Positions 1-64,000 of a stretch of 64,000 nt of DNA are shown one piece after another. This DNA comes from Ohessyouella blattaphilus (lineage in GTDB: Bacteria > Bacillota > Clostridia > Lachnospirales > Lachnospiraceae): positions 62,001 through 126,000 of the forward strand of contig NZ_JAMXOC010000002.1 of NCBI RefSeq assembly GCF_024721265.1, read 5' to 3'. Position 1 is the stretch's first letter; every line of letters starts with the position of its first letter. A model generated the notes under the pieces. That model was not told where the DNA came from and did no database searches. It saw only the letters and a program-made list of their open reading frames with translations. The translations under genes were made by a program, and so were the position numbers.

Positions 1-878
1 TAGGAGAGATTCCGGAGACGATTAGCTGCCGCTATAATCCCGGGGGCCTCTTTAAAATCAGTACGGCTATTATGGATAATCCCGGGGATGCCAAGTATGG
101 CATGACGACTCCCCAGATTACTGAAGCCTTTAAAATACTGAAAGAAAAAGGTGCTAAGAACTTCGGTATTCACGCCTTCCTAGCCTCTAATACGGTGACA
201 AATGCGTATTATCCGACCCTAGCTAAGCTGCTGTTTGAAGTGGCTGTCGACCTGCAAAAGGAAACGGGAGTAAAAATCAAGTTCATTAATCTATCGGGCG
301 GTATTGGTATACCGTATTCACCAGACCAAGAGGCCAATGATATTAAAGTGATTGGTGAAGGGGTTCGTCAGGTGTACGAAGAAGTATTAGTCCCTGCGGG
401 CATGGGCGATGTGGCTATCTACACGGAGCTAGGACGCTTTATGCTAGGTCCTTATGGCTGTTTAGTTACCAAAGCCATCCATGAAAAAAATACGTATAAA
501 GACTATATTGGGGTCGATGCTTGTGCGGTAGATTTAATGAGACCAGCCATGTACGGCGCTTACCACCATATAACGGTATTAGGAAAAGAAGCAGATATGG
601 CCGATAAAAAATACGATATCACCGGGTCTCTTTGTGAAAACAACGATAAGTTTGCGATTGACCGGATGCTTCCTGAGATCGAGATGGGTGATTACTTAGT
701 AATTCACGACACGGGTGCTCACGGCTACTCCATGGGCTATAACTATAATGGTAAGCTAAAATCAGCAGAATTGCTTCTTAAGGAAGACGGTAGCGTTAAG
801 CTTATCCGCCGCGCCGAAAAGCCAAGCGACTATTTTGCTACCTTTGATTTTAGTGAGTACTATGATAAACTGAAATAA
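1..878 (+). CDS. lysA: Diaminopimelate decarboxylase, C-terminal part (5' end outside window)
   Basis: PLP-dependent decarboxylation of meso-diaminopimelate to lysine, the last step of lysine synthesis, in the cytoplasm. The frame is open from base 3, so about 291 residues are visible; the family is roughly 420 residues, and the N-terminal part with the PLP-binding lysine lies left of the window. Visible family marks are CRYNPGG near the left edge, the glycine-rich phosphate loop NLSGGIG, the ELGR segment and the C-terminal active-site motif LCENND, whose Cys-Glu completes the active site across the dimer. An internal ATG at 72 is not the true start. No terminator is evident before the next gene 56 bases on. 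Biosynthetic arginine decarboxylases share the fold, but the CENND motif favours DAP decarboxylase. Confidence 0.9.
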   Translation, partial: GEIPETISCRYNPGGLFKISTAIMDNPGDAKYGMTTPQITEAFKILKEKGAKNFGIHAFLASNTVTNAYYPTLAKLLFEVAVDLQKETGVKIKFINLSGGIGIPYSPDQEANDIKVIGEGVRQVYEEVLVPAGMGDVAIYTELGRFMLGPYGCLVTKAIHEKNTYKDYIGVDACAVDLMRPAMYGAYHHITVLGKEADMADKKYDITGSLCENNDKFAIDRMLPEIEMGDYLVIHDTGAHGYSMGYNYNGKLKSAELLLKEDGSVKLIRRAEKPSDYFATFDFSEYYDKLK

Positions 879-933
879 ATCATGTAAATGGTTTGAGGGA
901 AAAAGCAAAAGGAATGAAAGGAAGAAAAGGAAC

Positions 934-1593
934 ATGAAAGTAATGAAAAAAATTGTAGGTATGGTGCTATTAATGGCACTGTCACTGTCTCTAGTTGCTT
1001 GTGGCGGTTGGAGTGAAGAAGATGCAAAAGGATACGTAACGGGAGTATTAGACTCTAGTTACAAAGAGGAATTTGCCGACTACATTAAGTACACGAAGAA
1101 GACAGAAGCAGAAGCTAAGGAGCTTTACGATGAGAACGTGCAAACCGTTCTTGATGAGGCTAACTTTGCTTCACTAGGTGTAAACGCCGAAATTGAAGAA
1201 GAGCTTAATAATGTGCTAGTGGCAATGATGAAGAAGGCAGAGTATAAGGTGGTTGAAGCCAAAAAGAAGGATAAGGACTTTGAAGTTACCGTATCTTTCA
1301 AACCATTTCAGATGAAAATCGACGAGATAACCAGCAGCCTTGAAGAAGAGCTTTACAGCCGCTTAGATGTGGATAAAATAAGCGAACAACTTCTTAACGG
1401 TGAGATCACCGAAGATGACATCCAGCAAATGGGCTTCCAGATTTATCTGGAGATGTTGCAAGAAAATCTCGAATCACCAACCTATGGCGAGGAAGAGACA
1501 ATGACCCTTCATGTGAAGTTAGATGATAACAATGTCTATTACGTGGATGAAGCGGAGCTTGGTGAATTAGATTCGAAAATGTTTGTTGAATAA
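934..1593 (+). CDS. Predicted lipoprotein of unknown function
   Basis: A 219-residue secreted lipoprotein. Residues 1-22 are a Lys-rich n-region and hydrophobic core, followed by a clear lipobox LVAC with Cys23 as the predicted lipidation site, so the mature protein should sit on the outer face of the membrane. The mature part is acidic, rich in Glu, Lys and Asp, and predicted by eye to be mainly helical, with no enzyme motif. A purine-rich ribosome site (AAGGAAG) precedes the ATG. I do not recognise a family with confidence; it resembles small clostridial lipoproteins of unknown role. It is not obviously linked to lysA or to the tRNA behind it. Confidence 0.75.
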   Translation: MKVMKKIVGMVLLMALSLSLVACGGWSEEDAKGYVTGVLDSSYKEEFADYIKYTKKTEAEAKELYDENVQTVLDEANFASLGVNAEIEEELNNVLVAMMKKAEYKVVEAKKKDKDFEVTVSFKPFQMKIDEITSSLEEELYSRLDVDKISEQLLNGEITEDDIQQMGFQIYLEMLQENLESPTYGEEETMTLHVKLDDNNVYYVDEAELGELDSKMFVE

Positions 1594-1596
1594 TTG

Positions 1597-1625
1597 TTGA
1601 ATTGAAAATAAGTTTGTGGTAGAAT
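1597..1625 (+). promoter_or_regulatory. Candidate sigma-A promoter of tRNA-Leu
   Basis: TTGAAT (1597-1602), a 17-base spacer and TAGAAT (1620-1625). The spacing is ideal and the element directly precedes the tRNA. The predicted start near 1632 falls inside the dyad at 1628-1650. Confidence 0.55.
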
Positions 1626-1627
1626 AA

Positions 1628-1650
1628 ATCTTGGTCCGAGTGACCAAGAT
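1628..1650 (+). promoter_or_regulatory. Perfect 9-bp inverted repeat just upstream of tRNA-Leu
   Basis: ATCTTGGTC (1628-1636), loop CGAGT, GACCAAGAT (1642-1650). The dyad ends six bases before the tRNA and overlaps the predicted transcription start. It could be an operator or a leader hairpin involved in processing; there is no T-tract, so it is not a terminator. Confidence 0.5.
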
Positions 1651-1656
1651 TGCCAT

Positions 1657-1739
1657 GCGGATGTGGCGGAATGGCAGACGCACAAGACTCAAAATCTTGC
1701 GGTGGTGACATCGTGTGGGTTCAAGTCCCACCATCCGCA
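1657..1739 (+). tRNA. tRNA-Leu (anticodon CAA)
   Basis: An 83-base type II tRNA. The 7-bp acceptor GCGGATG pairs with CATCCGC, followed by discriminator A. Anticodon stem CAAGA/TCTTG encloses loop CTCAAAA, giving anticodon CAA (1690-1692), which reads the leucine codon UUG. A long variable arm and a T-arm with GTTCAAGTC are present. The 3' CCA is not encoded. Confidence 0.95.
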
Positions 1740-1746
1740 GTCAAAT

Positions 1747-1794
1747 AAGTTGCTAAAAACCTTGAATTTAAAGGGTTTGCGGCAACTTTTTTAT
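1747..1794 (+). terminator. Rho-independent terminator after tRNA-Leu
   Basis: Outer stem AAGTTGC (1747-1753) pairs with GCAACTT (1782-1788), with an inner AAACC/GGTTT-type stem, followed by a run of T. Confidence 0.7.
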
Positions 1795-1832
1795 TGTAAA
1801 AAAAAGAAAAGGAGCAAAAAAAGGGCAAATTA

Positions 1833-1861
1833 CTTAAGAATATAAGCAAAGGTGTCGATAT
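1833..1861 (+). promoter_or_regulatory. Candidate sigma-28 promoter of the flagellin-modification operon
   Basis: CTTAA (1833-1837), a 16-base spacer and GTCGATAT (1854-1861). It matches the element found before hag, cheA and fliD in this window. The predicted start near 1868 leaves a short leader to the ATG at 1897 and excludes the GTG at 1852 as a start codon. Confidence 0.6.
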
Positions 1862-1896
1862 TAAAGATATATTTTGTAATTAAAGGGGAGAAAAGA

Positions 1897-3474
1897 ATGC
1901 GTAGACACCAGCAGAAGCAACTTTTGGAATTGTGCCAGACATTAAAGGAAGCATATGAGGAGCTTGTTCGTTTGTTTGAAGCAAAGCAAATAGATGATAG
2001 TATGATTAACCTTCTGGCAGATTGCCAGAATTTTGCAATTAAAATGGGAGAGTACATCGAGTCTATTTGTGGAGAGGGGACACAGACAGTAGCGTTATTG
2101 ATAGAATGTTGCGAAGCGATTTACCAGTTTAGTCAAGAACCTTCAAAGACAATCCTTAAGGCCATTAGAAAACAGTTAATAGGAATAGAAAACAGCATTC
2201 GTAGCGAGCTGCAGCCAAATCACATGGAAGTTTTGTTTCTACCATATAAAGTATCAATGGCGGATTCATTACAAACCATTTGGGAGGCTTCAATGGCTAA
2301 TCCGCAATGTGAGACGTATGTATGCCCTATTCCTTATTATGATAAGCAGCCAGATGGTTCCCTGGGACAAATGCATTATGAAGGGGATTTGTATACGGAT
2401 GTTAAGATTACGGATTGGCAGGAATACGATATCCAGTCTCGGCACCCAGACATTATTTTTATTCATTCGCCTTATGACGATGGAAATCGAGTTACCAGTA
2501 TTCATCCCGATTACTACAGTGAAAAGCTAAAGGATTATACGGATTTGTTAGTGTATGTACCTTATTTTGTTACAGTTGGAGACGTTGCGAAGCATTTTTG
2601 CGTAACAAAAGGAACGGTGTATGCCGATAAGGTATTTGTTCAATCCGAAAGAGTAAGAGAGACATACGTTCGCGAGTTTACTGAGTTTGTAAATGAAAAT
2701 AATTACGGTGAAGCATTTGGAGTCCCAGAGGATAAATTTATCGCTCTTGGTAGTCCTAAATTTGATATTCTTGAAAATATTGATTTTAAAAATAAACCAC
2801 TTCCTTCTTCGTGGCAACAGTTAATTAAAGGAACGGGTAACAGAAATAAAAAGATCGTTCTCTATAATACTTCGGTTGGTGCTCACCTTAAAGGTGGCGA
2901 ACGGTATCTTAAAAAGTTACGTTCTGTTATTGAATTGTTTAACAAACGCGAGGATGTTGTGCTTTGGTGGCGACCTCATCCTTTAACAGGGGAAACGTAT
3001 AAAAGCATGCTTCCAGATTTATACGACGAATACCAAGAAATTGTCACGGAGTATTGTCAGGAAAAGAGAGGGATTTATGACGACACGCCAGATTCGTACC
3101 GAGCAATCCTCTGGTCAGATGCGTATTATGGAGATCACAGCGCCGTAGTTTCCCTGTATGGTTTGACAGGCAAGTTTATAATGTATCAAGATGTAAACCT
3201 TGTAAGTGATCAAAAAACTTATAGCTTCGAAGAATTTTTGGAGCGTAGTGCAAATCATTATCGGGAATCAGCAGTTCATGAAGATGATTTAACTATTGTT
3301 TCTGAGGACAGTACTTCGTGTCTTAATGGCTTGCTAGATTATTTAGTTCTACCAACATACTCGCAGACATACCAATTCTTTGCTGATAAAAAGAAAGAAT
3401 TGTTTTCGCTAATTGCAGTTTTTCCCAAGCCGAGTTGTGGGAGTACCATCTTAGAACGATGTATGGAGGGATAG
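1897..3474 (+). CDS. CDP-glycerol glycerophosphotransferase-family protein
   Basis: A 525-residue cytoplasmic protein of the family that moves a phospho-alcohol from a CDP donor to a glycan or teichoic acid. The C-terminal half carries the family pattern: GSPKFD near residue 283, RPHPL near 358 and YGDHSAV near 411. The N-terminal 110 residues are helical and specific to this protein. The ATG at 1897 is chosen because AGGGGAG lies six bases upstream; the frame also opens at a GTG at 1852, which has no ribosome site. One base separates its stop from the next start, so the two are translationally coupled. Next to flagellin and a GT2 gene, I infer transfer of a phosphate-linked group onto the flagellin glycan rather than teichoic acid synthesis. 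Confidence 0.75.
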   Translation: MRRHQQKQLLELCQTLKEAYEELVRLFEAKQIDDSMINLLADCQNFAIKMGEYIESICGEGTQTVALLIECCEAIYQFSQEPSKTILKAIRKQLIGIENSIRSELQPNHMEVLFLPYKVSMADSLQTIWEASMANPQCETYVCPIPYYDKQPDGSLGQMHYEGDLYTDVKITDWQEYDIQSRHPDIIFIHSPYDDGNRVTSIHPDYYSEKLKDYTDLLVYVPYFVTVGDVAKHFCVTKGTVYADKVFVQSERVRETYVREFTEFVNENNYGEAFGVPEDKFIALGSPKFDILENIDFKNKPLPSSWQQLIKGTGNRNKKIVLYNTSVGAHLKGGERYLKKLRSVIELFNKREDVVLWWRPHPLTGETYKSMLPDLYDEYQEIVTEYCQEKRGIYDDTPDSYRAILWSDAYYGDHSAVVSLYGLTGKFIMYQDVNLVSDQKTYSFEEFLERSANHYRESAVHEDDLTIVSEDSTSCLNGLLDYLVLPTYSQTYQFFADKKKELFSLIAVFPKPSCGSTILERCMEG

Positions 3475-3475
3475 A

Positions 3476-4420
3476 ATGAAAATAGTTACATTTGATGACA
3501 TCATTAAACTAAATATTGATCCCGTTACTTGTTTTCAGTGGGTTGAAGAGACAATTAAAAACAAGGAAAAGGCAACACTTCCGCCAAAGATTAGTTTACA
3601 GCCAAAAGAAGGAGTGTTTTGTAATGTTATGCCATGTTTTTTGAACAGCTCTTGGGGCGGAGTAAAGGTGGTTAATCGATATCCGGAAAGAAAGCCAAGC
3701 CTCGATAGTAAGATTTTACTCTTAAACATGGAATCAGGTGAGTTTCTTGCTCTTATGGATGGGAACTGGATTACGGCAATGCGAACAGGTGCAGTAGCAG
3801 CTCATTCCATTCTAAAGCTAGCTAGAAGAGAATTCTCAACAATAGCAATGCTTGGGTTAGGGAATACGGCGAGGGCAACTTTGCTAGTGCTTGCCTCCTT
3901 AATAGGTGATAAGAAAATACATGTTAAACTTTTGAAGTATAAAGAACAAGAAAAGGCTTTTGTGGAGAGGTTTGCAAATCATCCAAATCTTGAGTTTTCT
4001 TATATAGAAACCCAAGAGGAAGTGATAAAAGGATCAGAGGTAGTCGTTTCTTGTGTAACTCATTTTCAAAAAGACATATGTTCAGACGATTGCTTTGATG
4101 AGGGGGTATTAGTAGTTCCTGTACATACTCGAGGGTTTACAAATTGTGACTTGTTTTTTGACAAGGTGTATGCAGATGACTATGGACATGTTCATCATTT
4201 TCAGAATTTTGAGAAGTTTAAATATTTTGCTGAGATTCAGGAGCTAGTTAAGGGCAGAGCACGAGGACGGGAAAGTGATACAGAGAGGATATTAGCGTAT
4301 AACATTGGACTGGCGATTCATGATATTAATTATGCAGCCCACATCTATCAGATGATAATTCAAGAAGGAAATATTATGAATTTGAAATTAGGGGAACCGA
4401 TAGAAAAGTTTTGGATTTGA
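3476..4420 (+). CDS. Ornithine cyclodeaminase/mu-crystallin-family protein
   Basis: A 314-residue NAD(P)-dependent enzyme of the OCD/mu-crystallin superfamily. The N-terminal half has the substrate-side motifs KISLQP and the segment NWITAMRTGAVAA. The Rossmann half begins with MLGLGNTARAT, a GxGxxxR dinucleotide loop. The family includes ornithine cyclodeaminase, alanine dehydrogenase, ketimine reductases and the diaminopropionate enzyme SbnB, so the reaction cannot be fixed from sequence. Position between a CDP-alcohol phosphotransferase and a nucleotidyltransferase/aminotransferase suggests it makes or alters the amino-containing group added to flagellin. Translation is coupled to the upstream gene. 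The low-GC look is shared with its neighbours, judged by eye only. Confidence 0.75.
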   Translation: MKIVTFDDIIKLNIDPVTCFQWVEETIKNKEKATLPPKISLQPKEGVFCNVMPCFLNSSWGGVKVVNRYPERKPSLDSKILLLNMESGEFLALMDGNWITAMRTGAVAAHSILKLARREFSTIAMLGLGNTARATLLVLASLIGDKKIHVKLLKYKEQEKAFVERFANHPNLEFSYIETQEEVIKGSEVVVSCVTHFQKDICSDDCFDEGVLVVPVHTRGFTNCDLFFDKVYADDYGHVHHFQNFEKFKYFAEIQELVKGRARGRESDTERILAYNIGLAIHDINYAAHIYQMIIQEGNIMNLKLGEPIEKFWI

Positions 4421-4454
4421 GAAAATAGAGGAACAGTCTAGGGGGAGAAGGTTT

Positions 4455-6293
4455 ATGCAGGCAATTATATTGGCGGCAGGTATGGGGAAGCGTTTAAAGG
4501 ATTTAACTTATGATAATACTAAGTGTATGGTGAAAGTAAATGGTGTGACGATGATTGAACGGATGCTCAAGCAGTTGGATGAAAAGCATCTCTCGCGGAT
4601 TGTGATCGTTATTGGCTATGAAGGACAAAGGTTGATAGATTATATTTCCTCACTTGAGGTTAAGACGCCAATCGTATACGTTAATAATTCGCTCTATCAT
4701 AAGACTAACAATATTTATTCTTTGGCCTTGGCAAAGAGTTACCTTCAGGAAGAAGATACCTTGCTATTAGAGTCAGATTTGATTTTTGAAAACAGAGTAA
4801 TAGAAGCGCTTCTGGATGATCCGCGAGAGACCTTAGCCTTAGTTGATAAGTACGAGAGTTGGATGGACGGAACGTGTGTAAAGCTAGGAGATGATGATAG
4901 CATTGAAGCGTTTATTCCTGGTAAACAGTTTAAGTTTGCAGAAATTGGCGACTACTATAAAACGGTAAATATCTATAAGTTTAGTCAGAAGTTCTCGGCA
5001 AGTTTTTACGTTCCATTTCTTGAAGCGTATCAAGAAGCCTTAGGTGTAAATGAGTATTATGAACAGGTTTTGCGTGTTATTACGATGCTTGATTGTCCAG
5101 AAATCAAAGCAAAACGACTAAATGGACAACTTTGGTATGAAATCGATGATGTCCAGGATCTTGATATTGCTGAGTCGATGTTCGCTGTCGGTGAGCAGGA
5201 AAGAGTAACCAGACTACAAGAGCGCTATGGTGGTTATTGGCGTTATCCACAGCTACTAGATTTTTGTTATCTAGTAAATCCTTATTTCCCGCCACAGAGA
5301 TTGATGGATGAAATTAAAGCAAATTTTGAGAAATTGCTAACCCAATATCCTTCGGGGATGAAGGTGAATTCTCTTCTTGCGGCTAAAAGTTTTGGGGTGT
5401 GCTCAGATAATATTATCGTCGGAAATGGGGCTACGGAGCTAATTAAAGCTTGGATGAGTAGCTTAACAGGTAAAGTTGGAGTTGTACGCCCAACCTTTGA
5501 AGAGTACCCTCATCGTTACGATGGGGCTAAGCTGGTATGTTTTTGGCCTGACAATAATGACTATCGCTATGGTGTTAAGGATTTGATGAGGTTTTTTGAT
5601 GCGCATCCAATTGATAATCTTATCCTAATTAATCCAGATAATCCGTCTGGGAATTATATTCCGAAAGAAGATATGCTAAAGCTTCTTACTTGGACCAAGG
5701 AGAAGGCAATCAAGTTATTAGTAGATGAGTCATTCGTAGATTTTGCCGATGAAGAGGATGCAACACTTATTAAGAGAGAGATATTCGTTGCAAATCCACA
5801 TTTGTATGTTATGAAAAGTATTTCAAAGTCTTATGGAGTCCCAGGTTTGCGGTTAGGAGTGTTGGCATCAGGCGATATTAAAGGGATAAGCGAGCTTAAA
5901 AAGGATGTAGCTATCTGGAATATAAATTCATTTGCGGAATTTTATTTGCAGATAGAAGAGAAGTATCGGGGAGATTATTTGTTGGCGCTTGAGAAGTTTA
6001 GAATCGAACGAAGACGATTTGTACAGGAGCTAGAAACGATAGTTGGTCTTAGAGTGATTCCTTCTCAGGCAAACTATGTAATGGCAGAAATAACAGCAGA
6101 TATGTCAGCTACAGCCTTGACGAAGGCTTTATTAGTAGCAGATAATATTCTAATAAAGGATTTACGAGGGAAGTTGGATGGGGAAGAGAAACGGTATATT
6201 CGCGTGGCTATTAGAAATACTAACGATAATAATCGTCTGTTAAAGGCCTTACAAGCGAAGATAGGTGAAAGACATCTGTATGTAGCTAGTTAA
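4455..6293 (+). CDS. Fused nucleotidyltransferase / PLP class I-II aminotransferase (or decarboxylase)
   Basis: A 612-residue two-domain enzyme. Residues 1 to about 235 are a sugar-nucleotidyltransferase-like domain starting ILAAGMGKRL, with the downstream Lys and Asp pattern of LicC-type CTP transferases. From about 265 to the end is a fold-type I PLP domain resembling HisC and CobD: NPDNPSG, VDESFVDF and SISKSYGVPGLRLG, in which Lys458 is the predicted Schiff-base lysine. I infer that one domain builds an amino-alcohol or amino acid phosphate and the other activates it with CTP for the phosphotransferase encoded upstream. A strong AGGGGGAGAAGG site precedes the ATG. As I recall, a similar fusion lies in the Clostridioides difficile type A flagellin-modification locus. 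Confidence 0.75.
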   Translation: MQAIILAAGMGKRLKDLTYDNTKCMVKVNGVTMIERMLKQLDEKHLSRIVIVIGYEGQRLIDYISSLEVKTPIVYVNNSLYHKTNNIYSLALAKSYLQEEDTLLLESDLIFENRVIEALLDDPRETLALVDKYESWMDGTCVKLGDDDSIEAFIPGKQFKFAEIGDYYKTVNIYKFSQKFSASFYVPFLEAYQEALGVNEYYEQVLRVITMLDCPEIKAKRLNGQLWYEIDDVQDLDIAESMFAVGEQERVTRLQERYGGYWRYPQLLDFCYLVNPYFPPQRLMDEIKANFEKLLTQYPSGMKVNSLLAAKSFGVCSDNIIVGNGATELIKAWMSSLTGKVGVVRPTFEEYPHRYDGAKLVCFWPDNNDYRYGVKDLMRFFDAHPIDNLILINPDNPSGNYIPKEDMLKLLTWTKEKAIKLLVDESFVDFADEEDATLIKREIFVANPHLYVMKSISKSYGVPGLRLGVLASGDIKGISELKKDVAIWNINSFAEFYLQIEEKYRGDYLLALEKFRIERRRFVQELETIVGLRVIPSQANYVMAEITADMSATALTKALLVADNILIKDLRGKLDGEEKRYIRVAIRNTNDNNRLLKALQAKIGERHLYVAS

Positions 6294-6310
6294 TTGAACT
6301 AGCAGATATT

Positions 6311-6362
6311 CTAAAAAACTAGCATAGATGATTTAAAATAATCATCTATGCTAGTTTTTTAG
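6311..6362. terminator. Bidirectional terminator between convergent modification genes
   Basis: A perfect 23-bp stem (arms 6311-6333 and 6340-6362, loop of 6) with A-runs on the left and T-runs on the right, so it can stop transcription from both sides. The right arm contains the stop codon of the minus-strand glycosyltransferase gene. Confidence 0.9.
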
Positions 6363-7660
6363 TGAGTGTTATTCAAGAGGGTAAAGTCTTCTTTGGTCAT
6401 GCGATAACGAAAGGCCTTTTCTAAGGGAGAAATTCCTACGCTTTCGATACAGGTGAAGACGAGTATTCGGTCTTTGTAGTTGGAGAAGTCATAGATACTG
6501 CTAAGAATATTTAACACTTTTAAAGCACTGTTATCATCCTGAATTTCTCTACGAAGCAATTCTAATAGAATCATTAACGTTTTTGTATGATAGCGGTTTA
6601 TTTTCAAGGTAGCAATAGCATATTTAACGACACCTGGCGCATCCTTTTCTTGCTTGCAAAGAGTAAGGAGTATCAGGCACAAACCTTCCATATTTGAAGG
6701 GAGAACAATTGGTAAAATTCCATCGTAGGTCAGAAGTTTATCATAGGCTCTGGCGAAATAGCTTTTGGCCTTTGCTAAATCTTCTTGCTTACGATACCAG
6801 TTGCCTAAAAGAAAATCATAATCTGGATGAGAGGCATTCCAACTCATGCCAGTATGATAGATTTGAAGAAGTCTTTCTTCACTATCAGGAAGTGGAGAGT
6901 CAGTAAACTCTTGGAGTAGACATGTTTCCAGATATATACGTAGAGAAGGTAAAATTGTTTTGTAATTTACAGGTTCAAAAATTGCGGATAATATTGGATC
7001 AAGTTCTGCTACGAATCCATATCTTAAGGCGTCAGTTACGAAGTATACTTTAGCGTTGTAGTCGCTAGGTTTATCTTGAACAAGTTTTTTTAGCATCTCG
7101 GTATTTCGTCGACCTTTATCTTTGTCTTTTCGCTCAGAGGCAGAATACCCCGTGTGCATTATCGTAAAGCAATTATCAACATGTAAACCCTTGACTTTAC
7201 TATTATCAGAAGTGGAGAGATTTTCATGAATAAGCCCAGCGTATCTTAGTTTATCTTGGTTACGAAAAACTCGAACTTGTGATATTTTTGAAATTGGATC
7301 ATGGTTATCATCGAGATTTATCAAAGGGCTTGAAATGGCAACGAATTCACGAGATACAGAGGGGAGAAGCTTTTTAAGGTTATGTGCCTCCGCTTGAGTT
7401 TGCAGATACTCGTCGGCATCAAAAAAGATAATCCACTGACCTTTAGCCTTATCAATAGCAAAGTTCTTTGCTTTTGCAAAATCGTTTTCCCAAGGAATCT
7501 CAAAAACCGTTGCCCCTAAAGATTTGGCGATTTCCACCGTTTTATCGGTTGAGCCGGTATCTACTACGATCTGTTCCGATACAATGTCCTTGGCCCAAGT
7601 CAGAGCTCTTTCGATATTTTTTTCTTCGTTTTTTACAATCATGCACTGCGATATAAGCAT
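6359..7660 (-). CDS. GT2-family glycosyltransferase, probable flagellin glycosyltransferase
   Basis: A 433-residue protein. Residues 1 to about 200 form a GT-A family 2 domain: start ISQCMIVKNEEKNIERA, nucleotide-binding VDTGSTDKT and the metal-binding DAD within FFDADEYL. The C-terminal half is helical and repeat-like (TPR type), as in GT2 enzymes that glycosylate proteins. The ATG at 7660 is chosen because GGAAAGG lies eight bases upstream; an earlier in-frame ATG at 7684 lacks a ribosome site. It lies directly downstream of flagellin on the same strand, behind the hag terminator, with its own sigma-28-like promoter. In C. difficile the gene after fliC is the O-GlcNAc transferase for flagellin; I infer the same job here. 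Confidence 0.8.
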   Translation of the reverse strand: MLISQCMIVKNEEKNIERALTWAKDIVSEQIVVDTGSTDKTVEIAKSLGATVFEIPWENDFAKAKNFAIDKAKGQWIIFFDADEYLQTQAEAHNLKKLLPSVSREFVAISSPLINLDDNHDPISKISQVRVFRNQDKLRYAGLIHENLSTSDNSKVKGLHVDNCFTIMHTGYSASERKDKDKGRRNTEMLKKLVQDKPSDYNAKVYFVTDALRYGFVAELDPILSAIFEPVNYKTILPSLRIYLETCLLQEFTDSPLPDSEERLLQIYHTGMSWNASHPDYDFLLGNWYRKQEDLAKAKSYFARAYDKLLTYDGILPIVLPSNMEGLCLILLTLCKQEKDAPGVVKYAIATLKINRYHTKTLMILLELLRREIQDDNSALKVLNILSSIYDFSNYKDRILVFTCIESVGISPLEKAFRYRMTKEDFTLLNNTH

Positions 7661-7699
7661 ATTTAAATCCTTTCCATCATACAAATGTGTCTACTATTA

Positions 7700-7727
7700 T
7701 TATCGGCTACAAATTGGATTAGATAAG
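7700..7727 (-). promoter_or_regulatory. Candidate sigma-28 promoter of the GT2 gene
   Basis: On the minus strand: CTTAT (7723-7727), a 15-base spacer and GCCGATAA (7700-7707). The -10 element is the textbook sigma-28 octamer. It lies just after the hag terminator, so the glycosyltransferase need not depend on read-through. Confidence 0.75.
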
Positions 7728-7730
7728 AGT

Positions 7731-7768
7731 TAAAAAAAATACCTCATGGCTTTTTTTGCCATGAGGTA
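7731..7768 (-). terminator. Rho-independent terminator of hag
   Basis: An 11-bp perfect stem, TACCTCATGGC (7740-7750) against GCCATGAGGTA (7758-7768), with a run of T at 7732-7739 on the minus strand. Confidence 0.9.
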
Positions 7769-7786
7769 AAAGGGTAATTATAAAGA

Positions 7787-8629
7787 TTATTGCAATAGTT
7801 GAAGAACGCCCTGAGGAAGAGAGTTCGCTTGTGAAAGCATAGCCTGCGAAGATTGAATCAGGATATTGTTCTTCGTATAAGCCATCATTTCCTTAGCCAT
7901 ATCAACGTCACGAATACGACTTTCAGCAGCCGTCATGTTCTCAGCATTGACACTTAAGTTGTTAATGGTGTGTTCCATACGGTTCTGCAGCGCACCAAGA
8001 CCGGCTCTTTGAGTAGATACTTGATTAATTGAAGCTTTAATAACATCAATTGCTGCAGAGGCACCAGTCTGACTAGCAATAGTAATGGCATCTAGTTTAG
8101 CGTCAGTAACACCTAAGTCGGCAGTTTTCATACTATCCACTGTAACGGTGATCTGATTAAAGGTATCGGCGGTATCACCAACTTGTAAAGTAAGGCCATC
8201 AGCAGATAAAGAGCCATCTAGTAGTTTTTTACCATTAAAGTTTGTACTATCAGCAATACGGTTAATTTCACTTTTTAATGCAGTAACTTCGGCTTCCATG
8301 GCCTCTCTATCAACCTTATTTTCATAAGTACCATTGGCTGATTGAGTTGCAAGTTCTACCATACGATTAAGCATAGAGTGAACTTCTGTTAGAGAACCTT
8401 CCGCTGTCTGGATTAGAGAAACGGCATCCTGTGAGTTCTTTTGCGCGGTTTCAAGACCAGTGATTTGAGCTCTCATTTTCTCAGAGATAGCAAGACCGGC
8501 AGCGTCATCACCAGCGCGGTTGATGCGGTATCCTGAAGAAAGCTTTTCTAAGTTCTTGCCAACAGCAGAGTTGTTGTTTGTTAAGTTACGGTAAGAGTTG
8601 ATTGCAGTAATGTTGTGTTGAATTCTCAT
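7787..8629 (-). CDS. hag: Flagellin
   Basis: The 280-residue filament subunit, exported by the flagellar type III apparatus and polymerised under the FliD cap. The N-terminal D0/D1 region (IQHNITAINSYRNL, LEKLSSGYRINRAGDDAAGLAISE) and the C-terminal D1/D0 region ending LPQGVLQLLQ are fully conserved. The central part (about residues 140-190) is very short, so there is essentially no D2/D3 domain. It holds several Ser and Thr residues, plausible O-glycosylation sites. AAGGAGG (8638-8644) is a strong ribosome site. The roughly 127-base leader holds a GGA-bearing hairpin, a likely CsrA target. A sigma-28-like promoter lies upstream and a strong terminator downstream, so it is monocistronic. Confidence 0.97.
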   Translation of the reverse strand: MRIQHNITAINSYRNLTNNNSAVGKNLEKLSSGYRINRAGDDAAGLAISEKMRAQITGLETAQKNSQDAVSLIQTAEGSLTEVHSMLNRMVELATQSANGTYENKVDREAMEAEVTALKSEINRIADSTNFNGKKLLDGSLSADGLTLQVGDTADTFNQITVTVDSMKTADLGVTDAKLDAITIASQTGASAAIDVIKASINQVSTQRAGLGALQNRMEHTINNLSVNAENMTAAESRIRDVDMAKEMMAYTKNNILIQSSQAMLSQANSLPQGVLQLLQ

Positions 8630-8637
8630 AAATAATT

Positions 8638-8675
8638 CCTCCTTGAATTGTGTTCCCGGGAATTCCCTTTCCCGG
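8638..8675 (-). promoter_or_regulatory. hag leader: ribosome site plus hairpin with GGA in its loop (candidate CsrA sites)
   Basis: In the mRNA, CCGGGAA (8669-8675) pairs with TTCCCGG (8656-8662), leaving AGGGAA in the loop. Further GGA triplets follow, including the ribosome site AAGGAGG (8638-8644). A GGA in a hairpin loop plus one in the ribosome site is the arrangement CsrA uses on Bacillus subtilis hag; csrA and fliW are in this window. An overlapping alternative palindrome TTCCCGGGAA is also present. Confidence 0.5.
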
Positions 8676-8762
8676 AGTGTCAGTTTCTTAGTTACTTATT
8701 TTGTAGACGCGTCGTCCACGAATGAAGTGCTTTTGTTTATGCTTTATTCGTGTTCAAATAGA

Positions 8763-8791
8763 TTATCGTCTGGGGATTAGAAAACATAAGT
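8763..8791 (-). promoter_or_regulatory. Candidate sigma-28 promoter of hag
   Basis: On the minus strand: ACTTAT (8786-8791), a 15-base spacer and GACGATAA (8763-8770). Predicted start near 8756. Same element and spacing as before cheA and the chemoreceptor gene. Confidence 0.7.
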
Positions 8792-8799
8792 ATTTAAAT

Positions 8800-8854
8800 C
8801 TAAAAAAAATATAAACTCATGAAAACAGCCTATTTATAAGGGCTTCATGAGTTT
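8800..8854 (-). terminator. Terminator of the cheA-cheW-cheR-cheB operon
   Basis: An 11-bp stem, AAACTCATGAA (8813-8823) with TTCATGAGTTT (8844-8854), and an inner AGCC/GGCT pairing. A T-run follows on the minus strand (8802-8809). It ends a few bases before the hag promoter. Confidence 0.85.
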
Positions 8855-9433
8855 TTAGAGGCGATTGATGATTAGATTGGCAATGGAATCTAATGGTGCT
8901 TGGGTGCAAAGAGCACCTAGGTCGTGGGCGACCATAGGCATGCCGTAGACCACACTGGAGGCTTTGTCTTGGCCGATGGTATAAGCGCCAGCTTTTTTCA
9001 TCTCTAGAAGACCTTTCGCGCCATCGCTCCCCATACCGGTTAGAATGACACCAAGAGCATTTGGACCGGCGTATTTAGCCACAGAGTGGAAGAGGACGTC
9101 GACAGAGGGTCGATGACAGTTTACTTTTTCCTCGTCTAGAAGCCGTACGAAATAGCGGGGGCCAATCCGGACGATCTTCATATGGGTCTGGCCACCAGGC
9201 GCTACGAGGCACAAGCCGGGGGTAAGGCAGTCGCCATCACGGGCTTCTTTTACTTGAAAGTTACAGATTTTATCCAAACGCTGAGCATACATCTGGGTAA
9301 AACCCTCAGGCATATGCTGAGTAATTACTATTGCGGGAATTGCGGCTGGCAAGGCCTCTAATATCTTTACGGTGGCTTCCGTACCACCAGTAGAGGCGCC
9401 GATGGCGATTATTTCAAGATTGTTCTTAAACAT
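8855..9433 (-). CDS. cheB: CheB-type glutamate methylesterase without receiver domain
   Basis: Demethylates or deamidates chemoreceptor glutamates during adaptation. At 192 residues it consists only of the C-terminal methylesterase domain; the usual family member is about 350 residues with an N-terminal receiver. The catalytic triad is intact: Ser14 in GASTGG, His40 in QHMP and Asp137 in GMGSDG. The ATG at 9433 is chosen because GTGAGG precedes it; an in-frame GTG at 9448 lies within that site. With no receiver, CheA cannot activate it by phosphorylation in the usual way, so it should be constitutive or controlled otherwise. It is the last gene of the cheA operon, 30 bases after cheR. Confidence 0.88.
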   Translation of the reverse strand: MFKNNLEIIAIGASTGGTEATVKILEALPAAIPAIVITQHMPEGFTQMYAQRLDKICNFQVKEARDGDCLTPGLCLVAPGGQTHMKIVRIGPRYFVRLLDEEKVNCHRPSVDVLFHSVAKYAGPNALGVILTGMGSDGAKGLLEMKKAGAYTIGQDKASSVVYGMPMVAHDLGALCTQAPLDSIANLIINRL

Positions 9434-9463
9434 AGTAGGTATCCTCACAAGTCATAGGTAAAA

Positions 9464-10282
9464 CTAACGAAGGGGTTTACGGTAAGCAGAGGGCATTATA
9501 TGCTCATAAGGCAAATCTTTGTTAGTCAAATTTTCGGAGTGACCGATAAAGAGATAACCACCAGGATAGGTGGCATTGTAAAAGCGTCTACAGAGATCTT
9601 CTTTCGTATCTTTATCGAAGTAAATCATCACGTTGCGGCAGAAAATCACATCAAAGGGACGCTTGAAGCGGATGGGGTCCATCAGATTAAAGGTGCGGAA
9701 GATTACATTTTCGCGAATTTCATTAATCACCTGATAGTCGGTTTTGTTAGTAAGTGGGCGGAAATAACGACTTTTAAACCCGTTTGGCATATCTTTAAGA
9801 GCATCTTCAGAATAAATCCCTTTGGCCGCTAGAGAAAGGGCATTCATTGAGATGTCGGTAGCGAGAATGCGGGTATCCCACTTATCAAAATCAGATCCCA
9901 AATATTCTTTCATCAGCATCGAAAGCGTGTAGGGCTCTTGGCCCGAGGAACAGCCGGCACTCCAGATACTTAGCGTGCGGTCTTTTTTGTTAGCCACTAG
10001 TTGAGGGAGCACGGTGTCCTTAAAATAATCAAAGTGGTTTACCTCTCGCATAAAGAACGTATAATTGGTGGTCAAGCGATTAAGCAGTTGATCGATGTCA
10101 CTTTTATGTTCAGTAGTTATAATGTAGTCAATATAATCCGTAAAATTGGCATAGCCAAGCCGCGATAACATGGGCGAAAGGCGCCCCATAATTAGCTGGC
10201 GCTTATTTGCTAAGTTGATTCCGTAGTTGTGTTTAATAAAGGTGACTAAGCGCGTGAAATCGCGATTGGAGATATCTATCAT
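9464..10282 (-). CDS. cheR: Chemotaxis protein methyltransferase CheR
   Basis: A 272-residue SAM-dependent enzyme that methylates chemoreceptor glutamates. The N-terminal helical domain (about 1-75) contains the family segment LLNRLTTNYTFFMRE. The Rossmann domain has the SAM loop SAGCSSGQEPYTLSML, acidic ATDIS and the late motif VIFCRNVMIYFD. Length and order match single-domain CheR. It lies three bases after cheW on the same strand and pairs functionally with the following cheB. Confidence 0.95.
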   Translation of the reverse strand: MIDISNRDFTRLVTFIKHNYGINLANKRQLIMGRLSPMLSRLGYANFTDYIDYIITTEHKSDIDQLLNRLTTNYTFFMREVNHFDYFKDTVLPQLVANKKDRTLSIWSAGCSSGQEPYTLSMLMKEYLGSDFDKWDTRILATDISMNALSLAAKGIYSEDALKDMPNGFKSRYFRPLTNKTDYQVINEIRENVIFRTFNLMDPIRFKRPFDVIFCRNVMIYFDKDTKEDLCRRFYNATYPGGYLFIGHSENLTNKDLPYEHIMPSAYRKPLR

Positions 10283-10285
10283 GGT

Positions 10286-10711
10286 TTATTCTCCTTGGGT
10301 GTCTACTTCTAGAAGGGAAGCGGCATCAAGTATTAGCGCCACTTTGTCGGTTGCTATCGTTAGGAGTTGATTTGCTAGTTCCTCTGATTTTGGTGTTGGT
10401 AGCGGAGAAACCGCAGTATCATCTAAATCCTGAACCTGTAGGACAGTATCTACTGCCAGCCCAATTAGCTCATTATCAATATCTAAGATAACGATACAGG
10501 TAGCTTCCGTATAGGGCAGAAAATCCTTGCCGAGTCGAAGACGCATATCCATAACCGGGATAATTTGTCCCCGAAGATTAATAATGCCTGAGATAAAATT
10601 AGGCGATTTTGGAACCGTACGGATTTGGTAATTCGTGATAATCTCTACCACATAATCAGTGGCAACGGCAAAGGTTAAGTTGTCGGTGGTAAAAGTAAGA
10701 TAGCTTTTCAT
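10286..10711 (-). CDS. cheW: Chemotaxis coupling protein CheW
   Basis: A 141-residue single CheW domain that links receptors to CheA in the chemoreceptor array. Family marks are the N-terminal YLTFTTDNLTFAV beta strands, ISGIINLRGQIIPVMDMR and the late LGLAVD-type segment (here IGLAVDTVLQV). It sits three bases after cheA and three before cheR, so the four genes are tightly coupled. A second CheW-type domain in the window is in CheV. Confidence 0.94.
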   Translation of the reverse strand: MKSYLTFTTDNLTFAVATDYVVEIITNYQIRTVPKSPNFISGIINLRGQIIPVMDMRLRLGKDFLPYTEATCIVILDIDNELIGLAVDTVLQVQDLDDTAVSPLPTPKSEELANQLLTIATDKVALILDAASLLEVDTQGE

Positions 10712-10714
10712 GTT

Positions 10715-12730
10715 TTATACCTCGCTTATATTTCTTGTGTTTTGGTCGCCGGTGAAAGCGGAGTAAATCCCGCCAACATCTAAAATAATGCTGATGCTTC
10801 CATCTCCAAGAATGGTACAACCGCTGATTCCGTAGTCTTTAATTCTAAAATTATTCAGATACGTAGGCAAAGGCTTAACCACAACTTGTTGTTCACCAAT
10901 CAAGTTATCAACAAAGAGACAGTAAGAGTGTTCTCCAGATTCAACCCAGATTAGAATGCCATCTTCCATATCCGTTACGCCGTTTTCTAGTTGAAGCAAA
11001 TCTCGCAGCCTCACAACGGGAAAGAAGTCATTAAGATACTTGATTATCTCTTGGCCTTTGGCATCGCGAATAACATCGGTATTGGTAGCTTTAAAAGATT
11101 GCTTAATGTTGGCAATGGGCAAGGTGAATATTTCTTTTCCGACAGAGACGTCCATGCCGTCAACAATAGCTAAGGTAAGCGGAATCTTTAAAGTGGTTGT
11201 GCTTCCTTGTCCTTGTTCGCTGGTAATAATTACCGTACCGCCGATAGACTCTACATTCTTTTTGACCACATCAAGACCCACGCCGCGACCGGAATATTCG
11301 GTCACTTCATGGTTTGTCGAAAATCCAGGAAGCATCAGGAGAGAAAGAATCTCTTTCTTGCTATAGGCGTCGGCTGGTTTGGTGAGCAGTCCATTTTTCT
11401 CGGCTTTTTTAAGAATGGCTTCGGTGTCCATTCCCTGTCCATTGTCGGTAACGGTGATAATTACTTCGCTGCCGGTGTGGCTCGCACTAAGAGTGACTTC
11501 TGGTTGTTCTTCCTTTCCGGCTTGTAGTCGCGCTTCCGGGCTTTCGATACCGTGATCGATGGCATTGCGAACAATGTGCATTAAAGGATCGGAAATCCCG
11601 TCCACAATAGTTTTATCTACCTCGGTATCGGAGCCGATAAGGGTAAGCTTAACGTTTTTACCAAGACTCTTATTCATATCGCGAACAATGCGATTCATTC
11701 GCTGAAAGACGCCAGAGACGGGTACCATTCTTAGGGACATGGCAATATCTTGAAGTTCATCGGTTAGTTTGCGAAGTTGCCGGGCGGATTTTAGAAAGCT
11801 ATCATCCTTAAGGCCCAGGCGTTCAGGGATGGCGACTACCATAGATTCTGTGATCACAATCTCTCCAACCACCGCAATTAATTTGTCTAGCTTGTTAAGG
11901 CTTACATTGATTAAATCCTGTTTTATATTTGCTTTTGGTATCGCTTTCTCAGGCTTTGCCTCGTTTACTTCAGCGGTCACACTGGGCTCATCTTCAGTTA
12001 TAGCTGCCAGCTTAGGTTGAATTAATTCATAGGAGCGAATGCTTCCGGAATTTTTGATGGTCTCAATCGCTTCTTTTGCTAAGGATTCACTGTCAAAGAA
12101 AAGCTTAAAGCCTTGGTCAATAATTGTTTCTGAAGAGGCAGCGTTTGTTTCCACATCTTTCGGCGAATAGGTAAAAGCAAGGCCCTCGCCTTCTAGAGCG
12201 CTTACAAGCATAAAGGCACGTAGGTTTTCCATGCCACAGTCGGTGTCGAAGTTTATTAACACTTGATAGCTATGCTTGTCATCGATGGTATCTACCTCCG
12301 TCTTAGTCGGTAGGGCTTCGCCCTTTAATTTTTTGATAAAGGTATTTATTTTTAGGGTTAAGCCGTCTGTATCCTGGGATAGCGGGAGATCCGCTTTCAC
12401 TTTCTCGTACTCTAGTCGGAGAGTGTCCATTGAATCAAACATTAATTCAAAGAGTTGATTTCGTTGTTTGCCACTTAAACTATCCATACCATTTTCGCGA
12501 ATATAGAAGAAGAGATCTTCGATATGATGAGCGATTTCCATTAGCGAGTGGTATTCAAGCATTGCTGACGAGCCTTTGATAGTGTGCATATTTCTAAATA
12601 TTTGGTTGGTTTCATCTACAGAAAAAGTCCCTTCCTGCTCGGCGCTGATGAGCAAATCATCAAGCTCTGCCAGAAGAGAATCCGTTTCAAATAGATAGGC
12701 CTCTAAGAGGGTGTCATTTACGTTATCCAT
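10715..12730 (-). CDS. cheA: Chemotaxis histidine kinase CheA
   Basis: A 671-residue kinase that phosphorylates CheY and CheV. P1 (HPt) spans about 1-105, with the phosphorylated His49 in MHTIKGSS. P2-like response-regulator binding is about 165-260 (YQVLINFD start). The P3 dimerisation helices follow. The P4 ATPase has N-box HIVRNAIDHG, G1 DNGQGMD and G2 GRGVGLDVV. The C-terminal P5 is a CheW-like domain. The ATG at 12730 is chosen because GAGG lies ten bases upstream and the P1 homology starts there; the frame runs back to 12856, beyond the promoter. A sigma-28-like promoter at 12804-12831 drives the operon. Confidence 0.96.
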   Translation of the reverse strand: MDNVNDTLLEAYLFETDSLLAELDDLLISAEQEGTFSVDETNQIFRNMHTIKGSSAMLEYHSLMEIAHHIEDLFFYIRENGMDSLSGKQRNQLFELMFDSMDTLRLEYEKVKADLPLSQDTDGLTLKINTFIKKLKGEALPTKTEVDTIDDKHSYQVLINFDTDCGMENLRAFMLVSALEGEGLAFTYSPKDVETNAASSETIIDQGFKLFFDSESLAKEAIETIKNSGSIRSYELIQPKLAAITEDEPSVTAEVNEAKPEKAIPKANIKQDLINVSLNKLDKLIAVVGEIVITESMVVAIPERLGLKDDSFLKSARQLRKLTDELQDIAMSLRMVPVSGVFQRMNRIVRDMNKSLGKNVKLTLIGSDTEVDKTIVDGISDPLMHIVRNAIDHGIESPEARLQAGKEEQPEVTLSASHTGSEVIITVTDNGQGMDTEAILKKAEKNGLLTKPADAYSKKEILSLLMLPGFSTNHEVTEYSGRGVGLDVVKKNVESIGGTVIITSEQGQGSTTTLKIPLTLAIVDGMDVSVGKEIFTLPIANIKQSFKATNTDVIRDAKGQEIIKYLNDFFPVVRLRDLLQLENGVTDMEDGILIWVESGEHSYCLFVDNLIGEQQVVVKPLPTYLNNFRIKDYGISGCTILGDGSISIILDVGGIYSAFTGDQNTRNISEV

Positions 12731-12765
12731 ATTTTTTATACCTCGGTTATTTGTTTTTTTCCAAC

Positions 12766-12794
12766 TTGCATCAAAAGAATCCGTATGATAATGT
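12766..12794 (+). promoter_or_regulatory. Candidate sigma-A promoter of the FliK-like/FlhB-C-like pair
   Basis: TTGCAT (12766-12771), a 17-base spacer and TAATGT (12789-12794), lying back to back with the minus-strand cheA promoter. Predicted start near 12801. Confidence 0.45.
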
Positions 12795-12803
12795 ACAGAT
12801 AGT

Positions 12804-12831
12804 ATATCGACAGAAGTTGATAAAAAATAAG
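12804..12831 (-). promoter_or_regulatory. Candidate sigma-28 promoter of cheA-cheW-cheR-cheB
   Basis: On the minus strand: CTTAT (12827-12831), a 15-base spacer and GTCGATAT (12804-12811). Leader of about 67 bases to the cheA ATG. Confidence 0.7.
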
Positions 12832-12849
12832 AAATTTGGGGATGAAAAT

Positions 12850-14259
12850 ATGACAAATATTTTAAAAGTCACAACACCGGTTAGCGGCTATGAGAAGACG
12901 GCTCCGGTTAAGAACAAAGGACTGAGAAATACGGAAAATACGGCGGAGGCAGCTAGTAAGGATGAGAAAGGGGCACCGCTAGAACAAGACAAAGCCTTAG
13001 GGGAGGGCAGTGTCAGTAAGTTTCGCTATGAATCCAACTATGGGAATTTTATCAAGCAGCTTCACGAGAGCCCTAGTCTTACAGAGAGTTTGACGAAAGT
13101 GTTTGATAGTTTAAACAGTCAGGATATTGGCAATTCACCAGCTGAGTTTATCGCAATGACAGAAGAATTTGTGAATGCGCTTACGGATAGTCCTGAAGAA
13201 AGACTTGCTCAGCTAAAGGGAAATGCGCAGACTTCTATTCGGTTTAGTGGCGCTTTTTTCGGAATCTTACGACAAGTTTTAAACGGTGAAGAACCTTTGG
13301 AATTAAAAGCGGGGGTCCTGGAGTTTCTTCGGCGTTATACCGATATGGCAGAAACGCCGCGTCTGCTTGAAAGTATAAGATATACCTTGGCGAGCATTGA
13401 CAAGTGGATGTATAAAGATGCAAAGATGCAATTGGCTGAGTTAACGTCTGGTCTTACCTTTGGAAAAGATGAGATGGCATCTGAGTTGCAGGTACTAAGG
13501 GATAAGGTGCTGCCATTTTTAAATCTTTATATTTCCCGCATGAATGAAAGAGGTAGTCTAAGAGATTTGTCAGCGCTTTTAGGAAATCTGCTGGGTAGAT
13601 GTGAAAACGGAGCGCCTACGCGAGTGGAAGAGGCGTTTGCGGAATTAATGAAGTTCCAAGGAATGCAAAAATATCTGGCAGGGGCGAATCCTTCGGCGAT
13701 TTTACAGGTACTAGCAAATAGCGATTATGAGAAGGCAAAAAAGGAACAGAAGTGGGTGGAAAAATTCCGGCAACTTGTGAGCGCGGGTGTAACTGGGAAA
13801 GCGGGAAAAGAGCAACAACAGATGTATAAGGATATTCTCCAGGCGATGATCGTAAATGAAAGTGTCTATATGCCTATTTTGCATACGCTGATTCCCTATC
13901 AAGCGGATGGCAAGGTAAGGTTTAGTGAAATGTGGGTGGATCCTGATGCGGATAAAACAAGCGAGGAAAGCCCTGGTAAAAGAGGGAGCAAGTGCCTTGT
14001 TAAATTTGACATTGATCAGCTAGGCAAGTTTGATTTGTTTTTATATCATCAAGATGGAAAAGTAAAAATGCAGCTAAATGCACCAGAAAAAGTTAAAGAC
14101 AAACTGGAAACGGTGCGTACCGATTTGACAAAGCTAATCACAAAAAACGGCCTAGAAGCAGAGGAGCTATACGTGGAGACAGGTAAACCGGCGATCCCGT
14201 TAACGGAGGCGTTTCCGCAGATTATGGAAAAGGAGAATAGTGTGAATGTCAGAATATAA
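12850..14259 (+). CDS. FliK-like (hook-length control C-domain) protein, YlqG-like
   Basis: A 469-residue protein. The N-terminal 60 residues are low-complexity and charged. The middle (about 90-330) is helical with no family I recognise. The end (about 370-460) resembles the FliK C-terminal domain: LVKFDIDQLGKFDLFLYHQDG, then a predicted helix and LYVETGKP. The partner gene overlapping its end encodes a free FlhB C-domain homologue. B. subtilis has the same pairing (ylqG-ylqH) outside its fla operon, so I call this YlqG-like. It may interact with the export gate. The ATG at 12850 follows GGGG; the frame is open from 12751 but without a ribosome site. Confidence 0.6.
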   Translation: MTNILKVTTPVSGYEKTAPVKNKGLRNTENTAEAASKDEKGAPLEQDKALGEGSVSKFRYESNYGNFIKQLHESPSLTESLTKVFDSLNSQDIGNSPAEFIAMTEEFVNALTDSPEERLAQLKGNAQTSIRFSGAFFGILRQVLNGEEPLELKAGVLEFLRRYTDMAETPRLLESIRYTLASIDKWMYKDAKMQLAELTSGLTFGKDEMASELQVLRDKVLPFLNLYISRMNERGSLRDLSALLGNLLGRCENGAPTRVEEAFAELMKFQGMQKYLAGANPSAILQVLANSDYEKAKKEQKWVEKFRQLVSAGVTGKAGKEQQQMYKDILQAMIVNESVYMPILHTLIPYQADGKVRFSEMWVDPDADKTSEESPGKRGSKCLVKFDIDQLGKFDLFLYHQDGKVKMQLNAPEKVKDKLETVRTDLTKLITKNGLEAEELYVETGKPAIPLTEAFPQIMEKENSVNVRI

Positions 14260-14512
14260 TAGCAAGCACAAAGCAGTTGCCCTTAATTATGATACGGAAA
14301 AGAATATGGCACCGGTTATCGTTGCCTCGGGGATGGGATATGTGGCGGAAGAGATGCTGAAAGTAGCGGCCGAAGCAGGGGTGCCGATATATGAGGATAA
14401 TTCTCTAGCGACACTTCTTACGCAATTGGAACTAGGGATGGAGATTCCCGAAGAGCTTTACCAAGTAGTGATAGATATCTATTTGTATTTCCTTGATTTT
14501 CAAGAAGAATAG
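14246..14512 (+). CDS. Free-standing FlhB C-terminal domain homologue (YlqH/FhlB-like)
   Basis: An 88-residue protein matching the cytoplasmic C-terminal domain of FlhB: KAVALNYDTEKNMAPVIVASG, then the helices ending in IYLYFLDF. Where FlhB has the self-cleaving NPTH, this has NSKH, so there is no cleavage site, as expected for a stand-alone domain. Such proteins can substitute for the FlhB C-domain in export. It starts 14 bases inside the end of the preceding FliK-like gene, with AGGAG in that gene, so translation is coupled. The full-length FlhB of this organism is at 33809. Confidence 0.85.
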   Translation: MSEYNSKHKAVALNYDTEKNMAPVIVASGMGYVAEEMLKVAAEAGVPIYEDNSLATLLTQLELGMEIPEELYQVVIDIYLYFLDFQEE

Positions 14513-14514
14513 TT

Positions 14515-14550
14515 AAAAGTGCCAGAGAATCGCTCTCTGGCACTTTTTTT
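14515..14550. terminator. Bidirectional terminator between YlqH-like and chemoreceptor genes
   Basis: A 14-bp perfect stem, AAAAGTGCCAGAGA (14515-14528) and TCTCTGGCACTTTT (14534-14547), loop of 5, with T-runs on either strand. It serves the plus-strand pair and the convergent chemoreceptor gene. Confidence 0.9.
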
Positions 14551-16363
14551 AATACTTATCATCGCTTCCAGTGAAGCGTTCTTCATAGACGTATTCCGTT
14601 GTTTCCGGTGTTGTTAGCGCCTTAAAGCGTTTTTTGTCTTGGCTGCGTTTGTCATTGATTTTAAAATTGCCAATCAATTCGCTAAGAAGTCGAGCCTGTC
14701 CGGACAATTCTTCACTAGAGGCGGCACCCTCTTCGGCGGTTGCCGAGTTTGTTTGGACGACACTAGAGATTTGATCCACACCTTGGGTGATTTGGGCAAT
14801 GGCATCGGCTTGCTCTTTAGAAGATGTGGAAATGTCGTTAATTAAATCGACAACGCCGCTAGTATGAGAAGAGACTTGATCAATGGCCTTTGCCGTTGCC
14901 CCGGCAATTTGGGTACCATTTTCTACAGCGGCGATGGCATTTTTAATAAGAGCAGTGGTATTTTGGGCAGCGTCTTGGCTTTTCCCGGCCAGATTGCGAA
15001 CCTCATCAGCAACGACGGCAAAACCTTTACCTGCAGAACCAGCGCGCGCCGCTTCAACGGCTGCATTAAGAGCGAGAATATTCGTTTGGAAAGCAATGTC
15101 CTCAATCGTCTTAATAATCTTGCCGATTTCACCGGAAGCTTCACCGATGGCGGCCATAGCAGCGGTCATATCGTTCATTTGTCGATTGCCTTCAAGAATC
15201 GACTCGCCGGCTTTTGTGGCAAGGTCATTGGCCTTAGTCGCGTGTTTGGCATTGGCGACAACGGCTGTAGAAATTTCGTTTATTGTGGCCGCCAGTTCTT
15301 CCACCGAGCTGGCTTGCTCGGTAGCGCCTTGGGAGAGAGCTTGGGTGCCACTTGCCACTTGATCAGCGCCTAAATCCACCTGAATAGCGGCTTCAGCAAT
15401 TTGCGCCAAGGTACCGTTTAAGCGGGTGCAAATGCCCTTGATCGAGTCTAATAGGGGGGCGAAATCACCCACATATAGATTTTCACATTCGGAATTAACC
15501 GTAAAGTCACCCTCGCTCATTCCCCCTAAAAGTTTCTGCTCATCGCCGATGATACCTTTTAAGGTAGTAACAATTGTTATAGAGGCTTCTTGCATATCGA
15601 TGATTTCCGTGCAGCCTTTCATTTTTGGCACAGGCGAGGAAAGGTCCCCTTTGGCCAAAGCATCTAAACGCTTTGCACACGCCCTTACAGGTGCGGCAAT
15701 GCCTTTGTTTAGGCGGATAGTAATAACGACAATGGCCACAATGGAGATTACAAATAGGAGGATAGCAATATAGGAGATAGTATTTGAAGTAGCGTCTAAT
15801 TCGCCAACGGCTTCATTTCCGGAACTTTTCTTATCCTCAGTCATCGCTCCAAGAGTGGTCATGGCGTCTTGGTAAAGGGGCTCGATGGTTTCATGAGCCT
15901 GTGCTTCTAAAAGTTCTAGCTCTGCTTGAGAAGTTGTCGCGCCAACCTTGCCTGCAAGGGCACTTAGAGTGTCCCGGTAGCTCTCATAGACCTGAGTGTA
16001 CGCAAGGTATTGTTCCTCTACTTTCGCACTAACAATGCCGTTTTTGATGGTTTCATTAAGAGCATCTAAATGATCTAAATTATTCTTGGTTAGTTCTTGT
16101 GCCTTTTCTCTGTCGGTAGCTTTTGTAGAAGCTATAGCGGCATATAAATCAGCCTTAGCATCGGCAATGGCAGTACGACTTTCTCCAATATCAGCTAAAG
16201 CAAAGCCGTAGTTCTTAAGGGCTTCATTGTAGGTGTCGTTCATCCAGATGTTGAGACAAAAGCCTAGAGCGCCAGAAAGGTTAGCGAGGATAGCGATTAA
16301 GATAAAGGCACTAATCAGGCGAGCTTTAACGGTTTGTTGGTTACGTTTTAATAGTTTTAACAT
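14549..16363 (-). CDS. Methyl-accepting chemotaxis protein
   Basis: A 604-residue transmembrane chemoreceptor. The first membrane helix is at about 15-37. A periplasm-side four-helix-bundle-type sensor follows (about 38-190), then the second membrane helix ([19 protein letters not shown], about 195-215), HAMP (about 218-270) and a long coiled-coil signalling domain. The hairpin tip has the invariant [12 protein letters not shown] and [10 protein letters not shown]. Methylation helices flank the tip. No C-terminal CheR-binding pentapeptide is seen; the end is [12 protein letters not shown]. It is monocistronic, with a sigma-28-like promoter and a strong terminator. It is the only receptor in the window; the ligand is unknown. 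Confidence 0.95.
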
Positions 16364-16401
16364 AATTCCCCTCTTTTCTAAAAAATATACTCACAACATG
16401 A

Positions 16402-16430
16402 ATATCGTCAACGTCCGCAAATTTATAAGT
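16402..16430 (-). promoter_or_regulatory. Candidate sigma-28 promoter of the chemoreceptor gene
   Basis: On the minus strand: ACTTAT (16425-16430), a 15-base spacer and GACGATAT (16402-16409). Seven identical contiguous bases flank the spacer compared with the hag promoter. Confidence 0.7.
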
Positions 16431-16521
16431 GATTTTAGTATGTGAAATTGCACAAAAAATAAGAAACGAAAAAAAATAATTCAAAAATTTTCCTGCAAAA
16501 CAGAGAAAAATATTTGATTTA

Positions 16522-16550
16522 TTGACTTTAAAAAGAAAAAAATGTAGTCT
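16522..16550 (+). promoter_or_regulatory. Candidate sigma-A promoter at the head of the main fla/che operon
   Basis: TTGACT (16522-16527), a 17-base spacer and TAGTCT (16545-16550), in a very AT-rich stretch. Downstream a short dyad, AGATAT (16558-16563) and ATATCT (16573-16578), covers the predicted start. No c-di-GMP riboswitch is visible in this leader. Confidence 0.45.
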
Positions 16551-16585
16551 GATTTAAAGATATATACTATAGATATCTTTGGGGA

Positions 16586-18217
16586 GTGACAAATTTAATA
16601 TATGATCTAGCAAGGAATTTGCAAACACAAAAAATGGGGGAGTGTGTAATTGTGAGTATGCCAGAGGGGAAAGCATCTAGTAAGATGACGTCGGGGGACG
16701 TTGTCTGCATTTCTGAATGGGATGGTTCGGAGATCTATTACCTAAATCAAGAAGGTGAGAAGATTGAGGAACGTTTCCGTCTTACTGAAATGGTGTCAGC
16801 ACCATATCAAAAAAACACCAAAAACGAAACTACATCTGCCTCAGAGCACTATGAATTTGAGATATATAGTGAAAGTCTGGGGATACCGATTGCCGTACAA
16901 GAGATGGCAATTACTTTGGATGGAAAAAAATATCGATTAACCATTGCTCGTGATATATCGTTTCAGCAACACGATGATTTAACGGGAACGTTTAATCGAA
17001 AAAAATATGTGCAAAAAATAGCCGAGATTAAGGTGTCAAATGAAAAAAACTTTGGGATTTTGATTGTGGATATTGACAATTTAAGAAGGATTAATCGGGA
17101 CTTTGGTCGCCTATGGGGCGATTCTATGCTAAAGTACACGGCCAATGTTTTGCAAAATGCCTTCTCTGATCCGGTGTACCGTACAGGTGAAGATGAGTTC
17201 TTAGTATTTGCTCAAAGCATTACGAAAGAAGAATTTCGAGAGCAGGAGCAGCGGTTGCTTGAGCAAACCGTAGAAGATGAGCAGTTCCAAGTATCGATAG
17301 GTGCTACTTGGCACAGCGGTCAAGTCGATATTGAAGAGCAAATTCTCAATACCGGTGACCGCCTGCGGGTTAACAAATTGAATGCTCATAAGAAGAATCC
17401 GGGTTCGGGAAATAAATTTAGAGGAAAGCTTACGGAAAAGCTTTTGAAGGATATAGCCGATGACCGCTTTTTGGTTTATCTACAACCGCAAATTGATTTG
17501 CAAACGGAGAAAATTGGCGGTGCGGAAGCACTGGTACGGTATCGTACGAAAGAGGGGAAAATCGTTCCGCCCATTGATTTTGTGGGAAAGTATGAAAGCG
17601 AAGGGATTATCAACTATATGGATCTCCATATGCTGGAAAAGGTTTGTAAACTTTTGCATAAGTGGCAGAGTCAAGGGCTAAATCCAGGAAATGTGTCCGT
17701 GAATTTCTCGCGAGTAACCATGATGGTCTCAGGGATTGTGAAGCAGGTGTGTGAAATTTGCAATAAGTATCGCATTGATCCGTCATTAATCACCATTGAA
17801 GTGACGGAGAGCATTGGTCTTTTAGAACGCCAAGAGTTAAGAGCGCTTTTAGAAAATCTACAACGAGAAGGCTTTCGGATATCTTTAGATGATTTTGGGT
17901 CCCGCTATTCCGACCTAGCGATTCTTTCGATCGGTAATTTTAATGAAATTAAATTAGATAAAAGCCTAGTGGATCAGATTGAAAGTAAATCAAAGGCCCG
18001 AACAATTGCGGCATACGTTCTCCAAATGTGCATGGGCTTAGAAACGTCTCATACCGTGGCTGAAGGGATTGAGAATATCTCGCAAAAGGCAATTTTGAAA
18101 CGCTTTGGTTGCAAATTAGGTCAAGGATATCTCTTTGATAGACCGTTACCGGTTGCTGAATTTGAACAAAAGTATTTGTTAAGCGCGAAGGAGGAAACGC
18201 ATGAGTGTAGGGAATAA
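16586..18217 (+). CDS. GGDEF-EAL protein with degenerate GGDEF, probable c-di-GMP phosphodiesterase
   Basis: A 543-residue cytoplasmic protein. Residues 1 to about 130 form an unassigned sensory-type domain. The GGDEF domain (about 135-290) has DDLTGTFNRK and VDIDNLRRIN, but the signature reads GEDEF, with Glu for the second Gly, so cyclase activity is doubtful. The EAL domain (about 295-535) keeps EALVRYR, NVSVNFSR, IEVTES, LDDFGS, IKLDKS, VAEGIE and GQGYLF, so it should hydrolyse c-di-GMP. The start is uncertain: the GTG at 16586 has GGGGA almost touching it, while GTG 16652 has GGGGGAG at proper distance. Its end overlaps flgB by 17 bases, placing it first in the operon. Confidence 0.85.
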   Translation: MTNLIYDLARNLQTQKMGECVIVSMPEGKASSKMTSGDVVCISEWDGSEIYYLNQEGEKIEERFRLTEMVSAPYQKNTKNETTSASEHYEFEIYSESLGIPIAVQEMAITLDGKKYRLTIARDISFQQHDDLTGTFNRKKYVQKIAEIKVSNEKNFGILIVDIDNLRRINRDFGRLWGDSMLKYTANVLQNAFSDPVYRTGEDEFLVFAQSITKEEFREQEQRLLEQTVEDEQFQVSIGATWHSGQVDIEEQILNTGDRLRVNKLNAHKKNPGSGNKFRGKLTEKLLKDIADDRFLVYLQPQIDLQTEKIGGAEALVRYRTKEGKIVPPIDFVGKYESEGIINYMDLHMLEKVCKLLHKWQSQGLNPGNVSVNFSRVTMMVSGIVKQVCEICNKYRIDPSLITIEVTESIGLLERQELRALLENLQREGFRISLDDFGSRYSDLAILSIGNFNEIKLDKSLVDQIESKSKARTIAAYVLQMCMGLETSHTVAEGIENISQKAILKRFGCKLGQGYLFDRPLPVAEFEQKYLLSAKEETHECRE

Positions 18218-18593
18218 TCTTTGGGGAAATTCTATCAATATGATGAGCAAGTCGTTGGATTATCTGTGGGCAAAGCAGAAAGTGACGAGTGATAATATTG
18301 CGAATGCAGAAACCCCGGGATACAAATCAAAGTATATTACATTTGAAGAGAGCTATCAAAACAAATTGAAGGCGACAGCAAAGAAAAGTGGCCGGGAGGC
18401 AAGCTTAGCGATTGGCAGCGCCAGATATCAGGTAAAAGAAAACAACGGGGAATCAGCTAAGCTAGATGGCAATAACGTGAACACAGAAGTACAAATGATT
18501 GAACTAACGCGGACAGCGTTACAGTACCAGTACGGGATCGAAAGCGTAAACAAAGATATTGCAAGATTAAGTACCGTAATTAAGGGACAATAG
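18201..18593 (+). CDS. flgB: Flagellar basal-body rod protein FlgB
   Basis: A 130-residue proximal rod subunit, exported by the flagellar apparatus. The N-terminal rod motif is NIANAETPGYKSK, and the C-terminal helix ends in VIKGQ. AAGGAGG precedes the ATG, and the gene starts inside the upstream GGDEF-EAL frame, so translation is likely coupled. Unusually it is followed directly by fliE: flgC, its normal partner, is 11.5 kb downstream. Confidence 0.95.
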   Translation: MSVGNNLWGNSINMMSKSLDYLWAKQKVTSDNIANAETPGYKSKYITFEESYQNKLKATAKKSGREASLAIGSARYQVKENNGESAKLDGNNVNTEVQMIELTRTALQYQYGIESVNKDIARLSTVIKGQ

Positions 18594-18604
18594 GGGGCGA
18601 GAAG

Positions 18605-18910
18605 ATGGAAGCACAGTTTATTAGATCAACCACACCGACATCTAGCATTAGTGAATTGTACCGTTTACAGGAGAATTCACAAGGTGAAAAAGGATTATTT
18701 AAAAGTGTCTTTGAGGAAGCGATTGGGACGGTTAAAGAGGCGGAAAACAACTTGGCAAATCAACAATATTTACTGGCGACGGGACAAATTGACGATGCTC
18801 ATACGGTGCAGGTGGCAGCCTCGGAAGCCCAATTGGCGGTGGATATGCTGGTTCAGTTGCGAAACAAAGCTTTAGAAGCGTATAACGAATTGATGCGAAT
18901 GGGAATATAA
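18605..18910 (+). CDS. fliE: Flagellar hook-basal body protein FliE
   Basis: A 101-residue adaptor between the MS ring and rod. The conserved C-terminal region includes FKSVFEEAIGTV, ATGQIDDAHTVQVAASEAQL and NKALEAYNELMRM. Its stop shares a base with the fliF start (TAATG), so the two are coupled. Confidence 0.95.
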   Translation: MEAQFIRSTTPTSSISELYRLQENSQGEKGLFKSVFEEAIGTVKEAENNLANQQYLLATGQIDDAHTVQVAASEAQLAVDMLVQLRNKALEAYNELMRMGI

Positions 18911-20508
18911 TGGATAAGTTTAAGGAATACAAAGATAAAGCAACGGCATTTTTAAAAAAATACAATCGAAAAACCAAAATCACTTTTGTTGCGACCTTCT
19001 TTGGGATCTTAGTGCTAGCAATTGTTGTTGCAGCGATTTTAAATCAACAAAGATTTACGGTTTTATATTCTAATATCACCCAAGATGAAGCGAATCAGAT
19101 TATTGCTAAGCTTGGAGAGGCCGGAGTAGATTATCAGTACGACGAAAGCGGTACGATTAAAGTTCCTGAAGAAGATGCCGATCAAGCAAGGGCGGATTTA
19201 GCGGCAGAGGGTTATCCAAAAAATGGATTTGCCTACGATGTTTTTACTGCAAACGCAGGCGGGATGACTACGGATTCCGAAAAGCAAACGTATAAGCTTT
19301 ATGAATTGCAAAACCGCATAGGAGCAACCATTCGTTTGTTTGATGACGTAAAGGATGCGAAAGTGACGATCGCGTTAAATGAAGAGGATAAGTACGTACT
19401 TAGTGATAGCAGTGACGAACCAAGTGGCACCGCTTCGGTGGTTGTAATGATGAATGATGGTGGTTCGCCTTCGGAAAAGCAAGCCTCTGCAGTTCAGCGC
19501 TTAGTGGCTAAAAGTGTTCCCGGTATGGAAATGGAGAATGTGGCGGTCTTTGACGGAAACGGAATTGAGGTTTCTGTTGGGGGGGCTAGCAGTAGTACCA
19601 CCTCGGGAAATGTTGCTGAAGAAATTGCGCGGCTAATCGAAGCGCAGTTAACCCAGAAGGTATTAAACGTACTTGGTCCTTTTTACGGTAGCGAGAATAT
19701 TCGCGTATCTGCTAGAGGAACCGTAGATATGCAAAAAGTGGTTCGAGAGACAACTACTTACGAAACACCGGAAAAAATCAGTGAGGAAGATAAAGAAGGG
19801 ATTATCGCTAGTGAAAGTACCACGCGAGATGTGAGTGGTGGCGGGGCTTCTGCAGGTGGTGTAACCGGGACAGAGGCCAATGCCGATCAAAGTGAATATA
19901 ACGCCGGCACTACCGATGAAAATGGCGGAGCGCTAAGCGAAAGTGCAACCCGAGATTTTCTCGTTAACCAGATTAAAGAGCTAGGCGAGATTGATCCAGG
20001 TGTTCTTAAGGATATGACCATTGCAATTGCTATCAATAGCGACACGTTGCTGGAGCTTAATATGAATCAACTGCGAGATCTCGTAGGGAATGCTACGGGA
20101 ATTGCCGCTACCGACAGGCAAAACAAAATCACGATTGTAAACGCTCCTTTTCATCAAAAGGAAGAGGTAGAGGAGAAAAGTGTAGTGGCAGATGCTTTCA
20201 TTGAGAAAATAAAGAATAAATGGCCGCTTATAGCCATTGCCGGCGGTGTACTTTTACTTCTAATCGCTATTATTATCATTATTTCGAAACGACGAAAAAA
20301 AAGACATCCAGAGGATGAGGAGTTTGAAAAATTTATTATTCCTGACAACACTTTAAACCCGGAAATTCTAAATATGAAAAATGAGAAAAGCCGAGAATTA
20401 AGAGAAAATGTAAGGGGATTTGTGGATGATAATCCAGAATTATCAGCCCAGATGATTAGGAATTGGTTAAACGGAGGAACACAAGATGGAGGCGACTCGC
20501 CAGAGTAG
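18910..20508 (+). CDS. fliF: Flagellar MS-ring protein FliF
   Basis: A 532-residue membrane ring protein that houses the export gate and binds FliG. One membrane helix is at about 22-42 (FVATFFGILVLAIVVAAIL) and a second near 437-458 (PLIAIAGGVLLLLIAIIII). Between them are the ring-building motifs, with NEEDKYV and a Gly/Ser/Ala-rich insert around 300-340. The C-terminal tail (DNPELSAQMIRNWLN) is the FliG-binding helix. fliG starts 23 bases inside the 3' end. Confidence 0.97.
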   Translation: MDKFKEYKDKATAFLKKYNRKTKITFVATFFGILVLAIVVAAILNQQRFTVLYSNITQDEANQIIAKLGEAGVDYQYDESGTIKVPEEDADQARADLAAEGYPKNGFAYDVFTANAGGMTTDSEKQTYKLYELQNRIGATIRLFDDVKDAKVTIALNEEDKYVLSDSSDEPSGTASVVVMMNDGGSPSEKQASAVQRLVAKSVPGMEMENVAVFDGNGIEVSVGGASSSTTSGNVAEEIARLIEAQLTQKVLNVLGPFYGSENIRVSARGTVDMQKVVRETTTYETPEKISEEDKEGIIASESTTRDVSGGGASAGGVTGTEANADQSEYNAGTTDENGGALSESATRDFLVNQIKELGEIDPGVLKDMTIAIAINSDTLLELNMNQLRDLVGNATGIAATDRQNKITIVNAPFHQKEEVEEKSVVADAFIEKIKNKWPLIAIAGGVLLLLIAIIIIISKRRKKRHPEDEEFEKFIIPDNTLNPEILNMKNEKSRELRENVRGFVDDNPELSAQMIRNWLNGGTQDGGDSPE

Positions 20509-21511
20509 ACAAGATAAGTTGAATATTGGCCAGAAGGCAGCGGCAGTGATTGCTGCGCTGGGGGCAGAAAAAGCGTCAAAAGTCTACAAGTATTTAAACG
20601 AAGACGAAGTCGAAAAACTAACCTTAGAGGTGGCTAGATTAGGTCATGTGGAAGCAGAGCAAACAGAAAAAGTACTGGATGACTTTTACAAAACATGTCT
20701 AACGCAAAAAGTGGTTACCGATGGCGGAATGGAGTATGCAAGGGCGGTATTAGAAAAGGCCTATGGCGAATCGGTGGCTCAAGAGCTTCTAAAAAAAGTT
20801 GGCAAACACATGAAGGGGCGTTCCTTTGATTTTATCAAACGCGGGGATACGAAAAATCTAATTAGCTTTTTACAGCACGAACGTCCACAGACGATAGCCT
20901 TAGTTCTTTCCTATGTGGATCCGAACCAGGCAGCGGAGCTTATTAGTAACTTGTCCGATGAAAAGCGCTTAAAGGTTGTAGAGAGCATTGCGCGCATGGA
21001 AAGCGCCTCTCCAGAAGTGATAAAGCTAGTTGAGAAGGAATTGGCGAAGAAATTTGACAGTATCTTGACCACCGACTTTATGACGATTGGTGGTATCGAT
21101 TATATCGCCGGGGTAATGAACCATATGGATCGCAGCAGTGAAAAGGCAATCTTTGATGCCATGTCGCAAGAAGATCCAGACTTAGCGGAAACCATTCGCA
21201 AGAAAATGTTTGTCTTTGAAGATATTCTTGGGATGGATAATCGTTCGATTCAGCGTTTTATCAGAGAGTGCGATATGAAGGATGTTGTCTACGCTCTTAA
21301 AAATGCCAGCCAGGAAATGCTGGGTATATTTTTTGCTAACATGTCTTCACGAATGTCCGAGACGATACAGTCTGACTTAGAGGTAACAGTTAACGTGAAG
21401 CTTCGGGATGTTGAGGAAGCGCAGCAACGAATTGTGGCGATTATTCGAAAATTAGATGAAGAAGGGGAATTGGTATTAGGCAAGGGTGGTAAAGATGATA
21501 TCATTGCATAA
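20486..21511 (+). CDS. fliG: Flagellar motor switch protein FliG
   Basis: A 341-residue C-ring protein that binds FliF through its N-terminal domain and meets MotA through its C-terminal domain. Visible marks are the armadillo-type middle segment LQHERPQTIALVLSY with the EHPQ-like motif, and the torque helix region KKMFVFEDILGMDNRSIQRF with alternating charges. The gene overlaps fliF at the start and fliH at the end, typical of tightly coupled switch genes. Confidence 0.97.
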   Translation: MEATRQSRQDKLNIGQKAAAVIAALGAEKASKVYKYLNEDEVEKLTLEVARLGHVEAEQTEKVLDDFYKTCLTQKVVTDGGMEYARAVLEKAYGESVAQELLKKVGKHMKGRSFDFIKRGDTKNLISFLQHERPQTIALVLSYVDPNQAAELISNLSDEKRLKVVESIARMESASPEVIKLVEKELAKKFDSILTTDFMTIGGIDYIAGVMNHMDRSSEKAIFDAMSQEDPDLAETIRKKMFVFEDILGMDNRSIQRFIRECDMKDVVYALKNASQEMLGIFFANMSSRMSETIQSDLEVTVNVKLRDVEEAQQRIVAIIRKLDEEGELVLGKGGKDDIIA

Positions 21512-22211
21512 AAATTTTAAAGAGATTGCACCTCATATCCTCTACCCGGATTTCTATAGCGGCGCGGATAACTCAGGTGACGAAAATAGAATAGAGTTGG
21601 TCCCAGAAGAAGCTTCCGTTTTAAATCAAACAGCAGAGGAAGTTATGGAAAAGGCCAAGGCCGAAGCTGCCGCTATCCTTGATGAGGCCCGTCGCGCAGG
21701 ATACGAGGAAGGGTTAGCAAAAGGGTATGAAGAGGGGAAAGCGAGGGCAGAGCAAGAAGGCATTGAACAAATAAGAGCAATGAATGGAGAGCTTGAAAAG
21801 AGTGTTCGCGATTGTATCAAGGATCTGGAAAACATTAAAGAAAAGTACGTCGAGCAACACGTCGAAGACCTTAAGAATATCGCGTTAGCAATTGGTGAGA
21901 AAATTCTCCAAACAAGCTTAAGGGCGAGTGAAGATGTGGTTAGACGGATGGTACTATCGGCGATCTCGCGAATGAAGAAGACCGCCTGGGCCAAAATCCA
22001 TATTGGCAGTGGCGGAAAACCACTTGCGGTAACTGGGGACCGAAAATTTCTAAACGAACTGGGAACCCTTTCCGACAATGTTAAAGTAATTCTTTCTGAG
22101 GAAGACGAACTGGGAAGTTGTTATATCGAAACCCCAGAAGAAATTGTGGATGCTAGTGTAAAGACCCAGCTAGAGAATATAAAGGATCTTGTGGAGAATG
22201 CACGGATATAA
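21495..22211 (+). CDS. fliH: Flagellar assembly protein FliH
   Basis: A 238-residue regulator of the FliI ATPase, forming the peripheral stalk. The central coiled coil has the family's Gly-repeat helix GYEEGLAKGYEEGKARAEQEG; the C-terminal domain includes LAIGEKIL. I prefer the ATG at 21495, preceded by GGTGG, over the in-frame GTG at 21486. It overlaps fliG by 17 bases and precedes fliI by 11 bases. Confidence 0.92.
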   Translation: MISLHKNFKEIAPHILYPDFYSGADNSGDENRIELVPEEASVLNQTAEEVMEKAKAEAAAILDEARRAGYEEGLAKGYEEGKARAEQEGIEQIRAMNGELEKSVRDCIKDLENIKEKYVEQHVEDLKNIALAIGEKILQTSLRASEDVVRRMVLSAISRMKKTAWAKIHIGSGGKPLAVTGDRKFLNELGTLSDNVKVILSEEDELGSCYIETPEEIVDASVKTQLENIKDLVENARI

Positions 22212-22222
22212 GGGGAGCGTAT

Positions 22223-23524
22223 ATGTTACAACAAATTCCGGAGATTATTAAAAACGGAAAAACCATGAACCATATTGGGCGGATAGAAAATATTACCGGA
22301 ATGACGATAGAAGCAAGTGGCGGCAGTGCGAATATCGGCGATATTGTTATGGTACAAAACGGTGATCTAAAAAAAGAAATACCAGCCGAGGTAGTCGGTG
22401 TCCGCAACGATAAACTACAGCTAATGGCATATGAAAGCATGCAAGGAGTAGGCTCTGGCTGCTACGTTACCAATACGAAGAAACGCTTAAAAATACCAGT
22501 TGGCAATTTTCTTAGAGGCCGCATAATCGACGCCCTAGGGAATCCTTTGGATGATAAAGGACCCTTTGAATCGGAACAGTATTACTATGTGGAAAATACC
22601 ATGATTAATCCTCTAAGTAGACCACCCATTCGCGAAGAGCTAGGGTTTGGCGTAAAGGCTATTGACGGCTTGAACACCGTAGGTAAAGGACAAAGAATTG
22701 GTATTTTTGCAGGAAGTGGCGTGGGTAAAAGTACACTTTTAGGGATGATTGCTAGAAACGTGGAAGCGGATATAAACGTCATTGCCTTAGTAGGTGAGCG
22801 AGGCCGGGAAGTACGTGAGTTTATTGAAAAGGACCTAGGTCCAGAGGGGATGAAGCGTTCCATTTTGGTGGTAGCTACGTCAGATCAACCGGCAATGATG
22901 CGAATGAAATGTCCGCTAGTGGCAACCACAATCGCGGAATTCTTTAGGGATCAAGGCAAAAATGTGTTACTGATGATGGATTCTTTGACTAGGTTTGCAA
23001 TGGCGCATCGGGAAATCGGCCTGGCAACGGGAGAACCTCCCATCGCGCGGGGGTATACGCCGTCGATTTACGCTGAGTTTCCGAAGCTTTTAGAGCGAAG
23101 TGGGATGTTTGAAAAGGGCTCAATTACCGGAGTTTACACGGTCTTAGTAGAGGGCGACGATACCAATGAACCGGTAGCGGATACCGTTAGAGGAATTCTG
23201 GATGGCCATATTGTCTTAACGAGAAAATTAGCTAACCGTGGTCATTTTCCGGCAATTGATATTAGTGCTAGTATCTCGCGATTAATGACCCAAATTACGG
23301 AAGCGGAGCATCGAGAATTAGCCGCTAAAATTCGAGATATTATCAGTCTTTATGAGCAGAACGAAGATTTGATTGCGATTGGCGCCTATAAAGCAGGGAC
23401 AAATCCCAAGCTCGATGAGGCGATTAACAAGATAGAAGCCATTAATAATCTATGTAGGCAGCAAATTGAAGATACGTTTACACGGAGTGAGACTGTAAGC
23501 ATAATGAAGAAAATTCTTACATAA
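22223..23524 (+). CDS. fliI: Flagellum-specific ATPase FliI
   Basis: A 433-residue cytoplasmic ATPase that energises the flagellar export apparatus. It is related to the F1 beta subunit. Walker A GSGVGKST is near residue 165, Walker B LLMMDSLTRFA near 250, and the arginine-finger region includes VLVEGDDTNEP. Length matches the family. It lies between fliH and fliJ, its two regulators. Confidence 0.97.
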   Translation: MLQQIPEIIKNGKTMNHIGRIENITGMTIEASGGSANIGDIVMVQNGDLKKEIPAEVVGVRNDKLQLMAYESMQGVGSGCYVTNTKKRLKIPVGNFLRGRIIDALGNPLDDKGPFESEQYYYVENTMINPLSRPPIREELGFGVKAIDGLNTVGKGQRIGIFAGSGVGKSTLLGMIARNVEADINVIALVGERGREVREFIEKDLGPEGMKRSILVVATSDQPAMMRMKCPLVATTIAEFFRDQGKNVLLMMDSLTRFAMAHREIGLATGEPPIARGYTPSIYAEFPKLLERSGMFEKGSITGVYTVLVEGDDTNEPVADTVRGILDGHIVLTRKLANRGHFPAIDISASISRLMTQITEAEHRELAAKIRDIISLYEQNEDLIAIGAYKAGTNPKLDEAINKIEAINNLCRQQIEDTFTRSETVSIMKKILT

Positions 23525-23533
23525 GGGGGACAA

Positions 23534-23983
23534 ATGAAAAAATTTTCATTCTCATTAGAAAAGGTATTGCGATTCAAGTCGCAAATCGAACGAAATCTAC
23601 GTAATGAACACGCAAATATTCTTCATGAGATTATACGCCAAGAGGAGAGTATCAAGCGGCTAGAGGAAAAGTATCAAGAAACGTCTAAGGAATTTGAAGA
23701 GGTCAAACGCTCAGGTACGACGATTAATAATTTAAGAGCCTATGAAGACTATTGCAAAACTTTGCGTCAAAGCATTGCTCTTGAAGAATACCTACTCACT
23801 TTGCTTCGACAAAAGGAAGAAAAAAAGCGGGAAGAAGTGGTAGTGGCAAAACAAGAAACAGCTTCCTTTGATTTACTTAAAGGAAAGCGATTAACCGAAT
23901 ATACAGAAACTTTGAAAAAAAATGAGGAACGGGAATTAGAAGAGTTCATCGCTAGCATCATGCACCAAAAGAAGGGTGCCTAA
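23534..23983 (+). CDS. fliJ: Flagellar export protein FliJ
   Basis: A 149-residue, almost entirely coiled-coil protein (start FSFSLEKVLRFKS, the typical FliJ opening). It works as the central stalk of the FliI hexamer and links it to FlhA. Identification rests on size, coiled coil, the opening motif and the slot between fliI and fliK. Confidence 0.92.
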   Translation: MKKFSFSLEKVLRFKSQIERNLRNEHANILHEIIRQEESIKRLEEKYQETSKEFEEVKRSGTTINNLRAYEDYCKTLRQSIALEEYLLTLLRQKEEKKREEVVVAKQETASFDLLKGKRLTEYTETLKKNEERELEEFIASIMHQKKGA

Positions 23984-24051
23984 GAGGGGTAGTAAGTGAT
24001 TGCTTGAGCAATTGTTTAACTATAAAAATACGAGGGGAAGGAGGAAGGAGT

Positions 24052-24978
24052 ATGAATCAGGTTATTCCAGGTCTAGCGGATGGATTGCTATTTCAAAAGG
24101 GGAGCATTACCAAAAAAACGATAGCAACTAATCCAGTAGTTGAATTCGGAGAACTTTTAAATCTCCAGTCCGAGGCGGAAGTAGAGAGCGAAGAAGTCGT
24201 AGTGCCGGATATAGCCGGCTGTATAGGCATTCCCATTCCGCAGCTTAAACAGCCAGAAATGAAGACGTTTGCAGGCGAACGAGTATTTGCGAACCAGGTT
24301 GTACCAGAACAGGTTGCCGAGTTATCCGGAAAGGCTGTGGAACAGAATCCGAAAACAACCATTGCTTCAGAACAAGAGTCAATTCTTTCAGTTGAAAAGC
24401 CGGAGGCAAGGCCGGAGGAAAGGCCGGAGGCAAGACAAGTGTCTAGACCAGAGGTTTTCGCTAATCAGGACGAGCCGAAAGAGAGGTTAGTAGACGGGGT
24501 GGAATTAGGTGCTCATCAAGAGATGTTTACCGTAAAGACAGGCGAACAACCAGTTTTGCAAGAAAGTTCCTACACGAAGAGCAAGCCTGTCGTGACCTTG
24601 CAGGAGCTGCCAGAGGTGACCGCGCAAAAGCTTAAACAAGAGATTAGAGATTTTGAAATTAAGCTAAAGCCAGCTCATCTTGGGGAAGTTACCATAAAAG
24701 CTACGTATGATGAGCAGGGACGCACGATTGTCTCGGTTTTCTGCGAAGAGGCGTCGACTCTTAAAGTCTTGACTCAGGAAGCGCCTAACTTAGCAGGACT
24801 AATTCAAGAGCGCTTAGGCACACCGTGCCAAGTGGTGACAGAGTCACAAGCGCCGGATTATCTGGAGCAAGAACAACAGCAAAACCAAAAAGGGCAACAG
24901 GAAAAAAATAAGAACGAGAAGCAACAAGAAACCCGGGAAGATGATTTTTTACAGCAGTTGCGCTTAGGGTTACTTTGA
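24052..24978 (+). CDS. fliK: Flagellar hook-length control protein FliK
   Basis: A 308-residue exported ruler that switches export specificity. The N-terminal 200 residues are variable and Pro/Glu/Gln-rich, with an in-frame (PE[A/E]R)3 repeat. The C-terminal Flg_hook domain is clear: LKQEIRDFEIKLKPAHLGEV followed by a strand-turn-strand and a helix. The tail is Gln/Glu/Lys-rich. The ATG at 24052 is chosen because it follows GGAAGGAGGAAGGAG; a TTG-started extension from 24004 is unlikely. Confidence 0.93.
   Translation: MNQVIPGLADGLLFQKGSITKKTIATNPVVEFGELLNLQSEAEVESEEVVVPDIAGCIGIPIPQLKQPEMKTFAGERVFANQVVPEQVAELSGKAVEQNPKTTIASEQESILSVEKPEARPEERPEARQVSRPEVFANQDEPKERLVDGVELGAHQEMFTVKTGEQPVLQESSYTKSKPVVTLQELPEVTAQKLKQEIRDFEIKLKPAHLGEVTIKATYDEQGRTIVSVFCEEASTLKVLTQEAPNLAGLIQERLGTPCQVVTESQAPDYLEQEQQQNQKGQQEKNKNEKQQETREDDFLQQLRLGLL
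24399..24434 (+). repeat. Three 12-bp tandem repeats in fliK
   Basis: Units GCCGGAGGCAAG, GCCGGAGGAAAG and GCCGGAGGCAAG sit end to end and encode PEAR-PEER-PEAR in frame. Slippage would change the length of the ruler segment without a frameshift. Confidence 0.85.
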
Positions 24979-24996
24979 GTAAAGGGGGAAAAGGAA

Positions 24997-25512
24997 ATGC
25001 CAGATATTTCAGGGGTGACGGGATTTACGAATTATGCGAATCAAGTATCCACAAGAACAGTTGGTGGCGGCGGGGCGATGTCAATTGCCGGGACAGGCTC
25101 CGGTGGAGGACTTAGTATTAATGATTTTTATAAATTATTAGCCGCGCAAATACAGTATCAAGATGCCGATAATCCTATGGATACTAGCCAAATGATGGCA
25201 CAAATGGTACAAACGCAAATGATTTCGGCTATCACCCAAATGTCACAAGTCAATACCATTACCTATGCAAATTCATTAGTAGGTAAGGAGGTGGTTATGG
25301 CGGAAGTGGATGAATTGACAGGTCAATTTACTGGAGAACATACAAAAGGGAAAATAGAAGGCCTTATTATGGGCGATAATCCAATTATTTTTGTAAATGG
25401 AAAAGCGTATTCGCTGTCGCAGATTATGACTATCGGCGAGGTACCAGAGGACTTCTTAGATCCAGATAAAGATCCAGAGGAAAAACCGGAAGAAATACCA
25501 GAAACAGAATAA
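24997..25512 (+). CDS. flgD: Flagellar hook-cap protein FlgD
   Basis: A 171-residue hook scaffolding protein. The conserved N-terminal core is LSINDFYKLLAAQIQYQDADNPMD, then TSQMMAQMVQTQMI and ANSLVGKEV. The C-terminal tail is acidic and Pro-rich (PEEKPEEIPETE). This is the short clostridial form without the extra Ig-like domain. It lies between fliK and the flagellar operon protein. Confidence 0.94.
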   Translation: MPDISGVTGFTNYANQVSTRTVGGGGAMSIAGTGSGGGLSINDFYKLLAAQIQYQDADNPMDTSQMMAQMVQTQMISAITQMSQVNTITYANSLVGKEVVMAEVDELTGQFTGEHTKGKIEGLIMGDNPIIFVNGKAYSLSQIMTIGEVPEDFLDPDKDPEEKPEEIPETE

Positions 25513-25530
25513 GCGTTAGGAGATGATGGA

Positions 25531-25923
25531 ATGGGAAGCTTAGATGGCTTAACCAGTGCGAAGGATTTACAGCTTCGGTATCTAACGACAGCGAAATCGG
25601 GAATGCAAGTGGCGGCGAGATTACAAGCTACAAATTTTTCGGATTTGCTCCAAGAGAAACAACTATCCGCAGGTGTTGAGTTTTCTAAACATGCGCTGGG
25701 ACGGATAAAGGAACGCGGCTTAATTCTAAACCAAAACCTGATGAAAGAGCTTAACGAAGCCGTAACAAAGGCGAAAGAAAAAGGAGCTAAAGAAGTGGCG
25801 ATTATCGGAACGGACAAGGCGTTTATCGTCGATGTAGCTCATAATCGAGTGGTAACAGCTATGAACGCTGCCGAGATGCGAGAAAGTATTTTTACGAATA
25901 TAGACAGTGCCGTATTAATCTAA
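25531..25923 (+). CDS. Flagellar operon protein (TIGR02530-type), function unknown
   Basis: A 130-residue protein found between flgD and flgE in many Gram-positive fla operons. The family mark is FSKHALGRIKERG, followed by two alpha/beta segments ending KAFIVDVAHNRVVTAM. No catalytic motif is visible. It may be a hook-assembly accessory, but no function is established to my knowledge. GGAG precedes the ATG. Confidence 0.85.
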   Translation: MGSLDGLTSAKDLQLRYLTTAKSGMQVAARLQATNFSDLLQEKQLSAGVEFSKHALGRIKERGLILNQNLMKELNEAVTKAKEKGAKEVAIIGTDKAFIVDVAHNRVVTAMNAAEMRESIFTNIDSAVLI

Positions 25924-26012
25924 TCGGTCCTTGATAAGGAGATAGATTGTTAGGACCCTTATGGTCACTACAGTATGGCAAAACAATCAAATAAAAAAGG
26001 GGAGTTAATAAC

Positions 26013-26912
26013 ATGGTTAAATCAATGTATGCTGCAATTGCAGGACTTAGGACACATCAATCAAAAATGGATGTAATTAGTAATAATATCGCGAACGTTA
26101 ATACGTGGGGGTATAAAACAAGATCGGCAAATTTCCAAGATGCCATGTATCAAAATATGGTGAACTCAACGGGAGGAAATGTTGCAAATGGTGGTAGCGG
26201 TGGTGTCAATGCTTCGCAAATCGGTTACGGTGTAAATATGGGATCGATTACTACCAATTTTGCGACGGGTAGCTGGGGTTATACGGGTAGAAGTTTAGAT
26301 TGCATGATTAATGGTACCGGGTTCTTTATCGTAGGTCCTATGAAAGAAGGGGAAATTTCGGCAGATGATATCAGTAAAAGCGGTTTGTCTTTATCAAAAG
26401 TTGGAATTTTTTCGGTGGATAATAATGGGTATTTGGTCGATGCCTCAGGGAATTACGTGTACGGCTTTGCACCTAATGCCGGCGAGGATGCGGAAGGCTT
26501 TGACACCTCGAAGCTAGTCCCGATTAAGGCACCTGTACCTGATGGGGAAGAAGGCGGGAGCGTAATCGCTTCGTATACGATTAAGGCGGATGGTTCCATC
26601 ACCTGTGTGACGGAAGACTCTGAGACGATTACCATCGGTCAACTAGCAGTCGCCTCGGTTACAAACCCTAACGGCTTGAGTCAAAGTAGCGGTTACTTAT
26701 ACGATATCGGTGAGAATGCAGGTGCGGTATCGGGCATTGCTACTACCGGAGCGACCGGCGAAATCCTCAGTAACTATTTGGAAATGTCTAATGTCGACTT
26801 GTCAACGGATATGGCCAATATGATTACCACGCAAAGAGGGTATCAAGCAAATACGAAGATAATTACGGTAACTGATGAAATGCTGGAGCAGCTCGTAAAC
26901 ATGAAAAGATAA
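26013..26912 (+). CDS. flgE: Flagellar hook protein FlgE
   Basis: A 299-residue hook subunit; short, as in Bacillus, lacking the large outer domains of enteric FlgE. The N-terminal rod/hook motif ISNNIANVNTWGYKT and the C-terminal YLEMSNVDLSTDMANMITTQ followed by ANTKIITVTDEML are typical. Position after flgD supports FlgE rather than FlgG. AAAAGGGGAG precedes the ATG. A 90-base leader with small inverted repeats separates it from the previous gene. Confidence 0.92.
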   Translation: MVKSMYAAIAGLRTHQSKMDVISNNIANVNTWGYKTRSANFQDAMYQNMVNSTGGNVANGGSGGVNASQIGYGVNMGSITTNFATGSWGYTGRSLDCMINGTGFFIVGPMKEGEISADDISKSGLSLSKVGIFSVDNNGYLVDASGNYVYGFAPNAGEDAEGFDTSKLVPIKAPVPDGEEGGSVIASYTIKADGSITCVTEDSETITIGQLAVASVTNPNGLSQSSGYLYDIGENAGAVSGIATTGATGEILSNYLEMSNVDLSTDMANMITTQRGYQANTKIITVTDEMLEQLVNMKR

Positions 26913-26926
26913 GTAGGAGAGAGATT

Positions 26927-27133
26927 GTGATTGAGCTAACAAAAATCAATGGTGAAGTTATCTTGATTAATTCCTTGCAAATCGAGTACATCGAGTTGAT
27001 ACCAGAATCAAAAATCATCATGATGAATGGGAAGTATCACATTGTCGTAGAAGATAAGGACGAAATCATGGCTCGGACGATCCGGTTTCACCAACAGTCT
27101 TACGCGGAGATTAAAGAGAGGAGGGAGGCTTAG
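26927..27133 (+). CDS. flbD: FlbD/SwrD-family flagellar protein
   Basis: A 68-residue protein starting with GTG after AGGAGAG. The family pattern is MIELTKINGEVILINSLQIE, then a predicted beta hairpin around IIMMNGKYHIVVED. In B. subtilis SwrD raises motor power; its location right before motA fits that role. Confidence 0.9.
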   Translation: MIELTKINGEVILINSLQIEYIELIPESKIIMMNGKYHIVVEDKDEIMARTIRFHQQSYAEIKERREA

Positions 27134-27136
27134 TTT

Positions 27137-27973
27137 ATGGATATTACAACAATTATCGGCATTATAGGTGGGATTGCCTTTATCGTGAACGGCATTATGG
27201 GTAGTGGGAAGTTAGATAACTTTATTGACCCACCGAGTGTAGTCATTGTTGTGGGTGGCACAATATGTGCTGTTATCGCTAGTTTTCCTCTCAGTAAGTT
27301 GAAAAATGTAGGGGCCCACATGAAAAAATTAATTAGTGGGAAGGCGTATAAAGTGGAGCCGGTTATCAATGATTTAGTGGAGTTTGCTCAGATAGCTAGA
27401 AAGAATGGTCTGCTAGCCCTAGAGGAAAAGGCGAACAAACTAAAGGATCCTTTCTTCAAACAAGGAATTATGTTAGTTGTGGATGCTACGGAGCCAGACA
27501 AGGCGAGGGAAATGCTAGAGATGGAGCTGGATTCGATGATTGGCAGACACGAGGAAGAGGCGGCTATTTATGATAAGGCGGCCGCCTATGCTCCTGCCTT
27601 CGGTATGATAGGAACGCTGATTGGTCTTATCAATATGTTAAAAAGTATGGATTTGTCGGAAGGTTCCTCCTCCTCATTAGGAGAAAACATGGCGGTGGCA
27701 ATGGTAACTACGTTTTACGGATGTATGTTAGCGAATCTTATCTTTGCGCCGATTGCTAAAAAATTGCGAATTCGTAATGAAGAAGAGGTTTTGTATAAGC
27801 AAATCATTATTGAAGGCGTTATGGATATTCAAGCAGGTGTGAATCCGAAAAATGTGAAAGAAAAACTGGTCTCTTTACTGCCACAAAAAAGACAACGGTT
27901 ACTGCTTGAAGGCAAAGGGGCAAACAAAGGCAAGGCGAAAGCCGGTGGCAAACAAAAGAGTGCGGAAGCATAG
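27137..27973 (+). CDS. motA: Flagellar motor stator protein MotA
   Basis: A 278-residue membrane protein with four membrane helices; the proton or sodium stator with MotB. Visible are DPPSVVIVVGGTICAVI (helix 2), the cytoplasmic loop with ELDSMIGRHEEE, and YAPAFGMIGTLIGLINML (helix 3). The C-terminal extension is Lys/Gly-rich. An AGGAGG-type site lies upstream. It starts three bases after flbD. Confidence 0.95.
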   Translation: MDITTIIGIIGGIAFIVNGIMGSGKLDNFIDPPSVVIVVGGTICAVIASFPLSKLKNVGAHMKKLISGKAYKVEPVINDLVEFAQIARKNGLLALEEKANKLKDPFFKQGIMLVVDATEPDKAREMLEMELDSMIGRHEEEAAIYDKAAAYAPAFGMIGTLIGLINMLKSMDLSEGSSSSLGENMAVAMVTTFYGCMLANLIFAPIAKKLRIRNEEEVLYKQIIIEGVMDIQAGVNPKNVKEKLVSLLPQKRQRLLLEGKGANKGKAKAGGKQKSAEA

Positions 27974-27984
27974 AAAGGAAGCAG

Positions 27985-28740
27985 ATGAAGAAGCGAGATA
28001 AAAAACCTGAAGAAGGCGGCAGTTGGATGGATACTTATGGCGATATGGTTACGCTTCTTCTGTGTTTCTTTGTACTACTCTATTCGATTTCTAGTGTGGA
28101 TCAAGTAAAGTGGGAGAACCTAGTAAAGAGTATGAATCCAGAAGCAGCAAAAGCCTCGCAAATCGTCACAGAAGAAGGTACCGAAGAGGAAGGGACGGAA
28201 AATGTCCCAGGAGTGAACACAACGGAAGTGGACACTCAGTTCGAGGAATTATATGACAACCTTCTCGATATCAAGGAAAACATAGGGGATTCTTCGGCGA
28301 TTCAAGTGTCGATGGGAGATGGATGGCAATTTATTTCTTTTCGTGACAGCGTGTTTTTCGACGGTGATAGTTACGTTTTAAGGGAAGAGGGACGTCACGT
28401 ATTAGATGCCTTTTCTTCCGCCATTCATCCAGCGGCAGAGGCAATTAAAGAGATACAAGTACTAGGGCATACGACCCAGGCTGATCCCCAGATTCCAAAT
28501 GAGGTTATGAACGATAGAGTGCTTTCAGCAAATCGTTCGGCAGTGGTAGTAGCATACGTACAACAAAAAGGGATTATTGGTGCGGACAAACTAGTTAGTA
28601 TCGGTTATGGTCAGCATCGCCCAATTGCCGGATTTGGCACTGAGGAGGAGCGAATTTTGAATCGCCGAGTAGAGATTTTAATTACGAAGACAGGATCTGT
28701 AGAGAAGAGTTTGGAAGAATACTACGAACAAGTATATTAG
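27985..28740 (+). CDS. motB: Flagellar motor stator protein MotB
   Basis: A 251-residue protein with one membrane helix (VTLLLCFFVLLYSISS). The ion-binding Asp is in TYGDMVTLLL just before it. The C-terminal OmpA-like domain binds peptidoglycan (VLGHTTQ, NRVL-type ANRSAVVVAYV, GYGQHRPI, NRRVEILI). The next gene is fliM; the fliL gene usual at this place in clostridia and bacilli is absent. Confidence 0.95.
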   Translation: MKKRDKKPEEGGSWMDTYGDMVTLLLCFFVLLYSISSVDQVKWENLVKSMNPEAAKASQIVTEEGTEEEGTENVPGVNTTEVDTQFEELYDNLLDIKENIGDSSAIQVSMGDGWQFISFRDSVFFDGDSYVLREEGRHVLDAFSSAIHPAAEAIKEIQVLGHTTQADPQIPNEVMNDRVLSANRSAVVVAYVQQKGIIGADKLVSIGYGQHRPIAGFGTEEERILNRRVEILITKTGSVEKSLEEYYEQVY

Positions 28741-28752
28741 GAGTAGATAAGC

Positions 28753-29763
28753 ATGGCTGAAGTGTTAACGCAGAGTCAAATTGACGCATTGCTAAGTGAA
28801 ATGGACAGTCCGTCCACAAAGTCAGAGGATACGGATGAGAAGATAGCAAAACCAGAATACAAAAAATATGATTTTTACAGTCCGAAGAAATTCACGAAGG
28901 ATCGTCTTAAAGTTATCAACGGAATTTATGACAATTATACACGGATGGCTGCCTCACGAGTCAACTCGGTTCTACGAGCAAATTGTGAAATGGAAGTGGT
29001 CTCGGTGGAGGAACAGCGCTATTTCGAATTTAGCAATGCTCTTAGTGATAACGATATCATCGTTCTTCAGCCACTTTATCTACCAGATAAGTCAAAGGCG
29101 CCGCCGATTGTGAGTCATATGAGTTCCGGACTGATGCTAGGAATGATCGACCGTCTTCTTGGCGGAAGTGAATGTGACGAAAGTCCAGTAGTGGGCTATA
29201 CGTATACGGAAATCGAGAAGCGTCTTTATGAGAAAATGATGCAGTATCTTCTAGATATTACGGGAGAAGCTTGGAGCCAATATCTTGAAATTAGTACTGG
29301 CAACCTAGAATTTGACGCAAATATGGGAATGTTTCAAGAGGTGACAGGGGAATCGCCAGTTGTCATTGTTTTAATCAATGTAAAGATGAATGAGGTGATG
29401 GGGCGGCTGACGATTTGTATTCCGGGGAATCTGTTAGCAAATGTTTTTGCCGTTATCGATAAGCGAAGGGAATCCGGTAGTTATGAAGAAGGTCTTCCAG
29501 ATGGACGCAAGTTAATTCTTGAGAAAATTAGAGATACCGAATTAACTGTAAAGGCAGAGCTTGGAAAGGCTATGTTATCTCTAAGCGATATCTGTAGTAT
29601 GCGTCCAGGAGATGTGATTGATTTGAAGAAAAGCAAAGATGCCACGCTTACCTTGTATGTGGAAGAGCAACCTTGGTTTGAATGTGACTTGGGGGCGTAT
29701 AAAAAGCATGCCGCCGTTAAGATTGATAAGAATATAAAGAAAGAGGTAGAGGGAAATGAGTAA
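28753..29763 (+). CDS. fliM: Flagellar motor switch protein FliM
   Basis: A 336-residue C-ring protein. The N-terminal peptide LTQSQIDALLSEM is the CheY-P docking site, and KKYDFYSPKKFTKDRLK follows. The middle CheC-like domain lacks the phosphatase motif, and the C-terminal SpoA domain pairs with FliY. Its end overlaps the cheY start by eight bases. Confidence 0.96.
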   Translation: MAEVLTQSQIDALLSEMDSPSTKSEDTDEKIAKPEYKKYDFYSPKKFTKDRLKVINGIYDNYTRMAASRVNSVLRANCEMEVVSVEEQRYFEFSNALSDNDIIVLQPLYLPDKSKAPPIVSHMSSGLMLGMIDRLLGGSECDESPVVGYTYTEIEKRLYEKMMQYLLDITGEAWSQYLEISTGNLEFDANMGMFQEVTGESPVVIVLINVKMNEVMGRLTICIPGNLLANVFAVIDKRRESGSYEEGLPDGRKLILEKIRDTELTVKAELGKAMLSLSDICSMRPGDVIDLKKSKDATLTLYVEEQPWFECDLGAYKKHAAVKIDKNIKKEVEGNE

Positions 29764-30118
29764 AATTATGGTAGTTGATGATGCCGCGTTTATGAGAATG
29801 ATGGTGAAAGACACCTTGGCAAAAGGTGGGTACACAGATGTGTGCGAGGCCGGTGATGGAGCGGAAGCACTAGAGATGTATCAAGCAGAAAAGCCCGCCC
29901 TAGTACTAATGGATATTACCATGCCAAACATGGACGGTCTGGAGGCTTTAAAAGCAATTAGGGGCATTGATAGCAACGCCAACGTGGTGATGTGTTCAGC
30001 AATGGGACAGGAGTCGATGGTTATTGATGCAATCAAATCAGGAGCAAAAGATTTTATCGTCAAACCATTCAAACCAGAGAGAATCATCGATACAGTTGAA
30101 AAAATCGTTGGTAAGTAG
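29756..30118 (+). CDS. cheY: Chemotaxis response regulator CheY
   Basis: A 120-residue single receiver domain. Phosphoacceptor Asp53 lies in LVLMDITMP, the acidic pair is D8-D9 and the switch Lys is in VKPFKP. It overlaps fliM, so docking partner and regulator are co-translated. It would be phosphorylated by CheA encoded at 10715. Confidence 0.96.
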   Translation: MSKIMVVDDAAFMRMMVKDTLAKGGYTDVCEAGDGAEALEMYQAEKPALVLMDITMPNMDGLEALKAIRGIDSNANVVMCSAMGQESMVIDAIKSGAKDFIVKPFKPERIIDTVEKIVGK

Positions 30119-30129
30119 GGGGAAAAGAG

Positions 30130-30561
30130 ATGTCGTTTTTAAGTTCACTTAATATAAGCGCTTCGGGAATGACGGCTCAGCGTTTGCGTTTAGATGTAGT
30201 AGCAGAAAATATCGCAAATATAGAAACAACAAGAACGGAAGCAGGAACTGCGTATCGGCGGAAATTGGTGCAATTAGAAGCAAAAAGTGATTTTCGCAGT
30301 GCGCTTCAAAGAGCCGCGACAGCGAAGCAAACGGGTGGGGTTCAAGTAACGGGAATTATAGAAGATGAGAGTGCTTTAAAAGCGGTGTATGATCCGTCCC
30401 ACCCAGATGCGAATGAAGAAGGGTATTTGATGATGCCCAATGTCGACTTAGTGCAAGAAACGGCAGATGCAATGGCGGCAACAAGAGCGTATGAGGCCAA
30501 TATCACGGCCTTTAACACCGTCCGAACAATGGCGCAAAAAGCCTTGGAAATCGGCAAGTAG
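30130..30561 (+). CDS. flgC: Flagellar basal-body rod protein FlgC (displaced)
   Basis: A 143-residue proximal rod protein: start FLSSLNISASGMTAQRLRLD, then NIANIETTRTEAG and PYRRK-type AYRRKLV; C-terminal YLMMPNVDLVQETADAMAAT. FlgC normally directly follows flgB; here it lies between cheY and fliY. The first conserved motif reads ENIANIETTRT, with no TPGY. The identification is firm from overall length and the C-terminal PNVDLV block. Confidence 0.93.
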   Translation: MSFLSSLNISASGMTAQRLRLDVVAENIANIETTRTEAGTAYRRKLVQLEAKSDFRSALQRAATAKQTGGVQVTGIIEDESALKAVYDPSHPDANEEGYLMMPNVDLVQETADAMAATRAYEANITAFNTVRTMAQKALEIGK

Positions 30562-30577
30562 AAAGTAGGTTATAGAC

Positions 30578-31708
30578 ATGGAAAACAACAAGCTAAACAC
30601 CATGGAAATGGATGCCATAGGTGAAATTCTAAATATAAGTTTAGGGGCTTCGGCTACGGCGCTTTCCAATATGCTAAATCGACGTGCGGTAATTACGACT
30701 CCGGTTGTAACGATTATGGACAAAGAAGAATTGGTTTTTGATCATATGGACCCGGCGGTCGGGGTCGGCATCGAATACGTCGAAGGGTTAACTGGCAGCA
30801 ATGTCATGTTGCTAAGGCAAGAAGATGTTCGCGTCATTGTGTCAATTCTCATGGGGTCCGATATACCAGCAGCGGACTTTGTGCTAGATGAGATGACAGT
30901 CAGTGCCATTTGCGAAGTGATGAATCAAATGATGGGAGCCTCTGCCACGGCCTTATCCGAGTTATTGACTCACCAGGTAAATATTTCCACACCTCAACCT
31001 TTTGCCGTTGATGAGGTGGATGAATATAAGGAACGGTATTTAAAAGGTCACGAACAGTTAGCGGTTATTAATTTTAATTTGCAAGTAGGCGATGAGTTAA
31101 ACAGCGAGTTCATCAATATCATGCCCTTAGAGATGGCCAAAGAATTAGTTGCCGGCTTCTTTCAGGATATGAATTTGGAGATGCCAAATGAGGAAGGGAC
31201 TGAGCCACCGGTTATCAAAGAGGCGAAAGAAGAAGGAGTAGAAGTGGTAAAAGAGGCAGAAGTTGAGCCGCCGCGTGTTCCAGTCGAAGCGCCCCGTGGG
31301 AATAATGATAGCGAAGTATTGTCAGCGATTAAAGATATGATTCAACTGATGCAAGCCCAAATGAATGCCCACGAACCGAGGAAAATAAATGCTGAAACCG
31401 CACCGCTACCCAATCTAAATATTGGCAACGGAATGATAACACCAGCTCAGCAAGGGGAAAACATGGAATTGATTATGGGGGTACCGATGGAAATATCGGT
31501 AGAGATAGGGCGAACAAAGAAGTTAGTTAAAGACATCTTAGAGTTGAATAAAGGCTCTTTAGTTGTGCTGGATAAGCTAACAGGAGAGCCTGTTGACCTA
31601 TACGTAAACGGTCAATGTATTGCGAAAGGCGATGTTGTCGTGGTGGAAGATAACTTTGGGGTGCGAATTACGGAAATTCTGGCGAAAGAATTTATGGCCG
31701 TCGAGTAG
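30578..31708 (+). CDS. fliY: Flagellar motor switch phosphatase FliY (CheC-FliN fusion)
   Basis: A 376-residue C-ring protein. The N-terminal CheC-like domain has two intact phosphatase sites of the E-x2-N type (GEILNISLGAS near residue 15 and CEVMNQMMGAS near 112). A variable linker follows (about 205-270), then the C-terminal FliN/SpoA domain with LVVLDKLTGEPVDLYVNG. It should dephosphorylate CheY-P at the motor. Unlike B. subtilis FliY, I see no N-terminal CheY-docking peptide of the IDALL type; FliM has it. Confidence 0.93.
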   Translation: MENNKLNTMEMDAIGEILNISLGASATALSNMLNRRAVITTPVVTIMDKEELVFDHMDPAVGVGIEYVEGLTGSNVMLLRQEDVRVIVSILMGSDIPAADFVLDEMTVSAICEVMNQMMGASATALSELLTHQVNISTPQPFAVDEVDEYKERYLKGHEQLAVINFNLQVGDELNSEFINIMPLEMAKELVAGFFQDMNLEMPNEEGTEPPVIKEAKEEGVEVVKEAEVEPPRVPVEAPRGNNDSEVLSAIKDMIQLMQAQMNAHEPRKINAETAPLPNLNIGNGMITPAQQGENMELIMGVPMEISVEIGRTKKLVKDILELNKGSLVVLDKLTGEPVDLYVNGQCIAKGDVVVVEDNFGVRITEILAKEFMAVE

Positions 31709-31720
31709 AGGGAGCAAGGT

Positions 31721-32056
31721 ATGTTTAAGGAAATAATCACCGCGGTAGGAACGCTACTGTTAGTCTGTGCTTTTTTATATTTCGTTTGGTTTTGTACTCG
31801 TAGTTTGACCAAGATCGGCAACGTACGAGGCGGTGGTAAATATATGAAGCAGATAGAACAGCTTCCTATAGGCCAGGACCGATCATTAATTATTGTTCAG
31901 GTGAAAGCGGGGTATTTACTGTTAGGAGTTAGTGCTAGCGGCATTACCGTCTTAGAGAAAATGGATACGATAGAGGAACTCCCCTTTTCTGCTAAAGAGA
32001 TGGAAACTCCAGATTTTAAGAAACTTATGGATAAGATAGTGATGAGAAAGAAGTAA
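31721..32056 (+). CDS. fliO: Flagellar export protein FliO
   Basis: A 111-residue protein with one membrane helix near the N-terminus (VGTLLLVCAFLYFVWFC) and a short cytoplasmic domain (MKQIEQLPIGQDRSLIIVQV, a FliO/FliZ signature). It assists FliP assembly. Position directly before fliP supports the call. Confidence 0.88.
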   Translation: MFKEIITAVGTLLLVCAFLYFVWFCTRSLTKIGNVRGGGKYMKQIEQLPIGQDRSLIIVQVKAGYLLLGVSASGITVLEKMDTIEELPFSAKEMETPDFKKLMDKIVMRKK

Positions 32057-32060
32057 TTAT

Positions 32061-32726
32061 ATGGACAGCAATGCATTTGTAAATATCAATGGTGAACAAA
32101 CACCTTCGTTAGAGATTCTGGTAACTTTAACCGTTATCATGCTCTTGCCCTCGATCGTTATAATGATGACTTCTTTCGTAAGGATAATTATTATTCTTTC
32201 TTTTACTAGGAATGCCTTAGGCGTGCAACAGGCGCCACCCAATATGGTTTTAGTGGGAATCGCCTTGTTTTTGACGCTGTTTATTATGAATCCGGTAATA
32301 AAGGAGATTGAAACTCAGGCGTATAAGCCCTACCAAGCAGGTAGCATCACTCAAGAAGAGGCTCTTGTGTTAGCAGAGGCACCTTTAAAGGAATTCATGC
32401 TAAAGCAAACGGAAAAAAGCAGTCTAAAGATGTTTGCCGAGATGGCAGGAGAGAAATACGAAGAGAAAAAAACGGACGAAATCCCCTTGACAGTAGTGAT
32501 ACCTTCTTTTATGACGAGTGAGCTTAAGCGAGGATTTATGGCAGGTTTGCTGCTGTTTATACCGTTTTTGCTAATAGATATTATCGTTTCAAGTACCTTA
32601 ATGTCCATGGGGATGATTATGTTGCCCCCGGCAACCATTGCTTTGCCTTTTAAATTGTTACTATTTGTCACTTTAAATGGTTGGGAACTCTTATTTTCAA
32701 CCATCGTAAAAAGCTTTAACTACTGA
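32061..32726 (+). CDS. fliP: Flagellar export gate protein FliP
   Basis: A 221-residue membrane protein of the export gate. The first conserved membrane segment has SFVRIIIILSFTRNALG and QQAPPNMVLVGIALFLT; the last helices include FLLIDIIVSSTLMSMGMIML. A cleavable signal peptide is not evident. FliP, FliQ and FliR form the export channel. Confidence 0.96.
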   Translation: MDSNAFVNINGEQTPSLEILVTLTVIMLLPSIVIMMTSFVRIIIILSFTRNALGVQQAPPNMVLVGIALFLTLFIMNPVIKEIETQAYKPYQAGSITQEEALVLAEAPLKEFMLKQTEKSSLKMFAEMAGEKYEEKKTDEIPLTVVIPSFMTSELKRGFMAGLLLFIPFLLIDIIVSSTLMSMGMIMLPPATIALPFKLLLFVTLNGWELLFSTIVKSFNY

Positions 32727-32744
32727 CGAAGGAGGACTTAGGAA

Positions 32745-33008
32745 ATGTTAACGACAGGAGAGATTACGGATGTCTTGTATCGTCTGTTTATTATGGCAGC
32801 AAAACTGGGAGGGCCAATTTTGCTAATTAGTATGGTGGTGGGAATTGCTATTTCGATTATTCAAGCGGCCACTCAGATTAACGAACAAACGATGACATTC
32901 GTTCCGAAGTTGATTGTTATCGGCATACTTTTGGTAGTGACAGGAAGCAGCATGTTAAAAAGCTTACAGGAATTCACCCTCTATATATTTAGCATGATCG
33001 CTAGTTAG
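32745..33008 (+). CDS. fliQ: Flagellar export gate protein FliQ
   Basis: An 87-residue protein with two membrane helices; family pattern GPILLISMVVGIAISIIQAA followed by TQINEQTMTFVPK. GAAGGAGG precedes the ATG. Confidence 0.95.
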   Translation: MLTTGEITDVLYRLFIMAAKLGGPILLISMVVGIAISIIQAATQINEQTMTFVPKLIVIGILLVVTGSSMLKSLQEFTLYIFSMIAS

Positions 33009-33019
33009 GTAGGTGTAGG

Positions 33020-33793
33020 ATGCTCATTAGCAACACCCCAGAGTTTATGTTTTTTACCTTAGTACTAATGAGGGTTTTCGGTTTTGTTTTTTTAAATCCG
33101 GTGTTGGGAAGAAAAGATATTCCCGCCCCGTTTAAAGCTGCCTTTGCTTTTATGCTAGGTTACTGCTTATATCCGAGTGCGGTAAGTTCGCAGCTAGAAG
33201 TGAACGGTGCTCTCGTATACGGAATCTTACTGCTTAAAGAATTTGCCGTTGGCTTTGCGCTTGGCTTTGTGATGCAAGTGTTTGAAATGGTACTTACCTA
33301 TAGTGGCGCGGTAATCGATTTTCAAATGGGACTTTCCATGGCGACAGTCTATGACGCTCAGAATGGAACGCAAGTGGCCTTAACGGGGAATATTCTGCAA
33401 ATATATTACTACCTCTTATTTTTTGCCATTGACGGTCATCTGATACTGATAAGAATTATCGGAGAATCGTCAAGAATCGTTCCTTATGGCGGGATTACCA
33501 TCGGGAAAGAGACGGCGGAAGCAATCGTGATGATTTTCGTACAATGTGTAGTGCTAGCGGTGAAATTAGCCTTGCCCGTTATCGTCTTTGAATTTTTGGC
33601 AGAGGTAGCAGTGGGGATGCTCATGCGGATCGTTCCCCAGGTTAACGTTTTTGTCATTAGTATACAGTTACGAGTGATTATCGGAGTTGTCATCTTAATT
33701 ACGATGGTCTCGCCGATAGGGAATTATTTAAACGGCGTGATAGACGAACTGCTATTGGCGCTGAAAGAGGTTCTAACGACTTTAAGGGCCTAG
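33020..33793 (+). CDS. fliR: Flagellar export gate protein FliR
   Basis: A 257-residue membrane protein with about six helices; LMRVFGFVFLNPVLGRKDIP near the N-terminus and FAVGFALGFVMQVFEM in the middle are typical. Completes the FliP-FliQ-FliR channel. The next gene is flhB, 16 bases on. Confidence 0.95.
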   Translation: MLISNTPEFMFFTLVLMRVFGFVFLNPVLGRKDIPAPFKAAFAFMLGYCLYPSAVSSQLEVNGALVYGILLLKEFAVGFALGFVMQVFEMVLTYSGAVIDFQMGLSMATVYDAQNGTQVALTGNILQIYYYLLFFAIDGHLILIRIIGESSRIVPYGGITIGKETAEAIVMIFVQCVVLAVKLALPVIVFEFLAEVAVGMLMRIVPQVNVFVISIQLRVIIGVVILITMVSPIGNYLNGVIDELLLALKEVLTTLRA

Positions 33794-33808
33794 CAAAGGA
33801 GAGGGAAA

Positions 33809-34870
33809 ATGGCGGCAGATAATAAAACCGAAAAAGCCACTTCGAAGAAGCGCAAAGATGAACGAAAAGAAGGAAACGTCGTCCTTAGTAAAGACGTTGT
33901 TAGCGTGGTCTTAATCTTTTGTTCTTTCTACGCTTTGAAAAGTCTCTTTCCTTATATGTATAACAGTGTAAACGCCTTTATGAAACGCTTTATCGTCTTG
34001 TCAGGGGAAATGACGGATTTAAATCAGGATAGTTTAGCCATCCTCAGCAATGAATTGCTTAAGGCGACGGCGATAGGGGTTTTACCGCTGGGAATTATCT
34101 GTATGGTAGCAGGTATTCTTGCATACGGGGTGCAGACGCGTTTTCTTTTTGCTACCAAAAGTCTTCGTCCTAAGTTTTCAAAGATTAATCCTTTAGAGGG
34201 GATCAAAAGACTCTTTTCGATGAAAAATGCTGTAGAACTGGTAAAGAGCTTATTGAAACTAGTTATCCTTGCCTTTATCTTAGTTTCTATTTTAAAAGAC
34301 AACAGCGTCTCGGTCATGCGGACGATGGATATGTCAATTGTCGCCGCAGGGGAGCTTATGTTCGAGATGATGATGGGTATGATAACGCGTGTCTGTCTCT
34401 TTTTTGCAGTAGTGGCCTTTCTCGATTATCTGTTTCAGCGCTGGGATTATGAGCGAAAGATTATGATGAGTAAGCAAGAGCTAAAAGAAGAGTTCAAACA
34501 GACGGAGGGGAATCCGGAAATCAAAGGCAAAATTAAGGAAACCCAAAGAGCAAGAGCGCGGATGCGGATGATGCAGGCTGTACCAGAGGCAGATGTTATT
34601 ATTAGAAACCCAACTCATTATGCAGTTGCCCTTAAATATGATAAAGACCTTCATAATGCGCCTATTGTGGTAGCAAAGGGGCAATCGGAATTAGCCTTGC
34701 GGATTGTGGAAATGGGAGAAAAGCACGGCGTCGTCTGTATAGAAGATAAGCCATTAGCCAGAGGGCTATACGCAGAGGCGGAAATTGATAGAGAGATTCC
34801 GCTTAACTATTATGCGGCCGTAGCGGAAATACTCGTGCAGGTATTAAAGATTAATAAGGAATTGAGGTAA
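33809..34870 (+). CDS. flhB: Flagellar export switch protein FlhB
   Basis: A 353-residue membrane protein with four helices and a cytoplasmic C-domain. The self-cleavage site NPTH starts near residue 267 (IIRNPTHYAVALKYD); cleavage switches export from hook to filament substrates together with FliK. The N-terminus, EKATSKKRKDERKEGNV, is typical. Compare the free FlhB C-domain homologue at 14246, which lacks NPTH. Confidence 0.96.
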   Translation: MAADNKTEKATSKKRKDERKEGNVVLSKDVVSVVLIFCSFYALKSLFPYMYNSVNAFMKRFIVLSGEMTDLNQDSLAILSNELLKATAIGVLPLGIICMVAGILAYGVQTRFLFATKSLRPKFSKINPLEGIKRLFSMKNAVELVKSLLKLVILAFILVSILKDNSVSVMRTMDMSIVAAGELMFEMMMGMITRVCLFFAVVAFLDYLFQRWDYERKIMMSKQELKEEFKQTEGNPEIKGKIKETQRARARMRMMQAVPEADVIIRNPTHYAVALKYDKDLHNAPIVVAKGQSELALRIVEMGEKHGVVCIEDKPLARGLYAEAEIDREIPLNYYAAVAEILVQVLKINKELR

Positions 34871-34873
34871 CAC

Positions 34874-36931
34874 ATGAAAAGGTTAGCCAACAATGCAGTA
34901 GCGGTATTTGTGGTGGTGATCGTTCTACTTTTAATCATCCCGTTATCGCCGTTTATGCTAGACGTCATGATTATTATAAATATTGCTGTTTCGATGATGA
35001 TTTTACTGATTAGTATGAACATCAAAGAGCCCTTGGAGTTTTCTATTTTTCCGTCTTTACTCCTTGTTACTACGCTTTTTCGTATCGGCATTAACGTGTC
35101 TTCGACGAAGAATATTCTCCAGAATCAAGGACAAGCAGGGGCCGTGATTAAATCCATGGGAGACTTTGTTCTTCAAGGGAATGTAATTGTGGGATTCGTT
35201 GTCTTTATTATCATTGTGTTAGTTCAGTTTATAGTTATTACAAAAGGAGCCGAACGCGTCGCCGAGGTGGCCGCTCGCTTTAACCTTGATGCGATGCCAG
35301 GAAAGCAAATGGCGATCGATGCAGATTTAAGTGCCGGTCTAATAAATGAACAAGAAGCCAAAGAGCGACGCGGAAAGATCCAACGTGAAGCAGACTTTTA
35401 TGGAGCAATGGATGGTGCCACAAAGATTGTAAAAGGGGATGCGGTAATGTCGATCATCATTACTGCGGTCAATCTAATTGGCGGTTCTGTCATCGGTCTA
35501 GTGCAATCCCAAATGGAGTTAACACAAGTGTTACAAGTGTACTCAATTGCTACGGTAGGTGATGGCTTGGTCTCTCAGATCCCTGCACTTCTAATATCTA
35601 CAGCCACGGGCATGATTGTAACAAGAGCCGTGTCAGAGGGAAGTCTAAATACGGATGTAACCAAACAGTTTTTGGCGCAGCCGCGAGCGATTATTATGAC
35701 AGGGGCAGTACTGATGGTTTTACTATTAGTGCCAGGTATGCCAAAGATTCCTCTAGCATTAGGAGCCCTATCTTTGATTATGCTGGGGTACCGCTTGCAC
35801 AAACGCATGGAAGAAGGCAGTGAGTTTATCGACGCGCCAGAGAGTATCCCCGAGGCTATGCCAGATTTACCAGAGGAGGAGTACTTTCGGGATATTAACA
35901 ATATTTATTCTCTTATTGAAGTGGAGCCAATCGAGATGGAGTTTGGCTATAGCTTAATTCCTCTCATTGATGAAACCACCGGTGGGAAAATGATCGATCG
36001 AATCGTTATTTTCCGTCGTCAGTTTGCTCAGGAAATGGGGTTTGTAGTTCCCTCTGTTAGACTGAGAGACAGTGCCAATTTAAATACGAATCAATACGTC
36101 GTCAAGGTACGCGGAGAAGAGGTGGCCAAAGGAGAAATCTTGGTAGATCACTACCTGGCGCTAGAACCTAGTGAACCAGGCGGATCTATTGATGGGATTG
36201 AAACGCTGGAGCCCGCCTATGGTATTCCTAGCAAGTGGATATTGCCAGAAAATCGTGAGATGGCCGAGGTATTTGGTTATACCGTTATAGATCCTTTATC
36301 GGTAATGATTACTCATCTATCGGAAACGATTCGACAACACGCCTACGAACTGCTGAATCGTAAAGAAACGATGCAATTATTGGAAAATATCAAACAACAA
36401 GCGCCAGAGCTTGTTGAAGAAGTGGTGCCGGGAATTATTTCATATGGAAACTTCCAAAAGATTTTAGTGAGACTTCTCAAAGAGGGAATCCCTATTAAAG
36501 ATATGGAAACGATCCTAGAAACAATTGCTGATAGTACGGTTCCTGGGGAAGATATTTATAGCGTGACCGAGAAAATTAGAGGCGCGCTAAAGCGTACCAT
36601 CACACGAAAGTTCTGCGAAGGGGGTCAACTTAGAGTGGTGACTCTTGATTCGGAGCTTGAGAAGGAGCTAGTCGCAAGTCTGGCAAAGAGTGAGGGGGGA
36701 GCATACTTGGCGGTTAGACCGGAAGTGATGCAGAGTTTGTTAGCTCAACTAGGAGAAGAGGTTAAGAAGTTTCAAGAGCTATCTCAAGAGGCGGTCGTCC
36801 TGACTAGTCAGGTGATTCGCGCACATTTGTATCAGTTGTTAGAACAGTTTTATCCGAGTGTACATGTACTTGCTTTTAATGAAATAGCCGGCAACGTACA
36901 GATACAAGCAATTGACAATATCACGATGTAA
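34874..36931 (+). CDS. flhA: Flagellar export gate protein FlhA
   Basis: A 685-residue export-gate protein. The N-terminal half has about eight membrane helices, with the FHIPEP-family marks (FPSLLLVTTLFRIGINVSST and DAMPGKQMAIDADL). The cytoplasmic half binds chaperone-substrate complexes. It is followed directly by fliA; the usual flhF and flhG genes are absent at this site. Confidence 0.96.
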   Translation: MKRLANNAVAVFVVVIVLLLIIPLSPFMLDVMIIINIAVSMMILLISMNIKEPLEFSIFPSLLLVTTLFRIGINVSSTKNILQNQGQAGAVIKSMGDFVLQGNVIVGFVVFIIIVLVQFIVITKGAERVAEVAARFNLDAMPGKQMAIDADLSAGLINEQEAKERRGKIQREADFYGAMDGATKIVKGDAVMSIIITAVNLIGGSVIGLVQSQMELTQVLQVYSIATVGDGLVSQIPALLISTATGMIVTRAVSEGSLNTDVTKQFLAQPRAIIMTGAVLMVLLLVPGMPKIPLALGALSLIMLGYRLHKRMEEGSEFIDAPESIPEAMPDLPEEEYFRDINNIYSLIEVEPIEMEFGYSLIPLIDETTGGKMIDRIVIFRRQFAQEMGFVVPSVRLRDSANLNTNQYVVKVRGEEVAKGEILVDHYLALEPSEPGGSIDGIETLEPAYGIPSKWILPENREMAEVFGYTVIDPLSVMITHLSETIRQHAYELLNRKETMQLLENIKQQAPELVEEVVPGIISYGNFQKILVRLLKEGIPIKDMETILETIADSTVPGEDIYSVTEKIRGALKRTITRKFCEGGQLRVVTLDSELEKELVASLAKSEGGAYLAVRPEVMQSLLAQLGEEVKKFQELSQEAVVLTSQVIRAHLYQLLEQFYPSVHVLAFNEIAGNVQIQAIDNITM

Positions 36932-36942
36932 GGGGGGAGCAG

Positions 36943-37731
36943 ATGTTGGATTATACAAATGAAGAATTATTAGTCAGGTATCGACTTACAGGCGATATCA
37001 AGATCAAAAAAGAGTTAACCATGCGTTATCTCTATATTGTACGAAGTATTGCCATTCAAATGCGAGATGTCTTTGCCGGGTTTGCTCAATTAGATGACAT
37101 TATTAACGAAGGAGTCATTGTTCTGATGGGAGCTATCGATAAATTCGATGAGTCTAAGAATGCGAAATTTGAAACGTATGTTTCAAAACGAATCCGGGGC
37201 ATGGTGATTGACCTAGCAAGAAAGCAAGACTGGGTTCCGCGGGGACTGAGAAAAAGTTTGCGTGATCTTGAAAGAGAGAGAAATACGTTTTTTGCGGATT
37301 ACGGTAGGGAACCGACGATAACAGAGCTGGCGGATATTCTCGAGATGCCGGAGGATAAGTTAATCAGCGTAATGGGAAAAGAAAATCTTTCAGCAATACT
37401 ATCCTTAGATATGGTGCTTGAGGAAACCGCGGATAATTTTTCCCGAACTCAAGTTGCTTCAACAAATCGTTTTGAGCAACCAGAGGCAAGTCTTCTTGAT
37501 AATGAATTAAAAGAGATGCTCAAACAAGGAATTACGTCTTTAAAGGAGGCGGAACAGCTAGTTGTTTCTCTCTATTATGAAGAGGAACTAAACATGAAGC
37601 AGATAGCGGAGGTGATTGGAGTGAGTGAGCCGCGGGTATCACAAATTCACGCAAAAGCTATTAATAAATTGAAAGAGTATATGGTTAATAGGAAGCAGAT
37701 GAGGAGGGAATATGTTTCAGGGATTTTATAA
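36943..37731 (+). CDS. fliA: Flagellar sigma factor sigma-28 (FliA/SigD)
   Basis: A 262-residue sigma-70-family factor of the FliA/WhiG group. Region 2 holds INEGVIVLMGAIDKFDES and FETYVSKRIRGMVIDLARKQDW, with the group's VPRGLRK. Region 3 is EPTITELADILE. The region 4 helix-turn-helix is MKQIAEVIGVSEPRVSQIHA. It is expected to read the repeated [C/G]TTA[A/T]-N15/16-GNCGATA[A/T] elements of this window and to be held by FlgM (49400). Its end overlaps the next rod gene by 20 bases. In B. subtilis terms it is sigD. Confidence 0.95.
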   Translation: MLDYTNEELLVRYRLTGDIKIKKELTMRYLYIVRSIAIQMRDVFAGFAQLDDIINEGVIVLMGAIDKFDESKNAKFETYVSKRIRGMVIDLARKQDWVPRGLRKSLRDLERERNTFFADYGREPTITELADILEMPEDKLISVMGKENLSAILSLDMVLEETADNFSRTQVASTNRFEQPEASLLDNELKEMLKQGITSLKEAEQLVVSLYYEEELNMKQIAEVIGVSEPRVSQIHAKAINKLKEYMVNRKQMRREYVSGIL

Positions 37732-38461
37732 TTTGACTTCAGGGATGCTGACCCAAACGAGAAATTTAAATGTGATTAGCAATAATATGGCAAATGTTTC
37801 TACGCCTGGTTATAAACGAGATCAGTTTGTAGCAAAAACGTTTCAGGAAGAATTGATTTATCGTAGTGGTAACAATGTGAAAAATATAAGAACGCCTCTC
37901 GGACAGATGAATCGCATTGTCACAGCTGATCGCAACTATGTGGATTACACGGAGGCAGGGTTTCGCCAAAGTACGAGCCCGCTTGACTTTGCCCTTAGTG
38001 GGAAAGGGTTTTTTCAAGTAAATACAGCTCAGGGGATGGTGTATACACGGAATGGATCTTTTTCTCTCGATGGCGCCGGTTATCTTTGCTTGCAAGGAGT
38101 GGGGAGAGTCCAAGGGAGTAACGGACCGATCTATCTTGGGACCGATAAAATACAAGTTGATCAAAAGGGGAATATATACAATGAAAGCGGCGCGAATATG
38201 GGAACGCTTAAAGTGGTTGCTTTTGAAAATGAAGACGAAATGCTAACGAAATCAGGCAATGGTGTCTTTACAGCGAGTGGCGAGGGGACCGTGGCGACGG
38301 CGACAGTAGTTCAAAATGCGTTGGAGTATTCCAATGTAGAAGCTGTTGTGGAAATGTCGGAGATGATGAGTGCTCAGCGCTCGCTACAAAGTAATGCCCA
38401 AGTGATGCGGATGTACGATCAACTGATTGGGAAGATAGTAAATAATCTAGGGGTGAATTAG
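37712..38461 (+). CDS. Flagellar rod protein, FlgF/FlgG family (FlhO-like)
   Basis: A 249-residue rod protein. N-terminal ISNNMANVSTPGYKRD, central LSGKGFFQVNTAQGMVYTRN and C-terminal NVEAVVEMSEMMSAQRS are the family blocks. It is one of two consecutive paralogues, as flhO-flhP in B. subtilis; one should be the FlgF-like and the other the FlgG-like distal rod subunit. Assignment between the two is not certain. Confidence 0.9.
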   Translation: MFQGFYNLTSGMLTQTRNLNVISNNMANVSTPGYKRDQFVAKTFQEELIYRSGNNVKNIRTPLGQMNRIVTADRNYVDYTEAGFRQSTSPLDFALSGKGFFQVNTAQGMVYTRNGSFSLDGAGYLCLQGVGRVQGSNGPIYLGTDKIQVDQKGNIYNESGANMGTLKVVAFENEDEMLTKSGNGVFTASGEGTVATATVVQNALEYSNVEAVVEMSEMMSAQRSLQSNAQVMRMYDQLIGKIVNNLGVN

Positions 38462-38477
38462 AAGGGGAGAGCGAAAG

Positions 38478-39188
38478 ATGGATACATCATTTTATACAGG
38501 TATAAGAGGGGTAAAGACACAGCAAGAGCGGATGAATGTGATTTCTAACAATATAGCCAATGTAAATACCTACGGCTATAAGACGAAGAATTCTTCTTTT
38601 CAGGACATGCTCTATTACAATCAACGAGATAGAGCGGGCGAGGTGACGAATTTAACCGCAGGTACGGGAGCGCTGCATAGCCATATTACCACGGATTTTA
38701 GTGGGTCTGGCTTTCATGTTAGTGGCGGAGCATTGGATTTTGCTATTAATGGGGAGGGCTTTTTTAAGCTCCAAGATCCTCAGACGGGGGAAGTGACCTA
38801 CACACGTAATGGTCATTTTGGACAGTCAAGACGAAGTGATGGGTTTTATTTGGTCACCGACTCAGGCAAATTTGTAGTAGATAGTCAGGGGCAGCCCATT
38901 CGTGTCAATCAAGGAGAGCTTTCTCGCCAGCCAGCCGTTTATGATTTTGCTAATACCGATGGGATGTTAAGTATTGGTAATAATGAGTTTGCACCGGTGG
39001 AAAAAAACGGGAATGCGACTTTAGTAGTGGATGCCCAGCTGGTAAATGGGTATTTGGAGATGTCTAATGTAGATTTGGCTAAAGAGATGGCAGATACTAT
39101 CGAGGCTTCAAGAGCGTATTCCTACGTGCTTAAGATGGTACAGACAGCAGATGAGGTGGAACAGACAATTAATGAATTAAGGGGATAA
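38478..39188 (+). CDS. Flagellar rod protein, FlgG family (FlhP-like)
   Basis: The second 236-residue rod paralogue. ISNNIANVNTYGYKTKN at the N-terminus, INGEGFFKLQDPQTGEVTYT in the middle and YLEMSNVDLAKEMADTIEAS at the C-terminus match FlgG. The NVDLAKEM block is closer to FlgG than in the preceding gene. Spacing to neighbours is 16 and 4 bases. Confidence 0.9.
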   Translation: MDTSFYTGIRGVKTQQERMNVISNNIANVNTYGYKTKNSSFQDMLYYNQRDRAGEVTNLTAGTGALHSHITTDFSGSGFHVSGGALDFAINGEGFFKLQDPQTGEVTYTRNGHFGQSRRSDGFYLVTDSGKFVVDSQGQPIRVNQGELSRQPAVYDFANTDGMLSIGNNEFAPVEKNGNATLVVDAQLVNGYLEMSNVDLAKEMADTIEASRAYSYVLKMVQTADEVEQTINELRG

Positions 39189-39192
39189 CGGG

Positions 39193-39801
39193 ATGGATAT
39201 GAATGAGCAGACATTAGACGTGGTAAGAGAGGTTGGCAGTATCGGGACGGCTCATGGGGCGACGGCGGTATCGGCCTTACTAGATAGGAAGGTTAAAATT
39301 AGTTTACCTGATGTGCGGTTTTTAGATTTTAATGAAGCCTTAGAGGAAGCGGGTAATCTTGAAGAAGAAATTCTCTGTGTTCTATCCACATTGTCAGGAG
39401 AGATGAAGGGGATGATGCTCTTCTTAATGCGCAAAGATTTAATTAATCAAATTATTGGTCCTATGTTAGGGGTGGAAGTTGAAGAGTATGAAGACCTACA
39501 AGACATCGCTTTATCGGCCTTAGCGGAAGTTGGCAATATTGTGATTTCTGCATATATCAATGCGCTGGCAGGGTTAGCGCAAATGGATATTCAAGTCACG
39601 CCTCCAGCTATCTCAAGAGATATGCTAGGAGCCATCCTCAGCGTTCCGATGACCATGCTGGGGTATGAAACGGATAAAATCATGATGGTTACGGGTAATT
39701 TTATCATTGAGGAAAAGAAATTTGATAGCAGTTTTATGATGGTCCCTGACATTGCCTCTTTACAAACATTGACAGAGAAATTGGTGGGTCGCTATGAATA
39801 G
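39193..39801 (+). CDS. cheC: CheY-P phosphatase CheC with one altered active site
   Basis: A 202-residue CheC-family protein. The second phosphatase motif, EVGNIVISAYINAL, is intact. The first reads EVGSIGTAHGATA, with Ser where Asn is expected, so only one site is likely active. CheC dephosphorylates CheY-P and binds CheD. It overlaps cheD by eight bases, matching their partnership. Confidence 0.93.
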   Translation: MDMNEQTLDVVREVGSIGTAHGATAVSALLDRKVKISLPDVRFLDFNEALEEAGNLEEEILCVLSTLSGEMKGMMLFLMRKDLINQIIGPMLGVEVEEYEDLQDIALSALAEVGNIVISAYINALAGLAQMDIQVTPPAISRDMLGAILSVPMTMLGYETDKIMMVTGNFIIEEKKFDSSFMMVPDIASLQTLTEKLVGRYE

Positions 39802-40276
39802 GGATTTGTGTGTTGGTATTGCCGATATGAAATTTGTGAAAGAGACGGGAAGTTTAATCACCTATGCTTTGGGTTCTTGTATTGGTGTCAGCTTCCACGA
39901 TCCGCTTATAAAGTTGACGGCTCTTTTGCATATTTTACTACCTGAAAGCAATCAAGTTAGTAACGAACACGTATACAAATTTGCGGACTCGGGGATTAGA
40001 GAGACGCTGCGAATTCTTAGCCTTCAAGGGGGAGCGAAAAGTCGTTACGTTTGTAAAGTGGCAGGGGGAGCGCAGATGTTTCAGTTGCCAGGAAATAGTC
40101 CGGTGGCTAATATTGGGAAACGCAACTTTGAATGTGTACAAAAAATTTTGCAAAGTGAAGGGTTGCGAATTTCTAATGCACAAGTAGGTGGCACCATTGC
40201 TAGAACAATGAGAGTAGAGGCGGCGACGGGAGTGGTACAGATCAGAACCCATGGATTAGCAGAAATAATTATGTAG
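39794..40276 (+). CDS. cheD: Chemoreceptor glutamine deamidase CheD
   Basis: A 160-residue enzyme that deamidates receptor glutamines. The catalytic Cys29 is in LGSCIGV and His46 in LLHILLP. The glycine-rich KVAGGAQMF and GGTIARTM segments are typical. Start overlaps cheC. Confidence 0.95.
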   Translation: MNRDLCVGIADMKFVKETGSLITYALGSCIGVSFHDPLIKLTALLHILLPESNQVSNEHVYKFADSGIRETLRILSLQGGAKSRYVCKVAGGAQMFQLPGNSPVANIGKRNFECVQKILQSEGLRISNAQVGGTIARTMRVEAATGVVQIRTHGLAEIIM

Positions 40277-40288
40277 GAGAGTATAGGT

Positions 40289-41194
40289 ATGGAAAAGGCA
40301 GAAATCTTATTAGAAAGCGGTACAAACGAAATCGAAATCATGGAGTTCACTATCTATGATGAACTCTATGGTATTAATGTGGCAAAAGTGCGAGAAATTA
40401 TGCGGGCCGATGAGGTTAAGGAAATTCCTCATGCTCATCCTTCTGTAGAAGGAATCTTTAAACCAAGAGAGGAGCTGCTTACAGTCATTGATCTACCTCA
40501 CTATCTGACGGGCAAGAAAACCACACCAACGGATATTGATATTTTTATGGTGACGGAATTTAATAAGCTTAACATTGCCTTTCGCGTGGAGGGGGTTGTA
40601 GGGATTGAACGAATTTCGTGGGAAGACATTAGTAAACCGGATGCAACACTTAAAAATGATGAAGACGGAATTGCTACCGGGATCGCAGAGATAAACGGGA
40701 AGTTAGTGACGATACTTGATTTTGAAAAAATAACGGCTGATATTGCTCCGGAAACGGGCATTCAGACGGAGGAAGTTGCGGTTTATGAGGGAACGGATAG
40801 GAGTCAATATTCTTTAGTAATGGCTGAAGATTCCGTACTGCTCACCCGGATGATAGAAGACTCATTAAGAAAGGCCGGCTATTCTAAGATTACGAAATTT
40901 GGTAACGGAAAAGATGCCTACACTTATTTAGAGGAAGGAAAGGAGAATGGCGAGTTAAGGGCTGATCTTCTGATTACAGATATTGAAATGCCGATGATGG
41001 ACGGTCACCGCCTAACGAAGCTGGTTAAAGATGATAGCGTTCTTAAAAAAATACCAGTCGTTATTTTTTCTTCTCTAATTACTCCGGAAATGTCCATCAA
41101 AGGGAAAGAGGTTGGGGCAGATGAACAGCTTTCAAAGCCGGAGATAGGTTTACTAGTGGACGTAATTGACGAATTGCTTAATCGGAGAAATTAA
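40289..41194 (+). CDS. cheV: Chemotaxis protein CheV (CheW-receiver fusion)
   Basis: A 301-residue coupling protein. Residues 1 to about 160 form a CheW domain (FTIYDELYGINVAKVREI); about 173-300 form a receiver domain with the phosphoacceptor Asp in LLITDIEMPMMDG. It links receptors to CheA and helps adaptation when phosphorylated. With the cheB product lacking a receiver, CheV, CheC and CheD may carry most of the feedback. Confidence 0.95.
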   Translation: MEKAEILLESGTNEIEIMEFTIYDELYGINVAKVREIMRADEVKEIPHAHPSVEGIFKPREELLTVIDLPHYLTGKKTTPTDIDIFMVTEFNKLNIAFRVEGVVGIERISWEDISKPDATLKNDEDGIATGIAEINGKLVTILDFEKITADIAPETGIQTEEVAVYEGTDRSQYSLVMAEDSVLLTRMIEDSLRKAGYSKITKFGNGKDAYTYLEEGKENGELRADLLITDIEMPMMDGHRLTKLVKDDSVLKKIPVVIFSSLITPEMSIKGKEVGADEQLSKPEIGLLVDVIDELLNRRN

Positions 41195-41195
41195 A

Positions 41196-42395
41196 ATGGA
41201 TAGATGTATTGTTCGCAGAGCGATAAAGGTAGCAGAAACAGGGATGATTCTGGGATATCACTTAGATATTCCCGAACAAGAGGACGAGAGTACGGATGTG
41301 GTAATGGATTTTCTTCTCAATAATAGTAATAAGTTTATTAGTGAAAAAATCACCTTCGTACCTTTTCCCACAGAACCCATCCTGCGGAAAACGATTCGGC
41401 TTTTTGAACCGGGAAAGATAGTTATTAACCTAGGCGGACAGATAGAAGTAACGGATAGTTTGGTAGCTTTAGTAGAAGAGCTATATGATGCGGGATATCT
41501 TTTTGCAACGCGAGTGACAGAGTACGAGCAGGAACATATGTGCTTAAATTCGTATATCGATTATATCTGGATCGATAGCCGCTCCTCTCGTGAGCTTCGC
41601 CTAATCAGAGACTTACATCTTGTTAATAAGAAATGTATAGCCTGTGAAATAGAAACGAAAGAACTGTATGAAGCAGCGGTGGAAACAGGCGCTGATTATC
41701 TAGAAGGCAACTTTATCGCCAGCACCTTAGTCACGAAGGTTGATAAAGTAGAATTTTTACAAGGCAATTTCTATCAGTTTATGCTTGAAGTTATGAGCGA
41801 TGAACCGAGGATGTCGGTCTTAGAAGGAATTGTAAAAAGAGATGCCGGGCTGACCTATGCTTTACTTAGAATGGTCAATTCCGCTTATTTTGCCCTACGC
41901 AAACGAACGGATTCCGTCCTCCAAGCCCTTGTTACGATTGGGCTTCGTAAGCTTCAACAGTGGTCCTATATGATGAGCTTTAAGCTAAGCAGCAATGGTC
42001 AGGCAGCTGAGGAAATTCTTAAGCTCTCCTTCATTCGTGCAAAGTACGCGGCCGAACTTGTCCATTATATAAAAGGTTGTAAAGTAAGTGCGAATGATGC
42101 CTACCTAATAGGCATGTTTTCGGCAATGGAATACATGGTAGAAGGGGATTTTGAAGAGATTCTATCAGGAATCCCCCTGAATCAGGATGTGAGTATGGGG
42201 CTAATTGAACGGGAGGGAATGCCGGGGAATATTTATTATCTTGTCTTAGCTTACGAGCGCTCAAACTGGGAAGAATGTAAAAAAAGAGCGGGAGAGTTAG
42301 GGGTGCCGGTTTATTTACTGGCACAGACATATTTAAATTGTATTGAGAGTGTAAATAATATTTGGAGTACTTTGATGGTGGAATATAGTCGGTAG
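41196..42395 (+). CDS. Degenerate EAL plus HDOD signalling protein (YuxH-like)
   Basis: A 399-residue protein. The N-terminal 190 residues follow the EAL-HDOD layout, but EAL catalytic residues are missing: no EAL motif, and GADYLEGNFIA stands where active enzymes have GQGY. The C-terminal half is HDOD-like (ILVSVLEG-type MSVLEGIVKRDAGLTYALLR, then VNSAYF and IGLRKLQQW). Such proteins in Vibrio and Bacillus affect motility without hydrolysing c-di-GMP. The ATG at 41196 is chosen because CGGAG lies upstream; the frame is open from 41166 inside cheV. Confidence 0.82.
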   Translation: MDRCIVRRAIKVAETGMILGYHLDIPEQEDESTDVVMDFLLNNSNKFISEKITFVPFPTEPILRKTIRLFEPGKIVINLGGQIEVTDSLVALVEELYDAGYLFATRVTEYEQEHMCLNSYIDYIWIDSRSSRELRLIRDLHLVNKKCIACEIETKELYEAAVETGADYLEGNFIASTLVTKVDKVEFLQGNFYQFMLEVMSDEPRMSVLEGIVKRDAGLTYALLRMVNSAYFALRKRTDSVLQALVTIGLRKLQQWSYMMSFKLSSNGQAAEEILKLSFIRAKYAAELVHYIKGCKVSANDAYLIGMFSAMEYMVEGDFEEILSGIPLNQDVSMGLIEREGMPGNIYYLVLAYERSNWEECKKRAGELGVPVYLLAQTYLNCIESVNNIWSTLMVEYSR

Positions 42396-42408
42396 GAGGA
42401 TGAAGAGG

Positions 42409-43176
42409 ATGGCAAAAGTAATTGTCTTAACAAATCAAAAAGGTGGGGTGGGGAAAACCACATCTTCAGCAGCCCTTGTGGTAGGCCTTAAAAAGAGTGG
42501 TGAACGTGTATTAGCCATCGACTTGGATCCTCAAGGAAACCTGGGATTTAGTTTGGGAGTAAATATTGAAGAAGGGTATACCATGTACGAGGTCCTTAAA
42601 GGGGATATTTCCTTACAAGAGGCCATCCGTCATACCGAATATTATGGTGATGTAATTACCTCAAATATTCTACTAAGTGAAATGGAGTTATCTCTAAAAG
42701 GTGAAGAGCGAAATTTGATTCTAAAAAATATGCTGGATGAGGTTGCCGATAACTATGACTTTATTGTCATTGATACACCCCCAGCTTTAAATATACTTAC
42801 CCTTAATGCATATACGGCAGCGGATGAGCTGATAATACCAATGGCGGCCGAGATTTTAAGCTTAGTTGGGCTGATGCAGTTAAAAGAAACCATTCAAGGG
42901 GTGCAAGATTCTCTTAACCCAGAGTTACGGGTATTAGGGATTTTAATGACAAAGTACTTTAAGCAGACGAATTTGTCGAAGGATGTGTTAGAGATGGTAA
43001 AAACGGTTGCTGAAAAGATTGGCACAGAGGTATTTGATACAAAAATCAGTAATAGCGTGGTGGTAGCCGAGGCACCAGCACATGGAGTCAGTATTTTTGA
43101 TTATTCACCAAAGTCAAAGCCAGCTTATGATTATCAATTATTCGTGGCCGAAACGATGGAAAAAATATGTAATTAG
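42409..43176 (+). CDS. ParA/Soj-family ATPase
   Basis: A 255-residue deviant Walker ATPase. KGGVGKTT at residues 11-18 includes the signature Lys, LAIDLDPQGN follows, and switch motif VIDTPPAL is present. It lacks the N-terminal Gln/activation peptide of FlhG. The ATG at 42409, nine bases after AGGAGG, is preferred to the ATG at 42400, which abuts the site. It is located after the EAL-HDOD gene and directly before comFB, not next to a parB or to flhF. I infer that it positions flagella or chemotaxis arrays, as ParC and some ParA relatives do, but that is untested. Confidence 0.85.
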   Translation: MAKVIVLTNQKGGVGKTTSSAALVVGLKKSGERVLAIDLDPQGNLGFSLGVNIEEGYTMYEVLKGDISLQEAIRHTEYYGDVITSNILLSEMELSLKGEERNLILKNMLDEVADNYDFIVIDTPPALNILTLNAYTAADELIIPMAAEILSLVGLMQLKETIQGVQDSLNPELRVLGILMTKYFKQTNLSKDVLEMVKTVAEKIGTEVFDTKISNSVVVAEAPAHGVSIFDYSPKSKPAYDYQLFVAETMEKICN

Positions 43177-43185
43177 GAGGGGTTT

Positions 43186-43650
43186 ATGGCTAAGAAAACA
43201 AACAAGACGGATCATGTGTTGAATTTACTTTCAACGGGAGAAGAGATGGCAGATACTACCAATTCGGCAGTTGTTACCACCGAGGAAGCGAATCATGAAT
43301 TAGCAGATGCCATCAAGGAATCGTTAGAACAAGAAGCAGGCGTAGAACAAGAGGAGTCGCTAATGAAGACGCCCAAAAATTACGTTGTTATTAACGTTAT
43401 GGAACAGCTAGTTAAAGATAACGTTCGCTATTATATGGATAAGCTAGAAATGTGTACCTGTCCCAGGTGTACCGTGGATGTGATGGCGCTTTCGTTGACC
43501 CGTTTAGATGCGAAATACGTAGTTGCTAAGAAGGAGGAGGTATCGCCCCTTCTGAACTATTATTCTCGAAAATACGAAGGTAATATTTCCATTGAATTAA
43601 TGAAAGCGGGAAGGCAGGTTATGGAAACGCCACATCATGCCGATAATTAA
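43186..43650 (+). CDS. ComFB-family protein
   Basis: A 154-residue protein with a disordered acidic N-terminal third and a ComFB domain (about 60-150): NVMEQLVKDNVRYYMDK, cysteine cluster CTCPRC, then VMALSLTRLDAKYVV. The cysteines likely bind a metal. ComFB was named from a Bacillus competence operon; recently described cyanobacterial relatives bind c-di-GMP. Ten bases separate it from parA, so the two probably act together. Its last codons overlap the candidate fliD promoter. Confidence 0.85.
   Translation: MAKKTNKTDHVLNLLSTGEEMADTTNSAVVTTEEANHELADAIKESLEQEAGVEQEESLMKTPKNYVVINVMEQLVKDNVRYYMDKLEMCTCPRCTVDVMALSLTRLDAKYVVAKKEEVSPLLNYYSRKYEGNISIELMKAGRQVMETPHHADN
43619..43646 (+). promoter_or_regulatory. 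Candidate sigma-28 promoter of fliD
   Basis: TTAT (43619-43622), preceded by G, a 16-base spacer and GCCGATAA (43639-43646). It lies inside the end of comFB. A separate late promoter fits the usual timing of fliD and fliS. Confidence 0.6.
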
Positions 43651-43681
43651 AGAGAAAAGTTAGAATGGGGAGGGTTTGATT

Positions 43682-46045
43682 ATGGCGACAATCAATGGAT
43701 TAGGTTCGACAGGAAGTAGTGGGTTATCTGGATACGGTGGATTAGCAAGTGGCTTAGACCGGGATTCTCTGATAGAGGGAATGACTTATGCCACGCGAGC
43801 AAAAATTGCTGCGCAAAAGGGAAAACGACAGTCAGTTTTGTGGAAACAGCAAGCGGTACAGGGAATTACGAACAAAATGTATGAATTTAGTAATAAATTT
43901 CTCTCCCTGTCCTCTTCAACAAGTTTACTTTCGGGAAAACTTTTTTCGCGTAATCAGATTACGGCTTTAGGAGCGAATAGTAAATTCGTCTCGGTAAGTG
44001 GTAGTGCTAGCTCAGCGGAAATGTTTTCGATTCTTGGGGTTAAGACCTTGGCCAAAAATGCCCAGGCGTCTTCAAGTCGCCCGGTAACGGAACAAGTTTT
44101 AACAACCGGTGAAATGGTAAATGATTTAGGAACGGAGATAACCCGGGATGTAATCGGTGGCGATAGCATCTATTTGAAGTATGGAAGCAAACAGTACGCA
44201 GTTAAGCTCCCTCAAGGAGGCGAATATGATTATTCAACGCCTGAAAAAGCTGCGATGGCGATAAATAAAGCGCTAGAGCAGGTAGAAGTAGGGGCAGACC
44301 AGACGCTAGCCGATGTTATGAGTGTAACTCAAGAGGCAGGAAAGTTTACGTTTAAAAACATCTCTAGTGGTGGTAACGCCCTAGAGATTGTTGGCGGCAC
44401 GGGGAATGTGTTGGTCGATTTAGGTTTTTTAGACGAGGGTGAGTCCCTTAAAGATTTAGACGATGAACGAAAGAAGGTTACGGCGGACGGTTTGACGGCA
44501 GTGAATGATGCTGAGTTAACGGAGAAGGTAACGGTTGCTAGCGAACTTAGCGGGAAGAGTCTTAAATTTACGTATAACGGTACGACAAAAACGATTAAAC
44601 TTGGCGAGTACGATAGCCAAGCGACGATGGATGATGTGCTTGCAAACCTCCAAAAAGGCCTTGATGACGCCTTTGGTAGAGGGCGAGTCAAAGCCGATTT
44701 AAAGGAAAATAGCACTGGTGATAAAAGCTCCTTAACATTTCAGACAATCACTCCAAACGGGGAAGCAGATGCCACCTCTATTATCAAGATTAGCGGTGGT
44801 GATGCGAGCCTTTTAGGAGAAAATGGATATTTGGGGATTGCCTCTGGGGCTTCTAACCGGTTACAGCTCTCGGCTAGCTTAAAGGATTCAGGGTTGAATT
44901 TTGGTAGCGGGCTAACGATGCCTTTAACGATTAGCAACGGAAGTGACACCTTTACCCTTGATCCGGAAAAGTTTGATGAAAATAGCTCGGTTTCCTCAAT
45001 TATTAACGAAATAAACAGCAATAAAGATTTAGGGATTCATATTTCCTATCAAGAAAGCGGCGATAAATTTGTTATTAAGTCAACGCGACCAGGTGCTAGT
45101 GGTGATATTGACCTTGGTGGCGACCTAGCAAAGGCGCTTTTTGGCGAGGCCGGAGTAGACTATGATGTGCAAGCGGGAACGGATGCGGTAATCCGTGTAC
45201 AGTATGCCGGAAGCGATGAAGTTGCCACGGTGGTGCGCGGTAGCAATAGTTTTTCCTTAGATGGTTTAAACGTTACTGTTAACGGCACGTTTGGCTATGA
45301 CGAATCAGGGAACCCTCTAAAAGAGGTGGAAGCGATTACCTTTGAGGCAAAAACGGATACGGACGCAGCTCTTAAAGCGGTCAAAGAGATGATCGATGAG
45401 TTTAATGAAATTCTGGCTTTAGTCAATGGAGAAGTTAAGCAAAAACCAAATCGGGATTACTCCCCTCTGTCTGATGAACAAAAAGCCGAAATGTCAGAGC
45501 AACAGATAGAAGAGTGGGAAAAGAAAGCTCAAGAAGGCTTGCTCTTTGGTGATACGGATTTAAGATCGTTAACCAACGAATTGCGGTTTGTTATCCCTGC
45601 CGATATGCGTGAAATGTTTAAGGAAATCGGCATATCGGTGTCAACGAACTATGCCGACAATGGCAAATTGGTCTTTGATGAAGAGCAGTTTAAGGAGGCG
45701 ATGAGCCTAGACCCTAGTAAGATTAGAGATGCTTTATCAAATGCTGGCGGCAGTGGTGCGGGACTAATGACGAATCTGAAGACAACCTTTGATAAATACG
45801 CATCCATGACAGGTGCTACTAAGGGAATCCTTGTTGAACGGGCGGGAAGTCCTCATTCCCCGCTTTCCATGCTTAAGAACACTTATTTAAGTCAAGTGAC
45901 TGAGTTCGACACGTATATTAGTCGTTTGAACGATAAACTTAAAATGGAACAAGATCGTTATATCAAGCAGTTTTCGTCACTGGAATCTTTGGTTTCACAA
46001 ATGAACTCTCAAAGTAGTTACTTAAGTCAGATGTTTTCTATGTAG
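43682..46045 (+). CDS. fliD: Flagellar filament cap protein FliD
   Basis: A large 787-residue cap subunit that sits at the filament tip and folds flagellin. The N-terminal D0 region has GLASGLDRDSLIEGMT, and the C-terminal D0 region ends with the coiled coil SSLESLVSQMNSQSSYLSQMF. The middle is expanded with beta-rich domains (roughly 100-640), consistent with surface-exposed insertion domains. The ATG at 43682 follows GGGAGGG; TTG 43676 is less likely. Confidence 0.96.
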   Translation: MATINGLGSTGSSGLSGYGGLASGLDRDSLIEGMTYATRAKIAAQKGKRQSVLWKQQAVQGITNKMYEFSNKFLSLSSSTSLLSGKLFSRNQITALGANSKFVSVSGSASSAEMFSILGVKTLAKNAQASSSRPVTEQVLTTGEMVNDLGTEITRDVIGGDSIYLKYGSKQYAVKLPQGGEYDYSTPEKAAMAINKALEQVEVGADQTLADVMSVTQEAGKFTFKNISSGGNALEIVGGTGNVLVDLGFLDEGESLKDLDDERKKVTADGLTAVNDAELTEKVTVASELSGKSLKFTYNGTTKTIKLGEYDSQATMDDVLANLQKGLDDAFGRGRVKADLKENSTGDKSSLTFQTITPNGEADATSIIKISGGDASLLGENGYLGIASGASNRLQLSASLKDSGLNFGSGLTMPLTISNGSDTFTLDPEKFDENSSVSSIINEINSNKDLGIHISYQESGDKFVIKSTRPGASGDIDLGGDLAKALFGEAGVDYDVQAGTDAVIRVQYAGSDEVATVVRGSNSFSLDGLNVTVNGTFGYDESGNPLKEVEAITFEAKTDTDAALKAVKEMIDEFNEILALVNGEVKQKPNRDYSPLSDEQKAEMSEQQIEEWEKKAQEGLLFGDTDLRSLTNELRFVIPADMREMFKEIGISVSTNYADNGKLVFDEEQFKEAMSLDPSKIRDALSNAGGSGAGLMTNLKTTFDKYASMTGATKGILVERAGSPHSPLSMLKNTYLSQVTEFDTYISRLNDKLKMEQDRYIKQFSSLESLVSQMNSQSSYLSQMFSM

Positions 46046-46068
46046 AGCAGAAAGGGGAATAAGCAAGG

Positions 46069-46434
46069 ATGAAGCAAAGAGGTTATAGCCAGTACAAGGA
46101 GCAATCCGTTTTGACCATGACACCAGAGGAATTGCTAATTGTTTTATACGATGAGCTGATAAAGAGATTACGTCGTGCGGAGATTTCTCTGGACGGAAAG
46201 AAGTATGAACTGTTTGAAGAGTCTGTTGATCGTAGTGTAGAAATTGTGAAATATTTTAAAGAGTGTCTTAATTTTGAGTATGAATTAAGCTATGAATTAG
46301 CGCGAATGTACGATTTTTTCATTTTTGAACTCAGTCGTCTAAAGTCGGGGCGTAAGGCTACGGTGGTCGAGGAAATTTTGCCTTTGGTTATTGAACTTAG
46401 AGAGGCCTTTGAGGTAGCAGGTAAGTCGGCATGA
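46069..46434 (+). CDS. fliS: Flagellin export chaperone FliS
   Basis: A 121-residue helical chaperone for flagellin. The opening YSQYKEQSVLTMTPEELLIV is typical FliS, followed by LYDELIKRLRRAE. Overlaps the next gene by four bases (ATGA). Confidence 0.94.
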   Translation: MKQRGYSQYKEQSVLTMTPEELLIVLYDELIKRLRRAEISLDGKKYELFEESVDRSVEIVKYFKECLNFEYELSYELARMYDFFIFELSRLKSGRKATVVEEILPLVIELREAFEVAGKSA

Positions 46435-46793
46435 GAAAAGATATTATCGGTCACTACCAAATGAAAAGCCGCCACTTAAATGAAGTGTGGCGGCTCACAA
46501 GAGAGCTAGGCGAGGCCATAGGAAATAACGATACGGTTGTCATTCAAATGGTACTCGATATGCGAGGGGAAGAATTAGCAACCATCGCTACCATTGATGA
46601 GGAGATTCGGGAAGGGTTAGCGAACTTACCCAGAGAAAAAAAGGAAGAATTAGAAAAACAGATAGAAGAATGTAATGATTATATGCTTCAAGTGTGGCGC
46701 AAAACAGTTGCCCTTGATCAACACCTTAATACGAAGATAGCGGGTAAAGATTCTTTTTACTTCGATAAGACCCAGATGGGACCACCGCTGTAA
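46431..46793 (+). CDS. FliT-like small helical protein
   Basis: A 120-residue helical protein following fliS, the usual slot for FliT, the FliD chaperone. The body is charged helices with no strong motif, so the identity rests on size, helix content and position. A 9-bp GC-rich hairpin lies early in the coding region (46467-46495), and another dyad covers its stop codon (46781-46801). Its 3' end overlaps the convergent C39-like gene by 37 bases. Confidence 0.55.
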   Translation: MRKDIIGHYQMKSRHLNEVWRLTRELGEAIGNNDTVVIQMVLDMRGEELATIATIDEEIREGLANLPREKKEELEKQIEECNDYMLQVWRKTVALDQHLNTKIAGKDSFYFDKTQMGPPL

Positions 46794-47419
46794 GCGGTGG
46801 TAAGAAGCTGGGAGAGGAGTAGCTCACTTGACCAACGTATGCTAGTTCGTTCAGGGCTTGCGGGATCAAAGATGATAAACTGTCCATCTGCGTCATACCC
46901 ATTAACCACGATAAAATGACCACTACTTGTGAAGTTTCCAGGACCCATGAGAAAGATAAGCAGTTTGTCGTAAGTTAAGGCTAAGCGTAGGCTTTCAGTC
47001 GTAATGCTAGGAAGGTGTTCCACTTTTAAGCCATAGGCCTTCGCGCCGCTAGGGATGAGTTCATGGGCAGAACCAAAGCCGGGACTAAAGAAACCGTGAG
47101 TGCTTGACCAACTAGCCACTTCAGGTGGGGTTACGACCTGCTTATTTAACGTGCTGATGGCGGTTGCTAGGACGGCAGGACCACAGCCGTGAGTGGAAAG
47201 TGGGTCCACGTTTCCGTATAGATAAGAAGCCCACTGAGGGTCGAGTTGTGAATAAGCCGTTAGCGGAATTATTTTTTCGCTGCCGCTAGGTGGCTCTTGC
47301 CATTCGCGCGGGGAGGCTAGAGCGATAGCCCCGCTAGGAGCTAGGGCGTTTATATGTGGAAGAGAGAGGCCGATTAGTGAGAGGCCTAAACATAATAGTA
47401 AGCGTTTATATGGTTGCAT
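46757..47419 (-). CDS. Secreted C39-like (papain-fold) cysteine peptidase
   Basis: A 220-residue exported protein. A signal peptide with a hydrophobic core (LLLCLGLSLIGLSLP) runs about 1-30. The peptidase C39-like domain has the catalytic Cys in GCGPAVLATAI, His in GHFIVVNGYD and a late Asp in FDPASP. ATG 47419 follows AAAGGAG; the frame extends to 47437 only through a TTG. The target is unknown. It is on the minus strand against the fla operon, with a one-mismatch sigma-28-like element upstream. I infer a cell-wall or surface processing role. Confidence 0.8.
   Translation of the reverse strand: MQPYKRLLLCLGLSLIGLSLPHINALAPSGAIALASPREWQEPPSGSEKIIPLTAYSQLDPQWASYLYGNVDPLSTHGCGPAVLATAISTLNKQVVTPPEVASWSSTHGFFSPGFGSAHELIPSGAKAYGLKVEHLPSITTESLRLALTYDKLLIFLMGPGNFTSSGHFIVVNGYDADGQFIIFDPASPERTSIRWSSELLLSQLLTTAYSGGPIWVLSK
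46781..46801. repeat. Perfect 9-bp inverted repeat at the convergent gene ends
   Basis: ACCACCGCT (46781-46789), loop GTA, AGCGGTGGT (46793-46801). It covers the stop of the FliT-like gene within the convergent overlap. There is no T-run, so simple termination is not assured. Confidence 0.7.
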
Positions 47420-47454
47420 CTTCAGTCTCCTTTGCAAAATACTCTATAAATAGA

Positions 47455-47483
47455 TTGTCGGCTAAAAGGGGTGAAAAGTTAAG
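47455..47483 (-). promoter_or_regulatory. Possible sigma-28 promoter of the C39-like peptidase gene
   Basis: On the minus strand: CTTAA (47479-47483), a 16-base spacer and GCCGACAA (47455-47462), one mismatch from GCCGATAA. Weaker than the other members. Confidence 0.4.
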
Positions 47484-47506
47484 AATTAGGAAAGGATAGG
47501 GGAGCA

Positions 47507-48274
47507 ATGAAAGAAATTGTATTTGAAAATGTGAGTAAGATATACGACAATGGCGGCATTGGTTTGGAAAACGCTTCATTTGCCGTGGAAAAAGGCGAGT
47601 TCGTCTTCGTTGTTGGTAAGAGTGGTTCTGGGAAAAGCACTTTGTTAAGACTAGTAAGCGCGCAGATGCCGAAAAGCGAAGGGACGATTACCGTAGGTGG
47701 TGTATGTTTATCTGCAATTCCGAAGGGAAAGTTGCCTCTTTTTCGTCGTCAGTTTGGCATTATGGAAAGGGAACTCGGTCTTTTGCCAGATCTAGACGTG
47801 CGGGGAAATATTAGTTTAGCGATGTATGCAACGGAGCAACCTTTTAGCAGGATTAAAAAGCGGGTTACGCAGACGATGGCGACGCTTGGTATCAGTCACT
47901 GCGCGAAACAGTACCCAAACCAGTTGTCAGGAGGGGAAGCGGCAAGGGTAATGCTAGCTAGAGCTTTAGTAATTAACCCGCGGATTTTGGTGATTGATGA
48001 ACCAACGGCCAACCTCGACCCAGATGCTTCTTGGGATATGATGTGTTTGCTAAATGAATTAAACCGAATGGGAGTTACTATGATTGTAGCTAGTCATTCC
48101 CGAGAATTGGTGACGATAATGAAGAAACGAGTTATTACGTTAGTCTCAGGAGTAGTGGTTGCTGACGAGAAGAATAGTATTTACTCGTCAAAAGCCATGG
48201 ATGTATTTGCAGAGAAGAGAGTTTACAATGAGAGAAGACAGTATCAGAACCTACGAGGCGGATTGCCTAATTAA
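47507..48274 (+). CDS. FtsE-like ABC transporter ATP-binding protein without partner permease
   Basis: A 255-residue ATPase of the FtsE/LolD type. Walker A VGKSGSGKSTLL, signature LSGGEAARVMLARAL, Walker B ILVIDEPTANLDPD, H-loop ASHSREL. There is no FtsX-like permease beside it. The next gene starts 47 bases inside its end and encodes a nucleotidyltransferase-like protein. FtsE-FtsX normally controls peptidoglycan hydrolases; here the partner is unknown. AGGGGAG precedes the ATG. Confidence 0.88.
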   Translation: MKEIVFENVSKIYDNGGIGLENASFAVEKGEFVFVVGKSGSGKSTLLRLVSAQMPKSEGTITVGGVCLSAIPKGKLPLFRRQFGIMERELGLLPDLDVRGNISLAMYATEQPFSRIKKRVTQTMATLGISHCAKQYPNQLSGGEAARVMLARALVINPRILVIDEPTANLDPDASWDMMCLLNELNRMGVTMIVASHSRELVTIMKKRVITLVSGVVVADEKNSIYSSKAMDVFAEKRVYNERRQYQNLRGGLPN

Positions 48275-49352
48275 GCTAATTGAAGCTATTCTTAGTAAAC
48301 AAGAGCTGCCCAAATTTGAACAAGATCCCGATTGGGAAAAGTTGTATAAGTTGGCCATATATCATAATGTTGGGAGCATTGCCTACTGTTGTCTGTTGGG
48401 AACGGAGGCGTATGAGCTTGACCCTTGGAAAGAAAAACTTGCCAAGATTTATCATAAGGCGGTGTCTTTAGAGGGACATTATACAGCCCAGGTTCCGCGG
48501 ATCTTAGAGGCGCTTGAGAAAGCGCGGATAGACTGTGTTCTTTTTGGGGACTATATTCTTCGAGTTTACTATCCCCGTCCGGAAATGCGACCGTTATCAA
48601 GTGTAAATTTCTTGGTTGACCAAAGAGATTGTAAAGCCGTGAGAGCGATTATGATGGATTTGGATTTTTCCGAGGAGCAGCCCCTTTCTTTTAAAAAGGA
48701 ACCGGGACTGTGTATCACTTTTTATCCCCGTCTGGAATTTCTTAATAAGCAATTTTCTAAATACTTCAATATTCCCTTGAAACAGTATGTGACTCTGAGT
48801 GCTCATAGATACGTCCGGGGGTTTGAACCAGAAGAGTTCTACCTATATTTACTTGCATGTGTAGCGGAAGCTTATGCTAAGGGCGATATGGATATGGGAC
48901 TTTTGTTGGATTACCGCTGTTTTTACCGAGCACTATATAAAACATTGGATTGGGGCTATCTTAGTAAAGAGAGTGAGCGCCTGAAAATGGGCGTCTTTCC
49001 CGAGTATATAACGAAACTATCAGCACTGTGGTATGACGGTTTTGTGGATGATTGGGAGGATGCCATACTTACTGAGATGGAGGCCTACGTTTTGACGAAA
49101 GGAGAAAGTGGGCGAGTACAAAGTGAAAAATTATTACCGTTAGTTAGGCAGGTAGTGGATATCTATCAGCGAAAATTACAAAAAAAGCGACGCCGGGAAC
49201 GGCTGGAAATCTTGTTTCCCAACCTAGAATACATGCAAGCGATGTATCGGATATTGCGGTATGTTCCTCCTTTATTACCTTTTTGTTGGCTTCTTAGAGG
49301 AGTGCGTTTACGTAAAGATAAAATTATTGCAAAAAAGGTTAATAAAAAATAA
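48228..49352 (+). CDS. Nucleotidyltransferase-like protein (NTP_transf_5-like), function unknown
   Basis: A 374-residue protein. The N-terminal 200 residues resemble the uncharacterised nucleotidyltransferase family found near peptide and surface-polysaccharide clusters: LFGDYILRVYYPRPEMRP, then VNFLVDQRD where family members have an acidic pair. The C-terminus is basic and helical (RKLQKKRRRERLE) with a hydrophobic stretch near the end. ATG 48228 is inside the FtsE-like gene, after a GAGAAGAGAG site, so translation is coupled. The family call is tentative; no reaction can be stated. Confidence 0.55.
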   Translation: MREDSIRTYEADCLIKLIEAILSKQELPKFEQDPDWEKLYKLAIYHNVGSIAYCCLLGTEAYELDPWKEKLAKIYHKAVSLEGHYTAQVPRILEALEKARIDCVLFGDYILRVYYPRPEMRPLSSVNFLVDQRDCKAVRAIMMDLDFSEEQPLSFKKEPGLCITFYPRLEFLNKQFSKYFNIPLKQYVTLSAHRYVRGFEPEEFYLYLLACVAEAYAKGDMDMGLLLDYRCFYRALYKTLDWGYLSKESERLKMGVFPEYITKLSALWYDGFVDDWEDAILTEMEAYVLTKGESGRVQSEKLLPLVRQVVDIYQRKLQKKRRRERLEILFPNLEYMQAMYRILRYVPPLLPFCWLLRGVRLRKDKIIAKKVNKK

Positions 49353-49365
49353 AGAATGCCGATAA
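49339..49365 (+). promoter_or_regulatory. Candidate sigma-28 promoter of flgM
   Basis: TTAA (49339-49342), a 15-base spacer and GCCGATAA (49358-49365). It starts inside the end of the preceding gene. Drives flgM and the filament-junction genes, as in other sigma-28 systems. Confidence 0.65.
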
Positions 49366-49399
49366 ACTAAGTAAGATGATTGAAAAGGAGGAAGAGCTT

Positions 49400-49720
49400 A
49401 TGAGAATATCAAATGATAGTTTCAAACACCGCTGTGCTAATTCTCTTTCTACAGATAAGAAGAACGTAAACGAGGGTATGAAGATGGAACGAAGCAAACA
49501 GTTTGATGAGGTTTTGCTTTCAAAAGAAAAAAGTACACCAGACGAGAAGCAAATAATTGAGGAATTAACGAAGAAGGTTCGCCTAGAGACTCTTAAAGGC
49601 ACTGACAGCAATAAGATAACGAGTCTAAAGAGGCAAATTGCTGAGGGTTCGTATCAAATTGACATCGATGAAATTGCGAAACGTATTTTGCTTCAGGGGG
49701 GAATGAATAAGGATGAATAA
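49400..49720 (+). CDS. flgM: Anti-sigma-28 factor FlgM
   Basis: A 106-residue protein. The C-terminal half has the sigma-28-binding helices (SLKRQIAEGSYQIDIDEIAK), and the N-terminal half is disordered and charged. It holds sigma-28 until hook completion allows its export. ATG 49400 follows AAGGAGG; the frame extends to 49376 without a ribosome site. The last eight bases overlap flgN. Confidence 0.93.
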   Translation: MRISNDSFKHRCANSLSTDKKNVNEGMKMERSKQFDEVLLSKEKSTPDEKQIIEELTKKVRLETLKGTDSNKITSLKRQIAEGSYQIDIDEIAKRILLQGGMNKDE

Positions 49721-50108
49721 ATTGAAAGAGGCCATACAGGCCTTAAGCGAGCAGTTTCGAAAAATTTCTAAAATTGAAGAGGAAATTATGGAAGCGGTAG
49801 CAGCGAATAAATTATCCCAAGTTGAACAAGGCATTATCAGAGAGCAGTCAGCAGTTATGAAGTTACGGGGCCTTGAACGGATAAAGGATCAGGCTCTTGA
49901 TGAATGCGGTTACGAGGGTTTTTCTTTCACACAAATATTAGAAAAAATGGATGTTTCAAGCCGAAAAGAGTTTATCCCTATTTTCGAGGAACTAAGTACA
50001 GAAATTCAAATATTTAGTCGAATCCATGAGGATACAGGTACGCTGTTACAGGTAAAATTGCGGCATTTGAATAATATGACTACGAATCAGATTAATCATA
50101 AGGCATAG
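49713..50108 (+). CDS. flgN: Flagellar export chaperone FlgN
   Basis: A 131-residue helical chaperone for FlgK and FlgL, coded directly before them. The protein is mostly coiled coil with no catalytic motif. The call rests on helix content, size and order flgM-flgN-flgK-flgL. Confidence 0.88.
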   Translation: MNKLKEAIQALSEQFRKISKIEEEIMEAVAANKLSQVEQGIIREQSAVMKLRGLERIKDQALDECGYEGFSFTQILEKMDVSSRKEFIPIFEELSTEIQIFSRIHEDTGTLLQVKLRHLNNMTTNQINHKA

Positions 50109-50120
50109 AGGGGAAGAGGA

Positions 50121-51674
50121 ATGATAAGATCAACGTTTTCAGGATTTAATATGGCTCAATTAGCGTTAATGTCTAACCAAAGAGCAATAGATATTGCGGG
50201 ACACAATATTTCGAATATCAATACGTACGGCTTTACTAGACAACGCCTAGATCTTGCAAGCATCAACCCAGTGGGGGCAAGTTATTCCAGCTCTCCTTTT
50301 GATATGAAGGTCGGACAGGGTGTGATGATGACAGGGATTTCCCAGATTCGCGATCCTTTTTTAGATATTCAATTTAGAAATCAGATTGCCAAAGTGGGGA
50401 CGGCTGATGCTACCGATAAAATATTAGAACAGATTGGTAATATCTTTGACGAAACCGATTCCTCGGGAATCAAAGATGCTTTAGGGGAGGTGCTAAAGCA
50501 GCTAAAAGAGATGGCTAATCCAGAAAACGCCGGCGAGCAAAGCGTGGAAGCACTATTGAAATCCAACATGCAAGTCCTTATGAATCTAATTAACCAAAAG
50601 GCCGAGGATATAAATGGGCTCAAAGAGGAACTGATTTCTCAGTTACAAGACAGTGATTTGAAAAATCTGAATTCTTGTATAGAAAGAATTGTGGAGCTTA
50701 ATGAGTCGATCAAGAATGCTCAAGTACTAGGGAGCCCAGCACTCGAACTTCAGGATCAAAGAAATGCTCTGCTAGATGATCTGGCGACGTATTTACCGAT
50801 CAATGTAAAGTATCGCACGGATACCTCTACTGGTGTACCACTAGATGTCCTTGAGGTTACCTTTAGAGATGGCAGTGGAGAAGAGCATTTGTTGATTTCT
50901 GATAACGAGATGGGAGAATTTACCCTAGATGATAATGACGGTAAAATACCTGTGAGCCTTAGCTTTAAAGGAAGTGACGGCGAAGCCAAGGATATTACGG
51001 ATCTCCTACGCAATGGTGTGCTAAAAGGTAATCTGGATATGCTGAATCAAGCAGGCGCCTTTGACGGATCCGGTGTGAAAGGGGTTGGCTATTATGAAAA
51101 AATGTTCGATTCTTTTGTGAATCAGTTAGCCACAACTATGAATGAACTAAATGCCATCAAGAACCCCGATGGTTCCGTCACAAATAAGGATCTCTTTGTT
51201 AAGAAAGATGGTGCGGATACGTTTACCGCCGAGAATATTCAATTGTCTGAAGCTTGGATGAACGGTGAAATTGGCATAACGCTTTGTCAGCCTGATGAAA
51301 ATGGAAACGTCGAAGGAAGTTCTGCCTATGAGAACGTTCTTAAGATGTTTAACGCGTTAAGTTCAGATAAGCATCAATTTGTGAATGCAGACGGAAATGT
51401 TGTTTTTGAAGGGACGATAGAAGGCGGGTATGATCATTTAGCAAATACCCAGGCGATTGACCGTAAGGCGACCCAGGCCATCTTAACCAATCACTTAACG
51501 GTATTAGGACAAATCGAGAATTCCAAGGATGCCGTGTCAGGGGTTAGCATGGATGAAGAGGTTATGGATTTGATGCGCTACCAGCAATCCTATAATGCTG
51601 CCTCTAGATTGATGACAACACTTGATCAAATATTAGATAAATTAATTAATGAAACCGGCGTGGTCGGAAGGTAA
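50121..51674 (+). CDS. flgK: Flagellar hook-filament junction protein FlgK
   Basis: A 517-residue junction protein. N-terminal GFNMAQLALMSNQRAIDIAG followed by HNISNINTYGFTRQR, C-terminal SGVSMDEEVMDLMRYQQSYN and LDQILDKLINETG are standard. Spacing to flgN is 12 bases. Confidence 0.96.
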   Translation: MIRSTFSGFNMAQLALMSNQRAIDIAGHNISNINTYGFTRQRLDLASINPVGASYSSSPFDMKVGQGVMMTGISQIRDPFLDIQFRNQIAKVGTADATDKILEQIGNIFDETDSSGIKDALGEVLKQLKEMANPENAGEQSVEALLKSNMQVLMNLINQKAEDINGLKEELISQLQDSDLKNLNSCIERIVELNESIKNAQVLGSPALELQDQRNALLDDLATYLPINVKYRTDTSTGVPLDVLEVTFRDGSGEEHLLISDNEMGEFTLDDNDGKIPVSLSFKGSDGEAKDITDLLRNGVLKGNLDMLNQAGAFDGSGVKGVGYYEKMFDSFVNQLATTMNELNAIKNPDGSVTNKDLFVKKDGADTFTAENIQLSEAWMNGEIGITLCQPDENGNVEGSSAYENVLKMFNALSSDKHQFVNADGNVVFEGTIEGGYDHLANTQAIDRKATQAILTNHLTVLGQIENSKDAVSGVSMDEEVMDLMRYQQSYNAASRLMTTLDQILDKLINETGVVGR

Positions 51675-51686
51675 TAGGGAGGGTAT

Positions 51687-52682
51687 ATGCGAATCACCAA
51701 TAGTATGATAAGACGAAATTATATGAATAATTTAGGTTCTACTTTAGGTGGATTAGAAAAAGCAAGACTACAAGTAGAAACCGGAAGAAAGTTCATGCGC
51801 TCCTATGAAGATCCGGCAGCGGCGGCAAAAGCCGCGGTTTTAAGTGCCCGTTATGCGCGTAACGAAGAGAATATAGAGTCGGCAAAAAACACGCAGAATT
51901 GGCAAGACAATCAAGAAGATGCCCTGCGGCAACTCAATGACATTGTCACCGAGATTGATAAAAACTATGCCCTTTCAGCAATTGACGATACGAAAGGAGT
52001 CGAAGGAAGAGAGGCTTATGCCACGAGCCTTAGGGAAATGCAACAAGCCATGGTTGCTGCCCTTAATACAAAGTTTGGGAATGCCTTTGTCTTAGCTGGT
52101 AATGACGCTAAAAATCCTCCCTTTGAATTAAAGGACGGAAAGGTACTCTACCGAGGGTTGGATGTAAATGACCCGGGCGTACAAGACGAGCTGCTAAAGA
52201 TGTCAAAAGAATCTTCCTATATTGATTTAGGTTTTGGTTTAAGCTTCGACGAGCAGGGAGGAATCATCTCGTCTAGTGCGTTTAATACATCTTTCCCAGG
52301 CATTAATGCCGTAGGCTTTGGACAAGGAGAAGGCACGGTTAATAAAAACTTGATTTCCCTTGCGGGTGAGATGGCGGAGCTTTTAGAGCAAGAGGAATTT
52401 GATCGGGAGAAATACGAACAGTTATGGACCCAGTTTGGCAAAGGCAGTAATGAACTTAAAGATCAGCTAGCGGTTATCGGGTCACGCTCTAAATTTCTAG
52501 AGACGACGGTAAATCGCTTGGAAACGGAAAAGGTTAATTTGACCACTCAATTTGATACTACCGTAAATATTGATGGCGCTGAGGCGATTACCAACTATTC
52601 TTGGGCCAATTACGTATACAATTCGGCCCTTAAGGTAGGGACCAATGTTCTGAGCCCATCATTGTTAGATTTCCTCAATTAA
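51687..52682 (+). CDS. flgL: Flagellar hook-filament junction protein FlgL
   Basis: A 331-residue flagellin-related junction protein. N-terminal MRITNSMIRRNYMNNLG and YEDPAAAAKAAVLSARYARN, C-terminal YNSALKVGTNVLSPSLLDFL. A flagellin-like helical core supports FlgL. GGGAGGG precedes the ATG. Confidence 0.95.
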   Translation: MRITNSMIRRNYMNNLGSTLGGLEKARLQVETGRKFMRSYEDPAAAAKAAVLSARYARNEENIESAKNTQNWQDNQEDALRQLNDIVTEIDKNYALSAIDDTKGVEGREAYATSLREMQQAMVAALNTKFGNAFVLAGNDAKNPPFELKDGKVLYRGLDVNDPGVQDELLKMSKESSYIDLGFGLSFDEQGGIISSSAFNTSFPGINAVGFGQGEGTVNKNLISLAGEMAELLEQEEFDREKYEQLWTQFGKGSNELKDQLAVIGSRSKFLETTVNRLETEKVNLTTQFDTTVNIDGAEAITNYSWANYVYNSALKVGTNVLSPSLLDFLN

Positions 52683-52701
52683 AAGGGAGAGGAGGGAGAA
52701 C

Positions 52702-53319
52702 GTGGAGCAACTAATAAAGATTACATCTATTCCCATAGAATATGAACTGAGAGTAGATAATGCCAGACTAGAAATGAAAAGAGGCACCGCAGAGCTTGAG
52801 ATTACCCGTGAAAAAGGTGGGGGCTTGCAGATTAAAAGTAAGCCTATCAAGTTGCGTCTTGATAATTTTGAAATGCGTAACTCCATTTCTCCTAGTGTAC
52901 GTACGTCTATAGCGAATGCGGCAGCGAAAGGCCGGCAAGATGTCTATGAGACCATCGCCAAGTATGCGAGAAGAGGGCAGTATTTATTAGCGGCGAAACC
53001 AGGAGATAAAGGGGCCGCCTTGCAGCAGATGTGGAATGCGGAAAATCCTTTGCCTTCAAGTGACTTTCAGCTAACGTTCACCCCACGCACGGGACCTAAG
53101 ATTGATTGGGAAGAGCCGTCTTTGACCATTCATTATGAAATGGACAAGTTACATTTCGATGCCAAAATAGAAGAGGGGGTTATCGAGTTTATCCCTGGAG
53201 ATATACAGCTAACTGTGTTACAATATCCGGAAGTACTTATAGAGTATATCGGTGATGCGGTTTATGTTACTGGAAATAGTGAGCAACAGTCAGGAGAGCA
53301 GATAGATGCAAGAGCTTAA
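52702..53319 (+). CDS. YviE-like (DUF6470) protein
   Basis: A 205-residue protein between flgL and fliW, the position of B. subtilis yviE. The protein is beta-rich, with KPIKLRLDNFEMRNSISP near residue 47 and KIDWEEPSLTIHYEMDKL near 130. No function is known to me. It starts with GTG after GGAGGGA and overlaps fliW by 14 bases. Confidence 0.85.
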   Translation: MEQLIKITSIPIEYELRVDNARLEMKRGTAELEITREKGGGLQIKSKPIKLRLDNFEMRNSISPSVRTSIANAAAKGRQDVYETIAKYARRGQYLLAAKPGDKGAALQQMWNAENPLPSSDFQLTFTPRTGPKIDWEEPSLTIHYEMDKLHFDAKIEEGVIEFIPGDIQLTVLQYPEVLIEYIGDAVYVTGNSEQQSGEQIDARA

Positions 53320-53713
53320 GGTGGAATTCCCAGAGGGGATTTTGGGCTTTGGCGAGTACCGAGAATATATCCCGGTACCGATAAGCGAAGAGAATGATGC
53401 TATCATTAGTCTACAGTGTGTGGAGAACGAGGAACTAGAATTTATCGCTATGAATCCCTTCTTTTTGTTAGAAGAATATGAGCCAGTGCTCACACAAGGT
53501 GATTATGAGAAGTTAGGTACCACGTCGGAAGAGGAACTTTCATATTATGTGATCTGTGTGGTTAAAGAGCCCTTTGGAAAGAGTACCGTCAATCTGAAGT
53601 GCCCGTTAGTGTTTAATAGTAAGAACCGGCAAGGTTTGCAAGTAATCTTAGATAGTAATGATTACAGTATGCGCGTCAGCTTAGAGGAGTTAACGAAGAA
53701 AGGGGGCGCGTAA
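53306..53713 (+). CDS. fliW: Flagellar assembly factor FliW
   Basis: A 135-residue protein. EFPEGILGFGEYREYIPVPI and IAMNPFFLLEEYEP are the family blocks. FliW binds flagellin and CsrA by turns: when flagellin is low, FliW holds CsrA off hag mRNA. Its stop shares a base with the csrA start, so the two are made together. Confidence 0.95.
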   Translation: MQELKVEFPEGILGFGEYREYIPVPISEENDAIISLQCVENEELEFIAMNPFFLLEEYEPVLTQGDYEKLGTTSEEELSYYVICVVKEPFGKSTVNLKCPLVFNSKNRQGLQVILDSNDYSMRVSLEELTKKGGA

Positions 53714-53943
53714 TGTTAGTTTTACAACGCAAAAAAGGTGAAAAAATATTAATCGGCGAGGATATTTGCCTTACTGTTACTGAGGTAGGAGCGGACAGTG
53801 TAAAGCTGGCAATAGAGGCTCCAGGAGAAGTGAAAATTCTCCGCGGTGAACTAGCTGAGGCGATTGCTTTTAACCAAGAAGCAGCCCAGGCGGTCGATGT
53901 GGATATTACGAAAAAAATGAAAGAATGGCAATCCCTAGTTTAA
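53713..53943 (+). CDS. csrA: Translational regulator CsrA
   Basis: A 76-residue RNA-binding protein. Start MLVLQRKKGEKILIGEDI and core VKLAIEAPGEVKILRGE are typical; conserved Leu4 and Arg44-type positions are present. It should bind the hag leader near 8638-8675. Last gene of the flgM operon; the stop lies inside the following terminator hairpin. Confidence 0.96.
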   Translation: MLVLQRKKGEKILIGEDICLTVTEVGADSVKLAIEAPGEVKILRGELAEAIAFNQEAAQAVDVDITKKMKEWQSLV

Positions 53944-53960
53944 AGGGATTGTCATTTGTG
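53926..53960 (+). terminator. Terminator-like hairpin after csrA
   Basis: TGGCAATCCCT (53926-53936) pairs with AGGGATTGTCA (53944-53954), with one G-U pair and a loop of 7. The following T-rich stretch is short, so termination may be partial. It includes the end of csrA and overlaps the polA promoter. Confidence 0.6.
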
Positions 53961-53967
53961 TTATACT
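53939..53967 (+). promoter_or_regulatory. Candidate extended -10 promoter of polA
   Basis: TTTAAA (53939-53944), a 17-base spacer and TATACT (53962-53967), with TGT directly before the -10 (extended -10 type). Predicted start near 53974. Confidence 0.55.
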
Positions 53968-54003
53968 GAAGTTTGTAGCTGAAGATAAAATAAAGAGGAA
54001 AAT

Positions 54004-56568
54004 ATGGCTGATAAAATCTTATTAATAGACGGACACAGTATTCTAAATAGAGCATTTTATGGACTCCCCCCTTTGACAAACGGAAAAGGTTTTCATACAA
54101 ATGCTATTTATGGTTTTATTACGATTCTTTTAAAGACGATTGAGGAGGAAAAGCCCTCCTATTTAACGGTTGCCTTTGATCGTTCGGAGCCTACTTTTCG
54201 TCATAAGATGTATAAAGAGTACAAGGGCACCAGAAAGCCGATGCCAGAAGAGCTTCGCGAACAAGTTCCCGTAATGAAGGAAGTGCTACAAGCGATGGGC
54301 ATAACGGTAGTTGAGCAGGCAGGACTTGAAGCGGATGACATTATCGGGACACTGGCAAGGCGCTGTAGTAGTGCGGATAAGGAAGTGGTGGTGCTTTCAG
54401 GGGATAAGGATTTGCTACAACTGGCCACCGATACTGTAAAGATTAAGATCCCCAAAACGTCTAAAGGACAAACCACAATAGAAGAGTATTATGCCAAGGA
54501 TGTAAAAGATAAGTACCAGGTTACCCCTTCGGAGTTCATTGATGTGAAGGCCCTTATGGGGGATTCTTCAGACAATATTCCTGGACTTCCAGGGGTAGGG
54601 GAAAAGACGGCGACGAAGATTATCGCTACGTATCAAAGTATCGAAAACGCCTATGCCCACCGCGCTGAAGTCAAACCGCCTCGGGCGTCAAAAATGTTAG
54701 ATGAGCGCTATGATTTAGCGGTTTTAAGTAAGGAACTGGCGACGATTAACGTGACGGCGGACTTCCCTTTTGAACTGGAGGGCGCTAAGCTTAACAATAT
54801 TTTTACGGAAGAGGCCTACGTCTACTTCCAGGATTTACAGTTCAAGAATTTGTTGCCGAAATTTACGGTGGCGCCAATCGTTAATGATATTGCGAAGAAA
54901 TTTCGCGTTATTACCGATGAGAAAGAAATACAGACGGCACTAGCGAATCTAAAGAACGACTGCTTTGGGGTCGCTTACCAGAAGGATATAGGCTTTGCCA
55001 TTAGTGATCAGGGGGAAGCATTTGCCGTTCCTCTTAATAACCCAATGACAGAGATGCTTTTGTTGCCCTATTTTGTCCAGGCGTTATCTAAGCCTGGAAA
55101 GTTCTGCGCCTTCGACGTAAAGAAACTGCTTAAATTCCACGGTGTCCCAAGGGATAAATCGTGGTTTGATGTTTCGCTAGCAGCTTATCTTCTAAATCCT
55201 TTAAAGAATGACTATACCTTTCAGGATGTCGCTCAGGAACACTTAGATTTAGTGATTGATGAGCAAGACCCCGAGTTACTCCTCTGCTATGAGGCGTACA
55301 CGGTGAGTAACGCGAAAGAAATTTTGCGAAAGAAATTAAAAGAAACCCAGATGGACGAGCTCTATGATACGGTGGAAATGCCCCTTGTCTTTACCCTAGA
55401 GGATATGGAGGAAGCGGGAATCAAGGTAGATGCCATTACCCTTAAAGAATACGGCGACAAGCTTGCCCTAGGAATCGAGCAGTTACAGGCAGAGATTTAT
55501 GCCGAGACAGGTGAAGAGTTTAATATTAACTCGCCCAAACAAATGGGAGAAATCCTTTTTGATAAATTAGGTTTGCCACACGGCAAGAAAACGAAAACCG
55601 GATATTCGACGGCTGCCGGGGTCTTAGAAAAGTTGGCGCCAGAATATCCGGTGGTTAGTAAAATCTTGGAATATCGGCAATTAGCTAAGCTTAAATCCAC
55701 GTATGCAGATGGGCTAGCAAACTATATCGGCAGTGATGGGCGGATTCACGGAACCTTTAACCAGACGATTACAGCGACTGGTCGGATCTCCAGCACCGAA
55801 CCGAATTTGCAGAATATCCCTATTCGTATGGAACTGGGACGTTTGATTCGCAAGGTGTTTATCCCGGAACCAGGGTATACCTTTGTGGATGCGGATTACT
55901 CGCAAATTGAGTTACGAATTCTGGCTCATTACTCTGGTGATGAGCAGCTGATTAGCGCATATAAAGAGGCGGAAGACATTCACCGTCTGACCGCCGCGAA
56001 AGTGTTTCACGTGCCTTTTGAGGAGGTTACCGAGCTTCAGCGCCGGAATGCTAAGGCGGTAAACTTTGGAATCGTCTATGGGATTTCTGCTCACGGATTA
56101 AGTGAGGATTTAAGTATTACCAGGAAGGAAGCCCAGGAGTATATCGAGAACTACTTCCAGACGTATCCGGGAATTAAGAAGTTTTTAGATGGGCAGGTAG
56201 AAAAGGCGAAAGCGGACGGTTACGTGACCACCCTTTTTCATCGGCGGCGACCGGTTCCCGAACTTAAATCAAGTAATTTTAACCTGCGCTCCTTTGGCGA
56301 GCGGGTGGCGATGAATGCACCGATTCAAGGAACGGCTGCAGATATTATGAAAATTGCTATGATTCAGGTAAATGAAGCGATTAAAAGCGCCGGACTAAAA
56401 TCACGGTTGCTTTTACAGGTTCACGATGAACTTTTAATCGAAGCTTACGAAAGCGAAGTTGAGCAGGTGAAAGAAATTTTACACCAGCATATGGAGCGAG
56501 CGGTAACTTTAGAAGTACCTCTTGTAATTGATATAGGTATCGGGCACAATTGGTATGAAGCGAAGTAG
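54004..56568 (+). CDS. polA: DNA polymerase I
   Basis: An 854-residue polymerase for gap filling, primer removal and repair. The N-terminal 5'-3' exonuclease domain spans about 1-290 (LIDGHSILNRAFYGLP, LMGDSSDNIPGLPGVGEKTA). The middle 3'-5' exonuclease domain lacks the acidic DxE catalytic pattern, so proofreading is probably lost, as in Bacillus. The C-terminal polymerase domain has DADYSQIELRILAH, RRNAKAVNFGIVYG and QVHDELLIEA. First gene of the housekeeping part. Confidence 0.97.
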   Translation: MADKILLIDGHSILNRAFYGLPPLTNGKGFHTNAIYGFITILLKTIEEEKPSYLTVAFDRSEPTFRHKMYKEYKGTRKPMPEELREQVPVMKEVLQAMGITVVEQAGLEADDIIGTLARRCSSADKEVVVLSGDKDLLQLATDTVKIKIPKTSKGQTTIEEYYAKDVKDKYQVTPSEFIDVKALMGDSSDNIPGLPGVGEKTATKIIATYQSIENAYAHRAEVKPPRASKMLDERYDLAVLSKELATINVTADFPFELEGAKLNNIFTEEAYVYFQDLQFKNLLPKFTVAPIVNDIAKKFRVITDEKEIQTALANLKNDCFGVAYQKDIGFAISDQGEAFAVPLNNPMTEMLLLPYFVQALSKPGKFCAFDVKKLLKFHGVPRDKSWFDVSLAAYLLNPLKNDYTFQDVAQEHLDLVIDEQDPELLLCYEAYTVSNAKEILRKKLKETQMDELYDTVEMPLVFTLEDMEEAGIKVDAITLKEYGDKLALGIEQLQAEIYAETGEEFNINSPKQMGEILFDKLGLPHGKKTKTGYSTAAGVLEKLAPEYPVVSKILEYRQLAKLKSTYADGLANYIGSDGRIHGTFNQTITATGRISSTEPNLQNIPIRMELGRLIRKVFIPEPGYTFVDADYSQIELRILAHYSGDEQLISAYKEAEDIHRLTAAKVFHVPFEEVTELQRRNAKAVNFGIVYGISAHGLSEDLSITRKEAQEYIENYFQTYPGIKKFLDGQVEKAKADGYVTTLFHRRRPVPELKSSNFNLRSFGERVAMNAPIQGTAADIMKIAMIQVNEAIKSAGLKSRLLLQVHDELLIEAYESEVEQVKEILHQHMERAVTLEVPLVIDIGIGHNWYEAK

Positions 56569-56585
56569 TAAAGGAGCGATGACTT

Positions 56586-57179
56586 ATGAAAGTAATTGGA
56601 ATTACCGGTGGAATCGGTTCAGGAAAGTCAGATGTCTTGGAATATTTACACGACAAATACGGGGCAACTATCGTTAAAGCCGATGAAGTGGCAAAAAAGT
56701 TGCAGAAAAAAGGCAAAGAGTGCTACGGGCCCATTGTAGACTATTTCGGTGACGGGATTCTTGATGAAAAGGGAGAAATCGATAGGAAGGCGCTGGCGAA
56801 CATCGTCTTTAACGACCAGGAAAAGCTAGATGCGTTAAATCAAATTACCCATCCGCTAGTGAAAGAAGAAATTAATCGCTTAATTGAAAAGGAACGTAAG
56901 AAAAACACGAATTATTTCTTTATCGAGGCCGCGCTACTTCTAGAAGCTCATTACGAGGAAATCTGCGACGAGATATGGTACATCTATGTCAGCGACGAAA
57001 ATCGGATGAAACGGTTAAAGTTTAACCGAGGCTACGATACCGAAAAGGTGACGTCGATTATGAAAAACCAGGCGCCGAAAGAGCAATTTTTTAAACTGTG
57101 TGATCGAGTAATCGATAATAACCGCACCTTTTTAGAAGCGTGCTACCAAATTGATGCCATTATGAAGAATTTTAATTAG
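56586..57179 (+). CDS. coaE: Dephospho-CoA kinase
   Basis: A 197-residue kinase for the last step of coenzyme A synthesis. The P-loop is GITGGIGSGKSD. HPLVKEEI in the middle and the lid region are as expected. It follows polA by 17 bases, an order common in Firmicutes. Confidence 0.95.
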   Translation: MKVIGITGGIGSGKSDVLEYLHDKYGATIVKADEVAKKLQKKGKECYGPIVDYFGDGILDEKGEIDRKALANIVFNDQEKLDALNQITHPLVKEEINRLIEKERKKNTNYFFIEAALLLEAHYEEICDEIWYIYVSDENRMKRLKFNRGYDTEKVTSIMKNQAPKEQFFKLCDRVIDNNRTFLEACYQIDAIMKNFN

Positions 57180-57195
57180 AATAGGAAAGATAAGT

Positions 57196-57993
57196 ATGAG
57201 ATTATGCAGCATTGCCAGTGGTAGTAGTGGGAACTGTATCTACGTGGGAGACGACCACACCCACCTTTTGGTGGATACGGGAATTAGTAAGAAAAGAATC
57301 GAAGCCGGTCTTCATCACCTAGGCGTTAAGGGGGAGGAGGTTGACGGGATTTTGATTACCCATGAGCACATCGATCACATCCAAGGGTTGGGTGTCTTTA
57401 GTCGCAAGTTTGGCGTGCCGATTTATGCCACCGCCGGCACGGTGGCGGGGATTTCCGCTTGTAATAGCATCGGTAAGATGCCGGAGGGCCTGTTAAATAT
57501 CGTGGAAATCGATAGTGATTTTTGCTTAGGCGAGATTAACGTCCATCCCTTTGCCATCAGTCACGATGCCAAAGAGCCTTGTGGTTACCGGATGGAAAAG
57601 GGGGAGGCCAAGGTGGCAGTAGCCACTGACCTAGGTTTTTATGATGATTATATCGTGGAGAATCTCCAAGGTCTAGACGCCCTTTTGATCGAAGCGAATC
57701 ACGATGTGAAGATGCTAGAATTAGGCCCCTATCCTTATCCCCTGAAGCGGCGAGTAATGGGCGAGAAGGGCCATCTTTCTAACGAATCCTCAGGACGGCT
57801 TTTATCCAGTATCTTAAATGATAAGATAAAGGGGATTCTGTTGGGACATTTGAGTAAGGAAAACAACTACGAAGAGCTGGCTTATGAGACGGTTAAGCTG
57901 GAGATTACCATGGGTGAGAGCGGTTACCGCGGCGAGGATTTGCCGCTGATGGTGGCTCGTAGAGACACCGTTTCCGAGATAATAACAGTATAG
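57196..57993 (+). CDS. MBL-fold metallohydrolase (YycJ/WalJ-like)
   Basis: A 265-residue metallo-beta-lactamase-fold protein. The metal-binding motif is THEHIDHIQGL, followed by FAISHDAKEP and VATDLG, as in YycJ. In Firmicutes YycJ is linked to WalRK-dependent cell-wall or DNA repair roles, but no walRK genes are adjacent here. RLCSIASGSSGNC at the start is typical of the family. Confidence 0.9.
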   Translation: MRLCSIASGSSGNCIYVGDDHTHLLVDTGISKKRIEAGLHHLGVKGEEVDGILITHEHIDHIQGLGVFSRKFGVPIYATAGTVAGISACNSIGKMPEGLLNIVEIDSDFCLGEINVHPFAISHDAKEPCGYRMEKGEAKVAVATDLGFYDDYIVENLQGLDALLIEANHDVKMLELGPYPYPLKRRVMGEKGHLSNESSGRLLSSILNDKIKGILLGHLSKENNYEELAYETVKLEITMGESGYRGEDLPLMVARRDTVSEIITV

Positions 57994-58010
57994 CTACAAG
58001 GAGAGAGAAG

Positions 58011-58283
58011 ATGAAGAAGTGTGTAATTACAGTTGTAGGTAAAGATAAAGTGGGAATCATCGCTGGAGTGTGCAATTATCTGGCCGATAACGGGATCAAT
58101 GTTCTCGATATCAGTCAGACGATTCGTGACGGCTTCTTTAATATGATGGCGATTGTAGATATGGAAAACGGCGCAAAGAAATTTGATGAAGTAAGCCGTG
58201 ACCTAGAAGTGTTAGGGGGCGAAATCGGCGTTACGATTCACTGCCAGAGAGAAGAGATCTTCGAAAAGATGCACCGCCTATAA
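58011..58283 (+). CDS. ACT-domain protein
   Basis: A 90-residue single ACT domain: [20 protein letters not shown] and the second half with MMAIVDMEN. This UPF0237-type protein commonly pairs with the following PFL-family gene. A small-molecule regulator; ligand unknown. Confidence 0.92.
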
Positions 58284-58306
58284 ATCTAGAAAAAGGAAGA
58301 GTAACG

Positions 58307-59671
58307 ATGATTAATTTTAAAGAAGTAAACGAAACAAACCAGATGATTGAAAATGAAAACCTCGATGTTCGGACCATCACTTTAGGCATTAGCCTACTGG
58401 ATTGTATGAGTGGGGATTTAGAGGTTCTCAAAAAGAATATATACGAAAAGATTACGACGCTAGCCAAAGATTTAGTTAAGACCGGCGACGAAATCGGAGC
58501 TGAATTTGGCATTCCCATAGTCAATAAGCGGATTTCCATCACCCCGATCGGGCTAGTGGGCTCAGGGGCTTGTAAGAGCACGGACGATTACGTAGAACTA
58601 GCGAAAACGCTAGATAAAGCGGCAGCTACGGTGGGGGTTAACTTTATCGGTGGCTTTTCGGCCTTAGTATCGAAAGCGATGACCAGAGCCGATGAGCTTC
58701 TTATACGGGCAATTCCTGGGGCTCTTGCAGCTACCGAGCGAGTCTGTGCCTCTGTTAATGTAGGGAGTACGCGGACAGGGATTAATATGGACGCGGTGCG
58801 CCTAAGCGGCGAAATCGTGAAAGCGACGGCGGAAGCGACCAAGGAGAGAGACTCCCTAGGTTGTGCGAAGCTAGTGATTTTCTGTAACGCACCGGATGAC
58901 AATCCGTTTATGGCAGGGGCGTTTTTAGGGGTTACTGAAGGGGACGCGGTGATTAACGTAGGCGTTAGCGGTCCTGGTGTAGTTAAGCGCGCCATCGAAG
59001 GGGTGCGCGGTGAAGGTTTTGAAAAGCTTTGCGAAACCATCAAAAAGACAGCCTTTAAGGTGACTCGGGTCGGTCAATTGGTAGCTAAGGAAGCCTCAAA
59101 GCGCTTAAAAGTACCTTTTGGCATCGTGGATTTATCGCTGGCACCAACACCGGCTATTGGCGATAGTGTGGCGGAGATTCTTGAAGAAATCGGCTTAGAG
59201 AAGGTGGGAGCTCCGGGAACGACAGCAGCCCTAGCCCTCCTAAACGACCAAGTTAAAAAAGGCGGCGTTATGGCTAGTTCATACGTAGGCGGATTAAGTG
59301 GGGCGTTTATTCCGGTAAGTGAAGATCAAGGGATGATCGATGCGGTTAATGCCGGTGCACTTACCCTAGAAAAGCTAGAAGCGATGACCTGTGTTTGCTC
59401 CGTCGGTCTTGATATGATTGCGATTCCGGGAAAGACAAAAGAGACCACCATTTCCGGCATTATCGCCGATGAAATGGCGATCGGCATGATTAATCAGAAG
59501 ACGACAGCGGTGCGACTAATCCCGGTAATCGGTAAAGACGTTGGAGAAATCGTTGAATTTGGTGGACTTTTGGGGTATGCTCCCGTTATGCCGGTGAACG
59601 AATTCGACTGTAGTCGTTTTGTAAATCGTCAGGGCCGAATTCCAGCGCCGATACATTCGTTCAAGAACTAG
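58307..59671 (+). CDS. PFL-family protein (UPF0210)
   Basis: A 454-residue protein of the UPF0210/DUF711 group, structurally related to glycyl-radical enzymes but without a radical glycine. [18 protein letters not shown] near residue 150 and [20 protein letters not shown] near 222 are family marks. It is coupled to the ACT gene upstream. The reaction is unknown. Confidence 0.92.
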
Positions 59672-59687
59672 CAAAGAGAGGTTTGGT

Positions 59688-60539
59688 ATGGATAGAATTG
59701 CAATTGTAACAGATAGCAACAGCGGCATTACGCAACAAGAAGCAAAGGAAATGGGGATTTTTGTGGTGCCCATGCCCTTTGCCATAGATGAAGAACTTTT
59801 TTACGAAGAGATTTCTATTACCAGAGAAGAGTTTTATGAAAAGCAGGAGGCGGATGCGGAGATCTTCACCTCTCAACCGGCCGTGGCTGATATTATGGAT
59901 TTGTGGACGGAGATCTTAAAGGAATTTGATTATATTTTGCATATTCCTATGTCCAGCGGACTTAGTAGTTCTTGCCAAACGGCGCTGATGCTAGCTGAAG
60001 ATTTCGATAACCGAGTGCGGGTAATTGATAACCACCGAATCTCCGTAACCTTGAAGCAATCTATCTTCGATGGGATGAAGATGATCGAAGAAGGGCGAAG
60101 CATTGATGAAGTAGAAAAGACTTTGATTAAGGAACGGTTAGAAGCCAGTATTTATATTATGGTGGACACGCTCAAATACCTGAAAAAGGGTGGCCGGGTA
60201 ACGGCTGCGGGAGCCGCAATCGGTACGGTCCTTAAGATTAAACCGGTTCTGCAGATTCAAGGAAGTAAATTGGATGCTTTTGCGAAAGCCAGAGGTCGAA
60301 AAAACGGAAAGAAGATTATGCTAGATGCCATCGAAAAGGATTTACACGGTCGTTTTCGCGGGCAAGAGGTGCATATGGCTCTCGCTCATACCTGTAGCGA
60401 GGAAGTGGCAAAGGAATGGCAGGAAGAGGTGGAAAAACGCTTTCCTGGCTATCCGCTAATTATGGACCCCTTATCCCTTAGTGTGACGAGTCACATCGGC
60501 CAAGGGGCACTAGCGATTGCCTGTTCGAAAGTTATTTAA
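59688..60539 (+). CDS. DegV-family fatty-acid-binding protein
   Basis: A 283-residue protein. IAIVTDSNSGITQQEAKEMG at the start and the VDTLKYLKKGGRV block are DegV marks; IPMSSGLSSSCQTA lines the lipid pocket. In Firmicutes such proteins (FakB-type) bind fatty acids for phosphorylation. It overlaps the convergent tmcAL gene by eight bases. Confidence 0.93.
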   Translation: MDRIAIVTDSNSGITQQEAKEMGIFVVPMPFAIDEELFYEEISITREEFYEKQEADAEIFTSQPAVADIMDLWTEILKEFDYILHIPMSSGLSSSCQTALMLAEDFDNRVRVIDNHRISVTLKQSIFDGMKMIEEGRSIDEVEKTLIKERLEASIYIMVDTLKYLKKGGRVTAAGAAIGTVLKIKPVLQIQGSKLDAFAKARGRKNGKKIMLDAIEKDLHGRFRGQEVHMALAHTCSEEVAKEWQEEVEKRFPGYPLIMDPLSLSVTSHIGQGALAIACSKVI

Positions 60540-61728
60540 TAAAGACCAGAGATTTTTCGTGTTCTTCCAGATAGGGAACCGAAAACTTATCAGAAACTAC
60601 GCTTTCGTATAGATTAGAAGCGTAGATTTCTTTTTTAGGAAGGGTATCGCCGATTTTTGTCAGGAGAGAAACCTTTCCTTTTTTCTTGATTTCTTTTAAT
60701 AGCTCTTGGGCGTTTCGATTAAAGCCGAGAACTCTAAGAAAAGAGGGAGGCTCCGTCTCTTGGTCGCCCTTCCGAATATCTAGTAGTAAGTGTAAGAGCC
60801 CGCGCATTATCCGGGTACGGGTGTAGTTCTTCGTAGTAAGAAGGTCAGCGAAATCAGAAAAAGAGCGAAAGTGATTGCGCTGGCGATAGATGGTATTCGC
60901 CAGTTCGAGGCCGATATCCGCATAGGTCGCTAGTTCATCCCTACTGGTTTTTAAAAGGGCGGCTCTTAGTAGCAGCGAGAAGTCATCAGGGTATACAGGA
61001 AAGCGCCGCTTATAATTATCCTGGTAGAGCATAGTTATTTCCTCAGGAACCTGAGATAAAAAACCAAAGGTTAGCCCTTGGTCGTTAAGAAGCGCTCGCA
61101 AAGCGGTGGCTGAGCTATAGGTGGTCGCTAGAGTTAGGTCGTGATAACCGGACTCCTGCCTTCTCGTCGTTAGGGGAGTGATGGAGCTGCCTAGTTTTAG
61201 GAGAGCCTTTAAGTATTCAATTCCCAGAATGTTGTTAGGCTCTTTGAGATGTTTTACTAGTTCGGGTTGTCCCTGATAGTACGTGCTTAGGGCGTGTTCC
61301 CGGGCTAGGGGAAAGCGCTGACCAAGAGCTAGGTTCTCCTGGAGAGCTTCCCGGTAGAGGATAGGTTCTTCGTTTAAAGTCCTAGCGATTTCCTGAAGGG
61401 GCGTGATCTGTCCCGCTTCGCTACCGAAGCAGAGGAAGTCGATGACACCAAGCTTATGGAGAGCGGAGACCGCGCCAAAAGCAAAGCGCTCAGCGCTAGC
61501 GGTGGCAAAGGTGAGCGGTAGTTCGATAACCAGGTCCGCTCCGGCTTTTAATGCCATTTCTGCACGTAGATGCTTAGGGATTAGCGCCGGTTCGCCGCGC
61601 TGAACAAAGTCGCCGCTCATAATGACGACCACGTAGTCGGCGCCAGCGAGTGCTTTGGCCGCTTCTATATGGTATTTATGTCCGTTGTGAAAAGGGTTAT
61701 ATTCTGTGATTAATCCGACAGTTTTCAT
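60532..61728 (-). CDS. tmcAL: tRNA(Met) cytidine acetate ligase TmcAL
   Basis: A 398-residue enzyme that makes N4-acetylcytidine at the wobble position of elongator tRNA-Met. The nucleotidyltransferase-fold N-terminal motif is GLITEYNPFHNGHKYHIE (HxGH), followed by VVIMSGDFVQRGEPA. AAGGAG precedes the ATG. It converges on degV with overlapping ends and no visible terminator. Confidence 0.93.
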   Translation of the reverse strand: MKTVGLITEYNPFHNGHKYHIEAAKALAGADYVVVIMSGDFVQRGEPALIPKHLRAEMALKAGADLVIELPLTFATASAERFAFGAVSALHKLGVIDFLCFGSEAGQITPLQEIARTLNEEPILYREALQENLALGQRFPLAREHALSTYYQGQPELVKHLKEPNNILGIEYLKALLKLGSSITPLTTRRQESGYHDLTLATTYSSATALRALLNDQGLTFGFLSQVPEEITMLYQDNYKRRFPVYPDDFSLLLRAALLKTSRDELATYADIGLELANTIYRQRNHFRSFSDFADLLTTKNYTRTRIMRGLLHLLLDIRKGDQETEPPSFLRVLGFNRNAQELLKEIKKKGKVSLLTKIGDTLPKKEIYASNLYESVVSDKFSVPYLEEHEKSLVFIK

Positions 61729-61824
61729 CTAAAACTCCTTGTTTAAAAGCTTGAAATTGATTATACTAAAGAAATGAGAGTAACGCAAATTAGGAGCATT
61801 TACTCCAAATGAGGTCGAGCGGTT

Positions 61825-63174
61825 ATGGATATGCAAATGAATAAAGAGCGGGTATTAGAACTTTTGCACGCTCACCAATACAAGAAATTAAAAGAAGAAT
61901 TAGAAGAACAGATGCATCCTGTGGATTTGGCAGAAATGCTAGAGGAATTAGAGCCACTAGAAAGGGTGCTTATTTTTCGTTTGCTAGCGAAAGAAGAGGC
62001 GGCGGAGACCTTTACCAACATGAACTCAGACATGCGGGAAGAGCTGATTAACGCTCTTACGGAGCAGGAGCTTGAGGAAGTGATGGAAGAGATGTATATC
62101 GATGATACGGTAGATGTTTTAGAAGAGATGCCAGCCAATGTGGTAGATCGTTTGCTATTATCCATCGACGCCGAAAAACGAGCGCAGATTAATACCCTTT
62201 TGCAGTATCCGGAAGATAGTGCCGGAAGTATTATGACGGTGGATTATATCGCGCTTAGAAAAGAGATGACGGTCCAGGAAGCGATTTTAAAGATTCGCCA
62301 AGTGGGCCTTAATAAGGAGACAATCTATACGTGCTACGTTACGGAGAAACGTCGGTTGATTGGTCAGGTGGATTTAAAAGAGATTTTGACCACCAGTGAA
62401 TCCCGGCTGATTGAAGACGTGATGGATACGAATCTGATTTTTGCCCAGACGACGGATGATAAAGAAGATGCGGCCCGGATTATCAATAAGTACGGACTGA
62501 TTGCGCTACCTATTTTGGACCACGAAATGTGCATGGTGGGTCTTGTTACTGTTGACGATGCGATGCAGGTAATTCAGGAAGAGACCACCGAGGACATTAG
62601 CATTATGGCCGGTTTGTCGCCGAATGAGGATTCTTATTTTGGGACCACGGTTTTTGAACACGTGAAGAATCGCTTGCCCTGGCTTTTGTTTTTAATGCTT
62701 TCAGCCACGGTTACCCAAATGATTATGGGTCATTATGAGATGGCGTTAGCGGTAATGCCCCAACTGGCCGGGTTTATCCCCATGCTAATGGGAACTGGCG
62801 GAAACTGTGGTTCCCAGAGTTCGACGCTAGTGATTCGCGGACTGGCGGTGGGTGAGATTCAGCTAAACGATGTGTTAAAGGTGATGTTTAAGGAAGTGCG
62901 GGTAGCCCTGATTATCAGCTTGATTCTTTCCGTGGTAAACGGTGTGCGGATTTTACTGATGGGTCAAGGGGGAGCACTAACAGCACTGGCAATTGGGCTG
63001 ACCATGGCTTGTACCATTGTGATTGCCAAGATTGTGGGGTGTACCTTGCCCCTCTTTGCCAAACGGGTTGGTCTCGATCCGGCGATTATGGCGACGCCGC
63101 TGATTTCTACCTTAGTCGATATCAGTACGGTAACGGTGTACTTCGCCATTGTAACCGCAATTTTTCATATATAA
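61825..63174 (+). CDS. mgtE: Magnesium transporter MgtE
   Basis: A 449-residue Mg2+ channel. N-terminal acidic helical domain (about 1-130), a CBS pair (about 131-255, with SIMTVDYIAL), then five membrane helices from about 285. The membrane motif GTGGNCGSQSSTLVIRGLAV is diagnostic. The upstream space of about 95 bases is too short for an M-box riboswitch, so it seems not so regulated. Confidence 0.95.
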   Translation: MDMQMNKERVLELLHAHQYKKLKEELEEQMHPVDLAEMLEELEPLERVLIFRLLAKEEAAETFTNMNSDMREELINALTEQELEEVMEEMYIDDTVDVLEEMPANVVDRLLLSIDAEKRAQINTLLQYPEDSAGSIMTVDYIALRKEMTVQEAILKIRQVGLNKETIYTCYVTEKRRLIGQVDLKEILTTSESRLIEDVMDTNLIFAQTTDDKEDAARIINKYGLIALPILDHEMCMVGLVTVDDAMQVIQEETTEDISIMAGLSPNEDSYFGTTVFEHVKNRLPWLLFLMLSATVTQMIMGHYEMALAVMPQLAGFIPMLMGTGGNCGSQSSTLVIRGLAVGEIQLNDVLKVMFKEVRVALIISLILSVVNGVRILLMGQGGALTALAIGLTMACTIVIAKIVGCTLPLFAKRVGLDPAIMATPLISTLVDISTVTVYFAIVTAIFHI

Positions 63175-63239
63175 CCGCCATGTGAAAATAATAACGACGA
63201 TTGTACCGAAAAATACACAAAATATGTAGGTAAACTGGC

Positions 63240-63268
63240 TTGTTTTTAGATAATAGTTTGATTATAAT
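63240..63268 (+). promoter_or_regulatory. Candidate sigma-A promoter of pta
   Basis: TTGTTT (63240-63245), a 17-base spacer and TATAAT (63263-63268). A second overlapping candidate is TTGATT (63258-63263), 16 bases, TATACA (63280-63285). Confidence 0.5.
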
Positions 63269-63311
63269 TAATGTGATTATATACAACCAGTAGAAAGGAG
63301 TCTTTTAAATC

Positions 63312-64000
63312 ATGGGATTTATTGACGAGATTAAGGCGAAAGCTAAGGCCAACAAGAAGACAATCGTATTACCGGAATCAGAAGACATTAGAACGTACGA
63401 AGCAGCAGAGGCGATTTTACGAGATGGAACTGCCAACCTAGTAATTATTGGGAGCGACGAAGAAATCGCTGCTAATAAAGGCATGTTTGATGTGACTGGG
63501 GCGACTATTATCGACCCGAAGACATTTGCCAAATTAGATGCGTACATCGATAAGTTGGTGGAACTAAGACAGAAAAAAGGGTTGACGAAAGAAGAAGCGA
63601 CCAAGCTTTTAAAAGAAAATTATCTTTACTTTGGGGTTATGATGGTGAAGATGGGCGATGCTGATGGTATGGTTTCGGGAGCGTGTCACTCAACGGCTGA
63701 CGTGCTAAGACCGTCGCTACAGATTCTGAAAACAAAGCCGGGAACGAAGCTGGTATCAACTTTCTTCTTGATGGAAGTTCCGGATACGAGTCTGGGATCA
63801 GACGGAACTTTCGTCTTTTCCGATTGTGGTCTAGAGCAAAATCCCGATGCTGAAAAATTAGCATCCATTGCCTTATCCGCAGCGGAATCCTTTAGAACTT
63901 TTGTGAGAAAAGATCCAGTGGTAGCTTTATTGTCTCATTCAACCAAGGGTAGTGCGAAGCACCCTGACGTTGATAAGGTGGTAGAAGCAACGAAAATCGC
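63312..64000 (+). CDS. pta: Phosphate acetyltransferase, N-terminal part (cut by window edge)
   Basis: The frame opens at ATG 63312 and is still open at 64000 (229 codons visible of about 330). It converts acetyl-CoA and phosphate to acetyl phosphate in acetate fermentation. MGFIDEIKAKAKANKKTIVL and ESEDIRTYEAA start, and DGMVSGACHSTADVLRPSLQ and LLSHSTKGSA are family marks. AAAGGAG lies upstream. It is usually followed by ackA, which is not in the window. Confidence 0.93.
   Translation, partial: MGFIDEIKAKAKANKKTIVLPESEDIRTYEAAEAILRDGTANLVIIGSDEEIAANKGMFDVTGATIIDPKTFAKLDAYIDKLVELRQKKGLTKEEATKLLKENYLYFGVMMVKMGDADGMVSGACHSTADVLRPSLQILKTKPGTKLVSTFFLMEVPDTSLGSDGTFVFSDCGLEQNPDAEKLASIALSAAESFRTFVRKDPVVALLSHSTKGSAKHPDVDKVVEATKI

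Follow-up and report, generated by a model that had tools for sequence, protein, structure and literature searches.

Five genes beside the flagellin gene of Ohessyouella blattaphilus, itself included, form a probable flagellin-decoration island. They lie in a 64,000-nucleotide stretch of DNA, which is called the window here, and code for a phosphotransferase-like protein (PT), a member of the ornithine cyclodeaminase/mu-crystallin family (OCD), a nucleotidyltransferase-PLP fusion (FUS), a glycosyltransferase (GT2) and flagellin. The island genes probably make an amine that is attached to the flagellin through phosphate. The complete scheme, in which GT2 would supply a sugar and FUS, OCD and PT would then build a phospho-amine and place it on the flagellin, has an even chance of being correct.

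Organization of the island

The features of the island and one related gene of the window are as follows.

1835..1861, plus strand: sigma-28-like promoter candidate 5' of the PT-OCD-FUS operon, TAAG-N15-GTCGATAT, -10 at 1854
1897..3474, plus strand: PT, remote CDP-glycerol/CDP-ribitol-type phosphotransferase (GT-B) with an N-terminal helical domain (motifs, Pfam matches of the family, model)
3476..4420, plus strand: OCD, ornithine cyclodeaminase/mu-crystallin family (PF02423)
4455..6293, plus strand: FUS, CTP-transferase-like domain (about 1-240) and CobD-like PLP domain (about 252-600) (Pfam, PDB relatives)
6311..6362, no strand: bidirectional terminator-like hairpin common to FUS and GT2, 23-nt arms, 100% complementary
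6359..7660, minus strand: GT2-TPR glycosyltransferase (PF00535, 68.6 bits)
7700..7726, minus strand: sigma-28-like -10 (GCCGATAA) 5' of GT2, -10 at 7707, -35 weak (ad hoc matrix scan)
7787..8629, minus strand: flagellin, N and C domains (Pfam)
36943..37731, plus strand: sigma factor inside the flagellar cluster (sigma70 regions 2, 3 and 4)

The place and strands of these open reading frames agree with the preliminary description of this DNA. PT, OCD and FUS form a tight operon within the flagellar cluster, with gaps of 1 nt (PT/OCD) and 34 nt (OCD/FUS), and the operon faces GT2 and flagellin. FUS and GT2 converge on a single perfect 23-bp hairpin. GT2 and flagellin are each the sole match of their kind in the genome at E ≤ 0.001, and the role predicted for GT2 is attachment of the first sugar to flagellin. 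The sigma factor is surrounded by flagellar genes, recognised by eye, and in this context it is likely FliA/sigma-28.

In a scan of the 64 kb with an ad hoc consensus matrix, the promoter candidate of PT is the best-scoring sigma-28-like site. Chance may account for it, since 0 to 2 sites of this class also arise in random sequences of matching composition. In the candidates for GT2 (7707) and for flagellin (8770), the -10 matches well and the -35 poorly. The same scan of the window found no such promoter belonging to OCD or FUS themselves. The earlier claim that all the genes share sigma-28-type promoters thus holds, at best weakly, for three transcription units and not for each gene.

A tRNA-Leu gene (1656-1740) is located just upstream of the island. 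No flanking direct repeat was found within 1600-9000, and an origin of the island by insertion at the tRNA is unsupported. In one congener neither OCD nor flagellin found a match, which shows little by itself.

The fusion protein and the phosphotransferase-like protein

FUS has two Pfam domains, NTP_transf (residues 2-123) and Aminotran_1_2 (residues 317-599). Residues 2-238 match the CTP:phosphocholine cytidylyltransferase 1jyk (E 4.4e-12), which at the family level supports the earlier suggestion that the first domain may activate its substrate with CTP. The suggestion that the PLP half makes the amine finds similar support from family relationships. Its nearest solved relative is 6oux (E 5.8e-46), and the two best, 6oux and 1lc5, are named threonine-phosphate decarboxylase or threonine-phosphate decarboxylase-like. 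The PLP half scores 164.6 bits against the CobD equivalog TIGR01140, under the cut-off of 290.55, and is fairly likely to be a decarboxylase. The conversion of phosphoserine to ethanolamine phosphate by decarboxylation has been described for Cj1436 (PMC12409886). A HisC-like transaminase, which would convert a ketone phosphate to serinol phosphate or another amine and leave the rest of the scheme as it is, appears unlikely; the HisC model scores 132.3 bits on this half and C. jejuni Cj1437 makes serinol phosphate (PMC12409886), but the CobD score is higher and the best solved relatives are of the decarboxylase type.

There are 33 copies of FUS across 32 of the 298 genomes of the family (E ≤ 1e-147). 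Elsewhere FUS is found in loci of the surface-polysaccharide type, and LicD-type genes are present in 8 of the 20 FUS loci examined. Opine dehydrogenases of the Octopine_DH family (PF02317), a Pfam family different from that of OCD, occur in 33 of the 298 genomes and immediately follow FUS in four.

The preliminary description stated that its view would fail if close homologues were always found among teichoic acid genes. The outcome of this check is divided: flagellin is near none of the 19 other FUS loci examined and near one of 78 OCD loci, but it lies within 6 kb of a PT-family gene in 14 of the 38 other genomes examined (41 loci), which supports the flagellin setting at the family level. 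These PT loci were chosen non-randomly, starting with the best matches and adding some that have PT in tandem or an Octopine_DH gene close by. FUS and OCD could instead feed a surface polysaccharide, with only PT and GT2 acting on flagellin and the adjacency being accidental. Polysaccharide-type loci do contain FUS and the majority of the OCD relatives that have a partner, and three LicD genes on contig C34 of this genome could use the CDP-amine instead. However, PT, OCD and FUS form a single operon in the flagellar cluster and the C34 LicD cluster has a TarI-like nucleotidyltransferase of its own (named by eye), and we regard this explanation as improbable.

PT itself does not reach the gathering score of PF04464, the Pfam family of the CDP-glycerol-type phosphotransferases; 12 of 20 aligned members of its family, the window protein not among them, match PF04464 (best 7e-9). 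The profile of the PT family matches that of four PF04464-type proteins with E 2.4e-6, and the motifs GSPKFD, WRPHPL and SDAYYGDHS are common to PT and the PF04464 proteins. The AF2 model of PT (pLDDT 80.8) matches the folds of TagF (Z 15.9) and TarL (Z 15.7). PT is therefore a remote PF04464/TagF relative, with fold and motifs common at the family level. The earlier name of CDP-glycerol-type phosphotransferase stands for the family, while the window protein remains below the Pfam cut-off. A search of PDB sequences with PT and with the PT profile returned no credible relative.

The top structural matches of the PT model are UDP-GlcNAc 2-epimerases, with Z up to 18.3. PT might for this reason, and in view of its GT-B fold and its tandem copies in some genomes, be a sugar transferase or an epimerase-like protein, in which case the phosphodiester would be absent. 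This is rather improbable considering the PF04464 matches and motifs of the family, its fusion to LicD and its neighbours, which include LicD genes and CTP transferases. In addition, CD0244, which is required for the type A group of Clostridioides difficile, is likewise reported to resemble both TagF and an epimerase (PMC10714395). PT is predicted to be a CDP-amine:flagellin-glycan phosphotransferase.

A PT-family match is present in 63 of the 298 family genomes, with the genome of the window counted. One locus (L204) repeats the flagellin-GT2-PT order. PT is fused to LicD in five loci, and seven tandem copies occur in L214, according to private HMMs. In L213, PT is accompanied by LicD and Octopine_DH genes, by a separate nucleotidyltransferase and by a class I/II PLP enzyme that resembles the PLP half of FUS. 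Private HMMs or single seeds are behind the labels LicD, CGPT, OCTDH, PT and NTase, and the Pfam comparison covered selected proteins. These observations point to a putative flagellin-linked phosphotransferase family in Lachnospiraceae-type genomes, beside several kinds of CTP transferase.

The OCD-family enzyme

OCD passes the gathering score of PF02423 (115.9 versus 24 bits), and Lys64, Arg103 and Asp225 are identical in all five aligned sequences, that of the window included. Its scores against alanine dehydrogenase (TIGR02371, 93.2 bits) and SbnB (TIGR03944, 71.1 bits) are under the equivalog cut-offs of 409.15 and 326.9, respectively. The partners of the enzyme were compared in the 78 loci with a called OCD gene; L140 and L172 were left out, the ORF caller having missed OCD in both. 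L172 carries an Octopine_DH gene. Within 6 kb the partner is FUS in 34 loci, an L115-like nucleotidyltransferase or a choline-type kinase (LicC/kinase type) in ten and aminoethylphosphonate genes in three, while 22 have no recognised partner in this distance, some of which adjoin housekeeping genes or lie at short contigs. OCD relatives are thus found next to more than one kind of route to an activated 2-aminoethyl group. These counts are not independent, because some of the loci are near-identical pairs (L126/L127, L175/L179).

Aminoethylphosphonate-type genes adjoin OCD in L115, L149 and L150. In L115 these neighbours are a PEP mutase, a TPP enzyme, a class V aminotransferase and a nucleotidyltransferase, so that the making of the amine there should not need OCD. 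A role of OCD as the maker of phosphoserine is set back by this locus and by the LicC/kinase-type loci. More generally, OCD could be a reductive aminase, similar to the alanine dehydrogenases that belong to its family, which gives the PLP half an amino acid substrate such as phosphoserine; the group would then be plain phosphoethanolamine. This is not likely, since an amino acid phosphate is unneeded at the aminoethylphosphonate and kinase/LicC-type loci where OCD is also found, and the chemistry of the C. difficile type B cap speaks against it as well.

A class-wide sample of 392 genomes has 15 with OCD at E ≤ 1e-30 (that of the window counted), and the loci were inspected in six of the 14 others. 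FUS adjoins OCD in L251 and L255. A class V-type aminotransferase and a cytidylyltransferase-like gene are found in L252 and L254 (by Pfam) and in L253 (by eye), the cytidylyltransferase of the first two being part of a fused protein. L256 has LicD genes without FUS, and OCD itself was missed by the ORF caller. No type B-like locus is among the six. OCD and Octopine_DH occur together in seven of the 78 loci and in L254, so that either the two act one after the other or one of them has a different function.

From the partner classes and the type B literature, OCD is predicted to be an opine-type dehydrogenase acting on a 2-aminoethyl amine. That it makes an N-carboxyalkyl amine is slightly favoured. 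Among the titles and abstracts listed by literature searches of open-licence PMC, none linked OCD to this chemistry.

Known systems and the predicted group

The island resembles the type A locus of C. difficile (CD0240-CD0244) and PA1088-PA1091 of P. aeruginosa in having a glycosyltransferase at flagellin, a nucleotidyltransferase likened to CTP:phosphocholine cytidylyltransferase, a TagF-like phosphotransferase (PT being TagF-like at the level of fold and family) and, by prediction, an amino group joined through phosphate to the first sugar. The type A set includes the ThrH-like CD0241 and the methyltransferase CD0243 (PMC10714395). Neither a ThrH/PSP-like gene of the CD0241 type nor a methyltransferase of the CD0243 type is found among the five island proteins, and identity with type A was rejected for this reason. 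The island has instead the OCD enzyme and, joined to the nucleotidyltransferase in one protein, a CobD-like PLP domain. The earlier expectation that the final group differs from that of type A has support at the family level. The nucleotidyltransferase/aminotransferase which the preliminary description placed in type A is not borne out: CD0242 is described as a nucleotidyltransferase, with a model covering 97% of its sequence, and the available part of the source mentions no aminotransferase or PLP domain (PMC10714395).

The type B locus of C. difficile (CDR20291_0242-0247) also has an OCD-family gene, and the mutant of this gene, CDR20291_0246, is without the flagellin cap (PMC5207246). The cap is taurine on alanine with an alkylated NH, i.e. 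N-(1-carboxyethyl)taurine (PMC5207245), an N-alkylated 2-aminoethyl acid. OCD of the window is likened to CDR20291_0246 by the family name in the paper only. Type B differs in its sulfonate in place of phosphate, its Fuc3N-Rha glycan and its FemAB-like and ATP-grasp genes, and the available text describes no PLP fusion or CDP route. Systems for CMP-2-aminoethylphosphonate (PntC) have similar nucleotidyl activation of an aminoethyl group and LicD-like neighbours (PMC6697681), but they contain a C-P bond, and a class V aminotransferase replaces the CobD-like domain.

The following pathway may be proposed, as a refinement of the earlier scheme, which is partly supported. GT2 would add a sugar to flagellin. 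The PLP half of FUS, judged by its family, would decarboxylate O-phosphoserine, yielding ethanolamine phosphate, or alternatively O-phosphothreonine, yielding aminopropanol phosphate. The CTP-transferase-like half, likewise judged by its family, would join CMP from CTP to this product to form CDP-ethanolamine or CDP-aminopropanol. OCD would couple a 2-oxo acid, in the simplest case pyruvate, to the free amine by condensation and reduce the imine with NAD(P)H; this step is suggested by the neighbourhoods and by the chemistry and genetics of type B. The product would be an opine-type secondary amine, N-(1-carboxyethyl)ethanolamine, at the phosphate or the CDP level. PT, in view of its fold, motifs and flagellin linkage, would take the phospho-amine off CMP and place it on the flagellin-bound sugar. 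By arithmetic, the residue predicted on the sugar is C5H10NO5P (195.030 Da), with +14.016 for phosphothreonine and +58.005 for 2-oxoglutarate in place of pyruvate.

A broader reading, which we hold tentatively and at somewhat less than even chance, is that the OCD clade consists of opine synthases for surface decoration. They would N-carboxyethylate 2-aminoethyl compounds carrying phosphate (this island and the FUS loci), phosphonate (the aminoethylphosphonate loci) and sulfonate (the tauropine-like type B cap, the work of a family member), and on flagellin this island would supply the phosphate form, sugar-phosphate-N-(1-carboxyethyl)ethanolamine. If true, one scheme joins type A, type B, phosphonate surface groups and opine chemistry, and the type B OCD-family gene, whose role its authors left open, gains a testable one.

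The type A group is GlcNAc-phosphate-N-methylthreonine, and that of P. aeruginosa contains N,N-dimethylthreonine (PMC11833859). The group predicted here is an isomer of N-methylthreonine phosphate, so that intact mass cannot separate it from the type A group. N-methylthreonine and N-(2-hydroxyethyl)alanine share one formula; if the prediction is true, type A-like groups assigned by intact mass are therefore ambiguous and easily misread. The exact group predicted for the island, N-[(R)-1-carboxyethyl]ethanolamine phosphate (R-Cet-EtnP), is listed for Proteus O-polysaccharides (PMC9630907), where it is found on the O-antigen rather than on flagellin.

Organization of the island

The window is part of a large flagellar cluster, the genes of which were identified by eye, and its left end carries five genes:

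1897-3474, forward strand: phosphotransferase-like protein (PT)
3476-4420, forward strand: ornithine cyclodeaminase/mu-crystallin family protein (OCD)
4455-6293, forward strand: nucleotidyltransferase-PLP fusion (FUS)
6359-7660, reverse strand: glycosyltransferase (GT2)
7787-8629, reverse strand: flagellin

This confirms the preliminary description of PT, OCD and FUS converging on a GT2 gene behind flagellin. The three forward-strand genes are tightly spaced (gaps of 1 nt and 34 nt). A perfect hairpin forms the common end of PT-OCD-FUS and GT2. Flagellin and GT2 each give a single match in the genome. The best-scoring sigma-28-like site in the window, found with a self-made matrix, stops 35 nt upstream of the PT start codon. 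In the real sequence 17 sites score at least 15 and 2 score at least 17; five pairs of first-order random sequences gave 2 to 14 and 0 to 2, respectively, so the evidence for a sigma-28 promoter is weak.

The G+C content is 0.37-0.39 in PT, OCD, FUS and GT2 (1897-7660) versus 0.434 elsewhere in the window, which may hint at transfer. A tRNA-Leu (CAA) is located at 1656-1740, immediately 5' of the island; an attachment-site repeat was sought around the island beside it and none was found.

The phosphotransferase-like and fusion families

The window PT protein itself does not reach PF04464, which is matched by 12 of 20 aligned PT family members (best 7e-9). The PT profile matches (E 2.4e-6, probability 88.9) a profile built from four proteins encoded close to FUS or OCD; of these, three are PF04464-positive and one (L101) was grouped by sequence. 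In the profile comparison the motifs GSPK, RPHP and SD-x4-D-x-S line up with those of the PF04464-type proteins. The structure model of PT (pLDDT 80.8, pTM 0.74) consists of a helical N-terminal domain and a GT-B body. Its closest structures are UDP-GlcNAc 2-epimerases (Z 18.3), with TagF 3l7k (17% identity) at Z 15.9 and TarL 8va1 at Z 15.7; likeness to both TagF and epimerase is also reported for CD0244 of the C. difficile type A flagellin modification (PMC10714395).

PT matches at E <= 0.001 occur in 63 of the 298 family genomes, source genome included. The neighbourhood sample covers 41 loci in 38 other genomes, taken best matches first, with some chosen for tandem copies or nearby Octopine_DH; 14 of the loci, each in a different genome, have flagellin no more than 6 kb from PT. 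Some family members are about 840 aa long. Because the C-terminal half of the PT proteins of L196 and L200 (about 830-840 aa) is weakly similar, among the matches listed, to the N-terminal PT domain, each of these chains likely holds two PT domains. Other members carry a fused LicD domain. One locus (L213) combines PT, LicD, a separate nucleotidyltransferase, LicD, Octopine_DH, a class I/II PLP enzyme and LicD, and another (L226) flagellin, LicD, PT, a nucleotidyltransferase and a long LicD protein. The nearby flagellin, the LicD fusions and these two gene sets therefore place the PT family, in good part, in flagellin loci and CTP-transferase neighbourhoods. Seven tandem PT-LicD fusion genes, about 650-690 aa each, were observed at L214 (G177:C1:1296000-1315000); this stretch contains no flagellin.

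The N-terminal half of FUS matches both 1jyk, a CTP:phosphocholine cytidylyltransferase, and the nucleotidyltransferase part of the 6pd1 fusion. In the PLP half, Lys458, presumably the Schiff-base lysine judging from its motif, is conserved in 28 of 29 aligned fusions, and the best match is 6oux (E 5.8e-46), which we take to be SMUL_1544, followed by CobD 1lc5. SMUL_1544 is described as a distant CobD homologue and a possible maker of ethanolamine phosphate (PMC4585668). The family genomes contain 33 fusion copies at E <= 1e-147, in 32 of 298. Among 20 fetched loci, of which 19 contain FUS and one is an OCD locus lacking it, the neighbours are glycosyltransferases, flippases, PF04464 proteins and LicD-type genes, the last present at 8 of the 20; flagellin was sought in all 20 stretches and none was found. 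CDP-ethanolamine is reported as a substrate of a LicD-family transferase (PMC11982090). Octopine_DH occurs in 33 of the 298 genomes and directly follows FUS in four loci (L096, L097, L102 and L105; two identified by Pfam, all four located by the Octopine_DH genome scan).

OCD neighbourhoods and a possible opine-type chemistry

Lys64, Arg103 and Asp225, which we take to be the catalytic residues of the OCD family, are kept in the window OCD and four close relatives. A scan of named genomes gave 274 relatives, of which 80 were retained, and OCD was called in 78 loci. The partner within 6 kb is FUS in 34 of the 78, an L115-like nucleotidyltransferase or choline-type kinase in 10, a transferase only in 8, aminoethylphosphonate genes in 3 and flagellin in 1; 22 have none of the sought partners within this distance. 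Octopine_DH is present in 7 of the 78. At L115, OCD is followed by a nucleotidyltransferase, a class V aminotransferase, PEP mutase and a TPP enzyme, so that the aminoethylphosphonate pathway looks complete from its gene content; L149 (by Pfam) and L150 (by similarity) resemble it. Among additional loci, L251 and L255 have OCD together with FUS; at L252 and L254 its companions are a class V aminotransferase and a cytidylyltransferase-fused protein. What the partnered loci have in common is a predicted CTP-activated group bearing a free amine. In the OCD tree, with 31 of 75 inner branches left open, the window protein pairs with its Bullifex porci counterpart (L113; support 92/91, not starred); the three phosphonate loci share a clade with LicC-type loci L119 and L129.

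Several other loci were observed. The flagellin-linked case (L141:359-3430, Candidatus Colinaster scatohippi, short contig) is a second example, besides the window, of OCD near flagellin, with a DUF3880/Glyco_trans_1_2 glycosyltransferase between the two. At L155, L157, L162 and L184 a lone OCD, with no amine partner nearby, stands amid housekeeping-type genes (by eye LepA, HtpG, FtsZ, SpoVT-like); LepA of the L184 contig is backed by Pfam in its twin L094. Downstream of OCD at L134:1268-6660 stand, by eye, three similar 403-406 aa proteins in tandem, whose N-termini look like signal peptides, and a shorter one of 369 aa.

Enzymes of the OCD family catalyse the reduction or oxidation of imines; one of them, SbnB, acts on a secondary amine resembling an opine. 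The compound N-(1-carboxyethyl)taurine is tauropine. In C. difficile type B flagellin the terminal cap depends on the OCD-family gene CDR20291_0246, to which the authors assigned no definite role (PMC5207246). The NMR description of this cap is of taurine on alanine with an alkylated NH (PMC5207245), and in the present analysis the unit so described is identified as N-(1-carboxyethyl)taurine, an opine. Exchange of its sulfonate for phosphate gives N-(1-carboxyethyl)ethanolamine phosphate, which is listed among Proteus O-polysaccharide groups (PMC9630907). From the type B analogy and the neighbourhoods we infer that OCD would perform an opine-type reaction on the island amine, yielding this compound; the type B group is a sulfonate, whereas that of the island is a predicted phosphate, and the two OCD enzymes are likened by family name. 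The Octopine_DH genes that adjoin FUS suggest similar chemistry carried out by a different family. OCD and Octopine_DH co-occur in 8 loci, so one of the two may have another role or they may act in sequence; this counts against the opine reading.

The proposed decoration scheme and type A flagellin

In the scheme proposed initially, the PLP half of FUS makes an amino-alcohol or amino acid phosphate, the other half activates it with CTP, and PT transfers it to the sugar added by GT2. At the family level it is partly supported, by the flagellin linkage of PT, the CTP-transferase half and the PLP half, and the opine-type OCD step would refine it. Against it count the sub-threshold scores of PT and the PLP half, the 22 partnerless OCD loci and the absence of FUS from the other flagellin loci examined. 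At G000:C34:567-3840 (L236) the same genome also carries a trio of LicD genes, together with a nucleotidyltransferase that by eye is TarI-like; this trio, a possible second user of the CDP-amine, likewise counts against the scheme.

By analogy, the island probably works like the type A modification. However, two genes defining type A (ThrH-like and methyltransferase) are absent from the island, and it is therefore kept out of type A membership. It is important to note that N-methylthreonine and N-(2-hydroxyethyl)alanine have the same formula, C5H11NO3, so that their phosphate-linked residues are also equal (C5H10NO5P, 195.030 Da; own arithmetic). Flagellin groups assigned from mass alone are thus possibly doubtful. 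The type A group was characterised by both MS and NMR (PMC10714395), and its assignment is therefore not in doubt.
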